From Kutzneria viridogrisea (GTDB taxonomy: Bacteria; Actinomycetota; Actinomycetes; Mycobacteriales; Pseudonocardiaceae), in NCBI GenBank assembly GCA_014138725.1, contig JACJID010000004.1, positions 1 to 64,000 of the forward strand: a stretch of DNA of 64,000 nt, read 5' to 3'. Below, one piece after another: positions 1 to 64,000 of the stretch. Each line of letters begins with the position of its first letter. The first letter of the stretch is position 1. Position numbers and translations under genes: made by a program. Below the pieces are notes generated by a model. That model ran no database searches. It had not been told where the DNA came from and saw only the letters and a list, made by a program, of their open reading frames with translations.

Positions 1-2
1 CC

Positions 3-953
3 GCCAGCAGGGCGCCCTCGGTGCACAACACCCAGCCGTGGCGGTTCCGGGTCCTGCCGGATCGGATCGAGCTGCACGCGGACCTGGCCCGCAGGCTGCA
101 CGCGACCGATCCGACCGACCGCGAACTGCGGCTGGCCTGCGGCGCGGCACTGCTGAACCTGCGGGTGGCCGTGGAGACCTACGGCATCAAGCCGCTGGTG
201 AGCCTGCTGCCCGGTGCCAGCGCGGACCACGCGCTGGCGGTGGTGCGCCATGGCGGACACGTGCCACCCAGCGCCAGTGCGCAGGCGGCTCGCCGGTCGA
301 TCGACCGGAGGCGCACCAACCGCAAGCCCTTCCACGACGTCGCCGTGCCCGCGACGCACACGACGGAGCTGGTCAAGGCCGCCCAGCAGGAGCGGTCCTG
401 GCTGCACGTGGTCACCGGCAGGGACGAGTGGGCCGAGCTGCGCAGGCTGGTGGCCGCGGCGCACCGGGTGCAGATGGCCGACGCGGCCTTCGTCGGTGAG
501 CTGATCACCTGGACCGGGCGGGGCGCCGACCAGTTCGACGGCGTGCCCGCGACGGCGGCGGGCCCCAGCCCCGAGCCACAGGACGAGTGGGTGCTGCGCG
601 ACTACAACGCCAGGACCCTGCGCCCGCGCCGTGAGGGCAAGGACTTCGAGCACGACCCGCTGCTGGTGGTGCTGTGCTCCTACTACGAGGGGCCACTCGC
701 CGAGTTGCAGACCGGGCAGGCGCTGCAACGGGTGCTGCTCACCGCGACCGAGCTGGGCATGTGTGCCTCCTTCCTGTCCCAGCCCATCGAGGTCCCCGCG
801 CAGCACGCCCGGCTGCGCCGGCTCCTCGGCTCCGGCGCGGTGCCCCAGGCGGTGCTGCGGGTCGGCTTCGGCAGCCCGGTGCCCGCCACGCCCCGCCGTC
901 CCGTGACCGACCTGCTGACCGGGATCTGCCCGGCGATCCCCGGAGGTGTCTGA
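3..953 (+). CDS. Acg-like nitroreductase family protein, 5'-truncated by window edge
   Basis: The reading frame is open from the first bases of the window and reads RAPSVHNTQPWRF, the typical N-terminal motif of the Acg/DosR-regulon nitroreductase-fold proteins. The GTG at 21 lies inside this motif, so the true start is upstream of the window. About 310 residues are present against a usual length near 330. Family members are flavoprotein-fold proteins linked to dormancy; Acg-type members have a lid that covers the flavin and may have no reductase activity. The stop codon overlaps the ATG of the following stress-protein gene, so it heads a translationally coupled operon with USP, CBS and GNAT-synthetase genes. 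The family call is firm; the enzymatic role is unknown. Confidence 0.85.
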   Translation, partial: ASRAPSVHNTQPWRFRVLPDRIELHADLARRLHATDPTDRELRLACGAALLNLRVAVETYGIKPLVSLLPGASADHALAVVRHGGHVPPSASAQAARRSIDRRRTNRKPFHDVAVPATHTTELVKAAQQERSWLHVVTGRDEWAELRRLVAAAHRVQMADAAFVGELITWTGRGADQFDGVPATAAGPSPEPQDEWVLRDYNARTLRPRREGKDFEHDPLLVVLCSYYEGPLAELQTGQALQRVLLTATELGMCASFLSQPIEVPAQHARLRRLLGSGAVPQAVLRVGFGSPVPATPRRPVTDLLTGICPAIPGGV

Positions 954-1747
954 TGACCGGTCCTACCGTCGTGGCGGGACTCACCCCGCAGCACTGCTCG
1001 CTGGCCACCGTCACCTGGGCGGCCGAGTACGCGGCCAGAACCGGCTCCCCGCTGCGGGTGGTGCTGGCCGAGGCGGACACCGGCGACCCGACCGCGGCCA
1101 TGCGCGCGGCCGGCTGTGCGGTGACCGACGTGCGGACCAGGTTCCCCCAGCTGGCGCTGACCGTCGCCATCGAGGCACAGCCGGTCGTGGACGCCCTGGT
1201 CGCGTTGTCGGACACCGCACACCTGCTCGTGGTGGACCAGGACGTGCGTCGGCGCCCGCTGGTCGCGGGCGCGGCGGCCGAGGCCTTCTGCCCGGTCGTG
1301 GCCGTCGGGTCCTCGGTGCTGTGGTCCGAGCAGGACGAGCCGGTGCTGGTCGGCGCGGACGGCACCGAGCGCTCGCGGCCGGCACTGGAGTGGGCCTTCG
1401 CCGAGGCGGACCGGCTGGGCCGGGCCGTGCGGGTGGTGCACTGCCAGGTGCAGCGCTCCACCGCGGGGATCCGGCTTCGCCACGAGGTGCTGGCCGCGGT
1501 GGCCACGCTCGCGGTCCGCCACCCCGCCGTCGAAATCCAGCTGCGCACCCTGGACTGCCCGCCGGACGAGGGATTGAGCTGGCACTCCCAGTTCTGCGCG
1601 ATGGCCGTCATTGGGCACCGCGCGGGCACGGCCACCGGCCGCACCGAACGTGCCGTGCTGCGCAACGCCTCCTGCGCCGTGGTCCTCGCCGGGCAGCACA
1701 CGTCAGTGGCCACCGCGATACCCGCGCTGCACTCGCCGAGGAGCTGA
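953..1747 (+). CDS. Universal stress protein, tandem USP domains
   Basis: A 264-residue protein made of two UspA-like halves. The first starts MTGPTVVAGL and the second restarts near residue 125 with a VLVGADGTERSRPALEWA segment, the usual first strand and helix of a USP domain. Tandem USPs bind ATP in dormancy regulons such as that of M. tuberculosis. A clear G-x2-G-x9-G-S/T loop is not obvious in the first half, so nucleotide binding may rest on the second. The ATG overlaps the preceding stop by one base and the CBS gene follows after 2 bp, so it is in the same operon as the nitroreductase. Confidence 0.85.
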   Translation: MTGPTVVAGLTPQHCSLATVTWAAEYAARTGSPLRVVLAEADTGDPTAAMRAAGCAVTDVRTRFPQLALTVAIEAQPVVDALVALSDTAHLLVVDQDVRRRPLVAGAAAEAFCPVVAVGSSVLWSEQDEPVLVGADGTERSRPALEWAFAEADRLGRAVRVVHCQVQRSTAGIRLRHEVLAAVATLAVRHPAVEIQLRTLDCPPDEGLSWHSQFCAMAVIGHRAGTATGRTERAVLRNASCAVVLAGQHTSVATAIPALHSPRS

Positions 1748-1749
1748 CC

Positions 1750-2367
1750 ATGAGGGCGCAGGACGTGATGAGCAGCCCCGTCGTGGTGCTGCACGCCGAG
1801 CAGTCGGTGAAGGAGGCGGCCGCGGTGCTGGCCGGGCACGGCTTCACCTCGGCGCCGGTGGTGGACGTCGATGGCCGGCTGGTCGGCGTGCTCAGCGAGG
1901 CCGACGTGCTGCGCGGCCGCATCCCGGTGGACCCACGCAGCCGGATCTGGGACGAGGTCACCGACCAACTGCCGCCCGCGATGCTCGTGGCGGAGGTCAT
2001 GTCCAGCCCGGCGGTGGCGGTCTCACCGGGCACCGACTGCGCGCAGGTCGCCCGCATGATGCTGGCCGACCGGCTGCGCAGCGTGCCGGTGGTGGACCAG
2101 GCCGAGGTCGTGGGCATCGTGACCCGCCGCGACCTGCTGCGGGTGATCGCCAGGGACGACGGGGAGATCCGCGGGGCCGTCTGCTCGCGGCTGGCCAACT
2201 ACGGCGGCGCCGACCGCTGGACCGTCACCGTGCACGAGGGCGTGGTCACCGTGCTCGACGAGTACGACGACGCCGTGGACCGGCACGTCGCCCAGGTCAT
2301 CGCCGAGGGCGTACCCGGTGCGGTCAGGGCCGTGGTCACCAGCAGGACGCGGGAGGCCTCGCGGTGA
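1750..2367 (+). CDS. CBS-domain pair protein with C-terminal BON-like domain
   Basis: 205 residues. Residues 1-60 (RAQDVMSSPVVVLH... VDVDGRLVGVLSEADVL) and about 77-135 (VAEVMSSPAVAVSP... VVGIVTRRDLL) form a CBS pair, the adenosine-nucleotide-sensing Bateman module. Residues 140-205 resemble a BON-type alpha/beta tail, including the VTVHEGVVTVLDEYD stretch. It is a soluble cytoplasmic protein with a probable regulatory or energy-sensing role. It lies 2 bp after the USP gene, and its stop overlaps the GTG of the next gene (GTGA), so it is translationally coupled. Such CBS-BON proteins recur in actinobacterial hypoxia regulons. Confidence 0.85.
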   Translation: MRAQDVMSSPVVVLHAEQSVKEAAAVLAGHGFTSAPVVDVDGRLVGVLSEADVLRGRIPVDPRSRIWDEVTDQLPPAMLVAEVMSSPAVAVSPGTDCAQVARMMLADRLRSVPVVDQAEVVGIVTRRDLLRVIARDDGEIRGAVCSRLANYGGADRWTVTVHEGVVTVLDEYDDAVDRHVAQVIAEGVPGAVRAVVTSRTREASR

Positions 2368-4979
2368 GCCCGGTCCGGGCGCTGCTCACCGACGGCACGG
2401 TCACCGCGATCCGCCCGCTGGACGTACGGGACGCCGCCGAGGTGCGCGCCCTGCACGAGGAGCTGCCCGAGCGGGACAGCTACTTCCGGTTCTTCACGGC
2501 ACAGCCCATGCGGCTGGACCAGCTCGTGGTGCGGATGACCACCGCGGACGTGCACCGCTGCGCACTGGGTGCCTTCATGGGCGACTCGCTGATCGGCGCT
2601 GCCTGCTACGAGGTGGTCGCCGACCCGTTCGTCGCGGAGGTCTCGGTGGCGGTTCGGCACGAGGTGCAGGCGCACGGGGTGGGCACGCTGCTGCTGGAGC
2701 ACCTGGCTGAGACGGCTCGCGAGCGCGGGGTCCGGCAGTTCGAGGCGGAGGTGCTCGCGGAGAACTCGGCGATGCTGAGGGTGTTGGCCGACCTCGGGCT
2801 GCCAGTGCGTCTGGACCGGGACGGTGCGACGGTCCGGGTACTGGTCGCGCTGGAGCAGGACGACCGGTACGAGCAGGCAGTCGCCAGCCGGGAGGCGCGC
2901 GCGGACGTGGCGAGCATGCGCTCCCTGCTGCGGCCGGCAAGTCTCGTGGTGGTGGGTGCGAGCCGCAGGGCCGATTCGGTCGGCAACGCCGTGCTGCGCC
3001 GGGTTCTCGACGCGGGTTTCGCCGGCACGGTGGCCGCGGTCAACCCGCACGCGAGCTGGATCTCCAACGTGCGCTGCCACGCCTCGGTGCTGGACCTGCC
3101 GGAGGTGCCCGAACTCGTGGTGGTGTGCACGCCGGCGAGCGCCGTGCCGGTGGTGCTCGCGCACTGCGCCCGGCGCGGTGTCCCGGCAGTCGTGATCATC
3201 ACCGCGGGCGTGACCGGTGATCCGACCCTGCACCGGGCAGTGCTGGATTCCGTGCGGGGCAGCGGGATGCGTGTGGTGGGGCCGAACTGCCTGGGTATCG
3301 CCAACACCGATCCGGCGGTCCGCCTGGACGCCACCTTCGCCGCCGTCCCCGCACCCCGCGGCGCGGTCGGTGTGGTGACGCAGTCCGGCGGCGCGGGCAT
3401 CGTGCTGCTCGACCAGTTGCGGCGGCTGAGCCTGGGGGTGTCGGCGTTCGTCTCGACCGGGGACAAGTACGACGTCAGTGGCAACGACCTGCTGCGGTGG
3501 TTCGAGCAGGACGAGAACACCGAGTTGGCCGTGCTCTACCTGGAGTCCTTCGGGAACCCCCGCAAGTTCGCCCGGCTCGCCCGCAGGCTCGCCCGCCGCA
3601 AGCCAGTGCTCGCCGTGCGCACGGGCACCAGCGAGGTCGCCCGCCGGGCCGCCGCCTCGCACACCGCGGCGACGGCCACTCCCGCCACCACACGCGACGC
3701 CCTGTACTGCCAGGCGGGCGTGATCGCCGTGGACACCCTGACCGAGTTGCTCGCGACCATCGCAGTGCTCACCGAGCAGCCGCTGCCCTCCGGTCCTCGG
3801 GTGGTGGTCGTGAGCAACGCGGGTGGCGGCGGGGTGCTGGCCGCCGACGCGTGCGCCCAGCAGGGCCTGGTGCTGGCCGACCCGTCGCCCGGCCTGACCG
3901 CCCGGCTCACGGAGTTGCTGCCCGCGCAGGCCTGCCTGGGCAACCCCGTGGACACCAGCGCCGGGGTCTCCCCCTCGGTGTTCGCCGGCTGCGTACGGGC
4001 GGCGGCCGAGGACGATCAAGTCGACGCCGTGCTGGCGATCACGGTGCCGACCGCGCTGGGTGATCCTGCCAACAGCCTGGCCGAGTCGATCCACGGCAAG
4101 CCCGTGCTCGCCGTCGACCTGACCCAAGCCGAGGCGGTGCGGACCCGTGGCGGCGCGCTGCCCACCTTCGCCGACCCCGCGGTGGCCGCCACCGCGTTGG
4201 CCAACGCCGTCGCGCGGCAGCGCTGGCTGTCCACGCCGGAAGGAGCCGTGCCCGATCTGGACGGAATCGACCTGCGGGCCGCGCGCGCACTGGTCGGTGC
4301 CGCGCCCGAGCATGGCTGGCTGGACCCCACGCAGACCGTGGAGTTGTTGCGGTGCTTCGGTTTACCGGTAGTCGACCTCGTCGCCGTGCACACCGCCGAG
4401 GAAGCTGTCGACGCGTGGCGGCGGCTGGGTACGCCCGTCGCGGTCAAGGCTTCGGTGTACGGTGTGCTGCACAAGACCGCCAGCGGTGGCGTGGCGCTGA
4501 ACCTCGCCGACGAGTCCGCGGTGCGTGCCGCTGTGGCTCAGCTCCAACAGCGGTTCGGCACCGCGCTGGTCGAACTCGTCGTGCAGCCGATGGCCCCGCC
4601 AGGTCGTGAGCTGCTCGTCGGTATCGCCGGGGACCCCGGCTTCGGTGCGCTGGTCGTGCTCGGGCTGGGCGGCACCGAGACCGACCTGATCGCCGACCGG
4701 GCCTGCCGTCTGGTCCCGGTCACCGACTCCGAGGCCACTGCCCTGCTCACTGGACTGCGCGGGTCCCCCGCACTGGCCGAGCAGCGTCTCGACCTCGACG
4801 CTGTGCACGAGGTGCTGCTCCGCGTCGGTCGCCTGGCCGAACTGCTGCCCGAGGTCGCCGAACTCGACCTCAACCCGGTGATCACCCACACCAAGGGCTG
4901 CTCCATCGTCGACGCCCGCGTGCGCCTACGCCCGGTCGCGCCCGGGAACCCCCTCCTGCTGCGCAGGCTGAACGCGTGA
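2364..4979 (+). CDS. GNAT acetyltransferase fused to ADP-forming acyl-CoA synthetase (PatA-like)
   Basis: 871 residues. Residues 1-165 are a GNAT domain with the acetyl-CoA loop QAHGVG. From about 190 follow the CoA-binding, succinyl-CoA-ligase-like and ATP-grasp domains of ADP-forming acyl-CoA synthetases, with the conserved phospho-His context AAASHTAA near residue 435. The GNAT-first order is that of Streptomyces lividans PatA, a protein lysine acetyltransferase, and is reversed relative to Salmonella Pat. Family members acetylate metabolic enzymes such as acetyl-CoA synthetase; whether the synthetase part is catalytic is unresolved. The GTG start overlaps the CBS stop. Last gene of the nitroreductase-USP-CBS operon; a hairpin follows at 5009-5029. 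Confidence 0.85.
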   Translation: MSPVRALLTDGTVTAIRPLDVRDAAEVRALHEELPERDSYFRFFTAQPMRLDQLVVRMTTADVHRCALGAFMGDSLIGAACYEVVADPFVAEVSVAVRHEVQAHGVGTLLLEHLAETARERGVRQFEAEVLAENSAMLRVLADLGLPVRLDRDGATVRVLVALEQDDRYEQAVASREARADVASMRSLLRPASLVVVGASRRADSVGNAVLRRVLDAGFAGTVAAVNPHASWISNVRCHASVLDLPEVPELVVVCTPASAVPVVLAHCARRGVPAVVIITAGVTGDPTLHRAVLDSVRGSGMRVVGPNCLGIANTDPAVRLDATFAAVPAPRGAVGVVTQSGGAGIVLLDQLRRLSLGVSAFVSTGDKYDVSGNDLLRWFEQDENTELAVLYLESFGNPRKFARLARRLARRKPVLAVRTGTSEVARRAAASHTAATATPATTRDALYCQAGVIAVDTLTELLATIAVLTEQPLPSGPRVVVVSNAGGGGVLAADACAQQGLVLADPSPGLTARLTELLPAQACLGNPVDTSAGVSPSVFAGCVRAAAEDDQVDAVLAITVPTALGDPANSLAESIHGKPVLAVDLTQAEAVRTRGGALPTFADPAVAATALANAVARQRWLSTPEGAVPDLDGIDLRAARALVGAAPEHGWLDPTQTVELLRCFGLPVVDLVAVHTAEEAVDAWRRLGTPVAVKASVYGVLHKTASGGVALNLADESAVRAAVAQLQQRFGTALVELVVQPMAPPGRELLVGIAGDPGFGALVVLGLGGTETDLIADRACRLVPVTDSEATALLTGLRGSPALAEQRLDLDAVHEVLLRVGRLAELLPEVAELDLNPVITHTKGCSIVDARVRLRPVAPGNPLLLRRLNA

Positions 4980-5008
4980 CCGCACCGGTGTGAGGCCTCG
5001 CGGTAGCG

Positions 5009-5029
5009 GGCGTCCACGGGCTGGACGCC
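5009..5029 (+). terminator. Hairpin after GNAT-synthetase operon
   Basis: GGCGTCCA and TGGACGCC form a perfect 8-bp stem with a 5-nt loop, 30 bp after the stop codon. No U-run follows, as is usual in actinomycetes. It separates the operon from the next plus-strand gene. Confidence 0.5.
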
Positions 5030-5110
5030 GATCCGCCTCGCGCGACACGGGGTCGCTCAGCTGAGATGATCGCGGCGCTTGCCGCTGAACACCCCGCGGA
5101 GAGGACCACT

Positions 5111-6130
5111 GTGCCGCTGCCCTCGGAGCCGTTGCTGAAGCTGGGCTTTCTGACCATTGGCCTGTTCGACGCGGCCGATCCCCGCAGGGGCCACGAGTCG
5201 ACGCTGGGCGTCATCGAACTGGGTGAGCAGCTGGGCTTCGACAGCGCCTGGGTACGGCACCGCCACCTCCAGTACGGCATCTCCTCGCCGGTCGCCGTGC
5301 TGGCGGCGGCCTCGCAGCGCACCAGCCGGATCGAGCTGGGCACGGCGGTCATCCCACTGGGCTGGGAGAACCCGCTGCGGCTGGCCGAGGACCTGGCCAC
5401 GGTGGACATCCTGTCCGGTGGCCGTCTCAACCCCGGGGTCAGCGTGGGCCCGCCGATGCACTACGACCGGGTCAAGCTGGCGCTGTACCCCACCACCTCG
5501 GAGGTCGAGGACTTCGGCTACGAGCGGGTGCGCAGGCTGCTGGACTTCGTGCGCGGCGAGCGGGCCACCGGCTTCAGCGGGGTCGAGGGCTTCGAGGAGT
5601 ACTCCGACCGCGTCCAGCCGCAGGCCCGGGGACTGGGACGCCGCATGTGGTACGGCGGTGCGAGCCTGCGCTCGGCCCAGTGGGCCGGTGAGCACGGGAT
5701 GAACTTCCTGACCAGCAGCGTGGTGAAGGCGGAGGAGTCCGAGGACTTCGCCGGGATCCAGCTCTCCCACGTTCGGGCCTTCCGCGCCCACCACCCCGAC
5801 GGCGCCAGGGCCCGGGTCTCCCAGGGGCTCGTCGTGATCCCCACCGACACCGCCACAGCGGAGCAGCGCGCGAAGTACGAGGACTACGTGCGCAAGCGCA
5901 CTCCGCGCACCGCCACGCCGCAGGGTCCGGCCCGCCTGATGTTCGCGCCCGATCTGGTCGGCACCTCGGAGGAGATCGCCGAGCGGCTGTACGCGCACCC
6001 CGCGTTCCGCGAGATCAACGAGGTGGCGTTCGCGTTGCCGTTCACCTTCGAGCACGAGGACTACGTCCAGATCCTCACCGACATCGCCACCAGGCTCGGT
6101 CCGGCACTCGGGTGGCGGCCGGCCAGCTGA
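5111..6130 (+). CDS. LLM-class flavin-dependent oxidoreductase
   Basis: 339 residues with the luciferase-like monooxygenase fold: an opening beta strand LKLGFLTIGLFD, then GFDSAWVRHRHLQ, a LGTAVIPLG strand and DILSGGRLNPGVSVG, the usual phosphate/FMN-side signature. Members use reduced flavin to oxidise small organic substrates; the substrate here cannot be deduced. I chose the GTG at 5111 because GGAGAGG lies about 7 bases upstream; an in-frame ATG at 5066 would add 15 residues that lack family character. Its 3' end faces doxX with only 8 bp between the convergent stops. Confidence 0.8.
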   Translation: MPLPSEPLLKLGFLTIGLFDAADPRRGHESTLGVIELGEQLGFDSAWVRHRHLQYGISSPVAVLAAASQRTSRIELGTAVIPLGWENPLRLAEDLATVDILSGGRLNPGVSVGPPMHYDRVKLALYPTTSEVEDFGYERVRRLLDFVRGERATGFSGVEGFEEYSDRVQPQARGLGRRMWYGGASLRSAQWAGEHGMNFLTSSVVKAEESEDFAGIQLSHVRAFRAHHPDGARARVSQGLVVIPTDTATAEQRAKYEDYVRKRTPRTATPQGPARLMFAPDLVGTSEEIAERLYAHPAFREINEVAFALPFTFEHEDYVQILTDIATRLGPALGWRPAS

Positions 6131-6138
6131 CTCCTGCC

Positions 6139-6702
6139 TCAGCGCAGCCACCTGCGGTCGAACACGAGGGCTGTCCGCACCCAGTGGCGGCCCAGGCCCC
6201 AGGTGTTGCCCGCGGTGGTCACCGCGAGCACGACCAGCACCAGTGCGTAGATGACGTGGTAGTCGATCAGCGGGTTGGTCGAGCCGCTGGGCTGCCCGGT
6301 GGCGGTGGTCTGCGCCGGAGGCCACTCCGCCGCCCACATGAGCAGCAGCATGACCGAGCCGGTGACCGCCGCCAGGCGCAGCCCGATCCCGAGGGTGACG
6401 GCGAGCCCGATGCCCAGCAGACCGGCCATGAACAGCCAGTCCGCCCACCAGGCACCGGCGATGCCGTGGAACAGGTCCTGGAACGGGCCGACCTTGACCC
6501 CGGCCAGGAAGCCCTTGGTCGGCGAGCCACCGGCGATCCACGCGCGGGCGGCCGGTGTGGCGTAGCCGAGCCCGAACAGCTTGTCCGCGAAGGCCCACAG
6601 GAAGACCAGTCCGGTGCTGATCCGCAGCACGGCGAGCCACCGCGTGGTGACCCCCGTGATCCGCCCGACACCACTTTCCGATGCCTTCTCCTTGATTGAC
6701 AT
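6139..6702 (-). CDS. DoxX/MauE-family membrane protein
   Basis: 187 residues with about four hydrophobic segments (near residues 20-40, 80-105, 108-130 and 140-160) in the DoxX-like pattern WLAVLRISTGLVFLWAFADKLFGLG. DoxX proteins are associated with quinol oxidases and thiol or sulfur redox chemistry in the membrane. The ATG at 6702 is preceded by GAGGAGA at ideal spacing and lies 11 bp after ackA, so it is the third gene of an xfp-ackA-doxX operon. The link to fermentative genes suggests a redox or respiratory-quinone role, an inference from context. Confidence 0.8.
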   Translation of the reverse strand: MSIKEKASESGVGRITGVTTRWLAVLRISTGLVFLWAFADKLFGLGYATPAARAWIAGGSPTKGFLAGVKVGPFQDLFHGIAGAWWADWLFMAGLLGIGLAVTLGIGLRLAAVTGSVMLLLMWAAEWPPAQTTATGQPSGSTNPLIDYHVIYALVLVVLAVTTAGNTWGLGRHWVRTALVFDRRWLR

Positions 6703-6713
6703 GACTTCTCCTC

Positions 6714-7802
6714 TCAGTGCACCGCGGTGAGCACGGTGCCGAGTTCTCGTGCGATCTCCAACTCCTCGGCCGCACGCACGACCAGCACGCGGCTGGTGGC
6801 CCAGTCCGGGCTCACCACTCGGTCGCCGCTGCCCCGCAGGGCCGCTGGATCCGTGGCAAGGCCGAGGAAAGCCAGGCCGCCGACCAGTTCCGCGCACAGC
6901 CCCGGCTGGTGTTCGGCGACTCCCCCGGTCAGCACCAGCGCGTCCAGGCACCGCAGGGAGACTCGCGCCGCGGCGATCTCGCGGCACAGCCGGTGCAGGT
7001 ACACCTGGACCGCGCGTTCGGCCTCGGCGAACCCTCCCGCGCGACGGGCGAGCACCTCGCGCAAGTCCCCGCTGGTGCCCGACAGCCCGGCCAGCCCGCT
7101 GCGGTGGTTGAGCCCGGACTCCACCTCCGCCAGCGGTAGTTCCCGCAGCAGGTGCAGCACCAGTCCCGGGTCCAGCGAGCCGGGACGGGTGGTCATCGGC
7201 GCGCCGTCCAGCGGCGTGAACCCCATGGAGGTGTCCACGCTGTGCCCGTCCTGGATGGCGGTGACCGACACCCCGCCGCCGAGGTGGCAGCAGATCAGCG
7301 ACAGCGAGTCCGCGGCACGGCCGAGCAGGTCCGCGGTGCGGCGCAGTGCGTTGGCGCAGGACAACCCGTGGAACCCGTACCGGCGGATGTCGAACCGGTG
7401 GCGCCAGGCCGCGGGGATCGGGTAGGTGGCGGCGTGGTCGGGCAGCCGGGTGTGGAACGTCGTGTCGTAGCAGCCGAACAGCGGCACGCCGGGCATGGCC
7501 CGCAGCAGGGCGCGGGCCAGCCCGAGTGCCCTGGGCTGGTGGACGGGAACGGTAGGCTCGAACCTGCTCAGCGCCGCGATCTCGTTCTCGTCCAGGGGTG
7601 TGGGGCCGGTGCGGTCCCCGCCGTGCACCACCCGCAGCCCGACCGCGTCCACCCTGCCGTTGCGGAACACCAGCTCCGCGATCGCCGGCAGTTCGGGGCC
7701 CCCGTCCCAGTCCGCCACCACCGCGCCGTCCACCGGCACCCCGTCGTCCACAATGGACAGCTTGAGGCTGGTCGACCCCGGGTTGACCACCAGCGCGCGC
7801 AT
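6714..7802 (-). CDS. ackA: Acetate kinase
   Basis: 362 residues. The N-terminal phosphate-loop strand ALVVNPGSTSLKLSIV, the RVVHGG segment, YGFHGLS, CHLGGGVSVTAI, the MGFTPLDG...TRPGSLDP block and TGGVAEHQ near the end are the ordered signatures of acetate kinase. It converts acetyl phosphate and ADP to acetate and ATP. The protein is somewhat shorter than the 395-400 residues usual for AckA. The ATG overlaps the last base of the phosphoketolase stop (TGATG), so the two enzymes are translationally coupled: xylulose-5-phosphate or fructose-6-phosphate is cleaved to acetyl phosphate, which is cashed in for ATP without oxygen. Confidence 0.92.
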   Translation of the reverse strand: MRALVVNPGSTSLKLSIVDDGVPVDGAVVADWDGGPELPAIAELVFRNGRVDAVGLRVVHGGDRTGPTPLDENEIAALSRFEPTVPVHQPRALGLARALLRAMPGVPLFGCYDTTFHTRLPDHAATYPIPAAWRHRFDIRRYGFHGLSCANALRRTADLLGRAADSLSLICCHLGGGVSVTAIQDGHSVDTSMGFTPLDGAPMTTRPGSLDPGLVLHLLRELPLAEVESGLNHRSGLAGLSGTSGDLREVLARRAGGFAEAERAVQVYLHRLCREIAAARVSLRCLDALVLTGGVAEHQPGLCAELVGGLAFLGLATDPAALRGSGDRVVSPDWATSRVLVVRAAEELEIARELGTVLTAVH

Positions 7803-10192
7803 CAGCCGTTCCAGGTCCAGTCGCGGATCTCGGGCAGGTCCTCCCCGGCGCGCCGGATGTGCTCCTGGTGCTCGGCGAGCCGGTCCAGCAGCTGCTGGCG
7901 GATGTGCCCGAGCCGTCCCGCGACCCTGGGCACCCGCTCCAGCGCGGCCAGCGCCAGGTGGAAGCGGTCGATCTCGTTGAGCACGCACATGTCGAACGGG
8001 GTGGTCGTGGTGCCGTTCTCGTGGAAGCCGTGCACGTGCAGGTGTTCGTGGCCGGGGCGCCGGTAGGTGAGGCGGTGGATCAGCCAGGGGTAGCCGTGGT
8101 AGGTGAAGATGACCGGCTTGTCCTCGGTGAAGATCTCCCGGTAGGCGGTGTCCTCGAGGCCGTGCGGGTGCACCTCGGGCTGGGCCAGCCGGGCGAGGTC
8201 GACCACGTTGACCACCCGGACGCGCAGGTCGGGCACGAACTCGCGGAGCACCTCGACCGCGGCCAGGGTCTCCTGGGTCGGGACGTCCCCGGCGCAGGCG
8301 AGCACCACGTCGGTGTCCCCGTCGAGGTCGGTGCTGGCCCAGCGCCACACGCCCAGTCCCTGCGCGCAGTGCGCGGCGGCCCGGCGGCTGTCGAGGTACT
8401 GCAACGCGGGCTGCTTGCCGGAGACGATCACGTTGATCAGCCCGCGGCTGCGCAGGCAGTGGTCGGCGACCGCGAGCAGGCAGTTGGCGTCCGGCGGGAA
8501 GTACACCCGGACCACCTCGGGCCGCTTGTTGAGCACGTGGTCGACGAAGCCGGGGTCCTGGTGCGAGGCACCGTTGTGGTCCTGGCGCCAGACGTGCGAG
8601 GTGAGCAGGTAGTTCAGGCTCGGGACCGGGCGGCGCCAGGGCACCTGCGCGGCGGTGTGCAGCCACTTGGCGTGCTGGCCGACCATCGAGTCCACCACGT
8701 GCGCGAAGGCCTCGTAGCTGGACAGCAGCCCGTGCCTGCCGGTGAGCAGGTAGCCCTCCAGCCAGCCCTGGCACAGGTGCTCGGACAGCACCTCGAAGAC
8801 CCGTCCGTCGTGGGCGAGGTGATCGTCGCCGGGTTCGGTGGCCAACTGCCACCGCCGCCCGGTCTCGGCGAAGACGGCGTCCAGCCGGTTGGATGCGTGC
8901 TCGTCGGGGGCGAACAGCAGCAGGTTGTGCTGGTCTCGGTTGAGGCGCAGGGCCTCCCGCAGGTACTCGCCGAGCAGCCTCGTCGACTCCGCCACGACCT
9001 TGCCGGGCTCGGTGAGTTCCACGCGGTGCGCGAAGGGCTCGGGCAGCCGCAGGTCGCGCTGGGTGTGGCCGTGCGCGACGGGGTTGGCGCTGAGCCTGAG
9101 CGTCCCCAGTGGACGGTGGTCGCGGACCAGTGGCACGGGCGAGCCGTCGGCCTCGAACAGCTCCTCGGGACGGTAGGAGCGCAGCCACTGCTCCAGCAGC
9201 GCCAGGTGGTGTGCGTCCTCGCGCACCGCGGCCAGCGGCACCTGGTGGGACCGCCAGCTGCCCTGGACCTGCTTGCCGTCCACCACGTCCGGGCCGGTCC
9301 AGCCCTTCGGCGTGCGCAGCACGATCATCGGCCAGCGCCGCCCACCGTGCACGCATCCGGCGCGCGCGGAACCCTGGATCTCGAAGATCCCGTTCAGGCA
9401 CAGCGACAGCGCGTCGGCATAGGCCTCGTGGATCTCCTGCGGATCGGTGCCGGTGACCTCGACGGGGCGCCAGCCGTGGCCGATGAGCAGGGAGTTCAGC
9501 TCGTGCCTCGGCATCCGGGACAGCAGGGTCGGGTTGGCGATCTTGTACCCGTTGAGGTGCAGGATCGGCAGCACGGCCCCGTCGCGGACCGGGTCCAGGA
9601 AGGCCGTGGCGTGCCAGCTGGTGGCCAGCGGACCGGTTTCGGCCTCGCCGTCCCCGACCACGCAGGCGACGACCAGGTCCGGGTTGTCCAGCGCCGCACC
9701 GGTGGCGTGCGCCAGGCAGTAGCCCAGCTCACCGCCCTCGTGGATCGAGCCGGGCAGGTGCGCCGAGGCGTGGCTGGGCACCCCACCGGGGAAGGAGAAC
9801 TGGCGGAACAGCCTGCGCATCCCGTCCAGGTCCTGGCCGACCTCGGGGTAGAACTCGGAGTACGTGCCCTCCAGCCAGGCAGCCGCGTTCAGCCCGGCCG
9901 CGCCGTGCCCGGGACCGGCCACCAGCAACATCTTCTGCTTGCGCGCCATGATGATCCGGCTCAGGTGCGCGTAGGTCAGGGTCAGGCCGGGCACCGTGCC
10001 CCAGTGCCCGAGCAGCCTCGGCTTGACGTGGTGGGACTGCAGGGGCTCCCGCAGCAGCGGGTTGTCCAGCAGGTAGATCTGCCCGACGGACAGGTAGTTG
10101 GCGGCTCGCCACCACGCGTCCAGGCGCATGGCCCAGTCGGGGCCGGAGGGACCGGGCTTGGTTGTCGGTGCAAGCGAACCCGCGGTGATCAT
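7802..10192 (-). CDS. xfp: Xylulose-5-phosphate/fructose-6-phosphate phosphoketolase
   Basis: 796 residues, the full length of the family. Characteristic stretches include [33 protein letters not shown], the thiamine-diphosphate motif [15 protein letters not shown], and the C-terminal [14 protein letters not shown] and [15 protein letters not shown]. The enzyme uses thiamine diphosphate to split xylulose-5-phosphate (or fructose-6-phosphate) with phosphate into acetyl phosphate and a shorter sugar phosphate. First gene of the xfp-ackA-doxX operon; the divergent USP gene begins 182 bp away, with two DosR-like boxes in between. Confidence 0.95.
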
Positions 10193-10264
10193 CCGGACTC
10201 CTGTGGTCTCTGCGGCCGATTCACCTCAACAATCGCCGCCGCGGCCGATCCGGGCCGCTGCCCG

Positions 10265-10296
10265 GGGACCTCAGCCCACCGGGACTTTGTGCCCGG
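10265..10296. promoter_or_regulatory. Tandem DosR/DevR-like boxes between xfp and USP gene
   Basis: Two matches to the mycobacterial DosR core GGGACTWWAGTCCC start 16 bp apart. Box 1 at 10265-10278 is GGGACCTCAGCCCA (10 of 14). Box 2 at 10281-10294 is GGGACTTTGTGCCC (11 of 14), lying inside a CCGGG...CCCGG inverted repeat at 10279-10296. They sit between two divergent genes of types that belong to DosR regulons. The match is to a consensus known from mycobacteria; binding here is inferred. Confidence 0.5.
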
Positions 10297-10374
10297 GCCC
10301 TCGTGGCGACTGGCACTGGTCGGCACGCCGGCGACCTCGGGACAGTGGAACCCCAGCTCCCAGGAGGCCCCGGC

Positions 10375-11187
10375 ATGACCACCACCGTCCCGTTAGCCGC
10401 ACGCACCACCTCGGCCGCATCCCGCGAGGTCGGCCCGATCACCGTGGGCACCGACGGCTCCTACTGGGGCGGGCTCGCATTGCAGTGGGCGGCCCGGTAC
10501 GCCTGCACGCTCGGTACGAAACTCCGGGTGCTCCGGCCGGGCACGAACGCGGAACTGCCCGCCGACGTGCCGCTCGACCTCGGCCTGACGCACACCATGC
10601 ACCTGTACCCGCTGCTACCGGTGATCTGCACACCGATCACGGTCGACCCGCTCGCCGAGTTCGCCGAGGCCAGTACCGGCAGTGAGCTGCTCGTACTGGG
10701 CTGCCGAGGGCACCTGCACCGGTGCACCATCGGCCTCGGCTCACTGGTGCTGCCCACCGTGTCGACGGCCCACTGCGACGTGCTCGTCGTGCGCGGCGCC
10801 CCGGCCGCGGTGTGGGGCGCGCACCGGACCGTCACCGCCATGGTCAGCGGTGGCCGGGAGGACGCCGCCGTGCTCCGGCGCGCGGTCGGCATGGCGGCCA
10901 CCTACCGGTCAAGACTTCGGATCGTGCACGCCTCGCCGTTCGAGGAGGCCGAGGACGTGCTGCACCTGGCCGAGCTGCACGTGCAGACCCTGCCGTTCCG
11001 GCCCCCGTGCAGCCTGACCGTGGCGCGCGCCCTGCCGCACGAGGTCATCGCCCAGGCGGGCAACACCGATCTGCTCGTACTCGGCCGCGGCACCGGCCGC
11101 CACGCCGGTTCGGTCGCCAAAGCCGCGCTGCACCACTCCCGGTGCCCCGTCCTGCTCGTTCAGTCCACTGTGGACCGCAGCGCCTGA
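10375..11187 (+). CDS. Universal stress protein, tandem USP domains with ATP-binding loop
   Basis: 270 residues, two USP domains. The first half ends LVLGCRGHLHRCTIGLGS, which matches G-x2-G-x9-G-S, the ATP-binding signature of nucleotide-binding USPs. The second half ends LVLGRGTGRHAGSVAKAAL, a weaker copy. The ATG at 10375 follows AGGAGG by 8 bases. It is divergent from xfp and shares the control region with the DosR-like boxes. It is expected to be cytoplasmic and induced in hypoxia or dormancy (inference from family and site). Confidence 0.88.
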   Translation: MTTTVPLAARTTSAASREVGPITVGTDGSYWGGLALQWAARYACTLGTKLRVLRPGTNAELPADVPLDLGLTHTMHLYPLLPVICTPITVDPLAEFAEASTGSELLVLGCRGHLHRCTIGLGSLVLPTVSTAHCDVLVVRGAPAAVWGAHRTVTAMVSGGREDAAVLRRAVGMAATYRSRLRIVHASPFEEAEDVLHLAELHVQTLPFRPPCSLTVARALPHEVIAQAGNTDLLVLGRGTGRHAGSVAKAALHHSRCPVLLVQSTVDRSA

Positions 11188-11193
11188 CACGGG

Positions 11194-12174
11194 TCAGTGC
11201 CCGGCCTTCTCCTGGTGGGCCAGCACGGCGTCCATGGTTTCCATGATCGAGATCGTCTCGTCCAGCGGCATGAGCGGGCTCTCGGTCGCACCGGCCGCCA
11301 GCAGCCTGGCCACCTCGTCGGCCTGGTGGCGCAGCCCGCGGCCGAGGTGGCCCTGCTCGAACCGGGTCGGCTCGCCCTCACGCGGGATCAGCGTGAACGA
11401 GGTCGGCGCGTAGAAGTCGCCGTCGATCTCGATCCGGGCCTCCGTACCGACGATGGCGGCCCTGGTGGGGCTCATCGCCCGCAGCGTGCAGGTCAGCACC
11501 GCCTGTGCCCCGCTGTCGTAGCCGAACAGCATCGAGGTCTGGCCGTCCACGCCGGTGAAGGCGGGCGTGCACAGGGCGGTGATCCGGCTGGGCGTGCCGA
11601 GGATCATCGACGCGAAGGACACGGGGTACACACCGAGGTCGGCCAGCGCACCGCCGCCCAGCGCCGGGGCGAACAGCCGGAAGTCCGGGTCCTCGGCGAA
11701 CCACTGCCCGTGGTCCGCGGTCACCGTGACGATCTCACCGAGCACACCGCTGGCGACCAGCTCGCGGATCCGCCGGATGTGCGGCAGGAACCGCGTCCAC
11801 ATCGCCTCCACCAGCAGCAGACCGCGCTCACGGGCGACCGCGACGAGCTCGCGCGCCTCGGCGGCGTTCATCGTGAACGGCTTCTCTACCAGCACGGGTT
11901 TGCCTGCCCGCAGCGCGAGCAGGGCGTTGGCGTGGTGCATCGGGTGCGGGGTGGCCACGTAGACCACGTCCACCTCGGGATCGGCGACCAGCTCCACGTA
12001 GCTGGCGTGCCGGCGGCCGATGCCCAGCCGGTCGGCGAACCGGTCGGCGGAGGCCTGGCTCCGGGACCCGACGGCCACCGCGACACCCGAGTCGGTGTTG
12101 CGCAGATCGGTCACGAAGGTGTCGGCGATCCCGCCGGTCCCCATGATCCCCCACCGCACCGGGCTGCCCGCCAT
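11194..12174 (-). CDS. Gfo/Idh/MocA-family NAD(P)-dependent oxidoreductase
   Basis: 326 residues. A Rossmann start RWGIMGTGGIADTF is followed by VDVVYVATPHPMHH and the catalytic-site motif KPVLVEKPFTMNAAEA. A C-terminal alpha/beta substrate domain begins near residue 130. These enzymes oxidise sugars, inositols or dihydrodiols with NAD(P); the substrate is not identifiable here. The start at 12174 is supported by a GGGGAG site; an upstream in-frame start would add 12 residues of non-family sequence. It lies 6 bp from the convergent USP stop and downstream of the phospholipase start region on the same strand only by chance of order. Confidence 0.85.
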   Translation of the reverse strand: MAGSPVRWGIMGTGGIADTFVTDLRNTDSGVAVAVGSRSQASADRFADRLGIGRRHASYVELVADPEVDVVYVATPHPMHHANALLALRAGKPVLVEKPFTMNAAEARELVAVARERGLLLVEAMWTRFLPHIRRIRELVASGVLGEIVTVTADHGQWFAEDPDFRLFAPALGGGALADLGVYPVSFASMILGTPSRITALCTPAFTGVDGQTSMLFGYDSGAQAVLTCTLRAMSPTRAAIVGTEARIEIDGDFYAPTSFTLIPREGEPTRFEQGHLGRGLRHQADEVARLLAAGATESPLMPLDETISIMETMDAVLAHQEKAGH

Positions 12175-12243
12175 GAACGCTCCCCTCGGCCTGTACATCG
12201 CCTGCGGCACAGCATGTCACGGACAGCCCGGCGCGGCTCGCGC

Positions 12244-14352
12244 TCAGCAGCGCACGGCCGGGTCGCTGTAGCTGGGCCGGCCGTTCTCGTGGTGCCCGGC
12301 GAACCGCCGCCGGTACGCCCCGGAGCCCGGCACGGTGACGGTCAGGTCGTACCAGCCGTGGCTGGACCGCAGGTCCCACACCTGGCGCACGGTCTGGCCG
12401 GGCCGCAGGGACACCGACCGGGACGAGCCCTCACGGTAGGAGTTGTCCACGGCGACCCGCCGGGACCGGGTCCCCGGGTTGCTCAGCACGAGGGTGACGC
12501 AGTCCGAGTGCTGGTCCTCCTCGATGACGGCCCGCACCTCGTGTAGGTCACCGCCGTCCCCGGCGAACTCGGCCAGGTAGCCGTTGGCGCCCCAGACGCC
12601 GAACTGGTACCGGCCGCCAACGGTCCAGGTGTCCGACACGGTGTCACCGCGGGCGACCTGGTAGCGCCGGGGTGCCGCCTGCGGGGCGCTGCCGTCGCGC
12701 ACGGCGAAGTAGCAGCCGGTGGACCCGGTGTTGTGGAAGGACAAGCTCAGCTCGGTGGCGCTGGTCCGGTCCAGTGCGACGCCGAACCGGTACGGCAGCG
12801 CCCTGGCCCGCCGGACCCCGGGCTCCTGGCGGGGCATGGCCTGCCTGGCGGGCACCGAGAACGGCTCGCCCCTGCCCTTGATCGGCGCGGGCGGGTCGAG
12901 GGCCAGCACTCGCGTGTCGCGCCGGGAGAAGTCGAAGGCCGAGGTCAGGTCCCCGCACAGCGAGCGCCGCCAGGCGCTGATGTTGGGCTCGGGCAGGTCG
13001 AACCGCTTCTCCAGGAAGCGCAGGACCGAGGTGTGGTCGAACACCTCCGAGCACACCCAGCCGCCCTTGGTCCACGGGGAGACGATCACCAGCGGGACCC
13101 GGGGGCCGAGGCCGATGGGCTGCTTGCCCAGCGGGTCGGCGCCGGGGATGAGCGGCCCGGCCTCACCGGGGTGCAGGTCGAGGTCGAGGATCTCCTGCGG
13201 CAGGCTGGCGGCCAGCGAGGCCGACACCAGGCCGTCGGTGCCCGGTTGGTTGCGGACCGGCGGCATCGGCGGCACCACGTGGTCGAAGAACCCGTCGTTC
13301 TCGTCGTAGTTGAGGATCAGCACCGTCCTCGCCCACACCTTGGGATCGGCGGTGAGCGCGTCCAGCACGGTGTCGATGTAGTAGGCCCCGTCGGTCGGCG
13401 AGGCCGAGGGGTGCTCGCTGTACTGGTACGGCGAGACCACCCAGGACACCGCGGGCAGGTTGCCCGACAACACGTCCTGCTTCAGCTCGGCCAGGGTGTG
13501 GTTGCTGGCCCCGCGCTCCACCAGCGGCCCGGACGCGCCCTCGGCGACCTGGTAGTTGGCGAAGAACTCCAGCGAGTTGTCGGTGTAGTTGTCGGTGGGC
13601 TGGCCCGGTACGCCGGTGCCGCCCTGGTAGACCTTCCAGCTGATGCCGCGCTGCTGCAGCCGCTCCGGGTAGGTGGTCCAGGTGTAGCCGTTACGGCCGC
13701 CGCGCTCCTCCAGACCCGGCCCGTTCTTCTTGCGCCCCATGGTGTTCTGCGCGTCGATGGTGCCGGTCCACAGGTAGATCCGGTTCGGCGCGGTGTCGGC
13801 GTGGATGGAGCAGAAGTAGGAGTCGCACACGGTGAACGCCTCGGCCAGCGCCCGGTGGTAGGCGTTGTCCTGCCGGGACAGGTGCGCCATGGTCAGCACG
13901 TCCTGCTTCTGGTTCACCCACTGGTCGTGGCGGCCCTCGTTCCACGCGAGGTGGCCGCTGCTCCAGCCGTGGTTCGTGCCGTCGATGTGCTCGCTGGTGC
14001 GCACCGAGTCCAGGTCGAAGGGCAGCACGTACTCGGCGTCGGCGGGCAGCCCCCGGTTGTGGTAGTCCTTGGTCTTGGTCGAGGCGGGCGGCTGGTGCCA
14101 CACGTCGCGCCCGGTGGGCAGGATCCACGGCCGGGGGTCACCGAACCCGCGCACCCCGCGCATCGTGCCGAAGTAGTGGTCGAAGGACCGGTTCTCCTGC
14201 ATGAGGATCACCACGTGGTCGACGTCCTTGATCGTGCCCGAGCGGACCTCGGGCTCGACGGCGAACGCCTTGCCGATGGCCCCCGGCAGGGCGAGTGAGC
14301 CGACCGCGGCACCCGTAGCACCCAGAAACCGTCTCCGGCTCACCTCAACCAC
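12244..14352 (-). CDS. Phosphocholine-specific phospholipase C, Tat-exported
   Basis: 702 residues, the normal size for this family. The N-terminus VVEVSRRRFLGATGAA is a twin-arginine signal, expected to be cleaved after GKAFA. The catalytic phosphoesterase domain starts DHVVILMQENRSFDHYFGTMRG, the signature of the acid-phosphatase-like PLC family with its ENRSFDHYFG threonine/metal motif, and two C-terminal beta-rich DUF756-like domains follow from about residue 500. It hydrolyses phosphatidylcholine or sphingomyelin outside the cell. The GTG at 14352 follows GGAGG by 7 bases. A long inverted repeat lies upstream at 14438-14479. Confidence 0.93.
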   Translation of the reverse strand: MVEVSRRRFLGATGAAVGSLALPGAIGKAFAVEPEVRSGTIKDVDHVVILMQENRSFDHYFGTMRGVRGFGDPRPWILPTGRDVWHQPPASTKTKDYHNRGLPADAEYVLPFDLDSVRTSEHIDGTNHGWSSGHLAWNEGRHDQWVNQKQDVLTMAHLSRQDNAYHRALAEAFTVCDSYFCSIHADTAPNRIYLWTGTIDAQNTMGRKKNGPGLEERGGRNGYTWTTYPERLQQRGISWKVYQGGTGVPGQPTDNYTDNSLEFFANYQVAEGASGPLVERGASNHTLAELKQDVLSGNLPAVSWVVSPYQYSEHPSASPTDGAYYIDTVLDALTADPKVWARTVLILNYDENDGFFDHVVPPMPPVRNQPGTDGLVSASLAASLPQEILDLDLHPGEAGPLIPGADPLGKQPIGLGPRVPLVIVSPWTKGGWVCSEVFDHTSVLRFLEKRFDLPEPNISAWRRSLCGDLTSAFDFSRRDTRVLALDPPAPIKGRGEPFSVPARQAMPRQEPGVRRARALPYRFGVALDRTSATELSLSFHNTGSTGCYFAVRDGSAPQAAPRRYQVARGDTVSDTWTVGGRYQFGVWGANGYLAEFAGDGGDLHEVRAVIEEDQHSDCVTLVLSNPGTRSRRVAVDNSYREGSSRSVSLRPGQTVRQVWDLRSSHGWYDLTVTVPGSGAYRRRFAGHHENGRPSYSDPAVRC

Positions 14353-14437
14353 TGCACGACCTCCGCTGTTCGCACTGCCTAGTTCGTCCGGGACAAGCAA
14401 TCACGCGTACATGGACGGTAGCCGTCGGACAGCACGC

Positions 14438-14479
14438 CACGAGGTGAACAGTCCAGCCGAAAGGCCTGTTCACCTCGTG
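14438..14479 (-). terminator. Perfect 14-bp inverted repeat between cyclase and phospholipase genes
   Basis: CACGAGGTGAACAG (14438-14451) pairs exactly with CTGTTCACCTCGTG (14466-14479) across a 14-nt loop. It lies 56 bp after the cyclase stop and 86 bp before the phospholipase start, both on the minus strand. A terminator for the cyclase transcript is most likely; an operator for the phospholipase gene is the alternative. Confidence 0.55.
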
Positions 14480-14534
14480 TTCCGCTCCCGCTCTTCGCTG
14501 CGTGCCGAGACACTGTCGGGTGCGAGTCCTGCGG

Positions 14535-15491
14535 TCAGAATGTGGCGATGGGGTTGACCGGGCTGCCGGACGTACCGGCGAAGCGGACCGGCGCGACCGC
14601 GAGGTGGAAGTCCCACTGGCCGAGCTCGGCAGCCGTCCTCGCGCACACCTCCAGGTCGCAGTTGTCGAGCAGCCACAGACCCATCGCAACCAGGCTCACG
14701 GCGTGAACCGGCATCAACACGTCCTCGTACCCCGACGGCTGAACCTCCTGCGGGGTGTCAGCGCCGATCAGCGCGACCTGCCGTTCATGCAGCCACGGCA
14801 GGCAGGACGCGTGCCAACCGGCCTGCGTGACACCGCTGGCCGCACCGGCCTCGTGCCGGAACCGGCCATAGCCGGTCCGCAGGAGCACCGCATCGCCGGA
14901 GCGCACCCGCACACCCTGGCGACGCTCGGCCTCCTCGAGATCCTCGGGAAACACACCCTGCCCCGGTTCCAACCACGGCACATCGCGGACCCTCGCGATG
15001 TCCAGCAGGACACCACGCGTGATGATCCCGTTCGCCGCCGCCGTGACGGCCGCCCACGCCGATCCCGTTGCGGCGTCGACCAACGAGTGCGACCGCCCGT
15101 TGTACATCGTGCCGTCCCAGAAGATGTGGCACGGCGAGTCGACGTGGGTCAGGGTGTTGCCGTGGAAGGTGATGCCGAGCCGCTCGTGCGAAAAGCCCCA
15201 GCGCCGGTCGTTGCGGAATCCGGGCAGCGGCATGTCCTCGGCACCGGGCATGTCGGCGGCGCACGGGCACGTCGTCGTCGACCGCTCCATGTCCTCCGGT
15301 ACGGCAACCTCCCATGCGCACGACACGCTCCTGCCGTGGCGCACGGCCCGCGCCGCCGCCAGCCGGACGTCGTCGGTGATGTGGTTCAGAGTGCCGAGCT
15401 CGTCGTCCTCGCCCCACCGTCCCCAGTTCGACAGCGTGTCGAAGTACCCGAGCACGTCGTCCTGTGTGGGTATCGGTCGCCCTGCCGTCAT
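14535..15491 (-). CDS. Cyclase/kynurenine-formamidase-like metal-dependent hydrolase
   Basis: 318 residues. The motif ITFHGNTLTHVDSPCHIFWDG matches the HxGTHxDxPxH metal-binding signature of the cyclase (KynB-like) family, and VLLDIARVRDVPWL and a later ALIGADTPQEV segment are family strands. Members hydrolyse or cyclise amide and ester substrates with Zn or Mn. It is longer than KynB (about 210 residues) and fits the actinobacterial 310-320-residue cyclase group. I chose the ATG at 15491; a GTG at 15515 is possible, and GGAGGAG lies between them, favouring the shorter form. Substrate unknown. Confidence 0.78.
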   Translation of the reverse strand: MTAGRPIPTQDDVLGYFDTLSNWGRWGEDDELGTLNHITDDVRLAAARAVRHGRSVSCAWEVAVPEDMERSTTTCPCAADMPGAEDMPLPGFRNDRRWGFSHERLGITFHGNTLTHVDSPCHIFWDGTMYNGRSHSLVDAATGSAWAAVTAAANGIITRGVLLDIARVRDVPWLEPGQGVFPEDLEEAERRQGVRVRSGDAVLLRTGYGRFRHEAGAASGVTQAGWHASCLPWLHERQVALIGADTPQEVQPSGYEDVLMPVHAVSLVAMGLWLLDNCDLEVCARTAAELGQWDFHLAVAPVRFAGTSGSPVNPIATF

Positions 15492-15595
15492 CCCAGCATC
15501 GACTCCTCCGGTCACGCGGTTCGAGGCACCAAGGCCCGCTGAACTGGCATGACACTAGATCAGCGGGCCAGCAGTCGGCCGATCAGGGCCTGCGG

Positions 15596-15763
15596 GTGAG
15601 CACCAACCAGGACCCGGTCCCACTGGTGAAGTTCACCGGCCACAAGGTCGAGGGCATCGCGTGCCTGCCCGGGACGACCCGTGGCGTGGTGGGCAATGAC
15701 GACCGGGAAGCCGTTGCCGCGCAACTGGTTCTGACGCAACGACCAGTCCCAGGGCCGGCCTGA
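15596..15763 (+). pseudogene. Possible 3' remnant of a secreted esterase/phytase-like gene
   Basis: A 55-codon stretch reads PVPLVKFTGHKVEGIACLPG and then VVGNDDREA, resembling the C-terminal blade of actinobacterial esterase-like-phytase or beta-propeller proteins, where 'GHKVEGIA' is followed by a DND turn. There is no plausible upstream coding part or ribosome site, and the next gene upstream is on the opposite strand. It could instead be chance coding-like sequence in a GC-rich gap of about 280 bp. Confidence 0.3.
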
Positions 15764-15769
15764 CCCCGG

Positions 15770-16210
15770 TCAGAGCCGGTCGTAGACCTCGACGAGCTGG
15801 CCCAGCACCCGCGCGGCCCGCGCCAACTCCTGCTCGTCGAGGTCCCCGAACGCCTCGTCCAGCGCCTCGGTCAGCGCCTGACTGCGCTTGGCGTGCCGGT
15901 CCGCGCCCTTGTCGGTCAGGGCCACGGTGACCGAGCGCTGGTCGGTGGCCGATCGCTGCCTGGTGACGTACCCGGCCTGGACCAGCCCGTTGACCAGTTG
16001 GGTCACGCCCGCCGAGGTGGTCTCGGTGCCCGCGGCGAGCTGGCTGACCGTGCTCGGTCCCTGCTCGGCCAGCACGCGCAGGGCCCTGGCGTGGGTCAGC
16101 GACAGGGCGTCGGCCGACCTGGTGGCCCGGCCGCGCAGCCGTGCGTCGGCCGCGCTGAGCCGGTAGGCGGCCCGCCCCAACTGGTCCAGGGCCTGCTCTC
16201 GGTAGTCCAT
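15770..16210 (-). CDS. MarR-family transcriptional regulator
   Basis: 146 residues. The winged-helix core spans residues 40-110: ALRVLAEQGPSTVSQLAAGTETTSAGVTQLVNGLVQAGYV, then the wing RQRSATDQRSVTVALTDKG, a standard MarR arrangement of recognition helix and DxR wing. It is divergent from the hydrolase at 16297, and the shared gap holds two copies of the palindrome TAAGTACTTA across a promoter. It therefore probably represses itself and the hydrolase until a small ligand binds. Confidence 0.9.
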   Translation of the reverse strand: MDYREQALDQLGRAAYRLSAADARLRGRATRSADALSLTHARALRVLAEQGPSTVSQLAAGTETTSAGVTQLVNGLVQAGYVTRQRSATDQRSVTVALTDKGADRHAKRSQALTEALDEAFGDLDEQELARAARVLGQLVEVYDRL

Positions 16211-16229
16211 GTGGTGTGCACCTCTCTGC

Positions 16230-16271
16230 TTGACACCAGCCTAGCCTAAGTACTTAATAGCTAAGTACTTA
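16230..16271 (+). promoter_or_regulatory. Promoter with two TAAGTACTTA palindromes (MarR operator)
   Basis: TTGACA (16230-16235), a 17-base spacer and CTTAAT (16253-16258) form a promoter toward the hydrolase. The perfect 10-bp palindrome TAAGTACTTA occurs at 16247-16256, overlapping the -10 element, and again at 16262-16271, centres 15 bp apart. This AT-rich island in GC-rich DNA, between a divergent MarR gene and its neighbour, is a typical MarR operator. Confidence 0.75.
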
Positions 16272-16296
16272 ATTAATCCTCCGGAGGGAGCCCACC

Positions 16297-17517
16297 ATGA
16301 CGACGCGGTCGACGGCGCAGAGCTGGACCCTGGACATCGCGCTTGCGGTTGGCGGCTTCGACGCGCTGCACCCTGAGGCCAGGGGCACGCTGGAGCAGCT
16401 CGGGCACGACCACACCGACTTCGAGAAGGTCTTCGCACTGGTCAGGAGCGGGGCGATGCTGCCGAAGGCCTGGGCAACGGTGGCCGCCCAGGCCCAGCAG
16501 CGGGCCGAACACCACGAGGCCAACGGCTTCCGCGGGACCGCGGCCGACCTGTACCAGCGGGCCGCGGTGATGTGGGGCCGCGCCCAGTACTCCTTCTTCG
16601 ACGCCGCCGACCCGCGCAAGGCCGCGTTCCGCGCGCGGACCGACCACTGCGTGGCCAAGCTCGGCGAACTGCGCGAGGGCCTGGTGCGCCGCGTGGTCCT
16701 CGACTTCGAGGGCGGCCACGTCCACGGGCTGCTGCACCTGCCCGCCGGACAGGTGCGCGAGGCGCCCGCGGTGATCCTCGGGCCCGGCATGGACATGATC
16801 AAGGAGGACTACCTCTACGCCGCCGAGCGGTACTACACCTCGCGCGGGGTGGTGGCCCTGTCCATCGAGGGGCCCGGGCAGGGCGAGACCCGCGCGGGCG
16901 GGCTCACCGTGGACCTGACCAACTACGAGCGCGCGATCAGCCGGTTCATCGACCACCTCGTGGAACTGCCCGAGGTGGACCCGGACCGGATCGGCATGTT
17001 CGGCATCAGCATGAGCGGGTACTGGGGCAGCAGGGCCGCGGCGACCGACCCCCGGCTGGCCGCGCTGGCCGCCTTCGAGGCCGTCACCGGGGACTTCGAG
17101 ACGATCTTCGAGCGGGCCCAGCCCAGCTTCAAGCAGAACTACATGTACATGGCGGGCTACACCGACGAGGCCGCCTTCGACCGCGAGCTGGTGGCCCACC
17201 TGCCGCTGGGCGAGCTGGTCGGCCGCATCGGCTGCCCGGTGCTCTACGGCATCGGGGAGTTCGACGAGCTCACCCAGCTGCCGCAGGCGCTGGCCAACTT
17301 CGAGCTGGTGCGCGCCCCCAAGGAACTGCGCGTCTACGAGAACGAGTTCCACCCGCTGGGCGGGGTGGCGGCCGAGGTCTTCGGTTTCGGCGCCGAGTGG
17401 GTGCGGCTGGCGCTGGACGGGGCGTTCGCGGAGCCCGGCCGCGATGTGCGGCACTACCTGCACCGGGACGGCCGGGTCAGCGCGGGCACCGGCGAACCCA
17501 CCTGGTGGGCCGCCTGA
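16297..17517 (+). CDS. Alpha/beta hydrolase, FrsA/2,6-dihydropseudooxynicotine-hydrolase type
   Basis: 406 residues. An N-terminal helical region (1-130) precedes the hydrolase core: the strand VVLDFEGGHVHGLLHLP, oxyanion-side ILGPGMDMIKEDY, and the nucleophile elbow GISMSG with Ser238 (residue +2 is Ser rather than the usual Gly). The acid (GEFDELTQ) and the His (ENEFHPLGG) follow. Related enzymes cleave C-C or ester bonds in pyridine and polyketide-like substrates. Transcribed from the promoter at 16230 under likely MarR control, which suggests an inducible detoxification role; substrate unknown. Confidence 0.82.
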   Translation: MTTRSTAQSWTLDIALAVGGFDALHPEARGTLEQLGHDHTDFEKVFALVRSGAMLPKAWATVAAQAQQRAEHHEANGFRGTAADLYQRAAVMWGRAQYSFFDAADPRKAAFRARTDHCVAKLGELREGLVRRVVLDFEGGHVHGLLHLPAGQVREAPAVILGPGMDMIKEDYLYAAERYYTSRGVVALSIEGPGQGETRAGGLTVDLTNYERAISRFIDHLVELPEVDPDRIGMFGISMSGYWGSRAAATDPRLAALAAFEAVTGDFETIFERAQPSFKQNYMYMAGYTDEAAFDRELVAHLPLGELVGRIGCPVLYGIGEFDELTQLPQALANFELVRAPKELRVYENEFHPLGGVAAEVFGFGAEWVRLALDGAFAEPGRDVRHYLHRDGRVSAGTGEPTWWAA

Positions 17518-17530
17518 GGACTCCGGGACC

Positions 17531-17559
17531 GGGTCGGCCGCGCAGCACGCGGCCGACCC
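17531..17559. terminator. Bidirectional hairpin terminator
   Basis: GGGTCGGCCGCG pairs with CGCGGCCGACCC, a perfect 12-bp stem with a 5-nt loop. It lies midway between the convergent stops of the hydrolase and the M4 protease and can serve both strands. Confidence 0.7.
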
Positions 17560-17574
17560 CGCGGAGCCTCGAAC

Positions 17575-18999
17575 CTACTGGGCGTCCTGGTCAAGCTGGG
17601 TGGCCTTCACCGCGTTGGCGACCTGGGCGCAGTCGTCGGCGGTGATGCCCGCGGTGCCGTTCTGGGCCAGCGCGGAACAGGAGGAGTTCAGCGCGTTGCC
17701 CACGTCGTGGAAGGTCGCGCTGGGGGTCAGCGTGTTCTCCACGCCCCACCACACCTGCACGGCCTTGTCCGCGCCGAGCCCGCGCACGGTCTGCCCGTTG
17801 AAGGTGTCCCCGTCGGTGATCAGGTAGTCGGCCTTGTTCACCACGCCGTCGTTGATGTGCACGTCGGGGTTGTTGGTGTCCCAGCCGGGGCCGTTGACCA
17901 TGTCGGGCTGGTTGGTCGAGCGCGGGTCCTTCATGTTGCGGATGACGCCCAGCGAGGTGCCAGCGCCCAGGTTCCAGCGGTTGTCCCCCGCGCTGTTCGG
18001 GTCGTTCGCGCTGAGCGCGATGAACTTGCCGAACACGTCGGACAGACCCTCGTTGATCGAGTCCGCCTGGCCGCCCTGCAGGCCCGAAGTGTGCTGGGTG
18101 ACCCCGTGGGTCAGCTCGTGCCCGGTGACGTCGTCGGTGGTGACGCCCTCACCGAAGGCCATCTGCTCGCCGTCCCAGAACGCGTTGAGGTACGGGCACT
18201 GCTCGCCCTGCACGCAGATCCGCACGGTGCCGCGCAGAGCGGTGCCCGTCCCGTCGCCGTAGTCGGCGCCGACCAGCGAGGTGAGGTCGACCCCCACCGC
18301 CTTGGCGTAGAAGTTCTGGGCGTCGCCGAAGAAGTTGTAGACGTTGTTGACGTCGGTGACCGAGGACTCGCCGCCGCCCTCGCCACGGGTCACCGAGAAC
18401 GCGCCGCCACCGCAGCGCACCGACTCGGTGCTGCCGGAGACGGTCGCGCGTGCGGCGTCGCACACATCGCGGTTGACCGCCTCGTGGATGTCCGACCAGG
18501 AGGCGAGCACCTGCCTGGTGTCCGCCTTGACGACCTCGGTCCACTTGTCGTCCAGCCGGGGTCCGTGCACGAGGACCTGGTAGGTGGGCACGGCGACCGA
18601 GGCCCCCTTGGCGCCGCCGAGGGTGGCGTCGTACCAGTAGGCCCGCGGTGCGCCAGCGGTCAGCTTCGCGGCCGGGATGCCGCTGCGGTGGGCCACCTCG
18701 GCCACTGCCGCGGCGGTGACGCCCTCGCTGCTCGCGGGGAACTGCCCGCTGGTGGTCTTGGTGGTCTTGCCGTGCGTGGCCAGCACGTGCCCGTTGCGGT
18801 CCAGGGTGGTCACGACCTGGCCGCCGAAGACCGGCACCCCGGCGATGGTCTGCTGGTAACGCACGACGCTGCCGAAGGGCATGGCCCGTGAGGCGAGGTG
18901 CTGCATGGCGGGTGCCGCCAGCGCGGGACTGGCGGTCGCGATCGCGGTCGCCGCCAGCGCGACGGCCGCCGCACCGGTGATGACTCGGTTTCTGGACAC
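17575..18999 (-). CDS. Secreted M4 (thermolysin) family metalloprotease
   Basis: 474 residues. A Sec signal peptide (1-28, ending SPALA) is followed by a FTP/PepSY-type propeptide to about residue 175 and the M4 catalytic domain. The zinc motif is H294-E-L-T-H298 in DVTGHELTHGVTQ, with the third ligand E317 in SINEGLSDVFG. It should mature outside the cell and cut at hydrophobic residues. The GTG at 18999 follows GGAGG by 8 bases; a start at 19059 would put charged residues ahead of the signal peptide. A small inverted repeat lies upstream at 19028-19044. Confidence 0.92.
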   Translation of the reverse strand: MSRNRVITGAAAVALAATAIATASPALAAPAMQHLASRAMPFGSVVRYQQTIAGVPVFGGQVVTTLDRNGHVLATHGKTTKTTSGQFPASSEGVTAAAVAEVAHRSGIPAAKLTAGAPRAYWYDATLGGAKGASVAVPTYQVLVHGPRLDDKWTEVVKADTRQVLASWSDIHEAVNRDVCDAARATVSGSTESVRCGGGAFSVTRGEGGGESSVTDVNNVYNFFGDAQNFYAKAVGVDLTSLVGADYGDGTGTALRGTVRICVQGEQCPYLNAFWDGEQMAFGEGVTTDDVTGHELTHGVTQHTSGLQGGQADSINEGLSDVFGKFIALSANDPNSAGDNRWNLGAGTSLGVIRNMKDPRSTNQPDMVNGPGWDTNNPDVHINDGVVNKADYLITDGDTFNGQTVRGLGADKAVQVWWGVENTLTPSATFHDVGNALNSSCSALAQNGTAGITADDCAQVANAVKATQLDQDAQ

Positions 19000-19027
19000 T
19001 TCGCATACCTCCGCAGGGATCGGCGTC

Positions 19028-19044
19028 ACTCGAAGTGATCGAGT
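19028..19044 (-). promoter_or_regulatory. Inverted repeat upstream of M4 protease
   Basis: ACTCGA and TCGAGT flank the 5-base spacer AGTGA, 29 bp upstream of the protease start. It could be an operator; the regulator is unknown. Confidence 0.35.
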
Positions 19045-19183
19045 GCGAATTCTGCTCACGTCCCGCTGCGGTCAACACCATGCGGAAGTAGGGAGAAATC
19101 CGCCAAAACGCCTGTCGCGCCACGCTCAGGACACCGAGGACGTGCCGCGATCCCTGCCCGAATTCCTCGTCACACCAAGGTGG

Positions 19184-19957
19184 TCAGAGCGCCGCCGCGC
19201 GGGAGATCGCGCGGGCGACGGCCACGACGGCCGGGATGTGGGTCGCCGGTGCCACCTGCTCGGAGCCGGTGATCACCGACACCGCGGCGATCGTGTTCTT
19301 CCGCCGGTCCACGACCGGTGCGGCCACGGAGGTCAGCGACACGCCCCGCTTGCGCCGCGAGGACACCGCGAACCGATTGCGCCGGACCGCGGCCAGCCTG
19401 GCGCGCAACTCGGCGCCCGTACCGTTGAGGTTCTCCTCGTCAGCGGACCAGTCCACCGCGAGCACCTCCTCCTGCACCCGCTTGGGCGCGAAGGCCAGCA
19501 GGACCAGCCCGTTTCCCGTGGAGTGCAAAGGCATTCGGCCGCCGACCCGGTAGCCCACCCGGTGCGCACCCCGCGCGGACAGCCGCTCCACGAGAACGGC
19601 CGCCACCCCCTCGCGTACGGACAGCAGCACGTGCTGCCCCGTCGCGTGCAGTAGATCCTCCATGTACGGCAAGGCGTTCTCGCGCAGACCGTGCCCTCGC
19701 GGCGCGAGCGAGGCGATCTCCAGCAGCCGCAACCCGATCGTGTAGTCACCCGACTCGGCCTGCTCCAGCGCACCCAGCTCCACCAGCTTGCGGGCCAGGC
19801 GCAACGCGGTCGGCTTGGGCAGCCCGGCCAACTCGCTCAGCGCGGCGAGCGACAGAGTGGGCCGGTCCGGTGAGAAGCAGCCGAGCAGCCGGAAAGCGCG
19901 GTCCAGCACGGGTTCGCCCCGCGCGGGCCGACCACCACGTGCTCGCCGCTCGGTCAC
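19184..19957 (-). CDS. IclR-family transcriptional regulator
   Basis: 257 residues from the GTG at 19957, which follows GGAGG by 5 bases; the TTG at 19981 is less likely. The N-terminal winged helix LSLAALSELAGLPKPTALRLARKLVELG is followed by the IclR effector domain (about 80-250) with GHGLRENALPYMEDLL and the MPLHSTGNGLVLLAF ligand pocket. It is divergent from the amidohydrolase-NTF2 pair, with only 60 bp between start codons, so these genes are its likely targets and their substrate its likely effector. Confidence 0.88.
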   Translation of the reverse strand: MTERRARGGRPARGEPVLDRAFRLLGCFSPDRPTLSLAALSELAGLPKPTALRLARKLVELGALEQAESGDYTIGLRLLEIASLAPRGHGLRENALPYMEDLLHATGQHVLLSVREGVAAVLVERLSARGAHRVGYRVGGRMPLHSTGNGLVLLAFAPKRVQEEVLAVDWSADEENLNGTGAELRARLAAVRRNRFAVSSRRKRGVSLTSVAAPVVDRRKNTIAAVSVITGSEQVAPATHIPAVVAVARAISRAAAL

Positions 19958-20017
19958 ACCGACCTCCGTCGTTCCACTCAATGAAACGGGGGCTGGCCGA
20001 CGGTCCAGGCCTGCCCA

Positions 20018-21130
20018 ATGATGTGCGTCGTGACCATTATGGACGGATCAGCACAGGTGGGCAGGACCGTTCTGCACAACGTCCGCGTCTTCGACGGGAC
20101 CGGACTGCGCTCCCCCGGCACGGTTGTCATCGAGGCGGGCCTGATCGGCTCCGGCGACGCCACCGGCGCCCGGGTCCTCGACGGTGCGGGCGGCGTGCTG
20201 CTGCCCGGGCTGATCGACGCGCACCTGCACCTGGCGGGCGGTCGGCAGGACCTGGTGCGGCTCAGGGAGTTCGGCGTGACCACCGCGCTGGACATGGCCT
20301 GCGCGCCGCCGGAGTTCGTGCGCTCGCTGCGCGGACTGCCCGGCCTGCCCGCAGTCCGCAGCGCGGGCACGCCCGCCATCGCACCCGGCAGCCCGCACTC
20401 GCACATCCCGCTGGTGGGACAGTTGGGCATCCTGCGGGGCGCGCAGGAGGCAGCGCGGTTCGTGGCCGAGCGGGTGGCCGAGGGTTCCGACTACCTCAAG
20501 ATCGTGATCAACACCCCGGCGCCCAGCCACGAGCAGGCCACCCTGAACGCGCTCGTCGCGGCGGCCCACGCGCACGGCAGGCCGACCGTCGCGCACGTCA
20601 CCTCCTGTGCCGCCGTGGAGGAGGCACTGCTTGCCGGGGTGGACATCCTCACGCACGTGCCGCTGGACCGGGCACTGACCGAGGACCTCACCGCACGGGT
20701 GCTCGCGGGCGGCCAGTTCGTCGTGCCGACACTGTCCATGATGGAGGGTGTCATCGCGCAGTCGGCTCCGCCCGGGGCCAGCTACGAGGCGGCCCGCGCC
20801 AGTGTGCGGCGGCTGCACCGGGCCGGGGTCCCGGTCATCGCGGGCACCGACGCCAACGCCTCACCCGGTGTACCCGCGGCGATCAGCCACGGCGACAGCC
20901 TGCACCGCGAACTGGAACTGCTCGTCGACGCCGGTCTGAGCACAGTGGACGCTCTGCGCTCCGCGACCTCCTTGCCCGCCAAGCACTTCGGGCTCACCGA
21001 CCGCGGAGTGATCGAGCCGGGCCGCCGGGCCGACCTCGTGCTGGTCGAGGGCGACCCGCTCAGCGACATCACCGCCACCCGGTCGATCCGGGCCGTGTGG
21101 TGCGGCGGGGTCGAGCACATCCCCGGCTGA
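20018..21130 (+). CDS. Metal-dependent amidohydrolase (imidazolonepropionase-like)
   Basis: 370 residues. The composite amidohydrolase layout is clear: a small N-terminal beta domain (TVLHNVRVFDGTG), the HxH metal site in LLPGLIDAHLHLAGG, a distal His pair (VAHVTSC and ILTHVPLDRA) and the catalytic Asp in VIAGTDANASPG, then the C-terminal beta strands EPGRRADLVLVEGDPL. It should hydrolyse a cyclic amide or related bond. The start is uncertain: ATGs at 20018, 20021 and 20039 and a GTG at 20030 are all in frame and none has a strong ribosome site. Divergent from the IclR gene. Confidence 0.88.
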   Translation: MMCVVTIMDGSAQVGRTVLHNVRVFDGTGLRSPGTVVIEAGLIGSGDATGARVLDGAGGVLLPGLIDAHLHLAGGRQDLVRLREFGVTTALDMACAPPEFVRSLRGLPGLPAVRSAGTPAIAPGSPHSHIPLVGQLGILRGAQEAARFVAERVAEGSDYLKIVINTPAPSHEQATLNALVAAAHAHGRPTVAHVTSCAAVEEALLAGVDILTHVPLDRALTEDLTARVLAGGQFVVPTLSMMEGVIAQSAPPGASYEAARASVRRLHRAGVPVIAGTDANASPGVPAAISHGDSLHRELELLVDAGLSTVDALRSATSLPAKHFGLTDRGVIEPGRRADLVLVEGDPLSDITATRSIRAVWCGGVEHIPG

Positions 21131-21155
21131 CCACCGACAAGGGAGAATGACCGCC

Positions 21156-21737
21156 GTGAGCGACATCTCGGACGTGACCCAGCTGGTCCTGCACGAACGA
21201 CAGGGCCGTGACCGGGGCTGGTGGCAGCAGATGCGGGACTGCTTCGCCGCCGACTCGACCGTGCGGCTGAGCTGGTTCCGCGGCAGCGGCGCCGAGTTCG
21301 CCGCCGAGTCGGAGAAGATGGCGGCTCGCGGGGACAACGCCAGGCACCGGCTCGGGCCGCCGGTCGTCGACGTGCACGGGGACCGCGCGCTGGTCGAACT
21401 GCCCGCCGCGATCGAGCTGCGCACCGAACTGGACGGGGTCGAGGTCGACCTCACCTCGTACGCCAGGCTGGTCTACCGGGTACGGCGGCACGAGGGCCGC
21501 TGGCTGATCGTCTCGCTCGACCCGGTCTACGAACGCGACGTGCTGCTGCCCAGCGTGCCGGGCACCGCGCTGGCGATCGACCCCGCGGCGCTCGCCGCCC
21601 ACCGGCCCGTCTACCGGCTGCTGGCCCACGTGCTCGGCTCGCGCGGCTACCCCGTCGGCGGGGACCTGTACGGGGAGGACCGGCCCGAGCAGGTCGCGCG
21701 GTTCTACCGCGAGGCCCACGACTGGCTGCGGGCCTGA
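21156..21737 (+). CDS. NTF2/SnoaL-like protein
   Basis: 193 residues with a SnoaL_4-like cone fold: an N-terminal helix (QLVLHERQGRDRGWWQQMRDCFAADSTV), then RLSWFRGSGAEFAAESEKM and antiparallel strands around ALVELPAAIELRTELDGVEVDLTSYARLVYR. Such proteins act as small isomerases, hydratases or dehydratases. I prefer the GTG at 21156 with GGGAGA 9 bases upstream; the ATG at 21147 abuts the ribosome site. It starts 25 bp after the amidohydrolase stop, so the two form an operon, probably acting on the same compound. Confidence 0.8.
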   Translation: MSDISDVTQLVLHERQGRDRGWWQQMRDCFAADSTVRLSWFRGSGAEFAAESEKMAARGDNARHRLGPPVVDVHGDRALVELPAAIELRTELDGVEVDLTSYARLVYRVRRHEGRWLIVSLDPVYERDVLLPSVPGTALAIDPAALAAHRPVYRLLAHVLGSRGYPVGGDLYGEDRPEQVARFYREAHDWLRA

Positions 21738-21761
21738 CCGAACCGGCGCGGGTGCCCGTGC

Positions 21762-21776
21762 CGGACGGCCCGTCCG
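21762..21776. terminator. Short hairpin between convergent genes
   Basis: CGGACG-GCC-CGTCCG lies immediately before the convergent stop of the phosphatidyltransferase gene. The stem is only 6 bp, so it is a weak terminator at best. Confidence 0.35.
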
Positions 21777-21778
21777 CG

Positions 21779-22369
21779 CTAGCCGGTGCGTCGCCGCAGC
21801 GCGGACACGGTCTGCACCACGTAGAGCACGCCCGACCACACGTGCATGCCCCCGCCCCAGGCGGCGAACCCGTAGGCGATCGGCGCGGCGATCATCGCGG
21901 CGGTGGACTCGCCCTGGGCGAGCAGCAGCAGCGGCAGCGCGTAGAGCAGGCAGAAGGTGGCCGCCTTGCCCAGGTAGATGACCTCGGGCGGGGAGTAGCC
22001 CGCACGGCGCAGCAGGGGCAGGCAGCAGGCCACGGCCACATCGCGCAGGGCGATGGCCACGACGAACCACCAGGGCAGGATGCCGCGCACCACGAAGGCG
22101 AAGGCGGTGGCCAGGATGTAGAGGCGGTCGGCGGCGGGGTCCAGCATGGCCCCGAACCGGCTGGCCTGGTTGAGCCAGCGGGCGAGCTTGCCGTCCAGCC
22201 AGTCGGTGAAGGCGGCCACGGCGAGCACGACGATCGCCAGCACGTCCTCGTGCGGGCCCAGCAGCAGCCACAGGAACAGCGGCACACCCGCCAGCCGCAG
22301 CAGGCTCAACGCGTTGGGCACGGTCAGCACACGATCGGAACGCTCCGGTGCCTGACCTGCCGAAACCAC
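21779..22369 (-). CDS. CDP-alcohol phosphatidyltransferase family membrane protein
   Basis: 196 residues with about six hydrophobic segments. The family signature D-G-x2-A-R-x8-G-x3-D-x3-D is complete in TDWLDGKLARWLNQASRFGAMLDPAADR (near residues 63-90). Members transfer a phosphatidyl group from CDP-diacylglycerol to an alcohol such as glycerol-3-phosphate, inositol or another phospholipid (PgsA, PIS, cardiolipin synthase types). The acceptor cannot be assigned. The GTG start follows GGGAGG by 6 bases. A strong hairpin sits just upstream at 22394-22433, so the gene may have its own promoter downstream of that structure. Confidence 0.88.
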   Translation of the reverse strand: MVSAGQAPERSDRVLTVPNALSLLRLAGVPLFLWLLLGPHEDVLAIVVLAVAAFTDWLDGKLARWLNQASRFGAMLDPAADRLYILATAFAFVVRGILPWWFVVAIALRDVAVACCLPLLRRAGYSPPEVIYLGKAATFCLLYALPLLLLAQGESTAAMIAAPIAYGFAAWGGGMHVWSGVLYVVQTVSALRRRTG

Positions 22370-22393
22370 CGAGAGCCTCCCTGAAAATCCGAA

Positions 22394-22433
22394 CCCGACC
22401 CGTGTGGGGTCCAAGCCTGCCACACGGGTCGGG
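22394..22433 (-). terminator. Perfect 14-bp hairpin upstream of phosphatidyltransferase gene
   Basis: CCCGACCCGTGTGG (22394-22407) pairs with CCACACGGGTCGGG (22420-22433) around a 12-nt loop. On the minus strand it follows the small gene at 22459 and ends 24 bp before the GTG of the phosphatidyltransferase. It is probably the terminator of the small gene; a leader attenuator is the alternative. Confidence 0.55.
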
Positions 22434-22443
22434 GAACTCAGGG

Positions 22444-22463
22444 GCTGACCCGCTGGGGTCAGC
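22444..22463 (-). terminator. Hairpin overlapping the stop codon of the small gene
   Basis: GCTGACC pairs with GGTCAGC over a 6-nt loop. The structure covers the stop codon at 22459-22461 and precedes the larger hairpin at 22394-22433, giving a two-hairpin terminator region. Confidence 0.4.
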
Positions 22464-22659
22464 GGGAGGAGGACCAGCCGCGCAGCTGAAGCTCGGCGCC
22501 GGTGAACCAGCGGGCACGGCCGCGGTCGTCCATGCCGACCCAGCGCGCCCTGCCGTGGGCGCCTTCGAGCACGTAGGCGTGCCCGAGGCTCCACACCACG
22601 CTGCACGGGGCGGTGGGCAGGGACTTCGGCTTACTGTCGGCCTCGACCATGACGCTCAT
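22459..22659 (-). CDS. Small hypothetical protein (66 aa)
   Basis: The protein reads MSVMVEADSKPKSLP and ends ELQLRGWSSSR, with a central segment of short strands (HAYVLEGAHGRARWVGMDD). GGAGGA lies 11 bases upstream of the ATG and two hairpins follow the stop, so it looks like a genuine monocistronic gene. No signal peptide, membrane segment or Cys motif is present. Family and function are not recognised. Confidence 0.55.
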   Translation of the reverse strand: MSVMVEADSKPKSLPTAPCSVVWSLGHAYVLEGAHGRARWVGMDDRGRARWFTGAELQLRGWSSSR

Positions 22660-22872
22660 CTGCTACCGATTCCTCCATCAGGGGGCCCGCCCAGGACGTC
22701 GTCCCGGTGATCCATCGCGGTGACCCGTGGTGATGATTCTGGCCGCCGCGAGGCGTGGAATGGGGCGTCCGCGGCCCTCCCGCGCCTACCGGAGCCATTG
22801 CGTCGCCCAACTGCGATCCACGTCACGTGATCATTTCGCGTCGGCTGAGCACGGCCTGCCGTTCGGCGCAGA

Positions 22873-25851
22873 TCACCGACCGACCGCCGCTGTTTTCCGC
22901 TGTGTCATGGCCAGCGCATCGGCCCGAGACGTGAGCTGCTCGGCCAGCACCGACTGGCCCGCGCGCCGGTGCGTCTCGGCCAGCAGGCGCAGCATCCTGG
23001 CCTGCCAGTGCACCAGTCCGGCCTCCTCCACCAGCTCCAACGCCTCGCGCAGCCAGCGGTCGGCGGCCCGCGGGTCCGCCTCGCGCAGGGCCAGTTCGCC
23101 CAGGCTCCAGCAGGCCGTGGCCACCCCGAAGGAGTCGCCGATCTCCGCGAAGGAGGCGTGGCAGGACAGCAGCACCCTGCGGGCGTGCCCGCCGTCCCCG
23201 TGCAGCGCGAGCACGTGCCCGAGGTGCCGCACGCTGCGCAACTCCCCCAGCCGGTCGCCGAACTCGCGGTACAGGGCGGCGGCCTGGGTGAAGTAGTCGC
23301 GGGCGATGTCGGGCTGCCCCCACTTGCCGTGGCTGGCGCCGAGGAAGCGCAGCACCTGGGCCTCCCCGTACTGGTCGCCCAGGGCGCGGAAGCCGTCCAG
23401 CGCCTCCCGCAGGCAACCCAGTGCCTGCCCGGGTTCGCCCAGGTCGCGGTGCAGCAGGCCGAGGCACAGCTGGGAGTTGGCCAGCCCGCGGTCGTCACCG
23501 ACGGCCTCGTAGCCGCGGTGGGCCAGCCTGAAGTGGTGCCCGGCCAGGTCCAGCCGCCCGGTGTGGTGGTGCACGTCGCCGAGCAGGGACTGCGTGTGCG
23601 CCTGCGACGAGCGGTCGTCCAGGCGCGCCCAGCTGTCCAGGGCGCGGCACAGCATGTCCAGGGCCAGCTCGTAGTGGTCCTTGGCGAACCACAGCCTGCC
23701 CAGCCCGTACCGCATGAGCGCCGCACCGGGCTCGTCCCCGGCGGCGACCGCGCCCGCCAGCGCGCGCTCGTGGCCCTGCCGCCACTCGTCCCAGTACCCG
23801 CGCAGCTCCAGGTAGCAGCCCGAGGCGGCGGCGATGCGCCAGCCGAGTTCCGCGTGTCCCTCCGACACCGCCTGGTCCACGGCGACGCCCAGCTCCGCCC
23901 GCTCGGCGTCGAACCAGGCCAGGGCGTCACCCACCGGTTCGACACGGGCCCGGACCGGGCGGGGTGGCGGGCAGGGCCACCAGCCCGCGTTCGGCATGCG
24001 GGCCTCGGCCTGCGTGGTCGCGGCCAGCCAGGTGGTCAGCGTGCGCTCCACGACCCCGCGGCGGTCCGCCTCGCTGTCGGTGGCCACGGCCTGTTCACGG
24101 GCGTACAGGCGGACCAACCCGTGGCTGCGGTACCGGTCGGCCACCCCGGTGAAGTCCACCAGCTGGGCGTCCACCAGCTGTTCGACCAGTTCCTCGGCGC
24201 GGTGCGGCTCGCGGTCCAGCGCGGCGGCGGCCAGCTGCGGGGTGTACTCGCCGGTGTTGAGCAGCCCCAGCAGCCGGAACGCCCGCTGCTGCTCGGGGTC
24301 CAGCGCGCGGTAGCTGGTGGCCAGGCTGGCCCGCACCCGCAGGTCGCCGGCGGACAGCCCGTCCAGGCGCCGCCGCTCGTCCTCCAGTTGACGCACCAGC
24401 CAGTCCACCGGCCTGCTGGTGCGGGCGGCCAGCCGGGCGCCCGCGATGCGCAGGGCCAGCGGCAGGCCGCCGCACTGACGCACCAGTTCGGCGCTGGCCC
24501 GCGGTTCGGTGCGGACCCGGTCACCGCCGACCACGGTGCCCAGTAGGCGGACCGCCTGCTGCTCGTCCAGCACGCGCAGGTCCACGGTGTGCGCCCCGGA
24601 CAGCCCGGTGAGCCGGTTGCGGCTGGTGACCAGCACGGTGCACGAGCTGTCACCGGGCAGCAGCGGGCGGACCTGCGCCTCGTCCACGGCGTCGTCGAGC
24701 AGCAGCAGTGCCCGCTTGCCCGCCAGGCGGTCGCGCAGCAGCAGGGAGCGGGCCTCCACGCTGTCGGGCAGGTGGTTGCCCAGCACGCCGAGCAGCCGCA
24801 GCAGCCTGCCCAGCGCCTCGGCTGGCGGCACCGCGCCCGCACCATCCTGCAGGGTCACGTGCAGCTGGCCGTCCGGGAACCGGTCGCGCAGCCGGTGCCC
24901 GAGGTGCACGGCCAGTGCCGTCTTGCCCACCCCGGCCATGCCCGCGATGACCTGCACCACGGGACTGCCCGGCTGCCGGGGCGGGGCGCTGAGCCGGGCG
25001 AGCATGTCGTGCACGAGAACGTCGCGGCCGACCAGGTCGGGCAGGTCAGGGGGCAGCGCGCGGGGCGGGGCGGACTTGGGCGGATCCGCATCGCAGCGCC
25101 AGTCCAGGCCCGGATCACCAGCCAGCACGGCGCGCTCCAGCTCCCGCAGCGGCTCGCCCGGCTCGATGCCCAGTTCCTCGACGAACGTGGCCCGCGCGTC
25201 CCGGTAGACCTCCAGCGCGTCGGCGCTGCGCCCGCACCGGTGCAGCGCGAGCATGAGCTGGGCTCGGAACCGCTCGTGCAACGGGTTGTCGGCGACCAAC
25301 TCGGTCAGCTCGCCGACCAACTGGGTGTGCTCGCCGCGCCGCAGGTCCAGGTCCACGCGGCGCTCCACGGCGCTGCGCCGCAGCTCCGCGAGCCAGGGAC
25401 CGGCCGTGGCGTGTAGCGAGTCGGAGGGCACGTCGGACAGCGCGGGCCCGCGCCACAGCGCACCCGCCTGTCTGAGCCGGCCGGCGGCCGTGTCCAGGTC
25501 ACCGGCGGTCGCGGCCCGCTCGGACTCGGCCACCAGCGTGCGGAACACGTCCAGGTCCAGTTCGCCGGGTGCGACCCTGATCAGGTAGCCCGGCGGCCGG
25601 GTCTCGATCGGGTCGGCGCCGCCCTGGGCGGTGAGGCCGCGCCGCAGCCGCAGCACGTAGCCCTGCAACGTTGCCTTGGCGCTGGCCGGCGGCTCGCTCC
25701 CCCACAGCCGCTCGGCCAGTTCGGCGACCGGCACCACGTGGTTGGCGCGCAGCAGCAGCGCGGCCAGCAGCACCCGGTGCTTGGCGGCCGCCAGCGGCAC
25801 TACGCGGTCGCCCGCGCTGACCCGCAGCGACCCCAGGATCGCGAACTCCAT
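22873..25851 (-). CDS. AfsR/SARP-family regulator with BTAD, NB-ARC and TPR domains
   Basis: 992 residues. Residues 1-95 are the OmpR-type winged helix (EFAILGSLRVSAGDRVVPL... TLQGYVLRLRRGL); 96-243 are the bacterial transcriptional activation domain; 270-520 are an NB-ARC/STAND ATPase with P-loop GMAGVGKT (304-311) and LLLLDDAVDEAQV; and 640-992 are TPR repeats. AfsR-like regulators activate secondary metabolism or differentiation genes, with ATP and TPR-bound signals controlling binding. I chose the ATG at 25851; an in-frame start 11 codons upstream lacks a ribosome site. It is divergent from a short leader ORF and an SDR gene. No biosynthetic cluster lies beside it, so the target is not evident. 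Confidence 0.9.
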   Translation of the reverse strand: MEFAILGSLRVSAGDRVVPLAAAKHRVLLAALLLRANHVVPVAELAERLWGSEPPASAKATLQGYVLRLRRGLTAQGGADPIETRPPGYLIRVAPGELDLDVFRTLVAESERAATAGDLDTAAGRLRQAGALWRGPALSDVPSDSLHATAGPWLAELRRSAVERRVDLDLRRGEHTQLVGELTELVADNPLHERFRAQLMLALHRCGRSADALEVYRDARATFVEELGIEPGEPLRELERAVLAGDPGLDWRCDADPPKSAPPRALPPDLPDLVGRDVLVHDMLARLSAPPRQPGSPVVQVIAGMAGVGKTALAVHLGHRLRDRFPDGQLHVTLQDGAGAVPPAEALGRLLRLLGVLGNHLPDSVEARSLLLRDRLAGKRALLLLDDAVDEAQVRPLLPGDSSCTVLVTSRNRLTGLSGAHTVDLRVLDEQQAVRLLGTVVGGDRVRTEPRASAELVRQCGGLPLALRIAGARLAARTSRPVDWLVRQLEDERRRLDGLSAGDLRVRASLATSYRALDPEQQRAFRLLGLLNTGEYTPQLAAAALDREPHRAEELVEQLVDAQLVDFTGVADRYRSHGLVRLYAREQAVATDSEADRRGVVERTLTTWLAATTQAEARMPNAGWWPCPPPRPVRARVEPVGDALAWFDAERAELGVAVDQAVSEGHAELGWRIAAASGCYLELRGYWDEWRQGHERALAGAVAAGDEPGAALMRYGLGRLWFAKDHYELALDMLCRALDSWARLDDRSSQAHTQSLLGDVHHHTGRLDLAGHHFRLAHRGYEAVGDDRGLANSQLCLGLLHRDLGEPGQALGCLREALDGFRALGDQYGEAQVLRFLGASHGKWGQPDIARDYFTQAAALYREFGDRLGELRSVRHLGHVLALHGDGGHARRVLLSCHASFAEIGDSFGVATACWSLGELALREADPRAADRWLREALELVEEAGLVHWQARMLRLLAETHRRAGQSVLAEQLTSRADALAMTQRKTAAVGR

Positions 25852-25927
25852 CCGATCGTCCCCATCGATCGACTTCCCCCACACCGAGCATGATGCCCCT
25901 CAGCACCGACAAAAGAGGAGCGAAAGC

Positions 25928-26008
25928 GTGAACGAGCTTGCGAGTGAACCACGTGACCGCGTGCCCACACGAGTGTGCGCGCCGAGCACCAGCGAGGTGC
26001 GGGCATGA
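25928..26008 (+). CDS. Possible 26-aa leader peptide upstream of SDR gene
   Basis: A GTG at 25928 follows AGAGGAGCGAAAGC, the best ribosome site in this intergenic region (GAGGAG, 7-base spacing). It opens a 26-codon frame beginning VNELASEPRDRV, whose TGA overlaps the ATG of the SDR gene (ATGA). This arrangement suggests translational coupling or attenuation. The peptide has no recognised family and no run of a single amino acid. Confidence 0.4.
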   Translation: MNELASEPRDRVPTRVCAPSTSEVRA

Positions 26009-26748
26009 GCGTCACGGTCGTGACCGGCGGCAGCAGAGGCATCGGGGCGGCCGTCGTGCGCCGACTGGCGGCGGAGGGGCACGCGGTGTGCCTGTCGTAC
26101 CGGCAGGACGTGGACGCCGCCGAGCGGGTCGTCCGCGAGGTGGTCGACGCGGGCGGGCGGTGTGTCGCGGTGCGCGCCGACGTGACCTCGGAGCACGACG
26201 TGGAGGGCTTGTTCCGCACGGCACGCGAGGAACTGGGCGTGGTGACCGGGCTGGTGGCCAACGCGGGCGTGACCAGCCCCATGGCCTCGCTGGCGGACCA
26301 GCCGGTCGCGGCCCTGCGCGACGTGGTGGACATCAACCTGGTGGGCCCGCTGCTGTGCGCGCGGCGGGCGGTCCAGTCCATGTCCGCCTCGCGCGGGGGC
26401 GGCGGCGGGTCGATCGTGCTGGTGTCCTCGGCGGCGGCGACGTTGGGCTCGCCCGGCGAGTACGTGCATTACGCGGCGAGCAAGGCGGCCGTGGACGCGG
26501 TGGCGATCGGCCTGTCCAAGGAGGTCGCCGCCGAGCGCGTACGGGTCAACGCGGTGGCGCCGGGGATCATCGACACGGAGATCCACGCCGCGTCCGGGGC
26601 ACCCGACCGGGTGCGCACCGCGGTGGGCCGCATCCCGCTGGGCCGCGCCGGTCGGGCCGAGGAGGTGGCGGGGGCCGTGGCCTGGCTGCTGTCCGAGGAC
26701 GCCTCCTACACGACCGGGGCCGTGCTACGCGTCGCAGGCGGCATGTGA
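26005..26748 (+). CDS. Short-chain dehydrogenase/reductase
   Basis: 247 residues. Cofactor loop TGGSRGIG (residues 7-14), NAG motif in LVANAGVT, the catalytic Ser in IVLVSSAAA and the YxxxK pair in YVHYAASKAAVDA, followed by NAVAPGIIDTEIH, are all in place, as in FabG-like classical SDRs. It oxidises or reduces a carbonyl with NAD(P). The substrate is not identifiable. The ATG overlaps the stop of a short leader frame that carries the strong ribosome site. Divergent from the SARP regulator. Confidence 0.9.
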   Translation: MSVTVVTGGSRGIGAAVVRRLAAEGHAVCLSYRQDVDAAERVVREVVDAGGRCVAVRADVTSEHDVEGLFRTAREELGVVTGLVANAGVTSPMASLADQPVAALRDVVDINLVGPLLCARRAVQSMSASRGGGGGSIVLVSSAAATLGSPGEYVHYAASKAAVDAVAIGLSKEVAAERVRVNAVAPGIIDTEIHAASGAPDRVRTAVGRIPLGRAGRAEEVAGAVAWLLSEDASYTTGAVLRVAGGM

Positions 26749-26764
26749 GACCGCCCCAACCCCG

Positions 26765-26796
26765 GCGAGTCCCGCTCTCCTGCACGCGAGTCCCGC
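26765..26796 (+). repeat. Two direct copies of GCGAGTCCCGC
   Basis: GCGAGTCCCGC occurs at 26765-26775 and 26786-26796, 21 bp apart. The second copy runs into CCCGCC-CT-GGCGGG, a short hairpin that could end the SDR transcript. The function is otherwise unknown. Confidence 0.45.
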
Positions 26797-26918
26797 CCTG
26801 GCGGGGTGGGAGGGATGCCCCGATCCGGAAAGATCCACCCCTGCGATTCGCTCTCGCGCGGTCTTGGGTCGCGCCGCTGGGGTTCGCGTACCCGACCCGC
26901 CTGACGGGCGTGGGGACG

Positions 26919-26970
26919 CTGTGCAGTTCCCCTAACAAGTGAATTCAGAAAGTCCTGATGGACTGCACAG
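26919..26970 (+). promoter_or_regulatory. Widely spaced inverted repeat upstream of tdh
   Basis: CTGTGCAGT (26919-26927) and ACTGCACAG (26962-26970) are perfect 9-bp inverted copies 34 bp apart. The second lies 24 bp before the tdh start and the AT-rich stretch between them (around 26931-26960) could hold the promoter. A two-site operator is plausible; the downstream LysR-type gene at 29251 is one candidate regulator. Confidence 0.4.
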
Positions 26971-26994
26971 CGGACTCACACGACACTCATCGCC

Positions 26995-28026
26995 ATGAAG
27001 GCATTGGTCAAGGCCACCGCGGCACCCGGCCTGCAGCTCACCGAGGTGCCCGACCCGGTCGCCGGGCCCGGCGACGTGGTGGTCCGGGTGCTGCGCACCG
27101 GCATCTGCGGCACCGACCTGCACATCGAGTCCTGGGACGACTGGGCGGCGCGCACCGTCACCGCCCCGCTCGTGGTCGGCCACGAGTTCGTCGGCGAGGT
27201 CGTGCAGACCGGGTCCGCGGTCAGCGCGGTGAAGGTCGGGGACCTGGTCAGCGGTGAGGGCCACCTGGTGTGCGGCAGCTGCCGCAACTGCAAGGCGGGC
27301 CGCAGGCACCTGTGCGCCAACACGCGAGGCCTGGGCGTGCACAGCGACGGGGCGTTCGCCCAGTACGTGGTGCTGCCCGAACAGAACGCGTGGGTGCACC
27401 GCAACGAGGTGGACCTGGACGTGGCCGCCGTGTTCGACCCGCTGGGCAACGCGGTGCACACGGCGCTGTCCTTCCCGGTCATCGGCGAGGACGTGCTGAT
27501 CACCGGCGCGGGCCCGATCGGCATCATGGCCGCCGCCGTGGCCCGGCACGCCGGCGCGCGGCACGTGGCGATCACCGACATCAGCGAGCACCGGCTGGAG
27601 CTGGCCCGCAAGGTGGGCGTGGACCTGGCGCTCAACGTGGCCGAGGGCACCGTGGCCGACGCGCAGGCCAAGCTCGGCATGTCCGAGGGCTTCGACGTGG
27701 GCATGGAGATGTCCGGCAAGCCCACCGCCCTGCGCGAGATGATCGCGAACATGGCGCACGGCGGTCGCATCGCGATGCTCGGGCTGCCCGCCGAACAGTT
27801 CCCGGTGGACTTCGGCAGCGTGGTGCTGAAGATGCTGCACATCAAGGGCATCTACGGCCGTGAGATGTACGAGACCTGGTACGCGATGTCGGTGCTGCTG
27901 GGGGCCGGGCTGGACATCAGCCCGGTGATCACGCACCGGTTCCACTACACCGAGTTCGACCGCGCCTTCGCCACCACCCGGCAGGGCAACTGCGGCAAGG
28001 TCATCCTCGACTGGACGGAGAGCTAG
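26995..28026 (+). CDS. tdh: L-threonine 3-dehydrogenase
   Basis: 343 residues, zinc-dependent medium-chain dehydrogenase. Cys38 in [10 protein letters not shown] and GHEFVGEV form the catalytic zinc site; [15 protein letters not shown] gives the structural zinc cysteines; [17 protein letters not shown] is the NAD site. It oxidises L-threonine to 2-amino-3-ketobutyrate, which is handed to Kbl encoded directly downstream (43 bp gap). Sequence and context agree fully with the Tdh-Kbl threonine-to-glycine pathway. Confidence 0.95.
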
Positions 28027-28069
28027 TGCAGCCGTCACAGGACCACTTCCCTTACTGGACGGAGAACTG

Positions 28070-29250
<1,181 letters not shown>

Positions 29251-29254
<4 letters not shown>

Positions 29255-30126
29255 TCGATCCACGGAGGCTGCGGGTGCTGCGCGCGCTGGCCGACCACGG
29301 CACCGTGACCGCGGCGGGCCAGGCGCTGCACCTGACGGCCTCCGCAGTCTCCCAGCAGCTGGCGGCGCTGGAGGCGGAGACGGGCCAGCAGCTGCTGCGC
29401 AGGCGCGGGCGGCGCGTGTCGCTGACCGCGGCCGGCGAGCTGCTGGTGGTGCACGCCAACGCGGTGGCCGCCGAGCTGGAGCGCGCGCAGGCCACACTGG
29501 CCTCGTTCGGCGTGGGCGCGCGCGGCACGGTCAAGCTGGCCAGCTTCGCCTCGGCCATCACCCAGGTGGTGGCCCCGGCGATCGCGGCGCTGCGGACCAG
29601 CGCGCCGGAGGTGGTGGTGCTGGTCCGCGACGCGGAGGGGCACGCCAGCGTGCCGCTGCTGCTGGACGGGGAGATCGACGTGGCGATCACCGAGGAGTAC
29701 CGGGCCGTCCCGCGGTCCGACGACCGGCGGCTGACCCGGTTCCCGCTCTACGCCGAGCCCTTCGACCTGGTGCTGCCCGTGACGCACCGGCTGGCCACCG
29801 AGCACGAGGTGGACGTGCGGGAGCTGGCCGAGGAGGACTGGATCGCCCCGCTGCCGGGCAACCCGTGCCGGGACGTGGTCGTGCTGGCCTGCGAGAACCC
29901 GCGGATCACCCACACCTCCGACGACTTCCGCGCCGTGGTGGCCCTGGTCGCCGCCGGGGCCGGGGTGGCGCTGGTGCCGCGCAACGCGCTGGCCCCGGTG
30001 CCCGGTGCCGTGCCGGTGCCGGTGCGCGGGCCGGTCCCGCAGCGCCGGGTGTTCGCGGCCGTGCGCAAGGGCAGTGAGCAGCACCCGCTGCTCAGAGTTG
30101 TCCTCGACGGGCTGGCATGTAGTTGA
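29251..30126 (+). CDS. LysR-family transcriptional regulator
   Basis: 291 residues. The N-terminal helix-turn-helix [37 protein letters not shown] is followed by a substrate-binding domain from about residue 90 ([23 protein letters not shown]). The GTG overlaps the kbl stop by 4 bases (GTGA), so it is translated from the tdh-kbl mRNA, unlike most LysR genes, which are divergent. It may sense threonine or a breakdown product; this is inferred from position only. Confidence 0.9.
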
Positions 30127-30184
30127 CTAGGGGGAAGCACCGGCGGCGATCCCGTCGGCAGCGGGCAAGCGAGAAGGAGTTGCT

Positions 30185-31048
30185 GTGACTGAGATCCGCC
30201 GGGTGGGTGTGGTCGGCGCCGGGCTGATGGGCTCGGGCATCGCCGAGGTCAGCGCGCGGGCCGGGTTGGACGTGCTGGTCAGCGAGGCCAACGCGGGCGC
30301 CATGGAGGCAGGGCGCGAGCGCATCACCAAGTCCCTGGCCAGGGGCGTGCGCAACGGCAAGCTGTCGGCCGAGGACCGCGACGCGGCGATGGAGCGGCTG
30401 AGCTTCACCACCGACCTGGGCGAGTTCGCCGACCGGGACCTCATCGTGGAGGCCGTGGCCGAGAACGAGCAGGTCAAGACCGAGGTGTTCGCCACGCTGG
30501 ACAAGGTGGTCACCAGCCGGGAGGCCATCTTCGCCTCCAACACCTCCTCGATCCCGATCATGAAGCTGGGCATGGCCACCGGTCGGCCCGACCAGGTCAT
30601 CGGCATCCACTTCTTCAACCCGGTGCCGGTGCTCAAGCTGGTCGAGCTGGTGCCCTCGCTGCTGACCAGCGAGCAGACCTCGCTGCGGGCACGGGGCTTT
30701 GTCACCGGCACCCTGCGCAAGGAGGTCATCACCTCCACCGACCGCGCGGGCTTCGTGGTCAACGCCCTGTTGATCCCGTACCTGCTGTCGGCGATCCGGA
30801 TGATGGAGTCGGGCTTCGCCTCGGCCGCCGACATCGACAACGGCATGGTGCTGGGCTGCGCGCACCCGATGGGCCCGCTGCAGCTGACCGACCTGATCGG
30901 CCTGGACACCACCAAGGCCATCGCCGAGTCGATGTACGAGGAGTTCAAGGAGCCGCTCTACTCCCCGCCGCCGCTGCTGCTGCGCATGGTCGACGCGGGC
31001 CTGCTGGGCAAGAAGACCGGCCGCGGCTTCTACGACTACTCCGCCTGA
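30185..31048 (+). CDS. 3-hydroxybutyryl-CoA dehydrogenase
   Basis: 287 residues, the standard size. The NAD loop is VGVVGAGLMGSGIAEVSARAG; the catalytic His lies in IGIHFFNPVPVLKLVE; NTSSIPI and DRAGFVVNALLIPYL follow as in FadB2/Hbd. It oxidises (S)-3-hydroxybutyryl-CoA with NAD(P), in fatty-acid or butyrate metabolism. The GTG at 30185 follows AGAAGGAG at about 6 bases. It is co-directional with the LysR gene, 58 bp downstream, and ends at a composite repeat element. Confidence 0.92.
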   Translation: MTEIRRVGVVGAGLMGSGIAEVSARAGLDVLVSEANAGAMEAGRERITKSLARGVRNGKLSAEDRDAAMERLSFTTDLGEFADRDLIVEAVAENEQVKTEVFATLDKVVTSREAIFASNTSSIPIMKLGMATGRPDQVIGIHFFNPVPVLKLVELVPSLLTSEQTSLRARGFVTGTLRKEVITSTDRAGFVVNALLIPYLLSAIRMMESGFASAADIDNGMVLGCAHPMGPLQLTDLIGLDTTKAIAESMYEEFKEPLYSPPPLLLRMVDAGLLGKKTGRGFYDYSA

Positions 31049-31052
31049 CCCC

Positions 31053-31217
31053 GGAGCGCCGACACACGGAGCAACCCCGCGTGTCGGCGCTTCACAGACC
31101 GCGTGTCGGCGCTCGGCGTACGGTGTGTTCGCACTGAGCGGGCGATTTCCCAGCTCGTGGGAGTCCGTTCCCCAAGCGCCGACACACCGTTCCGCAAGCG
31201 CCGACACGCGAGGTTAG
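31053..31217. repeat. 22-bp bidirectional repeat element, copy A
   Basis: Fills most of the gap between two convergent genes. Three 22-bp left units (31079-31100, 31101-31122, 31123-31144) begin GCGTGTCGGCGCTT, the third being degenerate. A 29-bp core (31145-31173) contains TCCCAGCTCGTGGGA, and two right units (31174-31195, 31196-31217) begin AAGCGCCGACAC, the reverse complement. An extra inverted half-unit at 31056-31065 pairs with the first left unit. Left unit 1 and right unit 2 are exactly complementary over 14 bp. Related to the elements at 54053 and 62599. Confidence 0.85.
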
Positions 31218-31239
31218 GCCGCAGGCGGGTGAGTCCCGC

Positions 31240-32259
31240 TCAGGGCGTGTAGCTGTACAGGTCGCTGCCCGTGCTCGCACTGGTCCCGCCCGCGGTACTG
31301 ACCGTCACGTGCACGGCCCCGACCCCGGCGGGCGAGGTGGCACTGCAGAAGCCGGTGCCGCAGGACACGTGTGCGGCGGGCAGCCCGCCGAAACGCACCG
31401 AGCCGCCCGCGAGGTTCGAGCCGAGGACGTAGACCAGGGTCCCGCCCGCGATCGGTCCACTGTGGACGCTCAGGCTGTTGACGGCCGGGGCGGGCGGCGG
31501 GGTGGGGCCCGGGCCGGTGTAGGTGAACGGGCCGGGGGCGTACGCGGTGCCGCCCGGGGTCACCACGGCCACGGGCACGGTGCCGGTGCCACCGGGTGAG
31601 GTGGCGGTGCACGAGCTACTGGTGCAGGACACGGCAGCGCTGTTGTCGTTGCCGAACAACACGAATCCGTTGTCCAGATTGGACCCGGTGAGCACGACCG
31701 AGGTGCCGCCGCTACCGGGTCCGGTGCTGGTGGAGATGCCGGTGACCAGCGGGGCACCCGGCACGGCGGGCGGGGTCTGCGGGCCGTTCACGGTGTAGCT
31801 GGCCACGTTGTTGGCGGGGTTGAGGTCCTCGCGGTTGGCGACCGTCGCCTTGATCACGCCGGAGGGCGTGCTGGCCGAGGAGCGGACCTGCACCTTCATG
31901 AAGTCCCCGCGACCGGGCGTGCGCAGGCCGAGGAAGGTCGCCTCCAGGCGGCGGCCGTCCGGGGACACGGTCTCGGTGAAGGTGTAGTCGTAGGGCGTGG
32001 AGTACATCAGCGCCCCGCCGGTGGTGAGACCAGGCGGCAGGTCGACGGTCAGGTGCGTGACGCCGGAGTAGTCGGCCCCGCCCACCGAGGTCCAGCTCAC
32101 CGAGAAGTTGCCGAAACTGTTGGGCGTGGTCGGGTAGTTCCCGGCCAGGCTGACGGCGATGTCCGGGCCGGGTGTGGCCGCGGCGGCGGTCGGTGCGAGC
32201 AGGGCTGTGCAGGCGGCGGTGGCGGCGCACGTCAGCGCGGCGAGGAGTCGAGGTCTCAC
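31240..32259 (-). CDS. Secreted IPT/TIG-domain protein
   Basis: 339 residues. A Sec signal peptide (1-27, ending PTAAAA) precedes an N-terminal beta-sandwich with a conserved-repeat (DUF11-like) character (about 30-145: NPANNVASYTV) and two IPT/TIG domains (about 155-245 and 250-339). Each TIG domain carries a Cys pair, SCTSSSCTATSPGG and SCGTGFCSATSPAG. Such proteins are extracellular, often wall- or surface-associated, with no enzyme activity seen. It starts 39 bp downstream of the HAD-isonitrile synthase-like gene on the same strand and may be co-transcribed. Confidence 0.8.
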   Translation of the reverse strand: MRPRLLAALTCAATAACTALLAPTAAAATPGPDIAVSLAGNYPTTPNSFGNFSVSWTSVGGADYSGVTHLTVDLPPGLTTGGALMYSTPYDYTFTETVSPDGRRLEATFLGLRTPGRGDFMKVQVRSSASTPSGVIKATVANREDLNPANNVASYTVNGPQTPPAVPGAPLVTGISTSTGPGSGGTSVVLTGSNLDNGFVLFGNDNSAAVSCTSSSCTATSPGGTGTVPVAVVTPGGTAYAPGPFTYTGPGPTPPPAPAVNSLSVHSGPIAGGTLVYVLGSNLAGGSVRFGGLPAAHVSCGTGFCSATSPAGVGAVHVTVSTAGGTSASTGSDLYSYTP

Positions 32260-32298
32260 ACGTGGTGTGATCGTCCCCGCCGACAGCCGCGTTAGCCT

Positions 32299-35196
32299 TC
32301 ACTTGCGGCGCAAGTGGATTCCGTCGAGCAGGTCGGGCAGCAGCTCGGCACCGCGTGCGGGGTCGACCACCGCGGTGCGCGTGGCCGGGGCCATCAGCCA
32401 GGGCTGTCGCACCCCGAGCAGCGGCGAGTACACCGGCACGAAACCCTGGTCGTACAGCCACACCGCGAAGTCGGTGGACAGGGTGCCGCGCTCGTCCACC
32501 GCGGCCGTGCCGTGCCAGGGCAGCAGCGCGGACCCGCCCAGCGCCGTGAAACCGACCCGTCCCGGGGAGGGCATGCTCACGGTGAATCGGACGTGGTGCC
32601 CGAACAGCTTCTCGTACTCCAGCTCGCGGTCGGTCAGCGCGGCGGCGAGGTAGCGGATCGTGTCGTCCCAGGCGACCTGCAACACCTCGCGGCGGGCCTG
32701 CACGACCTCGCCCGCGGTCCGGTTGTCGTCCACGTGGTACACGTCCGCGTAGACGGCCTTGGACCAGGTGAGCAGGTCGCGACCCGCGGGCAGCGGCACG
32801 GGCACCGAGTGCAGGATGGACCGGAACAGCTCCCGGAAGGACAGACCGCCCGGGGTGGGGTCCACCTGGTCCGCACCGGCCAGGGTGGCCACCGGGTTGC
32901 GGGTGATGTCCAGGCCGTCGAAGGCCTTGCGGTAGCCGCGCTCGTGGTACTCGATCAGCAGGGTGCGGTCCTCGGCCAGGGAGGGGCCGATGTGCTTGCG
33001 CGCGACCTCGTCGATGTCCTGGAACCGCAGGTAGTCGTGCCCGCCCACCAGGCTCAGGTACTGGTTGAGCTTGCGCAGGTAGCCGTCCACGATCGCGGGC
33101 GGGCGCGGGCGGAAGTGGTTGCCGTCGGTGAGCACGGTGATGTCCAGGCCCGGCGGGTAGAGGCAGCTCACCGCGCGCTGCAACTCCCGCAGCCGCACCA
33201 GCACGCCGAGCTCGGCCAGATCCGGCAGGTTGCCCAGCGCCTTGAGCCCGCTCTGGCTGTGCTTGATCGGGAAACCGGGCAGCACCATCCGGATCGGCGC
33301 CCCGGAACGCAGGAACGGCAACAGGTCGGCGCGGGCCATGTCCGGGGTGTAGGTGCTGCGCGAACCGCGGTGGAACTGCTTGCGCAGGAACACGTGGTGC
33401 AGCAGCAAGGCCGTGCGCTCGTGCTGCTCGGCGACCCCGGACAGGGCCTCGCGCAGGTGGCCGGGCGCCGCGGCGGCGGTGCGCTCCCCGCTGGCGTCGG
33501 CCTCGGCCACGAGCCGGTCGATGATCTGCCGGGACTGGCGCAGCGACAGGTGCACGGCGTGCCCGCGCACGGGCAGCCCGACACCGAGCTCACCGACCTG
33601 CAACTCGGCCACGGAGTGCGTGTGCGACAGCGCCGAGATCACCCCGTGCCGCCGGGGCAGCCGCTCGAAGGTGGCCACCAGCGGGGCCCCGTCGGGCGGC
33701 GGGCATCCCGGTGCCCGGTCGCTGGCGAAGCCTGGGGCCTCCACCGCCAGCACCATCGCCCCGGGGAAGGCCAGCGACAGGGCCTGCCGGTTCTCGGTGA
33801 GGTCGTCGAACACCGCGACCACGTCGGTGCCCGTCAGCCGCCGCAGGTTCTCGATCTTCAGCTCGGCGATGGGCCGCACCCGGTCGTCGGGCAGGGTCAG
33901 CAGCCGCACGTGCGAGAGCCCTCCCCTGGCCAGCACGGCCTGCGTGTGGTCGCGCACCCGGTCGCGGCGGCCGGTGTTGAACACCACCTCGCCGCCCGCG
34001 TCCTCCACGTCGCGCACGAAGCGCACCAGGCCGGGGGCCAGCGAGTCCGAGCGCAGCCGCTCCCACGGCCGGTAGAAGGCCGGGCAGAACTCGGCGTGCA
34101 CCTCGTCCCAGGCGACCTCGGGGTAGCGCCCGGCCACCCCGGACACCTCCAGGAACCGGTCCCAGGCGGGCTTGGAGTACGAGGGCAGCGCACGCAGGGC
34201 GCTGGGCCTGGCCAGCTCGGGGATGCCCTGCGGGGCGCCGTGCCGTGGCCTGGCCAGGGTCCTGGCCGCGTGCAGGGTCCTGGCCTTGGGCACCAGCCCG
34301 CACAGGTCCAGGTCGATCACCACCAGCGGCACCGGCCGGTCGGGGTCCTTGCGGCGCAGCGCGGCCCGCTCCTCGACCCGGCGCAGCACCTCGTGCAGCA
34401 GCTTGTCCTGGGCGGGCGGCACGCTGTGCACGTAGCGGTCCAGCGGGTGGTCCCCGTGCAGCAGCTCGGCGGTGTCGGGGTCGAGGAAGCGCAGCTCGGC
34501 GGCCAGTGTGCGCTCCACGGCGGCCCGCACACTGCGCTCGCGGTAGCGCTTTCCGTCGAAGCTTGTCTGCTGGAACGCCGAGACCAGCTCGACCAGTGCC
34601 TTGTGCAGCGCGCGCACCGCGCGGTCCCGCTCGATGACGTCCAGGTCCGCGCTGTCCTGGAGCAGGGTGACGTCGCTGAGCACCACGCGGCCGGTGGCGC
34701 GCACCTGTGGGGTCAGCTCGAACATGATGCCCCGGTCGTCCAGGGTGGTCAGCGCGAGCCCGTGCCGGTCGAGCAGGGTGCGGAACACCGCGATCAGCGG
34801 GCGCACCAGGTAGTCGATCAGGAAGTCCAGCGGGTCGACCCGCTGCTCGTGCCGGTTGGCGACCACCCGTTCCAGCAGGGTCGGCCCGTTCACCCCCGAT
34901 CGGGACAGCAGGGTGCGCAGCGCCACCGGAAGGCCGGTGCCCGGGCAGCGCGGGTGCTGGGGGTACAGGGCGTCGCTGGGACCGTGCAGGCCGGTGACCG
35001 TGTCGACCAGCTCGTTGGGCGGGCACAGCGCGAGGTGCAGCCGCAGTGTGGGATCGACGGTGACCAGTTCCACCAGGCGTTGCCAGCGGCCGACCACGAG
35101 CAGGTGCTCGGCGCAGGCTGTGCTCACCGCGTCATCGGTCGTCGCAGGCAGCAGTGCCGGCGGGTCGGTGCGCTGTCGCAGGTACCAGTCGGTCAT
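32299..35196 (-). CDS. Fusion of HAD-type hydrolase and PvcA/DIT1-type isonitrile synthase-like domain
   Basis: 965 residues in three parts. Residues 1-285 are helical and not recognised. Residues 288-515 are HAD-like with all four motifs: DLD at 295-297, NTGRR 407-411, K447 and DDLTEN 464-469. Residues 590-940 match the pyoverdine/dityrosine (PF05141) family: VLPGFPIKHSQSGLKALGNLPDLAE (638-662), YPPGLDITVLTDGNHF (680-695) and the C-terminal LLPWHGTAAV (891-900). Characterised members (PvcA, IsnA) make isonitriles from Tyr or Trp using ribulose-5-phosphate. No PvcB/IsnB oxygenase lies nearby, so the product is unknown. Start ATG at 35196. A 587-bp non-coding stretch lies upstream. Confidence 0.8.
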   Translation of the reverse strand: MTDWYLRQRTDPPALLPATTDDAVSTACAEHLLVVGRWQRLVELVTVDPTLRLHLALCPPNELVDTVTGLHGPSDALYPQHPRCPGTGLPVALRTLLSRSGVNGPTLLERVVANRHEQRVDPLDFLIDYLVRPLIAVFRTLLDRHGLALTTLDDRGIMFELTPQVRATGRVVLSDVTLLQDSADLDVIERDRAVRALHKALVELVSAFQQTSFDGKRYRERSVRAAVERTLAAELRFLDPDTAELLHGDHPLDRYVHSVPPAQDKLLHEVLRRVEERAALRRKDPDRPVPLVVIDLDLCGLVPKARTLHAARTLARPRHGAPQGIPELARPSALRALPSYSKPAWDRFLEVSGVAGRYPEVAWDEVHAEFCPAFYRPWERLRSDSLAPGLVRFVRDVEDAGGEVVFNTGRRDRVRDHTQAVLARGGLSHVRLLTLPDDRVRPIAELKIENLRRLTGTDVVAVFDDLTENRQALSLAFPGAMVLAVEAPGFASDRAPGCPPPDGAPLVATFERLPRRHGVISALSHTHSVAELQVGELGVGLPVRGHAVHLSLRQSRQIIDRLVAEADASGERTAAAAPGHLREALSGVAEQHERTALLLHHVFLRKQFHRGSRSTYTPDMARADLLPFLRSGAPIRMVLPGFPIKHSQSGLKALGNLPDLAELGVLVRLRELQRAVSCLYPPGLDITVLTDGNHFRPRPPAIVDGYLRKLNQYLSLVGGHDYLRFQDIDEVARKHIGPSLAEDRTLLIEYHERGYRKAFDGLDITRNPVATLAGADQVDPTPGGLSFRELFRSILHSVPVPLPAGRDLLTWSKAVYADVYHVDDNRTAGEVVQARREVLQVAWDDTIRYLAAALTDRELEYEKLFGHHVRFTVSMPSPGRVGFTALGGSALLPWHGTAAVDERGTLSTDFAVWLYDQGFVPVYSPLLGVRQPWLMAPATRTAVVDPARGAELLPDLLDGIHLRRK

Positions 35197-35783
35197 ACCA
35201 GGGCCCTAACGAACACGTGGCTCCCCACATATTCAGCCGCACTTGCACAGTCCCCGGTATTCGCGGCGCTACATCGAGTGTAACGAGCGAGGGTGCCAGA
35301 AGTGCGCATCATCCAGGCGTTACGTGATCTATATCACAGGGTTTGAAGTCAGCTTGACACGTCAAGCCGGTCTGCCACAAGATGGCAGATTTCGATGCAT
35401 CTGGATGAGTTCATCTTTTGCGCCCCCGGCTTTCGCACTCGATTCACGAAACCACCGCGAACCCGCTCCGGTAATGGGCCGGAACACCCGGCGCGCGGTC
35501 AGCCGGGCAAGTCCCATGCTACGCGTCACCGAGCAGATGTACCCGTTCAGCGGAAAACCACGCACGACGAGAGCCAATCACACCCGATCGTGTCACTTGT
35601 GACCGAGTACCGGTGAACACCCGGTGAACGCGCCGCCGAATGCTTCCCACCTGCCCCTCCCCCGACCGGGGTCGAGCAGATCCAGCCGACGCCGTACCTC
35701 GCCCACAGGTTGCTCGCGCGACAGATTAACAATTAACCGACCGGCGCAGCAGAATCATCCCAACAGGGCAAGTCGAGCCGGAT
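35197..35783. promoter_or_regulatory. 587-bp relatively AT-rich non-coding region with palindromes
   Basis: No convincing gene; short frames lack coding character. It contains the palindrome CTTGAC-AC-GTCAAG (35353-35366), a hairpin CTGCCA-CAAGA-TGGCAG (35372-35388), and an AT-rich stretch near 35727-35740 (TTAACAATTAACCG). It is upstream of the HAD-isonitrile synthase-like gene and downstream of the GntR gene, both on the minus strand, so the palindromes lie in the likely promoter region of the former. Confidence 0.5.
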
Positions 35784-36890
35784 TCAGTCCTCGGGCCGCA
35801 ACCGGGTGCTGAAGCTGAACCGGTCCCCCCGGAACAACGAGCGGACCCGTTCGATTGGCACGCCCTCGGGGTCGAAGGACAGCCGGTGCAGCAGCAGCAT
35901 CGGCAATGCCGGATTCGTCCCGATCAGCTTCGCCTCGCGGGGAGTGGCCAGCACCGTCTCCACCCGCTCCTCGGCCTCGGCGAAGACCACGCCGAGCTGG
36001 TTGCTCAGGCAGCCGTGCAGGGACCCGGCGGGATCGAACACGTCCAGCAGGGAGGGGAAGCGCCGCGCGGGCAGGTAGGTGGACTCCAGCCCCACGTTCT
36101 GCCCGGTGGCCACCACGGTGCGCTCGATGTGCAGCACCAGGTCGCCCGGCTCGATCCACAGGTCCTCGGCCAGCGTGGCATCGGCGGGCAGGTGCTCCAT
36201 GGTCACCAGCTTGCGCCCGGGTGTGCCGCCCTGCCTGCGGATGCCCTCGGTCAGGCTCACCAGCGACAGCGGCTGCACCAGCTTGGGCGGCATCACGTAG
36301 GTGCCGCTGCCGTGCCTGCGCTGGAGCTTGCCCTCCAGCACCAGCTCGGACACCGCCTGGCGCAGGGTCATCCTGGCCACGCCGAAACGCTCGGCCAGCT
36401 CGCGCTCCGAGGGCAGCACGGCTCCCTCGCCCCAGGCCCTGGTCAGGTCCAGCAGCTGGGTCTTGACCGCGTAGTAGCGCGGCACCCTGCCGTCCTCGGG
36501 AATGCCCGCGCGCACCGGCTCGCCCGCCCGGTGCCTGCGCACGTCCACGGTGTCCGCGGTCGGCGGCTCGGCCTGCACCACGCCCTGCTCGGAGGGGGTC
36601 ACCCGGGAGGCGGTGATCGGCTTGCCGTCCACCGTCATCACCAGCCGCCGGTCGGCCATCGGACTGGTCAGCCGCACGCGCAGGGTGGACAGGGTGGCGT
36701 CCACGCGACTGCGGCCGGCCACCGGGAGCAGCTCGCCCGCACTGGCCAGTTCCACCTTGACCTCGGCGCCCGCCTCACTGACGGTGCGATCGGCGAACTG
36801 GGCGCCCTCGGGATGTGTCACCTGGATGGCCAGCTCGTGCTCGTTCGGCTCGACCCACCACACGGGATTGAGCGGGATCCCCGTTCTCAC
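35784..36890 (-). CDS. GntR/HutC-type regulator with extra N-terminal domain
   Basis: 368 residues against about 245 for ordinary HutC-type regulators. Residues 1-115 form an unrecognised, strand-rich domain (alternating stretches such as LSTLRVRLTSP and RRLVMTVDGKPI). Residues 136-200 are the winged helix (LPSERELAERFGVARMTLRQAVSELVLEGKLQRRHGSGTYV) and 215-365 the UTRA effector domain (ERTVVATGQNVGLESTYLP...LLLHRLSFDPEGVPIERVRS). The long start is supported by the perfect palindrome CTACTCGCGAGTAG 19 bp upstream of the GTG and by uninterrupted coding-type base use. It probably autoregulates through that site. Confidence 0.85.
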   Translation of the reverse strand: MRTGIPLNPVWWVEPNEHELAIQVTHPEGAQFADRTVSEAGAEVKVELASAGELLPVAGRSRVDATLSTLRVRLTSPMADRRLVMTVDGKPITASRVTPSEQGVVQAEPPTADTVDVRRHRAGEPVRAGIPEDGRVPRYYAVKTQLLDLTRAWGEGAVLPSERELAERFGVARMTLRQAVSELVLEGKLQRRHGSGTYVMPPKLVQPLSLVSLTEGIRRQGGTPGRKLVTMEHLPADATLAEDLWIEPGDLVLHIERTVVATGQNVGLESTYLPARRFPSLLDVFDPAGSLHGCLSNQLGVVFAEAEERVETVLATPREAKLIGTNPALPMLLLHRLSFDPEGVPIERVRSLFRGDRFSFSTRLRPED

Positions 36891-36908
36891 GGCGCCGACG
36901 CTACGTAA

Positions 36909-36922
36909 CTACTCGCGAGTAG
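36909..36922 (-). promoter_or_regulatory. Palindromic operator CTACTCGCGAGTAG
   Basis: A perfect 14-bp palindrome 19 bp upstream of the GntR-like gene start. CGAGTAG recurs as a half-site at 36992-36998. Position and symmetry fit an autoregulatory operator. Confidence 0.6.
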
Positions 36923-37224
36923 CGGTAGCCGGGTCCGGCATCTCCAGCCCGATGGCTGCGTGCACGAGTCCACTACCCACGCTGCGTGCGGACGAGTAGG
37001 CCGACCGGGTGTGACCCGGTTCTCCGCTGCGACGAATGGCGCCGCCCCAGTGGCATCACACCGGGTTGCCTACACCCGTTCAGGTGAGACGGTGGTCGCG
37101 GGCGTTGCCCCCGCCCACGACCACCGCGTTCATGTCTCCCCTCGGTGCATCACTCGACCAAGTGATGCCGGTCCGCCTGGCCCTCCCAAGCCGTCCGGAC
37201 CACCCCAGACCCCCAGTACAGGTC
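36923..37224. other. Non-coding gap between GntR gene and small Cys-motif gene
   Basis: About 300 bp with no credible gene. Apart from the GAGTAG half-site near 36993 I see no repeat or hairpin that stands out. Confidence 0.4.
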
Positions 37225-37419
37225 CTAGAGGTCGAGGGCGAAGGCCGCCGAGTGCACCGGTGCGCAGGGCCAGACCTGGCCGCAGTCCACACAGTGCTCG
37301 CCGGACCGGACGTGCGCGCTGAGCACGTCCGCGGCCATGTGGTGGTAGGAGTCGAGCAGCCGGTCCAGACCGCTGTCCCCGCCGGGAGTGGCACTGGGGT
37401 GCTTCATCGAGAGCACCAT
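37225..37419 (-). CDS. Small Cys-motif protein (64 aa)
   Basis: The C-terminal half, SGEHCVDCGQVWPCAPVHSAAFALDL, has a C-x2-C...C cluster around a WPC, a pattern I know from many short actinobacterial proteins of unknown function that look like half zinc ribbons. The N-terminal half, LDRLLDSYHHMAADVLSAHV, is helical. The ATG at 37419 follows AAGGCGGTGAG at a plausible distance. Two inverted repeats lie upstream at 37445-37481. It may bind zinc; nothing more can be said. Confidence 0.65.
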   Translation of the reverse strand: MVLSMKHPSATPGGDSGLDRLLDSYHHMAADVLSAHVRSGEHCVDCGQVWPCAPVHSAAFALDL

Positions 37420-37444
37420 CCGTGCTCACCGCCTTCCGTTCGCC

Positions 37445-37481
37445 CCTCAACTGCTCTGTTGAGGTGTGGCAGCCGCCACAC
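37445..37481. promoter_or_regulatory. Two adjacent inverted repeats upstream of small Cys-motif gene
   Basis: CCTCAAC-TGCTCT-GTTGAGG (37445-37464) is followed directly by GTGTGGC-AGCC-GCCACAC (37464-37481). Both are perfect 7-bp arms. They lie 25-60 bp upstream of the Cys-motif gene and may be an operator region or a pair of hairpins in its leader. Confidence 0.5.
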
Positions 37482-37497
37482 TGATTACGATCCGCTC

Positions 37498-37665
37498 ATG
37501 TCCGACCCGGGACATCCGCCAATAGGCGGAGAAATGTGGCACGGCGCCGACAGGCCTCACCACTGTGGGCTACCACCGCGCCCGACAACCGGACAGTTGA
37601 CGACGGTGCGTGACCGGATTGGCGTCCGGGTGGCGGGGGCGCGGCCGGGCTCAAGATCCGTCTAG
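37498..37665 (+). CDS. Doubtful small ORF (55 aa)
   Basis: The frame starts MSDPGHPPIGGEMWHGADRPHHCGLPPRP. A HxCGxPP segment of this kind occurs in short actinobacterial proteins, but the rest, ending GARPGSRSV, does not continue the pattern, and no ribosome site precedes the ATG. It may be a decayed gene or chance; it ends 9 bp before the LAL regulator. Confidence 0.25.
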   Translation: MSDPGHPPIGGEMWHGADRPHHCGLPPRPTTGQLTTVRDRIGVRVAGARPGSRSV

Positions 37666-37674
37666 GCTCGCACC

Positions 37675-40509
37675 ATGCGGCCAACCGCGGCGACCGAGAC
37701 CTTCGCGGGACGCGACGCAGACGTCGCCCTGCTGCAGGGCCTGCTCCGTGACGCGGTGGCCGGCCGCGGCCGGTGCGTGCTGCTCGAGGGCGATCCCGGC
37801 ATCGGCAAGTCCGCGCTGCTGGCCACCGGGCTGGCCGCGGCGCGCGGACTGGGCTGCGAGGTGTTCTGGGGCGCCGCCGACGAACTGGGCCAGCCGTTCC
37901 CGCTGCGCGCGGTGCTGGACTGCCTGGAGGTCGCCACCCGGCCCGAGGACCCGTGGCGCACCGAGATCCTCGCCCTGCTGCGCCAGGAGCACTCCCCCGG
38001 CATGACCGGCACCGGCGACCCGGTGCTGGGCGCGACCGAACTGCTGCTGGCACTGGTGGACCGGACCTGCGAGTCGCGGCCGGTGCTGCTGGTGCTCGAC
38101 GACATGCAGTGGGCCGACCAGGCCAGCCTGCTGGTGTGGCACCGGCTGGGCCGATCCGTCGAACAGCTGCCCTTACTGCTGGTGGGGGCCTACCGGCCGG
38201 TGCCGCGCCGGGCCGAGCTGGACCAGTTGCGGCGCGGGCTGTCCGGGCGTGGGGGCACGACGCGGGTGCTCGGTCCGCTGGCGCCCCAGGAGTCCCTGCG
38301 GCTGGTCGCGGCCAGGGCGGGCGGCCAGTCCTGCGGGCCCGAGCTGACCCACCTGGCCGAGCGGGCGGCGGGCAACCCCGGCTACCTCACCGAACTGGTG
38401 GACGCGCTGGCCCGCGAGGGCGGCATCCGGGTCACCGGCGGGGTGGCGGAGCTGGCGGGCCGGGCCGTGGGCGGCCGGGCGCCCGCCTCGCTGGCCGCGG
38501 CGATCGCCGACCGGCTGGACTTCCTCTCCGAACAGGCCACCGCGACCCTGCGCTCGGCGGCGCTGCTGGGCACCGAGTTCGCCGTGCACGACCTGGCGGT
38601 GGTGCTGCGCAGACCCGCCAGCGAGCTGATCGCCGTGCTGGAGGAGGCCGTCGGGGCCGGGGTCATCACCGAGGCGGGCGCCAGCCTGGCCTTCCGCTAC
38701 CCGCTGATCCGCCAGGCGCTCTACGAAGGCACGCCCCAGGCGGTGCGCACGGCACTGCACCACGAGGCCGCCCGCGCCCTGTCCGAGGCGGGGGCGCCCA
38801 CCGTGCAGGTCGCCGAGCAGCTGCTGCCCGCCGCCGACACCGTGGACGAGTGGGTGCTTGGCTGGCTGGCCGACGTGGCGCCCACGCTGACGCACCGCGC
38901 CCCGCAGACGGCCATCGAGCTGCTGCGCAGGGCCATCGACCACGTGCGCTCCGACGACCCGCGGCGCGACCTGCTCGCCAGCTGGCTGGCCACGGCGCTG
39001 TCCGGCATGGGCCGCAACGCCGAAGCGGCGCAGCAGGCACGGCAGATCCTGGGCAGGACGAGGGAACCCGCACGGATCGCGGAGATGGCCTGGGTGCTGG
39101 CCTACACGCTGATGCGCACCGGGCGCAGCGCGGAGGCCCTGGCGGAGCTGGACTCCGCGCTGGCCCAGCGGCTGCCCGCCGAGTGGGCGGCCCGGTTGCG
39201 GGCGCTGACCGCTCTGGTGCGGGCGGTGGAGGGGGACTACGCCGCCGCGCGGCAGACCGCGGAGCTGGCCATCGAGGCGGGCCGCGCGGCCACCGACCGG
39301 CTGGCCGTCGGCGTGGGGCTGCACGTGCTGTCCCTGGAGCGCAACTTCGCCGGGGACGAGCGGCGCAACCGCGAGCTGATCGACGAGGCGCTGACCGTGC
39401 TCGGCGATGACCGCGAGCACCTGGACCTGCGCCTGCTGCTGCTCACCAACCGGGTGATGGCCGACCAGAACCTGGACGAGCTGGGCGCGGTGGACGGCAC
39501 GCTGCGGCTGGTCCGCGAACTGGCCGAGCAGGCGGGCGCCGCGCGATTCACCCAGGTGCACGTGATGATCGCGACCTACTACTTCCGGCTGGGCCGCTGG
39601 GACGACGCGCTCAGCGAGCTGGAGTCCATCCCCGAGCTGTCCGAGGGGCGCTACTCCTTCCTCACCCTGCACGGCCTGCTGGCGCTGATCGCCGGGCACC
39701 GCGATGACCGCACCACGGCCTCGGTGCACCTCAAGGCGGTCAAGACCGAGCCGCTGGCCATCGCCGACGACCGGCGCAACGCCGGCTACGTGCTGCTTGC
39801 CCGCGCGCTGGCCGCCGAGCGGGACGGGCTGCACGCGCAGGCGTGCGCCGAACTGCTGCCGGTGCTGACCCCGGGCACCGCGCTGGAGATGGACGTGCGC
39901 TACCTGTGCCTGCCCGAGCTGGTGCGGCTGGCGGTGCTCGCGGGCGAGGACGCGACCGCCCGCAGCGCGGCCGAGGTGTGCCGTGCGGAGGCGGAGGTCT
40001 CGGCCACCCCGGCCAAGCTCGCCGCGGCCCAGCGCTGCCAGGGGCAGTTGGACCGGGACGCGGGGCCACTGCTGGCCGCCGCCGAGCACTACCGGGTCAC
40101 GCACCGGCGGCTGGAACTGGCCACCACCCTGGAGGACGCCTCGGTGCTGCTGGCCGAGAACGGGGACACCGCGGCGGCCCGGTCGGCGCTGGGCGAGGCC
40201 ATCGAGGTCTACGCCGAGCTGCGCGCGGACTGGGACGTGCGCAGGGCCGACGCCCGCACCCGGCCGTACGGGGTGCGGCGCGGCCAGCGCGGCAGGCGGG
40301 ACCGGCCGACCACCGGCTGGGAGAGCCTGACGCCCACCGAGTTGAAGGTGGCCCACCTGGTGGCGCAGGGCAGGTCCAACCCGGACATCGCGGGCGCGCT
40401 GTTCCTGTCCCGGCGGACCGTGCAGACGCACGTCTCGCACATCCTGGTCAAGCTGGCCGCGCACTCCCGCAGCGAGATCGCCCGCGAGGCGGCGCACCAC
40501 GCCCAGTGA
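37675..40509 (+). CDS. LAL-type LuxR-family regulator
   Basis: 944 residues. Residues 1-300 are an AAA/STAND ATPase with Walker A EGDPGIGKS (about 40-48) and Walker B VLLVLDDMQWAD. A long helical TPR-like region follows, and the C-terminal LuxR helix-turn-helix is at about 880-940: LTPTELKVAHLVAQGRSNPDIAGALFLSRRTVQTHVSHILVKL. Large ATP-binding LuxR regulators of this kind control carbon use or secondary metabolism, often clusters next door; here its neighbours are a small Cys protein and a secreted protease, so the target is unclear. Confidence 0.9.
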   Translation: MRPTAATETFAGRDADVALLQGLLRDAVAGRGRCVLLEGDPGIGKSALLATGLAAARGLGCEVFWGAADELGQPFPLRAVLDCLEVATRPEDPWRTEILALLRQEHSPGMTGTGDPVLGATELLLALVDRTCESRPVLLVLDDMQWADQASLLVWHRLGRSVEQLPLLLVGAYRPVPRRAELDQLRRGLSGRGGTTRVLGPLAPQESLRLVAARAGGQSCGPELTHLAERAAGNPGYLTELVDALAREGGIRVTGGVAELAGRAVGGRAPASLAAAIADRLDFLSEQATATLRSAALLGTEFAVHDLAVVLRRPASELIAVLEEAVGAGVITEAGASLAFRYPLIRQALYEGTPQAVRTALHHEAARALSEAGAPTVQVAEQLLPAADTVDEWVLGWLADVAPTLTHRAPQTAIELLRRAIDHVRSDDPRRDLLASWLATALSGMGRNAEAAQQARQILGRTREPARIAEMAWVLAYTLMRTGRSAEALAELDSALAQRLPAEWAARLRALTALVRAVEGDYAAARQTAELAIEAGRAATDRLAVGVGLHVLSLERNFAGDERRNRELIDEALTVLGDDREHLDLRLLLLTNRVMADQNLDELGAVDGTLRLVRELAEQAGAARFTQVHVMIATYYFRLGRWDDALSELESIPELSEGRYSFLTLHGLLALIAGHRDDRTTASVHLKAVKTEPLAIADDRRNAGYVLLARALAAERDGLHAQACAELLPVLTPGTALEMDVRYLCLPELVRLAVLAGEDATARSAAEVCRAEAEVSATPAKLAAAQRCQGQLDRDAGPLLAAAEHYRVTHRRLELATTLEDASVLLAENGDTAAARSALGEAIEVYAELRADWDVRRADARTRPYGVRRGQRGRRDRPTTGWESLTPTELKVAHLVAQGRSNPDIAGALFLSRRTVQTHVSHILVKLAAHSRSEIAREAAHHAQ

Positions 40510-40510
40510 C

Positions 40511-40540
40511 CAGCGGCCCCGGCACGTCACGGGGCCGCTG
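40511..40540. terminator. Bidirectional hairpin terminator
   Basis: CAGCGGCCCCG pairs with CGGGGCCGCTG, a perfect 11-bp stem with an 8-nt loop, between the convergent stops of the LAL regulator and the M4 protease. Confidence 0.7.
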
Positions 40541-40557
40541 ATCACTTCAGGCGGCGA

Positions 40558-42879
40558 TCAGCAGGCCCCTGCGTCCTGCCAGACCGCCCACGACCCCGGC
40601 GCACCGGGCTCCGCCCCGGTCGAGTACCAGGTGGAGTTCCACTTGTGCCCGGCGTGCGACACCGTCTCGCCCGGGCCGTAGGCGGTGGCGGCGTTCCACT
40701 CCGCGATCCCGCCGCAGCCGCCCGGCGTGCCGGTGACGGTCAGCGTGAAGGTCACCGCGTGTGCGGCGCCCGTTCCGGTGCCGGTGACCGTGACGCTGTA
40801 GGTCCCCGGCGCGGTGTCGGCGGTGGTGGAGATCGTCAGCTTCGAGGAGCCGCCGGAGGTCACCGAGGACGGGCTGAACGCCGCGGTGGCACCGGAGGGC
40901 AGGCCCGCCGCGCTGAACGTGACCGACTGCGCGCTGCCCGCGGTGGTGGCCGTGGACACCGTGCTGGTCACCGAGGACCCGGCCGTGGCCGAGCCGCTGG
41001 TCGGGTCGAGCGCCACCGAGAAGTCGTTGGTGGGCGTGCTGCCACCGACGGTCAGGCTGTAGGTGGCGGTGTGGCTGGTGCTGCCGGTGCCCTTCACGGT
41101 GATCGTGTAGGTGCCCGAGGCCGCGCTGGCCGAGGCGTTCACGGTCATCGTCGAGGACGAGCCGGAGGTCACCGAGGACGGGCTGAAGGACACGGTCACC
41201 CCGGCGGGCTGGCCGGTCGCGGTCAGCGCCACGGACTGCGCGTTGCCGGTGGTGGTCGTGGTCTGCACCGTGGAGGTCACCGAGGCGCCCGGCTGCACCG
41301 TGCCCGAGCTCGGGCTCAGCGCGAGGCTGAAGTCGTTGGTGGGCGTGCTGGTGCAGTTCGGGTCCCCGGACTGGGCGGGCACGCTGACGGCGTTCCACGC
41401 GGCCTTGACCGAGTTGTACTGGGCGCAGGTCGGGTCCAGGTTCTTGGCCGCGGTCAGCGTGGCGGTGCGGTAGCGGCGGTAGGACATGCCGGAGGTCTTG
41501 AGCAGCATGGCGTTGTAGAACACCTTGCCCGCGTTCTGGATGCCGATGCCGGTGACCGTGGAGTTGTCGCAGGTCGGGCTCTGCGCGGAACCCTCGGCCA
41601 GCAGGTAGAACCAGTGGTTGAGCGGACCGGCCGCCGCGTGCACCTCGGTGCTGGGGATGGCGCTGGAGTAGCAGTTCGGGTCCCCGTTGACCGAGGAGGG
41701 GTTCTGCATGTTGCGGATCGGGCCGTTGCCGACCAGGTTGATCGACTCGCCGACGGTGTAGTCCGGCACGTCGTAGGGTGCGGGCTCGTTGGTGTAGGCC
41801 TCGGTCAGCGCGCCGAAGATGTCGCCGGTGCCCTCACCCAGCCCGGCCTCGGTGCCCGCGCCGCCGGGGGTGTACTGGTCGATGGCGTGCCCGTGCTCGT
41901 GGCCCACCACGTCCATCGAGCCGATCCACTCGTTGGCCTGGTTGTGACCGATCTCGATGTGGTCGCCGGTCCAGTAGGCGTTGATGTCGCCCAGGCCGAC
42001 CTTCACCGTGACGCCGCGGCCGTTACCGTCGATCCCGTTGCGGCCCAACCAGTTCTTCAGCATGTCCCACTCGTGCTGGGTGGACCAGAGCACGTCCACG
42101 CAGCCGGTCTCCTTGCTGGTGGCGTTGCCGTTGCCGAAGTTGTTGCTGGCCTTGGTGAACGGCTGGCTGGTGGAGTAGTCCACGCACTGGAGGCCGGGCC
42201 GGGTCGCGTCCACCGTGCTGTTGTTGCTGGTGGCGATCGTCAGCGGGTTGGGGCCGTTCCACTGGCTGGTTCCGGTGCCCGCCCGGACGTCGTCGCGGGT
42301 GCCCTCCACGGCACCGGTGCGCGCGTTGACGTAGACGTGCAGCCTGCTCGGCGCCCCGGACTTGGCCTTGCCGGTCAGCACCGACTCGTACACCAGGGTG
42401 CCGGTTCCCCCGGCAAGCACGGACAGGGTCGTGCTCACATGACTGTCCACACGGGACAGTTGGTCGGCGGCGATCGTGTCGGCCTTCTCCGGGCTGAGCT
42501 TGGGCGCCGTGTTCAGCGCCAGCGTGCCCTTGTTCGCCGACACGGTGTCGAGCACCTTGCCCGCGGCGTCGGTGGCCACCACGGCGTCACCGCCGATCAC
42601 CGGCAGGCCCTTGTAGGTGCGGTCGTAGGACAGGTAGTACAGATCCCGCTTGCCCGGGTTGCCGCCCTGGTAGACGGCTCTGCGGGTGAACTGCTCATCG
42701 GGGCCCTTGGCCAGGGCGTCCAGGCCGGAGGCCGCGGCGGAGTCACCGGCACTGATGGCCAGGGACTTGGCGTCGGCGGTCACCGCGCCCGGCACCACAG
42801 GGGCCGCGGCGCTGGTGCTGACTTGCAGGGACACAGCCGCCAGGCAGGCGGCCGAGAGCGCGACAACGGTTCGTCTCAC
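40558..42879 (-). CDS. Secreted M4-family metalloprotease with repeat domains and CBM5/12-like tail
   Basis: 773 residues. Signal peptide 1-25; FTP/PepSY propeptide to about 195; M4 catalytic domain about 205-505 with zinc motif H327-E-H-G-H331 and E349 in [10 protein letters not shown]. The middle of the zinc motif is HG rather than the family-typical LT. Two ~104-residue Ser/Thr-rich beta domains, 512-614 and 615-719, are near copies (both begin TPTNDFS and contain FSPSSVTSG). Residues 720-773 resemble a carbohydrate-binding module 5/12 ([24 protein letters not shown]). It is predicted to be secreted and to bind polysaccharide. GTG start behind GAGGAG. An inverted repeat lies at 42930. Confidence 0.9.
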
Positions 42880-42929
42880 GCTAGCTCCTCAAGAGGACAG
42901 GGGTCTGGAAGAGATCGCGCTACCAACAT

Positions 42930-42947
42930 GGTGATCAACCGATCACC
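42930..42947 (-). promoter_or_regulatory. Inverted repeat GGTGATC-AACC-GATCACC
   Basis: Perfect 7-bp arms with a 4-base spacer, 51 bp upstream of the protease start. Probable operator; the regulator is not known. Confidence 0.45.
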
Positions 42948-43070
42948 CCGTCAACGACCCGCCACCCTTGCCGACACCCTTGACGTGGTCTGAACCAAAT
43001 CAGGCAATCGTCAACCGGGCGGCGGCATGCTGGGCAGCGGGTCGCGACGTGTCCCGCATCCGTTACGGAG

Positions 43071-44150
43071 TCATGGCCGCAGAACGGTCACCGCGAACCG
43101 CCCGTTGCCCGCCGCGGCATGCGCGACCGCCTTCTCGGCCTCGTCGAGGGCGAACTCGGTGACCTCGAACTGGCCCAGGTCCAGCAGACCCGATCGGACC
43201 AGCTCGATGAGGCGAGCGTTGGTCTCCGGCGGGAACATCCACTGCCCCTGGACGGTGATGCTGTTGCGCATGATCCACGGGTAGGGCAGGGCGAGGTCCT
43301 CGCCGCCGAGCATGCCGACCCCGCCCATCAGCACGACCCTGCCGCGCTCGCGGACGGTCATGGCGGCGGCCCGCACCGGCCTCGTCCCCGCGGTGGGCGG
43401 CAGCAGGTCGAGCACCACGTCGATCGGGCCGGGCGCCGCCTGCTTCATCCGCTGGCGGTCCGTCTCCTCGTCACCGGTCAGCGACACGGTGCGCAGTCGC
43501 GGGCCGAACCGTCGTTCGAGGTCGGCCAGCACTGCCCCGTTGCGGCCCGGCGCCACGACGCACCCGGCGCCCATCGCGAGCGCGACGGCCACGGCGGCGC
43601 TGCCGAAGTTCCCGGTCGCGCCGCTGATCAGGACCGTCTCGCCGGCCGTCAGCCCGGCCGCGAGCAGACCGCCGTAGGGCACCAGGCACACGCCCAGCGC
43701 GGTCCACCGCCCTGCCTGGGCCGGGTCGATCGACCCGAGCGGGAAGACGTTCTCGGTCGGTACCAGCAACTGCTCGGCGAAGGAGCCCTGCCCGTAGTGC
43801 TTCTGTAGGTGCAGGCCGCCCTCGCCGCGGGCGCTCCAGCCCTGCAGGGTGATGTCCGGGGTCAGCACGCCGTCCCGCGAGCGCACGGTCGGGTCGCACA
43901 GCACCCAGTCCCCCACGGCGAGCCGGGTCGCGTCCGGTCCGAAGGCGCGCACGCGGCCGACCGCCCCGAGTCCGGGCACCACCGGGAGGGTGAGCAGGTA
44001 CCGCCGTGCACCGCTGAAGACCTCATCCGTGTAAGGCAGCACGGCCGTCGCCACGACGTCGACGATCACCTCACCGGTACCCAGCTTCGGGTCCGGCACT
44101 TCCTGCACCGACAGTGGCGCGCCGAATTCCTTCAGAACCGCGGCTCTCAT
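43071..44150 (-). CDS. Zinc-type alcohol dehydrogenase/quinone oxidoreductase family protein
   Basis: 359 residues, medium-chain dehydrogenase fold. The N-terminal GroES-like part begins RAAVLKEFGAPLSVQEVPDP; the NAD(P) loop is TVLISGATGNFGSAAVAVALAMG; and VRERGRVVLMGGVGML is the usual strand near the nicotinamide site. It lacks the structural-zinc Cys cluster, which fits the zinc-free quinone-reductase branch. The start region faces an XRE-type regulator at 44278, with the palindrome GTCCTAGGAC between them, suggesting direct control by that regulator. Confidence 0.85.
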   Translation of the reverse strand: MRAAVLKEFGAPLSVQEVPDPKLGTGEVIVDVVATAVLPYTDEVFSGARRYLLTLPVVPGLGAVGRVRAFGPDATRLAVGDWVLCDPTVRSRDGVLTPDITLQGWSARGEGGLHLQKHYGQGSFAEQLLVPTENVFPLGSIDPAQAGRWTALGVCLVPYGGLLAAGLTAGETVLISGATGNFGSAAVAVALAMGAGCVVAPGRNGAVLADLERRFGPRLRTVSLTGDEETDRQRMKQAAPGPIDVVLDLLPPTAGTRPVRAAAMTVRERGRVVLMGGVGMLGGEDLALPYPWIMRNSITVQGQWMFPPETNARLIELVRSGLLDLGQFEVTEFALDEAEKAVAHAAAGNGRFAVTVLRP

Positions 44151-44234
44151 GGTGTTTCCGCCCTCTCCGGACCAGTCTCGTCAGAACCGGACCCATCGTG
44201 GGCGGCCCACGCCACCGCATCCAGAACTAGTATT

Positions 44235-44244
44235 GTCCTAGGAC
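44235..44244. promoter_or_regulatory. Palindrome GTCCTAGGAC between divergent genes
   Basis: A perfect 10-bp palindrome in an AT-richer stretch, 33 bp upstream of the XRE regulator start and 84 bp from the dehydrogenase start. Probable operator of the XRE protein for both genes. Confidence 0.55.
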
Positions 44245-44277
44245 TGCGCAGTGCCACCCTGCCGAAAGGTGACGATC

Positions 44278-45066
44278 ATGTCCGAGCACCGCAGCGGACT
44301 CGGTGAGTTCCTGCGCTCCCGTCGGGAGAGGCTGACTCCCGAGGCGGTCGGCCTGCCCACCCGCCCCAGGCGCCGCACGCCCGGCCTGCGCCGCGAGGAA
44401 GTGGCCGAGCTGGCCGGAATCGGGGTGGACTGGTACATCCGCCTCGAACAGGGCCGGACCGTCAGCCCCTCGACCGCCACGATCGACGCCCTGGCCCAGG
44501 CGCTTCGACTCAACGACACCGAACGCGTCCATCTGCGGACGCTGGCCCGCGCCCCGGCGAAGGCCCCCTTCGTCCGCGAACGCGTGCCGAGCGGGCTCAG
44601 GCGCCTCGTCGAGAGCCTCGGCCACCCGGCCTACCTCACCGGCCGTCGCTGGGACGTGCTGGCGTGGAACTCCGCCGCCGCCGACCTGATCACCGACTTC
44701 GGTCAGATCGCCGAGGAGAACCGCAACATCCTCGACTACCTCCTGCTCGACCCCGGGGCCCGGCGCCTGTTCGGTGACGTCTGGGCCAGCCAGGCCAAAC
44801 ACGTCGTGGCCCAGTTCCGCGCGGTACACGACCTGTGGGCCCCGGACCCGGCGTTCACGCGGCTGTCGGCCCGGCTCCGCCACGGCTGTCCCGAGTTCGG
44901 CACCTGGTGGGAACAACACGAGGTGCTCGGCAGCGGGGCGGGCCAGAAGCTCCTGCACCATCCCGCCAGGGGCACGCTCCGCTTCGACTACGCGACCTTC
45001 CAGGCCAACGAGGACCCCGCGCTGCGACTGACGATCTACACCCCGGCCGGGCCGACACTGGTCTGA
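44278..45066 (+). CDS. XRE-family regulator with MmyB-like ligand-binding domain
   Basis: 262 residues. Residues 5-75 are an XRE helix-turn-helix (LGEFLRSRRERLTPEAVG... GLRREEVAELAGIGVDWYIRLEQGR), and residues 100-260 are the MmyB-like PAS-type domain (YLTGRRWDVLAWNSAAADLI ... FDYATFQANEDPALRLTIYTP), a family that can bind fatty-acid-like ligands. The ATG at 44278 follows AAAGGTGA. Divergent from the dehydrogenase at 43071, its likely target; this pairing of an MmyB-type regulator and a reductase is common in actinomycetes. Confidence 0.9.
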   Translation: MSEHRSGLGEFLRSRRERLTPEAVGLPTRPRRRTPGLRREEVAELAGIGVDWYIRLEQGRTVSPSTATIDALAQALRLNDTERVHLRTLARAPAKAPFVRERVPSGLRRLVESLGHPAYLTGRRWDVLAWNSAAADLITDFGQIAEENRNILDYLLLDPGARRLFGDVWASQAKHVVAQFRAVHDLWAPDPAFTRLSARLRHGCPEFGTWWEQHEVLGSGAGQKLLHHPARGTLRFDYATFQANEDPALRLTIYTPAGPTLV

Positions 45067-45132
45067 ACCTATTCAGCTCCGGCCGCGTACGTGTCGAGCG
45101 CCAGGCATCGACGCGAGGAGGAGGTCGGCGGG

Positions 45133-46305
45133 ATGATCAGCAGGAGGGCGTTGCTTGGCGGCGCCGCGGCACTGGCCGTGGCCGCGCCCGCGGGGGCGGC
45201 GATCGCGACCTGGACCACCGGCGCCACGGCCGCACCCGCCCCGGCGGGCCTGCGGCTGCGCGTGGTCAACAAGACCGGGGTGCACGCCAACAACGCGCTG
45301 TCCATGTACGTCGTGGGCACCGACCTGGCCAGCGGCAACCAGGCGTTCGTCCGCGGGGACGGCACGCTGGGCGCGGTGTCGTTGTCGGACAACGGGCCCG
45401 GCGGCTTCGCCGACCTGAGCATCCCGTTCCCGGCGAGCGGGGACGCGGAGCTCACCCTGCCGAGGATGTCCGGCCGGGTCTACTTCTCCGCCAACGACAA
45501 GCTGAGGTTCACCGTGGTCGCGGACGGGGCGGGCAAGCCCGCGCTGCGGTTCCCTGCCGGGTGGGTGCGCACCGATCCGAGCTTCGGCGTGCTGCACGAC
45601 TGGGTGGAGTTCACCTTCAACGAGGCCGGGATGTTCTGCAACACCACCATGGTCGACATGTTCAGCATGCCGCTGGCGATCCGGCTGGACGGCCAGCGCT
45701 CGCAGACCACCGGCACGCTGGTCCCCGGCGGCCGGGCCAGGGTGCTGTCCGCACTGGCCGCCGACCCGGTGTTCGGCAAGCTGGTCGTGGACGGCGGGCA
45801 GCGGGTGATCGCCCCCGGCCACGGCATCGAGGCGGGCCTGTTCCCCGCCGACTTCCTGGACTCCCACATCCAGCAGGTCTGGACCAGGTACCAGTCCACC
45901 GACATGGTCGTCACCACGGACCGGGGCAGGTTCACCGGGCGGGTCGCCGGGGAGGTGCTGACCTTCTCCGGCGGGGTGGCGCCGATCAGGAAGCCGTCCA
46001 CAAAGGACGTTCTGTTCTGCGACGGCGCACTGGCCGCGCGCAACGACGGCGTCACCGGCCCGGTCGCGGCCGTGCTCGGCGCCGCGCTCAACCGCACCAC
46101 CCTGCTGGACACCAGCGCCCAGCCCGCCACGGACCCGCAGCGGTTCTACCGTGCCGCCGCGACGAACCTGTACTCGAAGGTCATGCACGCCAACAGCGTG
46201 GACGGCAGGGCCTACGGCTTCGCGTTCGACGACGTCGCCGGCTTCGCCGCGTTCGTCCAGGACCCCGCGCCCACCGCGATGACGATCACCCTGACCCCGT
46301 TCTGA
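45133..46305 (+). CDS. Secreted GH64 beta-1,3-glucanase
   Basis: 390 residues. The N-terminus MISRRALLGGAAALAVAAP is a twin-arginine signal. The mature part starts RLRVVNKTGVHANNALSMYVVG and continues through VEFTFNEAGMFCNTTMVDMFSMPLAIRL, a GH64 core signature, then YSKVMHANSVDGRAYGFAFDDVAG near the end, also typical. GH64 enzymes release laminaripentaose from beta-1,3-glucan, as in fungal walls. The ATG at 45133 follows GAGGAGGAGG at workable spacing. A strong hairpin terminator follows. Confidence 0.9.
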   Translation: MISRRALLGGAAALAVAAPAGAAIATWTTGATAAPAPAGLRLRVVNKTGVHANNALSMYVVGTDLASGNQAFVRGDGTLGAVSLSDNGPGGFADLSIPFPASGDAELTLPRMSGRVYFSANDKLRFTVVADGAGKPALRFPAGWVRTDPSFGVLHDWVEFTFNEAGMFCNTTMVDMFSMPLAIRLDGQRSQTTGTLVPGGRARVLSALAADPVFGKLVVDGGQRVIAPGHGIEAGLFPADFLDSHIQQVWTRYQSTDMVVTTDRGRFTGRVAGEVLTFSGGVAPIRKPSTKDVLFCDGALAARNDGVTGPVAAVLGAALNRTTLLDTSAQPATDPQRFYRAAATNLYSKVMHANSVDGRAYGFAFDDVAGFAAFVQDPAPTAMTITLTPF

Positions 46306-46309
46306 CGCC

Positions 46310-46344
46310 GTGCCCCTTGGGACCTCGCAGGTCCCAAGGGGCAC
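46310..46344. terminator. Perfect 16-bp hairpin terminator
   Basis: GTGCCCCTTGGGACCT (46310-46325) pairs with AGGTCCCAAGGGGCAC (46329-46344), loop CGC. It lies between the convergent stops of the GH64 gene and the ABC importer operon and can terminate both. Confidence 0.85.
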
Positions 46345-46350
46345 GCTCGA

Positions 46351-47115
46351 TCAGTGCCGGATCAGCTGGGCGACCTCGGTGCGCAGCCGCACGAAGGTCT
46401 CACTGCCCCGGGTGGTGATCTGGTCGCGCGGACCCGGCAGGTCCACCTTGAGCGTCTCCACCACGGTCGAGGGCGAACCGGACAGCACGAGCACCCGGTC
46501 GGCCAGGTACACGCTCTCGTCGATGTCGTGGGTCACCAGCAGCACCGTCATGTCCGCCTCCTCGCGGACCTTGAGCACCAGGTCCTCCAGGTCCGCCCTG
46601 GTCTGGGCGTCCACCGAGGCGAAGGGCTCGTCCATCAGCATCAGCGCGGGCCGGTACGCCAGCGCCCGCGCGATGCAGACCCGCTGCTGCATGCCCCCGG
46701 ACAGCTGCCAGGGGTGCTTGCCCGCCGCCTTGCTCAGGCCGACCCAGGACAGCGCCTCGGCGACCCGGTCCCGGCGTTGCGCCTTGGACAGTCCCCGGTC
46801 GCGCAGCGGGAACTCCACGTTGCCCGCCACGGTCCGCCAGGGCAGCAGCGAACGGCTGTAGTCCTGGAACACCACGGCCAGGTCGTCCGGCACGCCGGAA
46901 ACCGCATTCCCGTGGAGCGAGACCGATCCCTTGCTCGGCTCGAGCAGCCCGGCCACGCAGCGCAGCAGGGTGGACTTGCCGCAGCCCGAGGGCCCCACGA
47001 TGCACACCAGCTCGCCAGGCTCCACCGTGAACGACACCTCGCCGACCGCGGTGTGCGCCTTGTCCCCGCTGCCGTAGGTGTGCCCGAGCCCGCTGACGTC
47101 CAACATGCCGTTCAC
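46351..47115 (-). CDS. ABC transporter ATPase (SsuB/TauB-like)
   Basis: 254 residues. Walker A GPSGCGKST, Q-loop VFQDYSRSLLPW, signature QLSGGMQQRV, Walker B LMLMDEPFASVD and the switch His in VLLVTHDID are all present; the LLPWRTVAGNVEFPLRDRG stretch is typical of nitrate/sulfonate/taurine ATPases. The GTG at 47115 overlaps the permease stop (GTGA); an ATG three codons in (47106) is an alternative. Energises the two permeases encoded upstream. Confidence 0.93.
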   Translation of the reverse strand: MNGMLDVSGLGHTYGSGDKAHTAVGEVSFTVEPGELVCIVGPSGCGKSTLLRCVAGLLEPSKGSVSLHGNAVSGVPDDLAVVFQDYSRSLLPWRTVAGNVEFPLRDRGLSKAQRRDRVAEALSWVGLSKAAGKHPWQLSGGMQQRVCIARALAYRPALMLMDEPFASVDAQTRADLEDLVLKVREEADMTVLLVTHDIDESVYLADRVLVLSGSPSTVVETLKVDLPGPRDQITTRGSETFVRLRTEVAQLIRH

Positions 47116-47897
47116 TGCTCCCACCCCATCGCGCCGCGGTGCCAGGCGAGCAGGCGGTGCTCGACCTGGAGCAGCACCCTGTTGAACACGTAGCCGAGCA
47201 GGCTGATCAGCACGATCCACGCCCACATGCCGGGCAGGTCCACCTGGCCCTGCGCGGTGCCCAGCTGGTAGCCGATGCCGCTGGTGCTGCCGCCCAGCTC
47301 GGAGATCACCATCAGGATCAGTGAGATGGACAGGCTCACCCGCAGTCCCGCGAAGATCTTGGGCGAGGCCGCGGGCAGCACCACGCCCAGCACCCAGCGA
47401 CCGCGGGAGATGCGGAACGCCCTGGCGGTGTCGACCTTGACCTGGTCCACCGACCGGGCCCCGTCCATCGTGTTGAGCAGCACGGGCCAGATCACGCCGA
47501 ACAGGATCACGGCGATCTCCATCCGGCTGTCGATGCCGAAGGCCACGATGAACACCGGCACCAGCAGCGGGGGCGGCAGGGTGCGCAGGAAGCTGAACAG
47601 GAACTCGAAGTAGTCGGCGACCACCCGGGAACGGCCCAGCCCCAGGCCGATCACCACGCCCAGCACCGAGGCCACCGCCCAGGCACCGAGCAGCCGGGCC
47701 ACGCTGGGCAGCACGTTGGTGCCCAGCAGCGGGGACAGCCACAGCCGCCCCGCGGCGCCCGCGATCTGCACCGGTGGCGGGAAGTACGGGTTGGCCGCCC
47801 GCGCGGCGAGCACCTGCCACAGCAGCAGCGCGCCGAGGAAGACCAGCCAGCGCTGGACCGTGCGAACCCTGTTCTGCGGCAACGAGATGGCGGTCAT
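47112..47897 (-). CDS. ABC transporter permease (SsuC/TauC-like)
   Basis: 261 residues, about six membrane segments. The EAA-like cytoplasmic loop lies in DTARAFRISRGRWVLGVVLPAASPKIFAGLRVSLSISL. It resembles permeases of the nitrate/sulfonate/taurine type. The ATG overlaps the stop of the preceding permease (ATGA). Two different permeases in one operon suggest a heterodimeric channel. Confidence 0.92.
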   Translation of the reverse strand: MTAISLPQNRVRTVQRWLVFLGALLLWQVLAARAANPYFPPPVQIAGAAGRLWLSPLLGTNVLPSVARLLGAWAVASVLGVVIGLGLGRSRVVADYFEFLFSFLRTLPPPLLVPVFIVAFGIDSRMEIAVILFGVIWPVLLNTMDGARSVDQVKVDTARAFRISRGRWVLGVVLPAASPKIFAGLRVSLSISLILMVISELGGSTSGIGYQLGTAQGQVDLPGMWAWIVLISLLGYVFNRVLLQVEHRLLAWHRGAMGWEQ

Positions 47898-48661
47898 GCC
47901 GTGGCCCCCTCAGGTCCCCAGGACACCCACTTGCGCTGCACCAGCGAGAAGCCGGCGTTGACCAGGCAGCCGAACACCCCGGCGAACACCGCGGCGGCCA
48001 GCACCACGTCCATCCGCCCGCCGCTGGTGCCCCACACGTAGGCGTACTGCCCCAGCCCGACGCTGCCCCCGGCGAGGAACTCGGTGCCCACCACGGCGAT
48101 CAGCGCGATGGAGGCCGAGATGCGCACCCCGGTGAGCACGAACGGGCTGATGCTGGGCAGGGTCACGGTGAGGAAGGTGCGGGCCCTGCCCACCCGGAAG
48201 GACCGTGCCGTGTCGGCCAGTTGCGGGTCCACCTCGCCCAGGGCGTAGATGGTGTTCATCAGCGTGGGCCAGGCCGCGGCGAAGGCGGCCAGCACGATCT
48301 TGGTCTGCGCGTCGGTGCCCAGCAGCGAGATCACCAGCGGGATCAGCGCAACGGCGGGCAGCGGGCGCAGGAACTCCACGATCGGCATGGCGATGGCGCG
48401 CAGCACCGGCACGCTGCCCAGCACCAGGCCGAGCAGCACGGCCAGCACCACCGCGCAGCCCAGCGCGATGGCCCAGGACAGCACCGTGGACACCACGTCC
48501 ACCAGGAACTTCCGGTCGGCGAACAGCCCCACGAAGCGGGCCAGCACCTCCGAGGCCGGGGGCACCGACTTCGGCGAGACCAGACCGGACCGGCTGGCGG
48601 CCTCCCACAGCAGCAGGAAGCCGACCAGCCCCACGAGCTTGCGGACCAGGCTCGGCATCAT
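47894..48661 (-). CDS. ABC transporter permease (SsuC/TauC-like)
   Basis: 255 residues, about six membrane segments. The EAA-like loop is DTARSFRVGRARTFLTVTLPSISPFVLTGVRISASIAL. It shares pattern with the next permease but is clearly a separate sequence. It starts 4 bp after the binding-protein gene; two adjacent ATGs (48661 and 48658) are possible starts. Confidence 0.92.
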   Translation of the reverse strand: MMPSLVRKLVGLVGFLLLWEAASRSGLVSPKSVPPASEVLARFVGLFADRKFLVDVVSTVLSWAIALGCAVVLAVLLGLVLGSVPVLRAIAMPIVEFLRPLPAVALIPLVISLLGTDAQTKIVLAAFAAAWPTLMNTIYALGEVDPQLADTARSFRVGRARTFLTVTLPSISPFVLTGVRISASIALIAVVGTEFLAGGSVGLGQYAYVWGTSGGRMDVVLAAAVFAGVFGCLVNAGFSLVQRKWVSWGPEGATA

Positions 48662-48665
48662 GGCC

Positions 48666-49685
48666 TCAGCTCGCGGGGGCCGGGACCACGAGAGCGCTCA
48701 CGTCCATCGGTTGTTGCAGGTAGCCGTAGGTCTTCATCAGGGTGGCCACGCGCTGCAACCGGGTGGCGTCCACCGAGGTCGGGTACACGCCCAGCTTGAG
48801 CAGGGCCACGCTCTGCCGGTCGACACCGGTCAGCTCGGGCAGCACGGTGGCCAGGGTGGTGCGGTCGGCGGCGGCCTTCTGGGCCTTGACCATCGCACGC
48901 TGGAAGGCGGTCACCGCGGGACCGTTGCCGCTGATGAACTTGTTGGTGGCCACGTAACCGCTGAGCGGGATGTCGCTGGTGGCCCCGGTCACGATCTTGA
49001 ACGTGGGCTGCGCGCCGAACTGCTGCTCCGCCTGCGTGACATAGGGCTCCAGGTCGCCGCCCGCGTCGATGGTGCCGCTGTCGAGCGCCTTGGGGATGTC
49101 CGGGAACTTCACCTCGACGTAGTTCGGGGAATTCGGGTCCACGCCATTGTCCTGGAGCACGGCCTTAATCAGCAGCTCGACGATGTTTCCCTTGGCATGC
49201 ACGGAAACCTTCTTGCCCGCCAGGTCCTTGGGCGCGCGGATTCCGGACTCCGGCTTGGCGAGCAGCACCATCGAGTCGGGGGTGCCCTGGTAGGCGTCGG
49301 AGATGACCTTGCCGTCCAATGCCTTCTTGGCGATCGCCTGGAAGTACGAGACGTAGTTCATCAGGGTGACGTCGATCTCGCCGCTGGTCAGTGCGGGCAA
49401 GGTTTGGTTGACGGAGGGGTAGACCTTCACCTCCGCGTCCAGGCCCTCCTCGGCGAAGAAACCCTTGGCCTGGGCGAGTTTGACCGGGGCGTCGTCCACC
49501 AGCGAGATGATGCCGACCTTGATCTTTGTTCGCCCACCGGACTGCGCGGTGCCGTCCTGGCCACTGGAACCGTTGAGCAGACTGCAACCGCTGGTCAGGA
49601 CCGCGAGCGCGGTCACGGCTGCCAGCGCGGCCCGGCGAGCACCACCACCCGTTCGGCGGACGGGTGGGGTGGGGCGGGTAGCCAT
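48666..49685 (-). CDS. ABC transporter substrate-binding lipoprotein (SsuA/TauA-like)
   Basis: 339 residues. A lipoprotein signal ends in the lipobox LTSGC (Cys about 34). The mature protein has the SsuA/ThiY-type pattern: KIKVGIISLVDDAPVKLAQAKGFFAEEGLDAEV, LPALTSGEIDVTLMNYVSYFQAIAKK and APKDLAGKKVSVHAKGN. It binds a small substrate such as a sulfonate, nitrate or thiamine precursor; no neighbouring catabolic gene identifies which. First gene of a four-gene importer operon. Confidence 0.92.
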   Translation of the reverse strand: MATRPTPPVRRTGGGARRAALAAVTALAVLTSGCSLLNGSSGQDGTAQSGGRTKIKVGIISLVDDAPVKLAQAKGFFAEEGLDAEVKVYPSVNQTLPALTSGEIDVTLMNYVSYFQAIAKKALDGKVISDAYQGTPDSMVLLAKPESGIRAPKDLAGKKVSVHAKGNIVELLIKAVLQDNGVDPNSPNYVEVKFPDIPKALDSGTIDAGGDLEPYVTQAEQQFGAQPTFKIVTGATSDIPLSGYVATNKFISGNGPAVTAFQRAMVKAQKAAADRTTLATVLPELTGVDRQSVALLKLGVYPTSVDATRLQRVATLMKTYGYLQQPMDVSALVVPAPAS

Positions 49686-50094
49686 CAGTGAACTCTCCTC
49701 ACGAGGGGCCGATCGGGGGATCGGGGGTGATCCAAATGCGGGGTGCGGCCATTACGGGGGGGCCGCCGTAGCAGATCGAACACTGTGCGTGATTCAATCG
49801 TCAATATGGATGACGCTTGATGGAGTGAGGTTGTTCAGGTCGGTCTACAGCGAGCCCCCAACAGTCACGAAGACCACAAGTCGTCACCAGGTTTCTTACG
49901 TTGCAGGATCATCTCCACACCGCCAGGACCAGTCCAGCCCGCCAAAGGCTTGATCAGACTCCCCCGAAGGCACCACTATGCGCATATCCCTGCATGGATC
50001 TACTCCGAACGGCGGTATGGAATGAGCCCGGGGCACTCCAAGATCCACCTTCGGCGAACCATGCCCGATTCGATCACTGGGGAGTGTGCTGACT
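49686..50094. promoter_or_regulatory. 409-bp divergent promoter region between importer and conservon
   Basis: No gene is credible here. Close to the binding-protein start are two tandem GATCGGGG copies (49711-49718, 49719-49726). A relatively AT-rich stretch around 49785-49825 probably holds the importer promoter, and the conservon promoter lies toward 50050. No strong palindrome is seen. Confidence 0.4.
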
Positions 50095-52989
50095 GTGCGC
50101 GGTCAGGCCGACGCGGCTGAGCTGCGCCAGCAGGCGGCAGACGGGCTCGCGGACAACGGCGAGCCCTCGACCGCGGACGCGGCGGCAGCCGCTGGCCGCT
50201 GGTGGCAGCTGCGCAACTGGCGCCTGAGCAGCAAGCTCATCATCGTCCTGCTGGTGCCCTCGCTGAGCACGCTGGTGCTCGCCGGGCTCCGGCTGTCCAG
50301 CCAGCTCGACGACGCACGCCAGTTCGCCGGGATCCGGCAGGAACTGGCGCTGGCCTCGAACGCGGCCGCGGTGACCGACGCGCTGCAGGGCGAGCGCGAC
50401 GGGGTGGTGTCCTACCTGGCCGGCCGGCGCTCGGAGAGCATGCCCCGCTTCGACCAGTCCGACGCGGCCGTGGACCGCCTGCGCGAGGTGTCCGCGAATT
50501 CCGATGGCGTGGTCGGTCCGGTGCGCGAGGCCGTGGACCGCGCGCTGGCCGGGCTGAGCGCGCTGGGGGCGCTGCGCAACAGCGCGCTGACCACCCGCCT
50601 GCCCGACACCGCGGCGCTGACCTCCTACACCGAGATCATCAACTCGCTGACCGCGGTGAACCGGATCGTGGCCACCAACGTCAGCAACCCCGCGCTGACC
50701 CCGCTGACCGGCTCGCTGCAGTCGCTCAGCGACGCCAAGGAACAGCTGGCGCTGCAGAACGCGATCGTCGTGTCGGCGGCACGCCACCGCGAGTTCCCGC
50801 CCGACCAGGCCAACGCCCTGCGCGCCGCGCAGGCCCGCTTCGACGCCGAGCGCGAGGAGTTCGCCAACGCGGCCAGCGCGGACAACCGGCAGCTGCTCGC
50901 CGACGTGGTCAGCGGCCCCTCGGTGGACGAGCGCAACCGCCAGGTCCAGCTCGCGCTGGTGCAGTCCGACGCGGGGCAGCCGGTGACCGTGGTGCCCAAC
51001 TCCGTGGAGCAGCTGGGCAACGCCACCGTCGGGCTGTTCATGAAGGTCATCACCAACATCGGCGGGCAGGCCGACGCCGCCGTTGGCGACCTGGTCGGCG
51101 CCGCGCGGGCCAACGCCTTCCGCGACGGCGCGCTGGTGGTCGTCGCGCTGCTGATCGCGCTGGGGCTCACCCTGTACGTGGCCCGCTCGATGCTGGTGCC
51201 GCTGCGGGTGCTGCGGCGCAGCGCCCTGGAGATGGCCCGCACCAAGCTGCCCGCCGCGATCGAGCGCATCCTGCACGACCGGGAGGCGGCCGGTCAGGCC
51301 GTGGAGCCGGTGCCGGTGCACTCCACCGAGGAGGTCGGCCAGGTGGCCAGGGCCTTCGACGCGGTGCAGAGCGAGGCGGTGCGGCTGGCCACCGAGCAGG
51401 CCGCGCTGCGCAGCAACGTCAACGCGATGTTCGTCAACCTGTCCCGGCGCAGCCAGGCACTGGTCGAGCGGCAGATCAGCGTCATCGACCGGCTGGAGCA
51501 GGACGAGCAGGACCCCGACCAGCTGGCCAGCCTGTTCGAGCTGGACCACCTGGCCACGCAGATGCGCCGCAACAGCGAGAACCTGCTCGTGCTCGCGGGC
51601 ACCAGCCTGGCCCGCAGGGTGACCCGCCCGGTGCCGGTGGCCGAGGTGATGGGCGCCGCGGTGTCGGAGGTGGAGAAGTACGCCCGCGTGCAGGTCGCGC
51701 CCGCCCCCGAGCTGACCATCCAGGGCCGGGCCGTCAACGACCTGACCCACCTGGTGGCCGAGCTGCTGGACAACGCCACCGCCTTCTCCCCGCCCTCCAC
51801 CAAGGTCACGGTCCGCACCGCGCGGATGCGCCGGGGTGAGCTGGCCATCGAGATCCACGACCGCGGTGTGGGCATGGCGGAGGAGGAGCTGGCCGCGGCC
51901 AACGAGCGGCTGGCCGACCCGCCCGAGGTGGACGTCACCGCGTCCAGGCAGATGGGCCTGTTCGTGGTGGCGCAGCTGGCCAAGCGGCACGACGTGCGGG
52001 TTCGGCTGCGCAACAACGACGACATCGAGGGCGGGGTCACCGCGCACGTGGTGGTACCCGCCAACCTGGTCGGGGTCGCGGACCCGCAGGCCACCCCGCT
52101 GCCCCCGGCCGGTCTGCCGCGCAGGCCCGCCACCAGCGAGCCGCCCACGGCGATCAGCACCAGCGGGGTCGGCCTGATCGCGCCCCAGCCCGCCGCACCG
52201 CCCGCCCCGGAACCGGCCGAGCCGCCGACCCAGGGCATGGACCTGTTCGCGCCGCGGCCGAAGAAGGACGCCGCCGTCGAGCCGGCGACCCCGAACGCCT
52301 CGGACAACGGGTTCCAGCCCTGGCCCGCGCCGCAGCCGCGCCAGTTCGACTACGACGACCCGCCCACCGAGCGGCTGCCGATCTACGAGGAGGTGCTCTC
52401 CCAGTGGTTCCAGATCACCGATGAGGAGACGCCTGCCGCGCAGCCCGTGCGACCGCCAAGGCAGGCACCGGTCCAGCCGCCGGTGGCCGAGGAGGGCACC
52501 CGGCACCAGCCCGAACCGGAGCCGCAGGCGCAGCCCAAGCCAGAGCCGCAGCCGCAGCCGGAGGCCAAGGTCGCCGCCGAGCCCGCGGCCGTGGATGCCG
52601 AACTGCCCTCGGCCCCGCCCGACAGCGTGCCCGAGCCGAGGACGGCCGCCGCCGAGCCGGTCCAGGACCGCTGGCAGTCCCCCGCCGACGAGGGCTGGCG
52701 CGCCGCCCAGGCGCTGCTCGAGCAGGTGCCCGACGGGGTGACCCAGGCCGGGTTGCCCAAGCGGGTGCCCAAGGCCAACCTGGTGCCCGGCTCGGCCTCG
52801 GCCCGCCCGCAGCAGCCGCAGCAGAACCGGGCTCCCGCCAAGCCTCGCCGCTCCCCCGACGCGCTGCGTGAACGGCTGGCGACCTACCAGCGTGGTGTCA
52901 CGTTGGGCCGCCACTCGATGAGCGAGGACAATGCGGCCAGCGAACTCGACGCAGGCTACAGCGACGCACGACCCAAGGAGCAGGAGTGA
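50095..52989 (+). CDS. Conservon-type sensor histidine kinase-like ATPase (CvnA-like)
   Basis: 964 residues. Membrane segments near 47-65 and 345-365 flank an extracellular nitrate/nitrite-sensing-like helical domain (about 66-340). A HAMP-like region follows, then a GHKL ATPase with N-box [11 protein letters not shown] (about 556-566) and G-box DRGVGM (about 590). Residues 680-930 are Pro/Gln/Glu-rich and low complexity. CvnA proteins work with a roadblock protein, a DUF742 protein and a small GTPase at the membrane. I chose the GTG at 50095 with GGGGAG 9 bases upstream. Its stop overlaps the roadblock gene start. Confidence 0.88.
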
Positions 52990-53417
52990 CCTCCCCGTCC
53001 GAACAGCAGATCGACGACTTCAGTTGGCTGATCGACGACTTCGTCGACAGGGTGGCCGGGGTCGCGCACGCCGTGGTCGTGTCCGCGGACGGACTGCTGC
53101 TCGCCTCCTCGCAGGGCCTGCCCCGCGACCGTGCGGAGCAGTTGTCGGCGGTGTCCTCGGGGCTGGTGAGCCTCACCCTCGGCGCGGCGCGCTGCTTCGA
53201 GGCGGGCGCGGTGAACCAGACCGTGGTGGAGATGGAGCGGGGCTACCTGTTCCTGATGTCGATCAGTGACGGCTCGTGCCTCGCGGTGCTGGCCGCACCC
53301 AGCTGTGAGATCGGACTGGTCGGCTACGCGATGGCGCGGCTGGTGGAACGGGTCGGTCAGCAGCTGACCCCCGAGCTGCGCGCGCAGCTGCAGATGGCCG
53401 CCACGGTGCGCAGGTAA
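52986..53417 (+). CDS. Roadblock/LC7-domain protein (CvnB-like)
   Basis: 143 residues. The roadblock fold is shown by [44 protein letters not shown] and the [17 protein letters not shown] strand. CvnB-type proteins regulate the GTPase encoded alongside them, probably as an activating platform. The GTG overlaps the kinase stop (GTGA), and the GTPase gene begins only 14 bp after its stop. Confidence 0.92.
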
Positions 53418-53431
53418 GAGGGCTGGAGCGA

Positions 53432-54028
53432 GTGAATTCCGCACAGGGCCGGTCGATGGCGACCAGGCAGCCGACCACGTCCGCCAAGATCGTGGTGGCC
53501 GGTGGGTTCGGCGTGGGCAAGACGACGTTCGTGGGTTCGGTGTCGGAGATCGTTCCGTTGACGACGGAGGCGGTCATGACCGAGGCCAGCCTCGGCGTCG
53601 ACGACCTGTCGGCGACGCCGAACAAGGTCACCACCACGGTCGCGATGGACTTCGGCCGCGTGTCCCTGGACAGCGACCTGATCCTGTACCTGTTCGGCAC
53701 GCCCGGACAGCACCGGTTCTGGTTCATGTGGGACGACCTGGTCCGCGGCGCGATCGGTGCGGTCGTGCTGGTGGACACGCGGCGGCTGGCCGATGCCTTC
53801 GCCTCGATCGACTTCTTCGAGGACCGCCGACTGCCCTACGTGGTGGCGGTCAACTGCTTCGACGGGATGCTGCACCACCGCATCGACGACGTGCGCGAGG
53901 CGCTGACGATCGACGCCGCGGTGCCGATGGTCACGTGCGACGCGCGCAACCGGGAGTCGACCAAGCAGACACTGATCACGCTGGTGGAACACGCCATGCG
54001 CCAGTGGATGACCACCACCCGCACCTGA
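53432..54028 (+). CDS. Conservon small GTPase (CvnD-like)
   Basis: 198 residues. P-loop VVAGGFGVGKTTFVGSVSEI, switch region TTTVAMDFGRV, the G3-like LYLFGTPGQHRFWFMWDDL and a G4-equivalent VAVNCFDG identify the CvnD/MglA-like family. It cycles GTP/GDP in a membrane signalling complex with the CvnA- and CvnB-like proteins. In a standard conservon a DUF742 gene lies between the roadblock and GTPase genes; here it is absent. A 22-bp repeat element follows the stop. Confidence 0.92.
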   Translation: MNSAQGRSMATRQPTTSAKIVVAGGFGVGKTTFVGSVSEIVPLTTEAVMTEASLGVDDLSATPNKVTTTVAMDFGRVSLDSDLILYLFGTPGQHRFWFMWDDLVRGAIGAVVLVDTRRLADAFASIDFFEDRRLPYVVAVNCFDGMLHHRIDDVREALTIDAAVPMVTCDARNRESTKQTLITLVEHAMRQWMTTTRT

Positions 54029-54052
54029 GCCCGGGACTCACCAAGCCCCCGC

Positions 54053-54280
54053 GCGTGTCGGCGCTTCGTGTACGGCGTGTCGGCGCTTCGTGTACGGCAT
54101 GTCTGCGTTTGGCGCGCGGTGTCCCAGCAGGCGGGATTGCGTACCGGAAGCGCGAACACGCGGTGCCGGAGGCGCGAACACGCGGTACCGGAGGCGCGAA
54201 CACGCGGTACCGGAAGCGCGAACACGCGGCACCGGAGGCGCGAACACGCGGTGCCGGAAGCGCCGACACGCGGTGCTGGG
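54053..54280. repeat. 22-bp bidirectional repeat element, copy B (expanded array)
   Basis: Left units at 54053-54074 and 54075-54096 are identical and begin GCGTGTCGGCGCTTCG; a third, 54097-54118, is degenerate. A 28-bp core (54119-54146) contains TCCCAGCAGGCGGGA. To the right the opposite-orientation units run in six tandem copies of 22 bp (frame 54141-54272, consensus GTRCCGGARGCG then CGAACACGCG), the last one with CGCCGACACGCG as in the other two elements. It lies between the GTPase gene and murT. A seventh unit is partial (54273-54280). Confidence 0.88.
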
Positions 54281-54309
54281 CGGTGGTGGTCGGGGGTTTC
54301 GGTAACCTG

Positions 54310-55638
54310 ATGGCCGAGTCAGTGCGTGTGGACGATAGGTGGCTGATGGATCGCGCGAGCACCGGGGTGGACGAGGTGTCGACAGCACAGGGTGGGGATC
54401 TGCCCGCCAGGACCGCGGCGGCAGTGGTCGCGGGCAACCTGGCGGCGAAACTGTCCAAGGTGGCCGGTGGCGGCGGTGGCATCATCGGCGGCCGGGTGAC
54501 CCTGGCGCTGGACCCCAACGCGCTGGGGCGGCTGTGCCGCGACCGCACGGTGGCGCTGGTGACCGGCACCAACGGCAAGACCACCACCACGATGATGCTG
54601 GCGCGGGCGATGAGCGTGTTGCAGCCGGTGGCCACCAACCACAGCGGCGCCAACATGCCCGACGGGCTGGTGGCGGCGCTGTCCACCGACCAGGCCGCGC
54701 CGCTGGCCGTGCTGGAGATCGACGAGAACTACCTGCCGAAGATCTCCGACGCCGTGCAGCCCGCGGTGATCGTGCTGCTGAACCTGAGCCGGGACCAGAT
54801 GGACCGGGTCGGCGAGGTGCGGCACACCGAGCGCAACCTGCGCACCGCCATCGCCCGGCTGCGCGACACCACCGTGGTGGCCAACTGCGACGACGTGCTG
54901 GTGACCTCCGCCGCCACCGAGGCCGACAGCGTGATCTGGGTCAGTGCGGGCGGCAACTGGCGCGGTGACTCCACCTCCTGCCCGCGCTGCGGCATGCGCG
55001 TGCACGTCTGTGTCACCGACGGCACCGTGACCGACTGGTACTGCGACTGCGGGTTCCGCCGCCCCACCCCGACCTGGGCGGTGCGCGAGGGCCTGATGAC
55101 CACCCCGTCCGGGGAGTGCTTCGAGCTGGCGCTGCGCCTGCCGGGCAGCGCGAACGAGGCCGACGCCACGCTGGCACTGGCCGCCGCCACGCACCTGTCC
55201 GTGCCGCTCAAGCCCGCGCTGGACCGGATCCGCACCATCACCGGGGTCGGCGGGCGCTACACGACGGTCAGCCGCAACGGCCGGATCGTGCGCATCCTGC
55301 TGGCGAAGAACCCGGCGGGCTGGGCGGAAACCCTGCCGCTGCTGCGCGAGGACACCAGCCGCCCGATCATCATCGCGGTGAACGGCCGGGAGGCCGACGG
55401 GCGCGACCTGTCCTGGCTGTGGGACATCCCCTTCGAGCAGCTGGCGGGCCGCCAGGTGCTCGCGACCGGGGAGCGCTCGGCCGACCTGGCCGTGCGGTTG
55501 ACCTACGCCGGGGTGCAGCACACCCACGTACCGGACCCGTACCAGGCGATCGACGGGGTGGACCCCGGTTCGGTGGAGCTGGTCGCGAACTACACGGCCT
55601 TCCGTGACCTGAAGTCGGGGTTGAGCAATGGTGCATGA
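54310..55638 (+). CDS. murT: Lipid II isoglutaminyl synthase subunit MurT
   Basis: 442 residues. Mur-ligase ATP loop VTGTNGKTTTTMML (about 88-101), the central ATPase with a zinc-ribbon cysteine set (CPRCGMRVHVC...WYCDCG, about 221-245) and the C-terminal DUF1727 domain are in order. With GatD it amidates the alpha-carboxyl of D-Glu in lipid II using glutamine and ATP. The exact start is uncertain: ATG 54310, ATG 54346 or GTG 54376. Its end overlaps gatD by 11 bp. Confidence 0.93.
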   Translation: MAESVRVDDRWLMDRASTGVDEVSTAQGGDLPARTAAAVVAGNLAAKLSKVAGGGGGIIGGRVTLALDPNALGRLCRDRTVALVTGTNGKTTTTMMLARAMSVLQPVATNHSGANMPDGLVAALSTDQAAPLAVLEIDENYLPKISDAVQPAVIVLLNLSRDQMDRVGEVRHTERNLRTAIARLRDTTVVANCDDVLVTSAATEADSVIWVSAGGNWRGDSTSCPRCGMRVHVCVTDGTVTDWYCDCGFRRPTPTWAVREGLMTTPSGECFELALRLPGSANEADATLALAAATHLSVPLKPALDRIRTITGVGGRYTTVSRNGRIVRILLAKNPAGWAETLPLLREDTSRPIIIAVNGREADGRDLSWLWDIPFEQLAGRQVLATGERSADLAVRLTYAGVQHTHVPDPYQAIDGVDPGSVELVANYTAFRDLKSGLSNGA

Positions 55639-56377
55639 TTCTGTCGTCCGCATCGGACTCGTCCTGCCCGACGTGCTGGGCACCTACGGTGACTCCGGCA
55701 ACGCCACGGTGCTGCTCAAGCGGCTGGAGTGGCGCGGGATCCGGGGCGAGGTCGTGCAGCTGGGTGTGGGCGATCCGGTGCCCAACTCGCTGGACATCTA
55801 CCTGCTCGGCGGCGGCGAGGACCGCGCGCAGACCCTCGCGGTGAGCCACCTGACCGAGCACCCCGGCATGCAGCAGGCCGCCGCGAACGGGGCCGTGGTC
55901 ATGGCGGTGTGCGCGGGCCTGCAGATCCTCGGCGAGGACTTCACCGGCTCGGACGGGGTCACGCACGGCGGGCTGGGCCTGCTGGACGTGCGCACCACGC
56001 CGGGCTCCAGCACCCGCGCGGTGGGCGAGCTGCTGACCCTGCCGGACAAGGAGCTGTTCGCCGACCCGATGACCGGGTTCGAGAACCACCAGGGCCACAC
56101 CCAGCTGGGCGCCTCGGCCAGGCCGCTGTCCCGGGTGGTGTACGGCACCGGCAACGGCGAGGGGCACGACGGGGCGTACCAGGGCCACGTGCTGGGCACC
56201 TACATGCACGGCCCGGTGCTGGCGCGCAACCCGGCGTTCGCGGACCTGATGCTGACCTGGGCGGTGGGCTCCCCGCTGGCGCCGATCGACATCCCGGCGA
56301 TCAGCCAGCTGCGCAACGAGCGGCGGCGCGCGGTGCAGCAGATGGCCAACCGCCGCAAGCGGCTGCTGCGCTTCTGA
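55628..56377 (+). CDS. gatD: Lipid II isoglutaminyl synthase glutamine amidotransferase subunit GatD
   Basis: 249 residues, class-I glutamine amidotransferase of the CobB/CobQ type. The nucleophile Cys lies in VMAVCAGLQILGEDF; the general-base His is in GTYMHGPVLARNP; IYLLGGGEDRAQ precedes them. It produces ammonia for MurT, with which it forms the D-Glu amidation complex on lipid II in the cytoplasm. It overlaps murT by 11 bp, so the two are translationally coupled. Confidence 0.94.
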   Translation: MVHDSVVRIGLVLPDVLGTYGDSGNATVLLKRLEWRGIRGEVVQLGVGDPVPNSLDIYLLGGGEDRAQTLAVSHLTEHPGMQQAAANGAVVMAVCAGLQILGEDFTGSDGVTHGGLGLLDVRTTPGSSTRAVGELLTLPDKELFADPMTGFENHQGHTQLGASARPLSRVVYGTGNGEGHDGAYQGHVLGTYMHGPVLARNPAFADLMLTWAVGSPLAPIDIPAISQLRNERRRAVQQMANRRKRLLRF

Positions 56378-56381
56378 GCCG

Positions 56382-57065
56382 GTGCCGAGCCTGACGCCGC
56401 TGGGTCCGGCCGCGACCCGTTCGGAGGAGGTCGCCGACGCGATCCGCGCGGCGATCCTGTCCGGGCACCTGCGGCCGGGCGACACGCTGGTGGAGCGGCG
56501 GCTGGCCGACCAGCTCGGCGTGTCCAAGACCCCGGTCCGCGAGGCGCTGATCTCGCTGGCGGCCTCCGGGCTGGTGGTGCTCACGCCCACCCGCGGCTCC
56601 ACCGTGCGCGAGCTGGACGCGCAGGCCCTGCGCCAGGTCTACGACGTGCGGCTGCTGCTGGAGCCGTGGGCGGTGTCGACCACCGCTGGCGGTCAGGACC
56701 CGGGCCCCGCGGTACGGGCCAGGCGCGCGCTGGAGACCGCGCGCGGGTTGCTCGCCGACCCGGACCACGCCGAGCTGAGCCTGGTCAACCGGGAGTTCCA
56801 CCGTGCGCTCTACACCGGCTGCGGCAACCCGTTCGTGTCGGCGACCCTGGACGGGGTGCGCGACCTGAGCGCGCTGGCCGCGGTGAGCCTGGTCTGGTCC
56901 CAGCCCAGTTGGCGGACCGAGTTCGAGGAGCACGAGCGCATCCTGGACGCGGTGGAGGGCGGCGACGCGGCCACGGCCGCCGCCCTGACCCGCGAGCACA
57001 TCGAGCGGTCCGGTCAGCGGGCCGCCGCCGCGGTCACCGCGCCGAGCACGCCCGCGACCCGCTGA
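56382..57065 (+). CDS. GntR-family regulator, FCD type
   Basis: 227 residues. The winged helix at 10-75 (ATRSEEVADAIRAAILSGHLRPGDTLVERRLADQLGVSKTPVREAL) precedes an FCD effector domain with the usual His residues (VNREFHRALY, then EEHERILDAV and TREHIERS). It begins 4 bp after gatD without its own clear ribosome site, yet its 3' end runs 52 bp into the convergent DHDPS-family gene. Its likely target is that gene, whose promoter carries a GGTATA-type operator (57941). Confidence 0.88.
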   Translation: MPSLTPLGPAATRSEEVADAIRAAILSGHLRPGDTLVERRLADQLGVSKTPVREALISLAASGLVVLTPTRGSTVRELDAQALRQVYDVRLLLEPWAVSTTAGGQDPGPAVRARRALETARGLLADPDHAELSLVNREFHRALYTGCGNPFVSATLDGVRDLSALAAVSLVWSQPSWRTEFEEHERILDAVEGGDAATAAALTREHIERSGQRAAAAVTAPSTPATR

Positions 57066-57925
57066 CGCCCCGGCTCGTCCAGCTCGCTGATCGGCGGGCG
57101 CACCGCACGGCGGCACAGTCCCAGCTGGGCCAACGCCTCCTTGACCACCGACACGTTGTCCGCGCTGCCCCGCACCGCGCGCAGGTCCTCGAACGGCTTG
57201 AGCCGGTGCCACAGCTCCATCGCCCGCGCGGACTCGCCCGCTTCCAGCAGCCGCCACAGCCGCAGTGACAGCTCGGGCAGCACGTTGGCCAGGCCCGAGG
57301 TGAAGCCTCGCGCCCCGGCCGCCCAGAAGAACGGCGCCCAGGACTCGGCCAGCCCGCAGACCCAGGTGAGCCGGTCCGTGCCGATCGCGGACACGGCCTC
57401 GCCCAGGGCGAGCGGGTCGGGCACGGCGTACTTGACGCCGACGAAGTTGGGCGCGACCTCGGCGAGCCGGGCCAGCGCCGAGACGGGCACGTGCGGGCTG
57501 CGCAGGTAGCAGACCAGCGGCAGGTCGGGGGCGGCCTCGGCGATGGCCCGGTGGTAGTCCACCCAGCCCTGCGCGGACAGGAACGGGTGCACCGGCTGGT
57601 GGACCATCACCCCGTCGGCACCCGCCTGCGCCGCGGCGACCGCGGCCCGCGCCGCCGCCCGCACCTCGTGGCCGACCCCGGCGATCACCAGGGCGCGGCC
57701 GTGCGCCTCCCGCACGGTCAGCTCCAGCGCGCGAGCGCACTCCTGGGCGTCCAGGGAGTAGAACTCGCTCGTGTTGCCGTTGGGTGTGACCACGGGCACA
57801 CCAGCGTCCAGGGCCCTGGCGAGCACCTCGCGGTAGGCGGGTTCATCGACCTGCCCGTCCTCGGCAAACGGCGTAACGGTGATCATCACGACCGACCGCA
57901 GAGCCCGTCTGACGTCCTCGATCAT
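57014..57925 (-). CDS. Dihydrodipicolinate synthase (DapA/NanA) family lyase
   Basis: 303 residues, TIM barrel class-I aldolase. The Schiff-base lysine lies in NFVGVKYAV, the proton-relay Tyr in LPLVCYLRSPH, and the GxTxE loop in PNGNTSEFYSL. The family cleaves or makes 2-keto acids: DapA, N-acetylneuraminate lyase, or keto-deoxy sugar acid dehydratase. An amino-acid route is less likely because the promoter carries a NanR/FCD-type operator. Start ATG 57925; an in-frame GTG/TTG 20 codons upstream would overlap the operator. Ends inside the convergent GntR gene. Confidence 0.85.
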   Translation of the reverse strand: MIEDVRRALRSVVMITVTPFAEDGQVDEPAYREVLARALDAGVPVVTPNGNTSEFYSLDAQECARALELTVREAHGRALVIAGVGHEVRAAARAAVAAAQAGADGVMVHQPVHPFLSAQGWVDYHRAIAEAAPDLPLVCYLRSPHVPVSALARLAEVAPNFVGVKYAVPDPLALGEAVSAIGTDRLTWVCGLAESWAPFFWAAGARGFTSGLANVLPELSLRLWRLLEAGESARAMELWHRLKPFEDLRAVRGSADNVSVVKEALAQLGLCRRAVRPPISELDEPGRQRVAGVLGAVTAAAAR

Positions 57926-57941
57926 GCCCGCCCCTCTCTCT

Positions 57942-57957
57942 GGTATCTGGTATACCA
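57942..57957 (-). promoter_or_regulatory. FCD-type GntR operator upstream of DHDPS-family gene
   Basis: GGTATC (57942-57947) is followed one base later by GGTATA inside the perfect palindrome TGGTATACCA (57948-57957). The direct GGTATA repeats resemble the NanR operator class, and the palindrome fits FCD-type GntR proteins. It lies 17-32 bp upstream of the gene start. Confidence 0.65.
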
Positions 57958-58067
57958 AGATAGTTGACAGCGCACTGCGGAGCAATATCGGTGTCCACCA
58001 ATGTCACATTGACGCCAAGCGAGTGTGCACCTATCCGAGGTATTTCACGCGCACCCACCCACACCGG

Positions 58068-58087
58068 ACCGTATCGTGCGATACGGT
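58068..58087 (+). promoter_or_regulatory. 20-bp inverted repeat upstream of lsr2
   Basis: ACCGTATCG and CGATACGGT flank the dinucleotide TG, forming a perfect 9+9 inverted repeat whose end is 44 bp before the lsr2 start. It fits a TetR-sized or dimeric regulator site. Confidence 0.6.
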
Positions 58088-58131
58088 GGGAATCGGCTTC
58101 GACAATCATACGCAGGGCAAGTGGAGCAACC

Positions 58132-58473
58132 ATGGCACAGAAGACGATCGTCGAACTGGTTGACGATCTGGACGGCGGCGTCGCGAGTGAGAGCGTGGCA
58201 TTCGGCATCGACGGTGTCGAGTACGCGATCGACCTCTCCGAGGACAACGCCAAGAGGCTGCGTGATTCCCTCTCGCCCTACGTGGACAAGGCGCGTCGGG
58301 TCGGCGGGCGCAAGCAGCGGCCGACGACCGCCCGCAACGGCCGCGCCGTCGGGGACAAGGCCCAGAACCAGGCGATCCGCGAATGGGCACGCAGTCAAGG
58401 TGAGAAGATCTCGGATCGCGGGCGCATCCCGTCCGATCTGGTCTCGCGTTTCCAGGCAGCGCACGGCGGCTGA
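58132..58473 (+). CDS. lsr2: Lsr2 nucleoid-associated protein
   Basis: 113 residues. The dimerisation domain starts AQKTIVELVDDLDGG and runs through VAFGIDGVEYAIDLSEDNAKRLRDSL; the DNA-binding domain at 75-113 contains AIREWARSQGEKISDRGRIPSDLVSRFQ with the RGR AT-hook-like motif. Lsr2 binds AT-rich DNA and silences horizontally acquired genes in actinobacteria, and can bridge DNA. The ATG follows GGAG. Its promoter region includes an inverted repeat at 58068 and its transcript ends at a strong hairpin at 58544. Confidence 0.95.
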   Translation: MAQKTIVELVDDLDGGVASESVAFGIDGVEYAIDLSEDNAKRLRDSLSPYVDKARRVGGRKQRPTTARNGRAVGDKAQNQAIREWARSQGEKISDRGRIPSDLVSRFQAAHGG

Positions 58474-58543
58474 GTAGCACATCCTCGCCGACTTGTGGTG
58501 GGCGACTTTCCACGAATTCGCGTTCGTTGTGAAAGCCCAGGGT

Positions 58544-58579
58544 GTGCACGGGGGCCGGGAGGTCCCGGCCCCCGTGCAC
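58544..58579 (+). terminator. Perfect 17-bp hairpin terminator of lsr2
   Basis: GTGCACGGGGGCCGGGA (58544-58560) pairs with TCCCGGCCCCCGTGCAC (58563-58579), loop of 2 bases, about 70 bp after the lsr2 stop. No U-run, as usual for this GC-rich DNA. Confidence 0.75.
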
Positions 58580-58881
58580 CAGGTTGTTCCCGCCGGTCCC
58601 GCACTGCCAGGAGGTCACCCCCCTGACCCCTTTCCGCGGTGACCGGCCGTGAAATCACCGCACGCCTGATCCGGGCGTGACCCGTGCGCAAGGCGAGCTC
58701 GCGGCAGCGCGCAGCCGCGTTCCCGGAGTCCGGTTCAGCAGCCGTACGTGGGTTGTCAACCCTCCCGCGGTCAGCTCGTGTTAAGAGTTAACCGTCCGAA
58801 GAGGAGCAACGGATCCGGGGTTGAGCGCCAAAATCGTCCTCCTAGCCGACTGGACCGCGGCCCCCAGGAGCGACACCGATC
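58580..58881. promoter_or_regulatory. Promoter region of the HTH gene at 58882
   Basis: About 300 bp without a gene. It contains the near-palindrome GGGTTG-T-CAACCC (58750-58762) followed by an AT-rich stretch GTTAAGAGTTAACC around 58779-58792, about 90 bp upstream of the start. These are candidate regulatory sites. Confidence 0.4.
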
Positions 58882-59814
58882 GTGACGACGATTCCCGGAC
58901 AACGGACCCCTGCCGACCGGTTCGGTGCCGGGGGGCCACTTGTTGACGCACTGCTCAGCGGCCCGTTCCACCTGGCACTGGACCTGGCGATCCAGCACCG
59001 GGAACTGAGCCTGGACGGAATCCGGCGAAGGCTGGCGATGCACGGGGTGCAGGTGAGCCAGGCGAGCCTGAGCTATTGGCGGCGCGGGCTGCGCAGCCCC
59101 GAGGGCGAGCGTTCCCTGGCCACCGTGCACGCGCTGGAGGAGGTGCTCGGGCTGCCACGCGGCGTGCTGAGCAGGCTGCTCCCCCACCAGCGCGGCACGG
59201 GCTGGGCGCCCGCGGTGCGCCTGGACACCGCGCTCGGACTGCCCGAGTTCACCGACATCGACCTGGACGCCAACGGCCGACTGTCGGTGATGTCCCTGCA
59301 CAACACCGCGCTGGTCGGCCCGACCCGCGGCGAGGAGTCGGTGCACGTGCGCTGCGTGGTGCGCGGCCAGGCCGAGGGCGCCGACCGCTGGGTGTGCTTC
59401 TTCGCCTCGCGCGATCCCGCACACTGGCCGGTGGTCACCGCGACCAGCGGCTGCCGCCCGGGGCTGGTGCGCAGGCACGGCTCGCACGGCCTGATCGCGG
59501 TGGAGCTGGAGTTCGGCAGGCGGCTGACCGCGGGCGACCTGTACGTCTTCGAGTACGAGCTCGGCTACCTCGGCAGCGCGCCGACCACCGGCTACCACCA
59601 GCACGGCCTGCGCACGCCGGCGCGGGACCTGGTGCTTCAGGTGCGGTTCCACCGCGACGCGGTGCCACGTCGTTGCTACGGCTACGAGAGCTCCGGCGAG
59701 GCCGCCGCACACCGTGTGGAGACCACCCTGCCCCTGGGCGGCAGCCACTCCGTGCACACCGTGGCGCTGGACGCCCACCCCGGGGTGCACGGCATCCGCT
59801 GGGAGTGGGACTGA
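58882..59814 (+). CDS. HTH protein of unknown family
   Basis: 310 residues. Residues 30-100 have a helix-turn-helix character (LSLDGIRRRLAMHGVQVSQASLSYWRRG, then ATVHALEEVLGLPRGVLSRLL), which looks XRE-like. Residues 120-310 form a beta-rich domain with Cys, His and Trp residues (RWVCFFASRDPAHWPVVT, YHQHGLRTPARDLVLQVRFH) that I do not recognise. It may be a DNA-binding protein with a ligand-binding domain. GTG start behind AGGAG. A 24-bp hairpin follows. Confidence 0.7.
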   Translation: MTTIPGQRTPADRFGAGGPLVDALLSGPFHLALDLAIQHRELSLDGIRRRLAMHGVQVSQASLSYWRRGLRSPEGERSLATVHALEEVLGLPRGVLSRLLPHQRGTGWAPAVRLDTALGLPEFTDIDLDANGRLSVMSLHNTALVGPTRGEESVHVRCVVRGQAEGADRWVCFFASRDPAHWPVVTATSGCRPGLVRRHGSHGLIAVELEFGRRLTAGDLYVFEYELGYLGSAPTTGYHQHGLRTPARDLVLQVRFHRDAVPRRCYGYESSGEAAAHRVETTLPLGGSHSVHTVALDAHPGVHGIRWEWD

Positions 59815-59816
59815 TG

Positions 59817-59871
59817 TGCCATGAAAGTGCCGTTGCTGGCACTGGACGCCAGCAACGGCACTTTCATGGCA
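59817..59871. terminator. 24-bp perfect hairpin between HTH gene and MarR gene
   Basis: Arms 59817-59840 and 59848-59871 are exactly complementary (24 bp), loop ACTGGAC. The left arm begins TGCCATGAAAGTGCCG. It starts two bases after the HTH gene stop. The arm is much longer than a simple terminator needs, so it may be a mobile or REP-like palindrome used as a terminator. Confidence 0.75.
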
Positions 59872-59924
59872 GCCCGCGCGCGGGCTGCTTGCTTGCCGCG
59901 AGCAACCATTTGTAGGCTGGCGCC

Positions 59925-60389
59925 ATGTCAGCGGGCCGTGCGGACGTGCAGGAACTGGTCGTCGCCCTCTTCACGGTGAACTGGCGGCTGGACAACGCGA
60001 CCAGGAAGAACCCCAACGCGGCGAACCTGCGCGTGCTGCAACTGGTCGGGCAGGCGGGGCGGGTGCGGCCCTCGGAGCTGGCGGTGGCGCTTGGCGTGCA
60101 CCAGTCCTCGGTGACCAGGCAGGTGCGCGCGCTGGAGGAGGCCGGGCACGTGGAGCTGGCCGGGAACCCCGAGGACCGGCGGTCCTGCTTCATCAGCCTG
60201 ACCGAGGCGGGCCGGGCGGAGGCGGAACGGCTGACCGAGATCGGCCTGTCCCGATTCGAGCGGTTCGTGGCCGACTGGGACGTGGCGGAGGTCAGGGAGC
60301 TGATCCGGCTGCTGGCCAAGTTCGAGCAGTCCACGGCCGAGGTGGCCCGCCAGGACAAGCGCCCGGCCGGCGGCAGCTGGCGGCAGTGA
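59925..60389 (+). CDS. MarR-family transcriptional regulator
   Basis: 154 residues. Winged helix at 40-105: NLRVLQLVGQAGRVRPSELAVALGVHQSSVTRQVRALEEAGHVEL, wing with GNPEDRRSCFISLTEAG. Effector and target are unknown; neither neighbour shares a promoter with it. Its stop TGA directly abuts the stop of the convergent GH4-like gene, together forming TGATCA. Confidence 0.88.
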   Translation: MSAGRADVQELVVALFTVNWRLDNATRKNPNAANLRVLQLVGQAGRVRPSELAVALGVHQSSVTRQVRALEEAGHVELAGNPEDRRSCFISLTEAGRAEAERLTEIGLSRFERFVADWDVAEVRELIRLLAKFEQSTAEVARQDKRPAGGSWRQ

Positions 60390-61715
60390 TCAGCACAGCC
60401 AGCCGGGCGCCCGCACCCAGTCGGGCATGAGCGCCCCGTGCGCGGAGATCATGGCGTCACAGAGCCGGTGGATGTCCCGGGGCGAGAGCGTCGCGGCGGT
60501 GTTCGGGTCGGCGAGCAGGGCGTGGTGCACGTGGTCGCGCCGCCCCTCGACGGCGGCGAGCACGGTCAGCTCGCACACGCTGAGCACGGCTCGGTTCAGC
60601 GCGGCCAGCTGCGGCGGCACTCCGCCGACCGGCATCGGGTGCGCCCCGGAACCGTCCACCAGGCACGGCACTTCCACGCAGGCGTCCTCCGGCAGGTTGC
60701 CGATGAGGCCGGTGTTGCGCACGAGCCCGTACAGGGCGCGCGGCCGCCCAGTCTGCATGGCATGCACGAAGCGGGTGGCGAACTCCGTTGGCGCGCCTGG
60801 GTTCTGCTGCGCGGGTAACGGCACGACCTCGCCGCCGAACAGCACGCTGCGGGTCTGCCGGTAGTCGGCCAGCTCGCGCTCCGCGGCGACCAGCGCCGCA
60901 CCGGGACGCAGCCGGAACGTGCGGATCGCCTCGTCGTCGTGCAGGAACCAGGGCACGTACTCGGCGCTGCGCTGGCTGTCGGCGGTCGGGAAGTGCCCCA
61001 GCCGCCGGTACATCTCCACGCGCACGCTGTGGGCGAGTTCGGGACTTCGGGCCAGTGCCTCGTCCAGCCTGGGGTGCAGGTCGGTCCCGGCGTGTTCCAG
61101 CCGCAGCACGAAGGACTGGCCGCCCGCGCCCGCGGCCAGGAAGCCCACCTGGTCGGCGGGCACCCCGGCCAGCCGGGCCAGCCGGTCGACCGTGTCCGGC
61201 ACGGCACGGCTCAGGCCGATCACCTTGGTGTGCGGGCTGAGCACCGACACCGCCCAGGTCAGCATCGGCAGCGGAGCCGCGTGGTTGAGCAGCCACGCGT
61301 CCGGGCACAGCTGTGCCATGTCCTCGGTCAGCTCCCGGATCACCGGGATCGCCCGCAGCGCGCGGAAGACGCCGCCGACACCGAGCGTGTCGGCGTGGGT
61401 CTGGCGCACCCCGTAGGAGGCGGGCAGCCGGTAGTCCAGCGCCGCCGCCTCGTGCCCGCCGACCTCGGTGGTGTTGACCACATAGTCGGCCCCGTCCAGC
61501 GCGGGCCGCTGGTCGGTGTGCGCGGTGATCTTCGGTGTGACGCCCGCCTGCGCGGCGGTCCACCTGGCCAGGGCCTCCACGGTCTCCAGCCGCTCGTGAT
61601 CCGGGTCGTGCAGGGCGAGGGTGAGGTCGGCGAGTTCGGGCTGGCCGAGCAGGTCGGCCAGCAGCGCGCGGGTTAGCGGGGCGCCACCGGCGCCGATGAA
61701 GGCCACCTTCGCCAT
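60390..61715 (-). CDS. GH4 (MelA-like) family protein lacking metal-site residues
   Basis: 441 residues, colinear with E. coli MelA: NAD loop VAFIGAGGAPLTRALL (4-19), ADTLGVGGVFRALRAIP (108-124), and a well-kept C-terminus (LYGLVRNTGLIGNLPEDACVEVPCLVDG). GH4 enzymes cleave glycosides by an NAD- and Mn-dependent redox route. The metal-site motifs have changed: NxxNP is LNHAAP (143-148), GLCH is GLSR (167-170), GINH is GAGG (196-199), and the SEHxxEY His is Arg (DSQRSAEY, 246-253). A different reaction or no hydrolysis is likely. ATG behind AAGGAG. Divergent from the IclR gene. Confidence 0.85.
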   Translation of the reverse strand: MAKVAFIGAGGAPLTRALLADLLGQPELADLTLALHDPDHERLETVEALARWTAAQAGVTPKITAHTDQRPALDGADYVVNTTEVGGHEAAALDYRLPASYGVRQTHADTLGVGGVFRALRAIPVIRELTEDMAQLCPDAWLLNHAAPLPMLTWAVSVLSPHTKVIGLSRAVPDTVDRLARLAGVPADQVGFLAAGAGGQSFVLRLEHAGTDLHPRLDEALARSPELAHSVRVEMYRRLGHFPTADSQRSAEYVPWFLHDDEAIRTFRLRPGAALVAAERELADYRQTRSVLFGGEVVPLPAQQNPGAPTEFATRFVHAMQTGRPRALYGLVRNTGLIGNLPEDACVEVPCLVDGSGAHPMPVGGVPPQLAALNRAVLSVCELTVLAAVEGRRDHVHHALLADPNTAATLSPRDIHRLCDAMISAHGALMPDWVRAPGWLC

Positions 61716-61732
61716 CGGGCGAGCTCCTTGGG

Positions 61733-61752
61733 TAGTTCCAGCTGATGAACTA
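61733..61752. promoter_or_regulatory. Inverted repeat TAGTTC-CAGCTGAT-GAACTA
   Basis: Perfect 6-bp arms with an 8-bp spacer, in the short AT-richer gap between the GH4-like gene (start 61715) and the divergent IclR gene (start 61824). Probable IclR operator serving both genes. Confidence 0.55.
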
Positions 61753-61823
61753 GAATTCTCTGACGGGAACTGGCCCGTTACCTCAGACCAGGTCGAACCA
61801 CCCACTCGGACTAAGGAGTTCCT

Positions 61824-62582
61824 GTGTCTGAACAGCCCGGCGTGGTCAAGTCCGCCGACCGGGTCCTGGCCGTGTTCGACCTGTTGGCCGACCGCGGACC
61901 GCTGTCGTTCACCGACATCAGCGCGGCACTGGCCCTGCCCAAGTCCTCGACGCACAACCTGCTCAACACCATGTGCGCCCGCGGGTACCTGGAACGCGGG
62001 CAGAAGGAGTTCCGGCTGGGCATCAGGATCTGGCAGCTGGCCCAGCACTGCACCGAGGTGGAGCACCTGCGGCACGCCCTGCGCCCGGTGATGGAGAAAC
62101 TGTGCGCGGCCACCACCGAGACCGTGCAGCTGGCGATCCTGGACGGCACCAACGCGGTGTACCTGGACATCGTGGAGTCCCCGCACCCGGTGAAGCTGAC
62201 CTCCAACGTCGGCGCGCGGCTGTCCGCGCACGCCAGCGCCGTGGGCAAGGTGCTGCTGGCCGGACTGGACCCGGCCGAGGCGCGTCGGCGGCTGACCGGT
62301 GTACCGCTGGAACGGCTCACCGAGCACACCATCACCACCGTGGACGGCCTGCTCACCGAACTGGCGCTGACCCGCGAGCGCGGTTACGGCGTGGACGGCG
62401 AGGAGTTCACGATCGGCCTGCGCTGCCTGGCCATGCCGGTGCGGGACTGGACGGGGCGCACCGTGGTCGGCCTGTCGGTGTCCATGCCCACCCCGCGCTA
62501 CAGCGCGCAGATCGCCCAGGCAGCACTGGACGAGCTGCGCGCTGCCGTGGCCGAGGCGGCCACCCGGCTGGGCGCCCGCTGA
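61824..62582 (+). CDS. IclR-family transcriptional regulator
   Basis: 252 residues. Winged helix at 8-70 (VKSADRVLAVFDLLADRGPLSFTDISAALALPKSSTHNLLNTM), effector domain from 80 (LRHALRPVMEKLCAATTETVQLAILDGTNAVYLDIVESPHPVKL...SAHASAVGKVLLAG). The GTG follows AAGGAG by 5 bases. It faces the GH4-like gene across an inverted repeat and so probably senses a sugar-derived ligand and controls that gene. Copy C of the 22-bp repeat element follows its stop. Confidence 0.9.
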   Translation: MSEQPGVVKSADRVLAVFDLLADRGPLSFTDISAALALPKSSTHNLLNTMCARGYLERGQKEFRLGIRIWQLAQHCTEVEHLRHALRPVMEKLCAATTETVQLAILDGTNAVYLDIVESPHPVKLTSNVGARLSAHASAVGKVLLAGLDPAEARRRLTGVPLERLTEHTITTVDGLLTELALTRERGYGVDGEEFTIGLRCLAMPVRDWTGRTVVGLSVSMPTPRYSAQIAQAALDELRAAVAEAATRLGAR

Positions 62583-62598
62583 GTAACGCCTCACCGGC

Positions 62599-62736
62599 GC
62601 GTGTCGGACGTTCCCATAGCGCGTGTCGGACGGCCCGGTGCGGCGTGTTGGCGTTCGGCGGGCGGTTTCCCAGCTGGTGGGAGCCTGGATCGGAACGTCC
62701 GACACGCGGCACCGGAAGCGCCGACACGCGCCGTTT
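62599..62736. repeat. 22-bp bidirectional repeat element, copy C
   Basis: Three left units (62599-62620, 62621-62642, 62643-62664), the first two beginning GCGTGTCGGACG, a 28-bp core (62665-62692) containing TTTCCCAGCTGGTGGGAG, and two right units (62693-62714, 62715-62736). Left unit 1 carries GGACGTTC where the other elements have GGCGCTTC, and right unit 1 carries the exact complement GAACGTCC. It fills the gap between the convergent IclR and PPTase genes. Confidence 0.85.
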
Positions 62737-63386
62737 TACGCGGGGACGGCTATCGCGGTGAGGACGAGTCCCTCGCGGACCAGGTAGCGGCCTTCGAACC
62801 CGGTCAGCGGCCTGCCCGCAACCTCGGGCGGGTCGACCAGCAGGGTGGCGTGGAAGGTCTGCGCGGCGGGGTCGAAGGTCAGGTGCGCGTCGGTGAAGCC
62901 CAGCCACAGGCCCGTCAACGGGAACCACGCCTTGTAGACGCTCTCCTTGGCGCTGAACAGCAACCGGTCCCAGTGCACGCCCGTGTCCGGCGCACCGGCC
63001 AGCCACTCGCGTTCCGGCTCGATCGTCACCACGTCCAGCACGCCCTCGGGCAGGGTGTCGTGCACCTCGGCGTCGATGCCCACGGTCAGCACCTCCCGGC
63101 TCCGCGCGACGGCCGCCGCGCAGTAGCCCTTGGTGTGCGTGATGGCGCCGACGATGCCCTCCGGCCACAGCGGCTGGCGCTTGTGCCCGCGCAGGATCGG
63201 CACCTCGGGAAAGCCCAGCTTGCCCAGGGCCCGGCGGGCGCAGGTCCGCGCGATGGTGAACTCGCGGACCCGCTTGTCCACCGCCTTGGCGACCTCCGGC
63301 TCCTCCTCGGGCAGCAGCCGGGCGTCCGGGTCCTCGCCGAGCACGTCGCAGGACACGACCTGGCCCGGCAGCACGTCCTCGATCAT
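62736..63386 (-). CDS. 4'-phosphopantetheinyl transferase (Sfp/EntD type)
   Basis: 216 residues. The family motifs are VGIDAEVHD (Mg site) and FSAKESVYKAWFP (the FxxKExxxK signature), with TIARTCARRALGKLG and RGHKRQPLWPEGIVGAITHTKGY upstream. It transfers phosphopantetheine from CoA to carrier proteins of fatty acid, polyketide or non-ribosomal peptide enzymes. No such enzyme lies in this window, so it probably serves carriers elsewhere in the genome. The ATG overlaps the stop of the metallophosphoesterase gene (ATGA). Confidence 0.92.
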   Translation of the reverse strand: MIEDVLPGQVVSCDVLGEDPDARLLPEEEPEVAKAVDKRVREFTIARTCARRALGKLGFPEVPILRGHKRQPLWPEGIVGAITHTKGYCAAAVARSREVLTVGIDAEVHDTLPEGVLDVVTIEPEREWLAGAPDTGVHWDRLLFSAKESVYKAWFPLTGLWLGFTDAHLTFDPAAQTFHATLLVDPPEVAGRPLTGFEGRYLVREGLVLTAIAVPA

Positions 63387-64000
63387 GCGCGCGCCTCGTC
63401 CCTGCGGTTCCACGGCACGCGGGTCGGGTCGGCGGGCAGGATGCTGCGCACCGGGTACGGCTTGTCGGTGCGCTTGCTCCACTCGCGCGGGTAGCCCAGC
63501 GACACCTCCTCGAACCGCACCCCGTCGTACTCCAGGGTCAGCGGGATGTGCAGGTGCCCGTACACGGCGGCGGCTGCCCGGTAGCGCAGGTGCCAGTCGG
63601 CGGTCAGCTCGGTGCCGCACCACATGGCGAAGTGCGGCCAGCGCAGCATGGTCGTCGGCCCCCGGTGCAGCGGCCAGTGCGAGACCAGCACGGTGCGCAG
63701 GTGATCGGGGATGGCGTCCAGCCGCTTCCTGGTGATCTCCACCCGCTCGTGGCACCAGGCCTGCCTGGTCGGGTGCGGGTCGGGGTGCAGCACCAGCTCG
63801 TCGGTGCAGACGATGCCCGTCTCGTAGGCGTACTTCATGGTGGCCTCGAGCGTGGCGCCCGGCTCGCGGAAGCTGTAGTCGTACAGCACGAACAGCGGTG
63901 CGACGACGAACTCCTCCTCCTCGGTGCGCCAGATCGGGAACTCGTCCTCCGGGGTGGACACGCCCAGCTCGCGGCACACCCGCACCAGGTGCTCGTACCG
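63383..64000 (-). CDS. Metallophosphoesterase, 5'-truncated by window end
   Basis: At least 205 residues, reading frame open to the last base of the window. The C-terminal calcineurin-like signatures are seen: VLVSHWPLHRGPT and AVYGHLHIPLTLEYDGVRFEEVSLGYP. The N-terminal metal-binding motifs (GDxH and GNHD) lie beyond the window. It is translationally coupled to the PPTase gene, an association common in actinomycetes; what it hydrolyses is unknown. Confidence 0.88.
   Translation of the reverse strand, partial: RYEHLVRVCRELGVSTPEDEFPIWRTEEEEFVVAPLFVLYDYSFREPGATLEATMKYAYETGIVCTDELVLHPDPHPTRQAWCHERVEITRKRLDAIPDHLRTVLVSHWPLHRGPTTMLRWPHFAMWCGTELTADWHLRYRAAAAVYGHLHIPLTLEYDGVRFEEVSLGYPREWSKRTDKPYPVRSILPADPTRVPWNRRDEARA

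Follow-up and report, generated by a model that had tools for sequence, protein, structure and literature searches.

What is the block of short repeats that lies between a nucleotide-binding protein gene and murT in Kutzneria viridogrisea, and what could it do there? The window, a stretch of 64,000 nucleotides (positions 1 to 64,000 of contig JACJID010000004.1), carries the upstream gene at 53432-54028 (forward strand; Pfam ATP_bind_1), which fits the label of conservon GTPase given in an earlier note on this DNA, and murT at 54346-55638 (forward strand; MurT_C and Mur_ligase_M), whose start was set by eye against the sequence of relatives. The array between them is laid out as the earlier note had described it. 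On the forward strand, the left arm consists of two identical 22-bp units, GCGTGTCGGCGCTTCGTGTACG (54053-54074 and 54075-54096, together 54053-54096), and a decayed unit, GCATGTCTGCGTTTGGCGCGCG (54097-54118), which in the alignment of the family defined below takes the place of the inner unit on the left. The core (54119-54140, forward) aligns across copies and holds a small hairpin, TCCCAGCAGGCGGGA, at 54122-54136. The right arm (54141-54272) runs in the opposite orientation, on the reverse strand, and consists of six 22-bp units, five of the GTGTTCG type and the outermost of the GTGTCGG type. Tandem Repeats Finder gave the right and left arrays the two highest scores among its 30 rows for the window (212 and 96). 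The right units had been said to differ mostly at the same two positions, which is nearly right: they vary at two adjacent positions near the start (TA, TG or CA), but also at a third (A or G) and at the end of the outermost unit, which alone ends in CCGACACGCG and not in CGAACACGCG. Local expansion without coding sense was borne out, 22 not being divisible by three. The GC-rich sequence produces long open frames that span the array; being a by-product of GC content, these frames led us to reject a coding origin.

The array is not peculiar to this gap. The unit core GTGTCGGCGCTTC occurs 164 times exactly in the genome, against 0 matches for the reversed pattern. Within a sample of 460 kb from contig C4, another unit lay at most 60 bp away from 11 of the 12 exact cores, and none of the 12 was inside a called gene. 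A profile, R1, was built on 30 copies that align nearly gap-free across 111 bp (two units, core, two units), one of them with a one-base insertion. The window copy occupies this frame at 54074-54184 on the forward strand (E 1.1e-15), a match that arises by construction since the copy is among the 30. Searched against the 10.25-Mb genome, R1 gave 114 rows, which positional merging reduced to 58 distinct copies; 30 of these match by construction, one is weak (E 0.001), and the total is probably a lower bound, since scoring covered 150 of 13,939 first-look candidates and coreless arrays are missed. The array at 54053-54272 belongs to an intergenic element that has been amplified in this species and is dispersed over its genome. 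Units strewn at random without the core, the outcome that the earlier note set against its own view, were not what the genome search returned, the 58 copies all being of the core type, though coreless arrays exist too (for example, one of the plan --++ at C4:404138). Two sister elements that the earlier note did not report lie in the window itself, both on the forward strand and between convergent genes: one at 31053-31210 (R1 frame 31100-31210; core TTTCCCAGCTCGTGGGA) and one at 62598-62730 (R1 frame 62620-62730; core TTTCCCAGCTGGTGGGA). Two plus two units were present in 20 of the 52 copies measured, among which the window copy (two left and six right, the decayed unit uncounted) has the longest right arm. 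The copies are unevenly spread over contigs C1 to C11 (chi-square p 4e-7), with 25 on C2 (2.02 Mb), 14 on C4 (1.28 Mb) and 4 on C1 (2.23 Mb). At C2:1967757-1968901 (positions 2757-3901 of locus L084), two arrays of this family stand 1 kb apart with a reverse-strand ORF of 296 aa between them.

The placement of the copies relative to genes is strongly skewed. Convergent gaps hold 42 of the 58 and tandem gaps the other 16, while none lies in a divergent gap or within a gene. As reference we used the gaps of the 460-kb sample of contig C4, with genes called by our own codon-usage script and not by a standard caller: 390 gaps, of which 75 were convergent, 241 tandem and 74 divergent, amounting to 8.0, 24.0 and 13.7 kb of gap space, respectively (45.6 kb in total). 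Against this sample, the convergent excess has a p value of 2e-18 when gaps are counted and of 7e-20 when their length is used. Convergent copies begin a median of 22.5 nt from a stop codon, the distance being no more than 40 nt for 69 of 84 ends, and the 16 tandem copies lie closer to the upstream stop (median 35.5 nt) than to the downstream start (107.5 nt).

The arms of the window array are complementary over 59 nt (75%), and the predicted fold of 54040-54290 has a z score of -4.5. The consensus of the 30 copies is predicted to form a near-perfect hairpin of -91 kcal/mol, whereas five single units fold weakly (-0.5 to -5.8 kcal/mol), the palindrome arising from the two arms. A stable predicted GC-rich hairpin after the stop codon, as in intrinsic terminators, is present. 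A scan of 53950-54400 for terminator-like sequences found none. Among 104 outward flanks from 52 copies, positions 5 to 9 are richer in T (0.26, 0.38, 0.33, 0.35 and 0.20) than in A (0.06-0.11), and 13 of 104 flanks contain TTT no further out than 16 nt, against 5.4% in shuffles; no more than 4 of 104 contain TTTT. The copies are not independent in these counts, because some of the flanking bases belong to the element itself. Terminators of Streptomyces are reported to carry three to four U among the 10 nt that follow the hairpin (PMC12207403).

Strong predicted hairpins are a general property of convergent gaps in the genus, with or without an array. Using gaps of 45-300 bp from our own sample and from the same-genus genomes G003 and G002, with a cut-off of z < -3, we found that array-free convergent gaps passed in 13 of 22 cases at home and in fractions of 0.53 (n=19) and 0.84 (n=19), respectively. 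In the same order, the fractions were 0.07, 0 and 0.02 for divergent gaps (45 of 58, 45 of 52 and 41 of 41 tested), 0.22, 0.24 and 0.13 for tandem gaps (45 of 81, 45 of 76 and 45 of 78 tested) and 0, 0 and 0.03 for coding windows (40 each). Convergent gaps with arrays of the present family passed in five of five cases, and those with arrays of a second, 21-bp family in four of five. The gap between the GTPase gene and murT has no array in G002, G003 and G006, where a different GC-rich hairpin occupies it, the basal 12 bp of which pair perfectly in G003; isolated GTGTYSG-like matches occur there (two each in G002 and G003, one in G006) and are not array-spaced. Similarly, the gap orthologous to the array at C4:71560 holds a hairpin and no unit of this family in G002 and G003. 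The 460-kb sample has nine gaps with multi-unit arrays, and only for these two (54055 and 71560) are the flanking genes also next to each other in G002 and G003. No clean empty site was found at either orthologue, the other hairpins there not being alignable to the array. In stretches of G002 and G003 (L104-L143), certain convergent gaps carried other repeated long palindromes (ATGCAGGGAAGGACGCCTTACCC..., GCCACATGCGCTTCCC..., CCCCGCGAGTCMCGCTCT... and GTGAGTGGCTCACTTCGC...). It seems that repeated hairpins at gene ends form a set particular to each species.

Because array-free convergent gaps tend to hold hairpins and the relatives' orthologous gaps carry another hairpin, the most likely role of the array is that of an ordinary gap hairpin, namely to end transcripts. 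We hold with moderate confidence that the array copy is a lineage-amplified, REP-like repeat that provides a terminator-type hairpin at gene 3' ends, two-sided between convergent genes; termination and the mode of copying are what we infer here, whereas the existence of the family, its plan, its placement and its predicted folding come directly from the analysis. The element consists of at least two inward-pointing 22-bp units, the core and its small hairpin, and at least two reversed units. Modules of 111 bp would have been copied whole to at least 58 places, single loci having later gained or lost units, as may have happened at 54053-54272. Whole-module copying is suggested by the fixed 111-bp length together with arm-specific states common to unrelated loci. 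A transcript entering from either side is predicted to fold into a long GC-rich hairpin at convergent gene ends, and the job would be to terminate transcription or form 3' ends, for both genes of a convergent pair and, in a tandem gap such as that between the GTPase gene and murT, for the gene upstream, with a weak U-tract of the Streptomyces kind. This reading bears on how very GC-rich bacteria end transcripts without strong U-tracts. A repeat may have supplied transcript ends dozens of times in one species, while relatives have other hairpins at the same spot; if so, gene ends have been rewritten by repeats. We count three points against termination: the absence of covariation between the arms, the weak U-tracts and a convergent bias that is weaker in other genera.

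Compensatory stem changes, as expected of intrinsic terminators, were not found in 19 or in 30 copies: pairing within copies equalled that between copies both in the set of 19 (30.74 against 30.35 of 44, p 0.24) and in the set of 30 (30.67 against 30.75 of 46, p 0.60). Any two arms of the family pair well regardless of copy, and conservation falls on the unit motif and not on pairs. The lack of covariation implies that sequence, rather than pairing, is visibly kept. In this the arms differ from intrinsic terminators of Bacillus cereus, for which PMC5381666 reports compensatory change; covariation is also mentioned for Streptomyces terminator hairpins in PMC12207403. In 13 copies picked by the core alone (52 units), the lettered places of the unit consensus GnGTGTnnGnnnTnnnnGnnC are conserved at 94-100% and the rest at 61-88%, with T4, T6 and G9 at 100%, G3 and G5 at 98%, and G1, T13, G18 and C21 at 94-96%. 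The family alignment has conserved ends, GCGTGTCGG...CCGACACGC, and its end units are the most conserved; GTGTCGG is found in 99 of 104 outermost units against 100 of 151 inner ones (p 1e-8).

A DNA-bound roadblock fits this conservation of the units better than termination does and is the main rival. The arrays would then be binding sites for a protein that reads GTGT every 21-22 bp, that is, every two helical turns, and forms a filament or bridge that serves as roadblock or insulator where genes end; the hairpin would be a by-product of the inverted order. Units conserved by position, arms without covariation, the distinct state of the outermost units and a 21-22-bp spacing that stays across genera as the sequence changes would all be expected of such sites. 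Set against this, plain hairpins occur in array-free convergent gaps, the T-rich outward flanks point to RNA, and no binding protein is known, the candidates examined being those of one transposase family. We regard this explanation as unlikely, albeit the best of the alternatives.

Quite improbable, in our judgement, is a selfish MITE- or REP-like element that serves no function, owes its spread to a transposase acting in trans and is tolerated nowhere but at gene 3' ends. MITEs with multi-site ends are fixed-size, non-coding modules with inverted ends, and the array family resembles them in its terminal inverted repeats, fixed size and non-coding nature. The 111-bp module with its best-conserved end units, the absence of R1 from the six same-genus genomes under stricter filters and the patchy occurrence within the family would suit such an origin. 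Unlike MITEs, the arrays show no target-site duplication at the true outer ends of 52 copies (p 0.35-0.53), nor at the frame ends of 13, although old duplications could have decayed, and no autonomous partner was seen. Y1_Tnp (PF01797) has no match in the K. viridogrisea genome, which rules out a RAYT as the copier there; it was found in seven of the 24 genomes tested, namely three of 12 array-rich and four of 12 array-free ones. Moreover, tolerance alone should favour the tandem gap space, which is three times larger (promoters included), yet 42 of the 58 copies are convergent. As for chance or an assembly artefact, 164 exact unit cores against 0 reversed, 58 loci and 0 of 12 cores in called genes leave it practically no probability.

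We compared the family with known systems. The earlier note knew of no element with such a plan. No named match was found here either: Rfam at gathering score gave none in the window, and no named repeat with a 22-bp inverted-array plan was recognised in the open-licence literature. Placement and behaviour, on the other hand, resemble those of REP/BIME repeats (PMC3733652) and of paired uptake-sequence terminators (PMC1852404). The GTAG/CGTC-tagged REP/BIME repeats are short, intergenic, often lineage-specific and in many cases arranged as inverted pairs or clusters, and most of their sites are downstream of coding regions, in convergent and tandem gaps (PMC3733652). The array family likewise is short, intergenic, located at gene 3' ends and found in convergent and tandem rather than divergent gaps (42, 16 and 0 of 58). 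In contrast to a tagged REP unit, which is a palindrome of 20-40 bp that carries GTAG or CGTC as an unpaired tag on one side, the array unit is not palindromic by itself and the alignment, running from GCGTGTCGG to CCGACACGC, has no tag. Phased direct units in both arms and, in the K. viridogrisea genome, a core between the arms also set the family apart from REP/BIME, as does the missing Y1 transposase that would be expected of REPs with a RAYT. In Neisseria and Pasteurellaceae, paired uptake signals act as terminators, the motif occurring twice in opposite orientation to give a hairpin and being enriched between tail-to-tail genes (PMC1852404). Here, too, a short inverted motif yields a hairpin with tail-to-tail enrichment, but uptake signals generally number at least 1,000, against 164 exact cores here, mostly clustered (11 of 12 in the 460-kb sample). 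A survey of bacterial stem-loop sequences found that stable hairpins favour convergent over divergent gaps; its new repeat families are from Yersiniae, Bordetellae and Enterococci, and its available excerpts name no 22-bp arrays (PMC1590033). We therefore file the family as a new variant among interspersed 3'-end repeats, outside any named family and lacking what defines tagged REPs.

The profile search through the genome and its relatives, which the earlier note had proposed, returned 58 copies at home, none in six genomes of the same genus under stricter filters, and matches in five genomes of other Pseudonocardiaceae genera (G015, G022, G041, G045 and G051, out of 59 other genomes searched). 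Exact unit matches in the six same-genus genomes numbered 0 or 1 each. The 20 loci from the R1-matched genera are inverted arrays, each with its own unit of 21 or 22 bp, so that this spacing is constant across genera while the unit sequence changes. By the pattern GCGTGTNSGCN{11,12}GCGTGTNSGC, matches were found in 36 of 297 genomes of the family, belonging to 14 of 46 genera, with at most one per genome for the reversed control; arrays of other units are missed, since the pattern is tied to GCGTGTNSGC. Including the K. viridogrisea genome, 20 genomes had at least 5 matches and 13 had at least 20, and in genera g40 and g42 some species had dozens and others none. A class-wide draw matched in 7 of 296 genomes, six of which, besides K. 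viridogrisea, had one or two matches, no more than the reversed control. In a collection of species genomes, which perhaps did not include that of K. viridogrisea, a scan for two tandem units of its own type spaced exactly 22 returned a single stretch, from Kouleothrix, that we took for chance.

Placement in the other genera is less skewed than at home. Among 18 arrays, seven were convergent, eight tandem, two divergent and one unclassed (p 0.005 against gap space for the 17 classed), with none of four convergent in G117; the 20 R1-matched loci, a small or noisy count, comprised seven convergent, nine tandem, one divergent and three undetermined. The terminator reading can accordingly be extended to other genera only so far. 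That the plan recurs there while the units differ in sequence suggests a common putative copying or binding factor. Broader still, and rather unlikely in our estimation, would be a class of Pseudonocardiaceae 3'-end elements made of helically phased 21-22-bp GCGTGTNSGC arrays, typically inverted about a centre, whose plan is kept and whose unit sequence is renewed by lineage; this would be expected if a putative co-evolving DNA-binding or transposase-like protein read the units, copied the elements and used them as two-sided transcription barriers.

Further repeats were observed alongside these arrays. The second family consists of 21-bp arrays of about GCGGGACTCGCGNNCCCCAGA, with 182 tandem-pair matches in the K. 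viridogrisea genome against 0-4 in each of the six same-genus genomes; examples lie at 26767-26796 of the window, C4:71240-71506 and C3:435769-436447 (L102). Of its 26 clusters in the 460-kb sample, 13 lay in convergent gaps, eight in tandem gaps, five in called genes and none in divergent gaps, and several clusters adjoin arrays of the first family. A related element whose arms and loop are both long, possibly a younger burst, accounts in G022 for three loci (L190-L192) and for nine R1 rows, each of length 124; two of these loci, L191 and L192, appear nearly identical, including the flanking repeat. Finally, a convergent gap near G210:C1 1402865-1403231 (L209) carries 16 units in a single orientation and no inverted arm.
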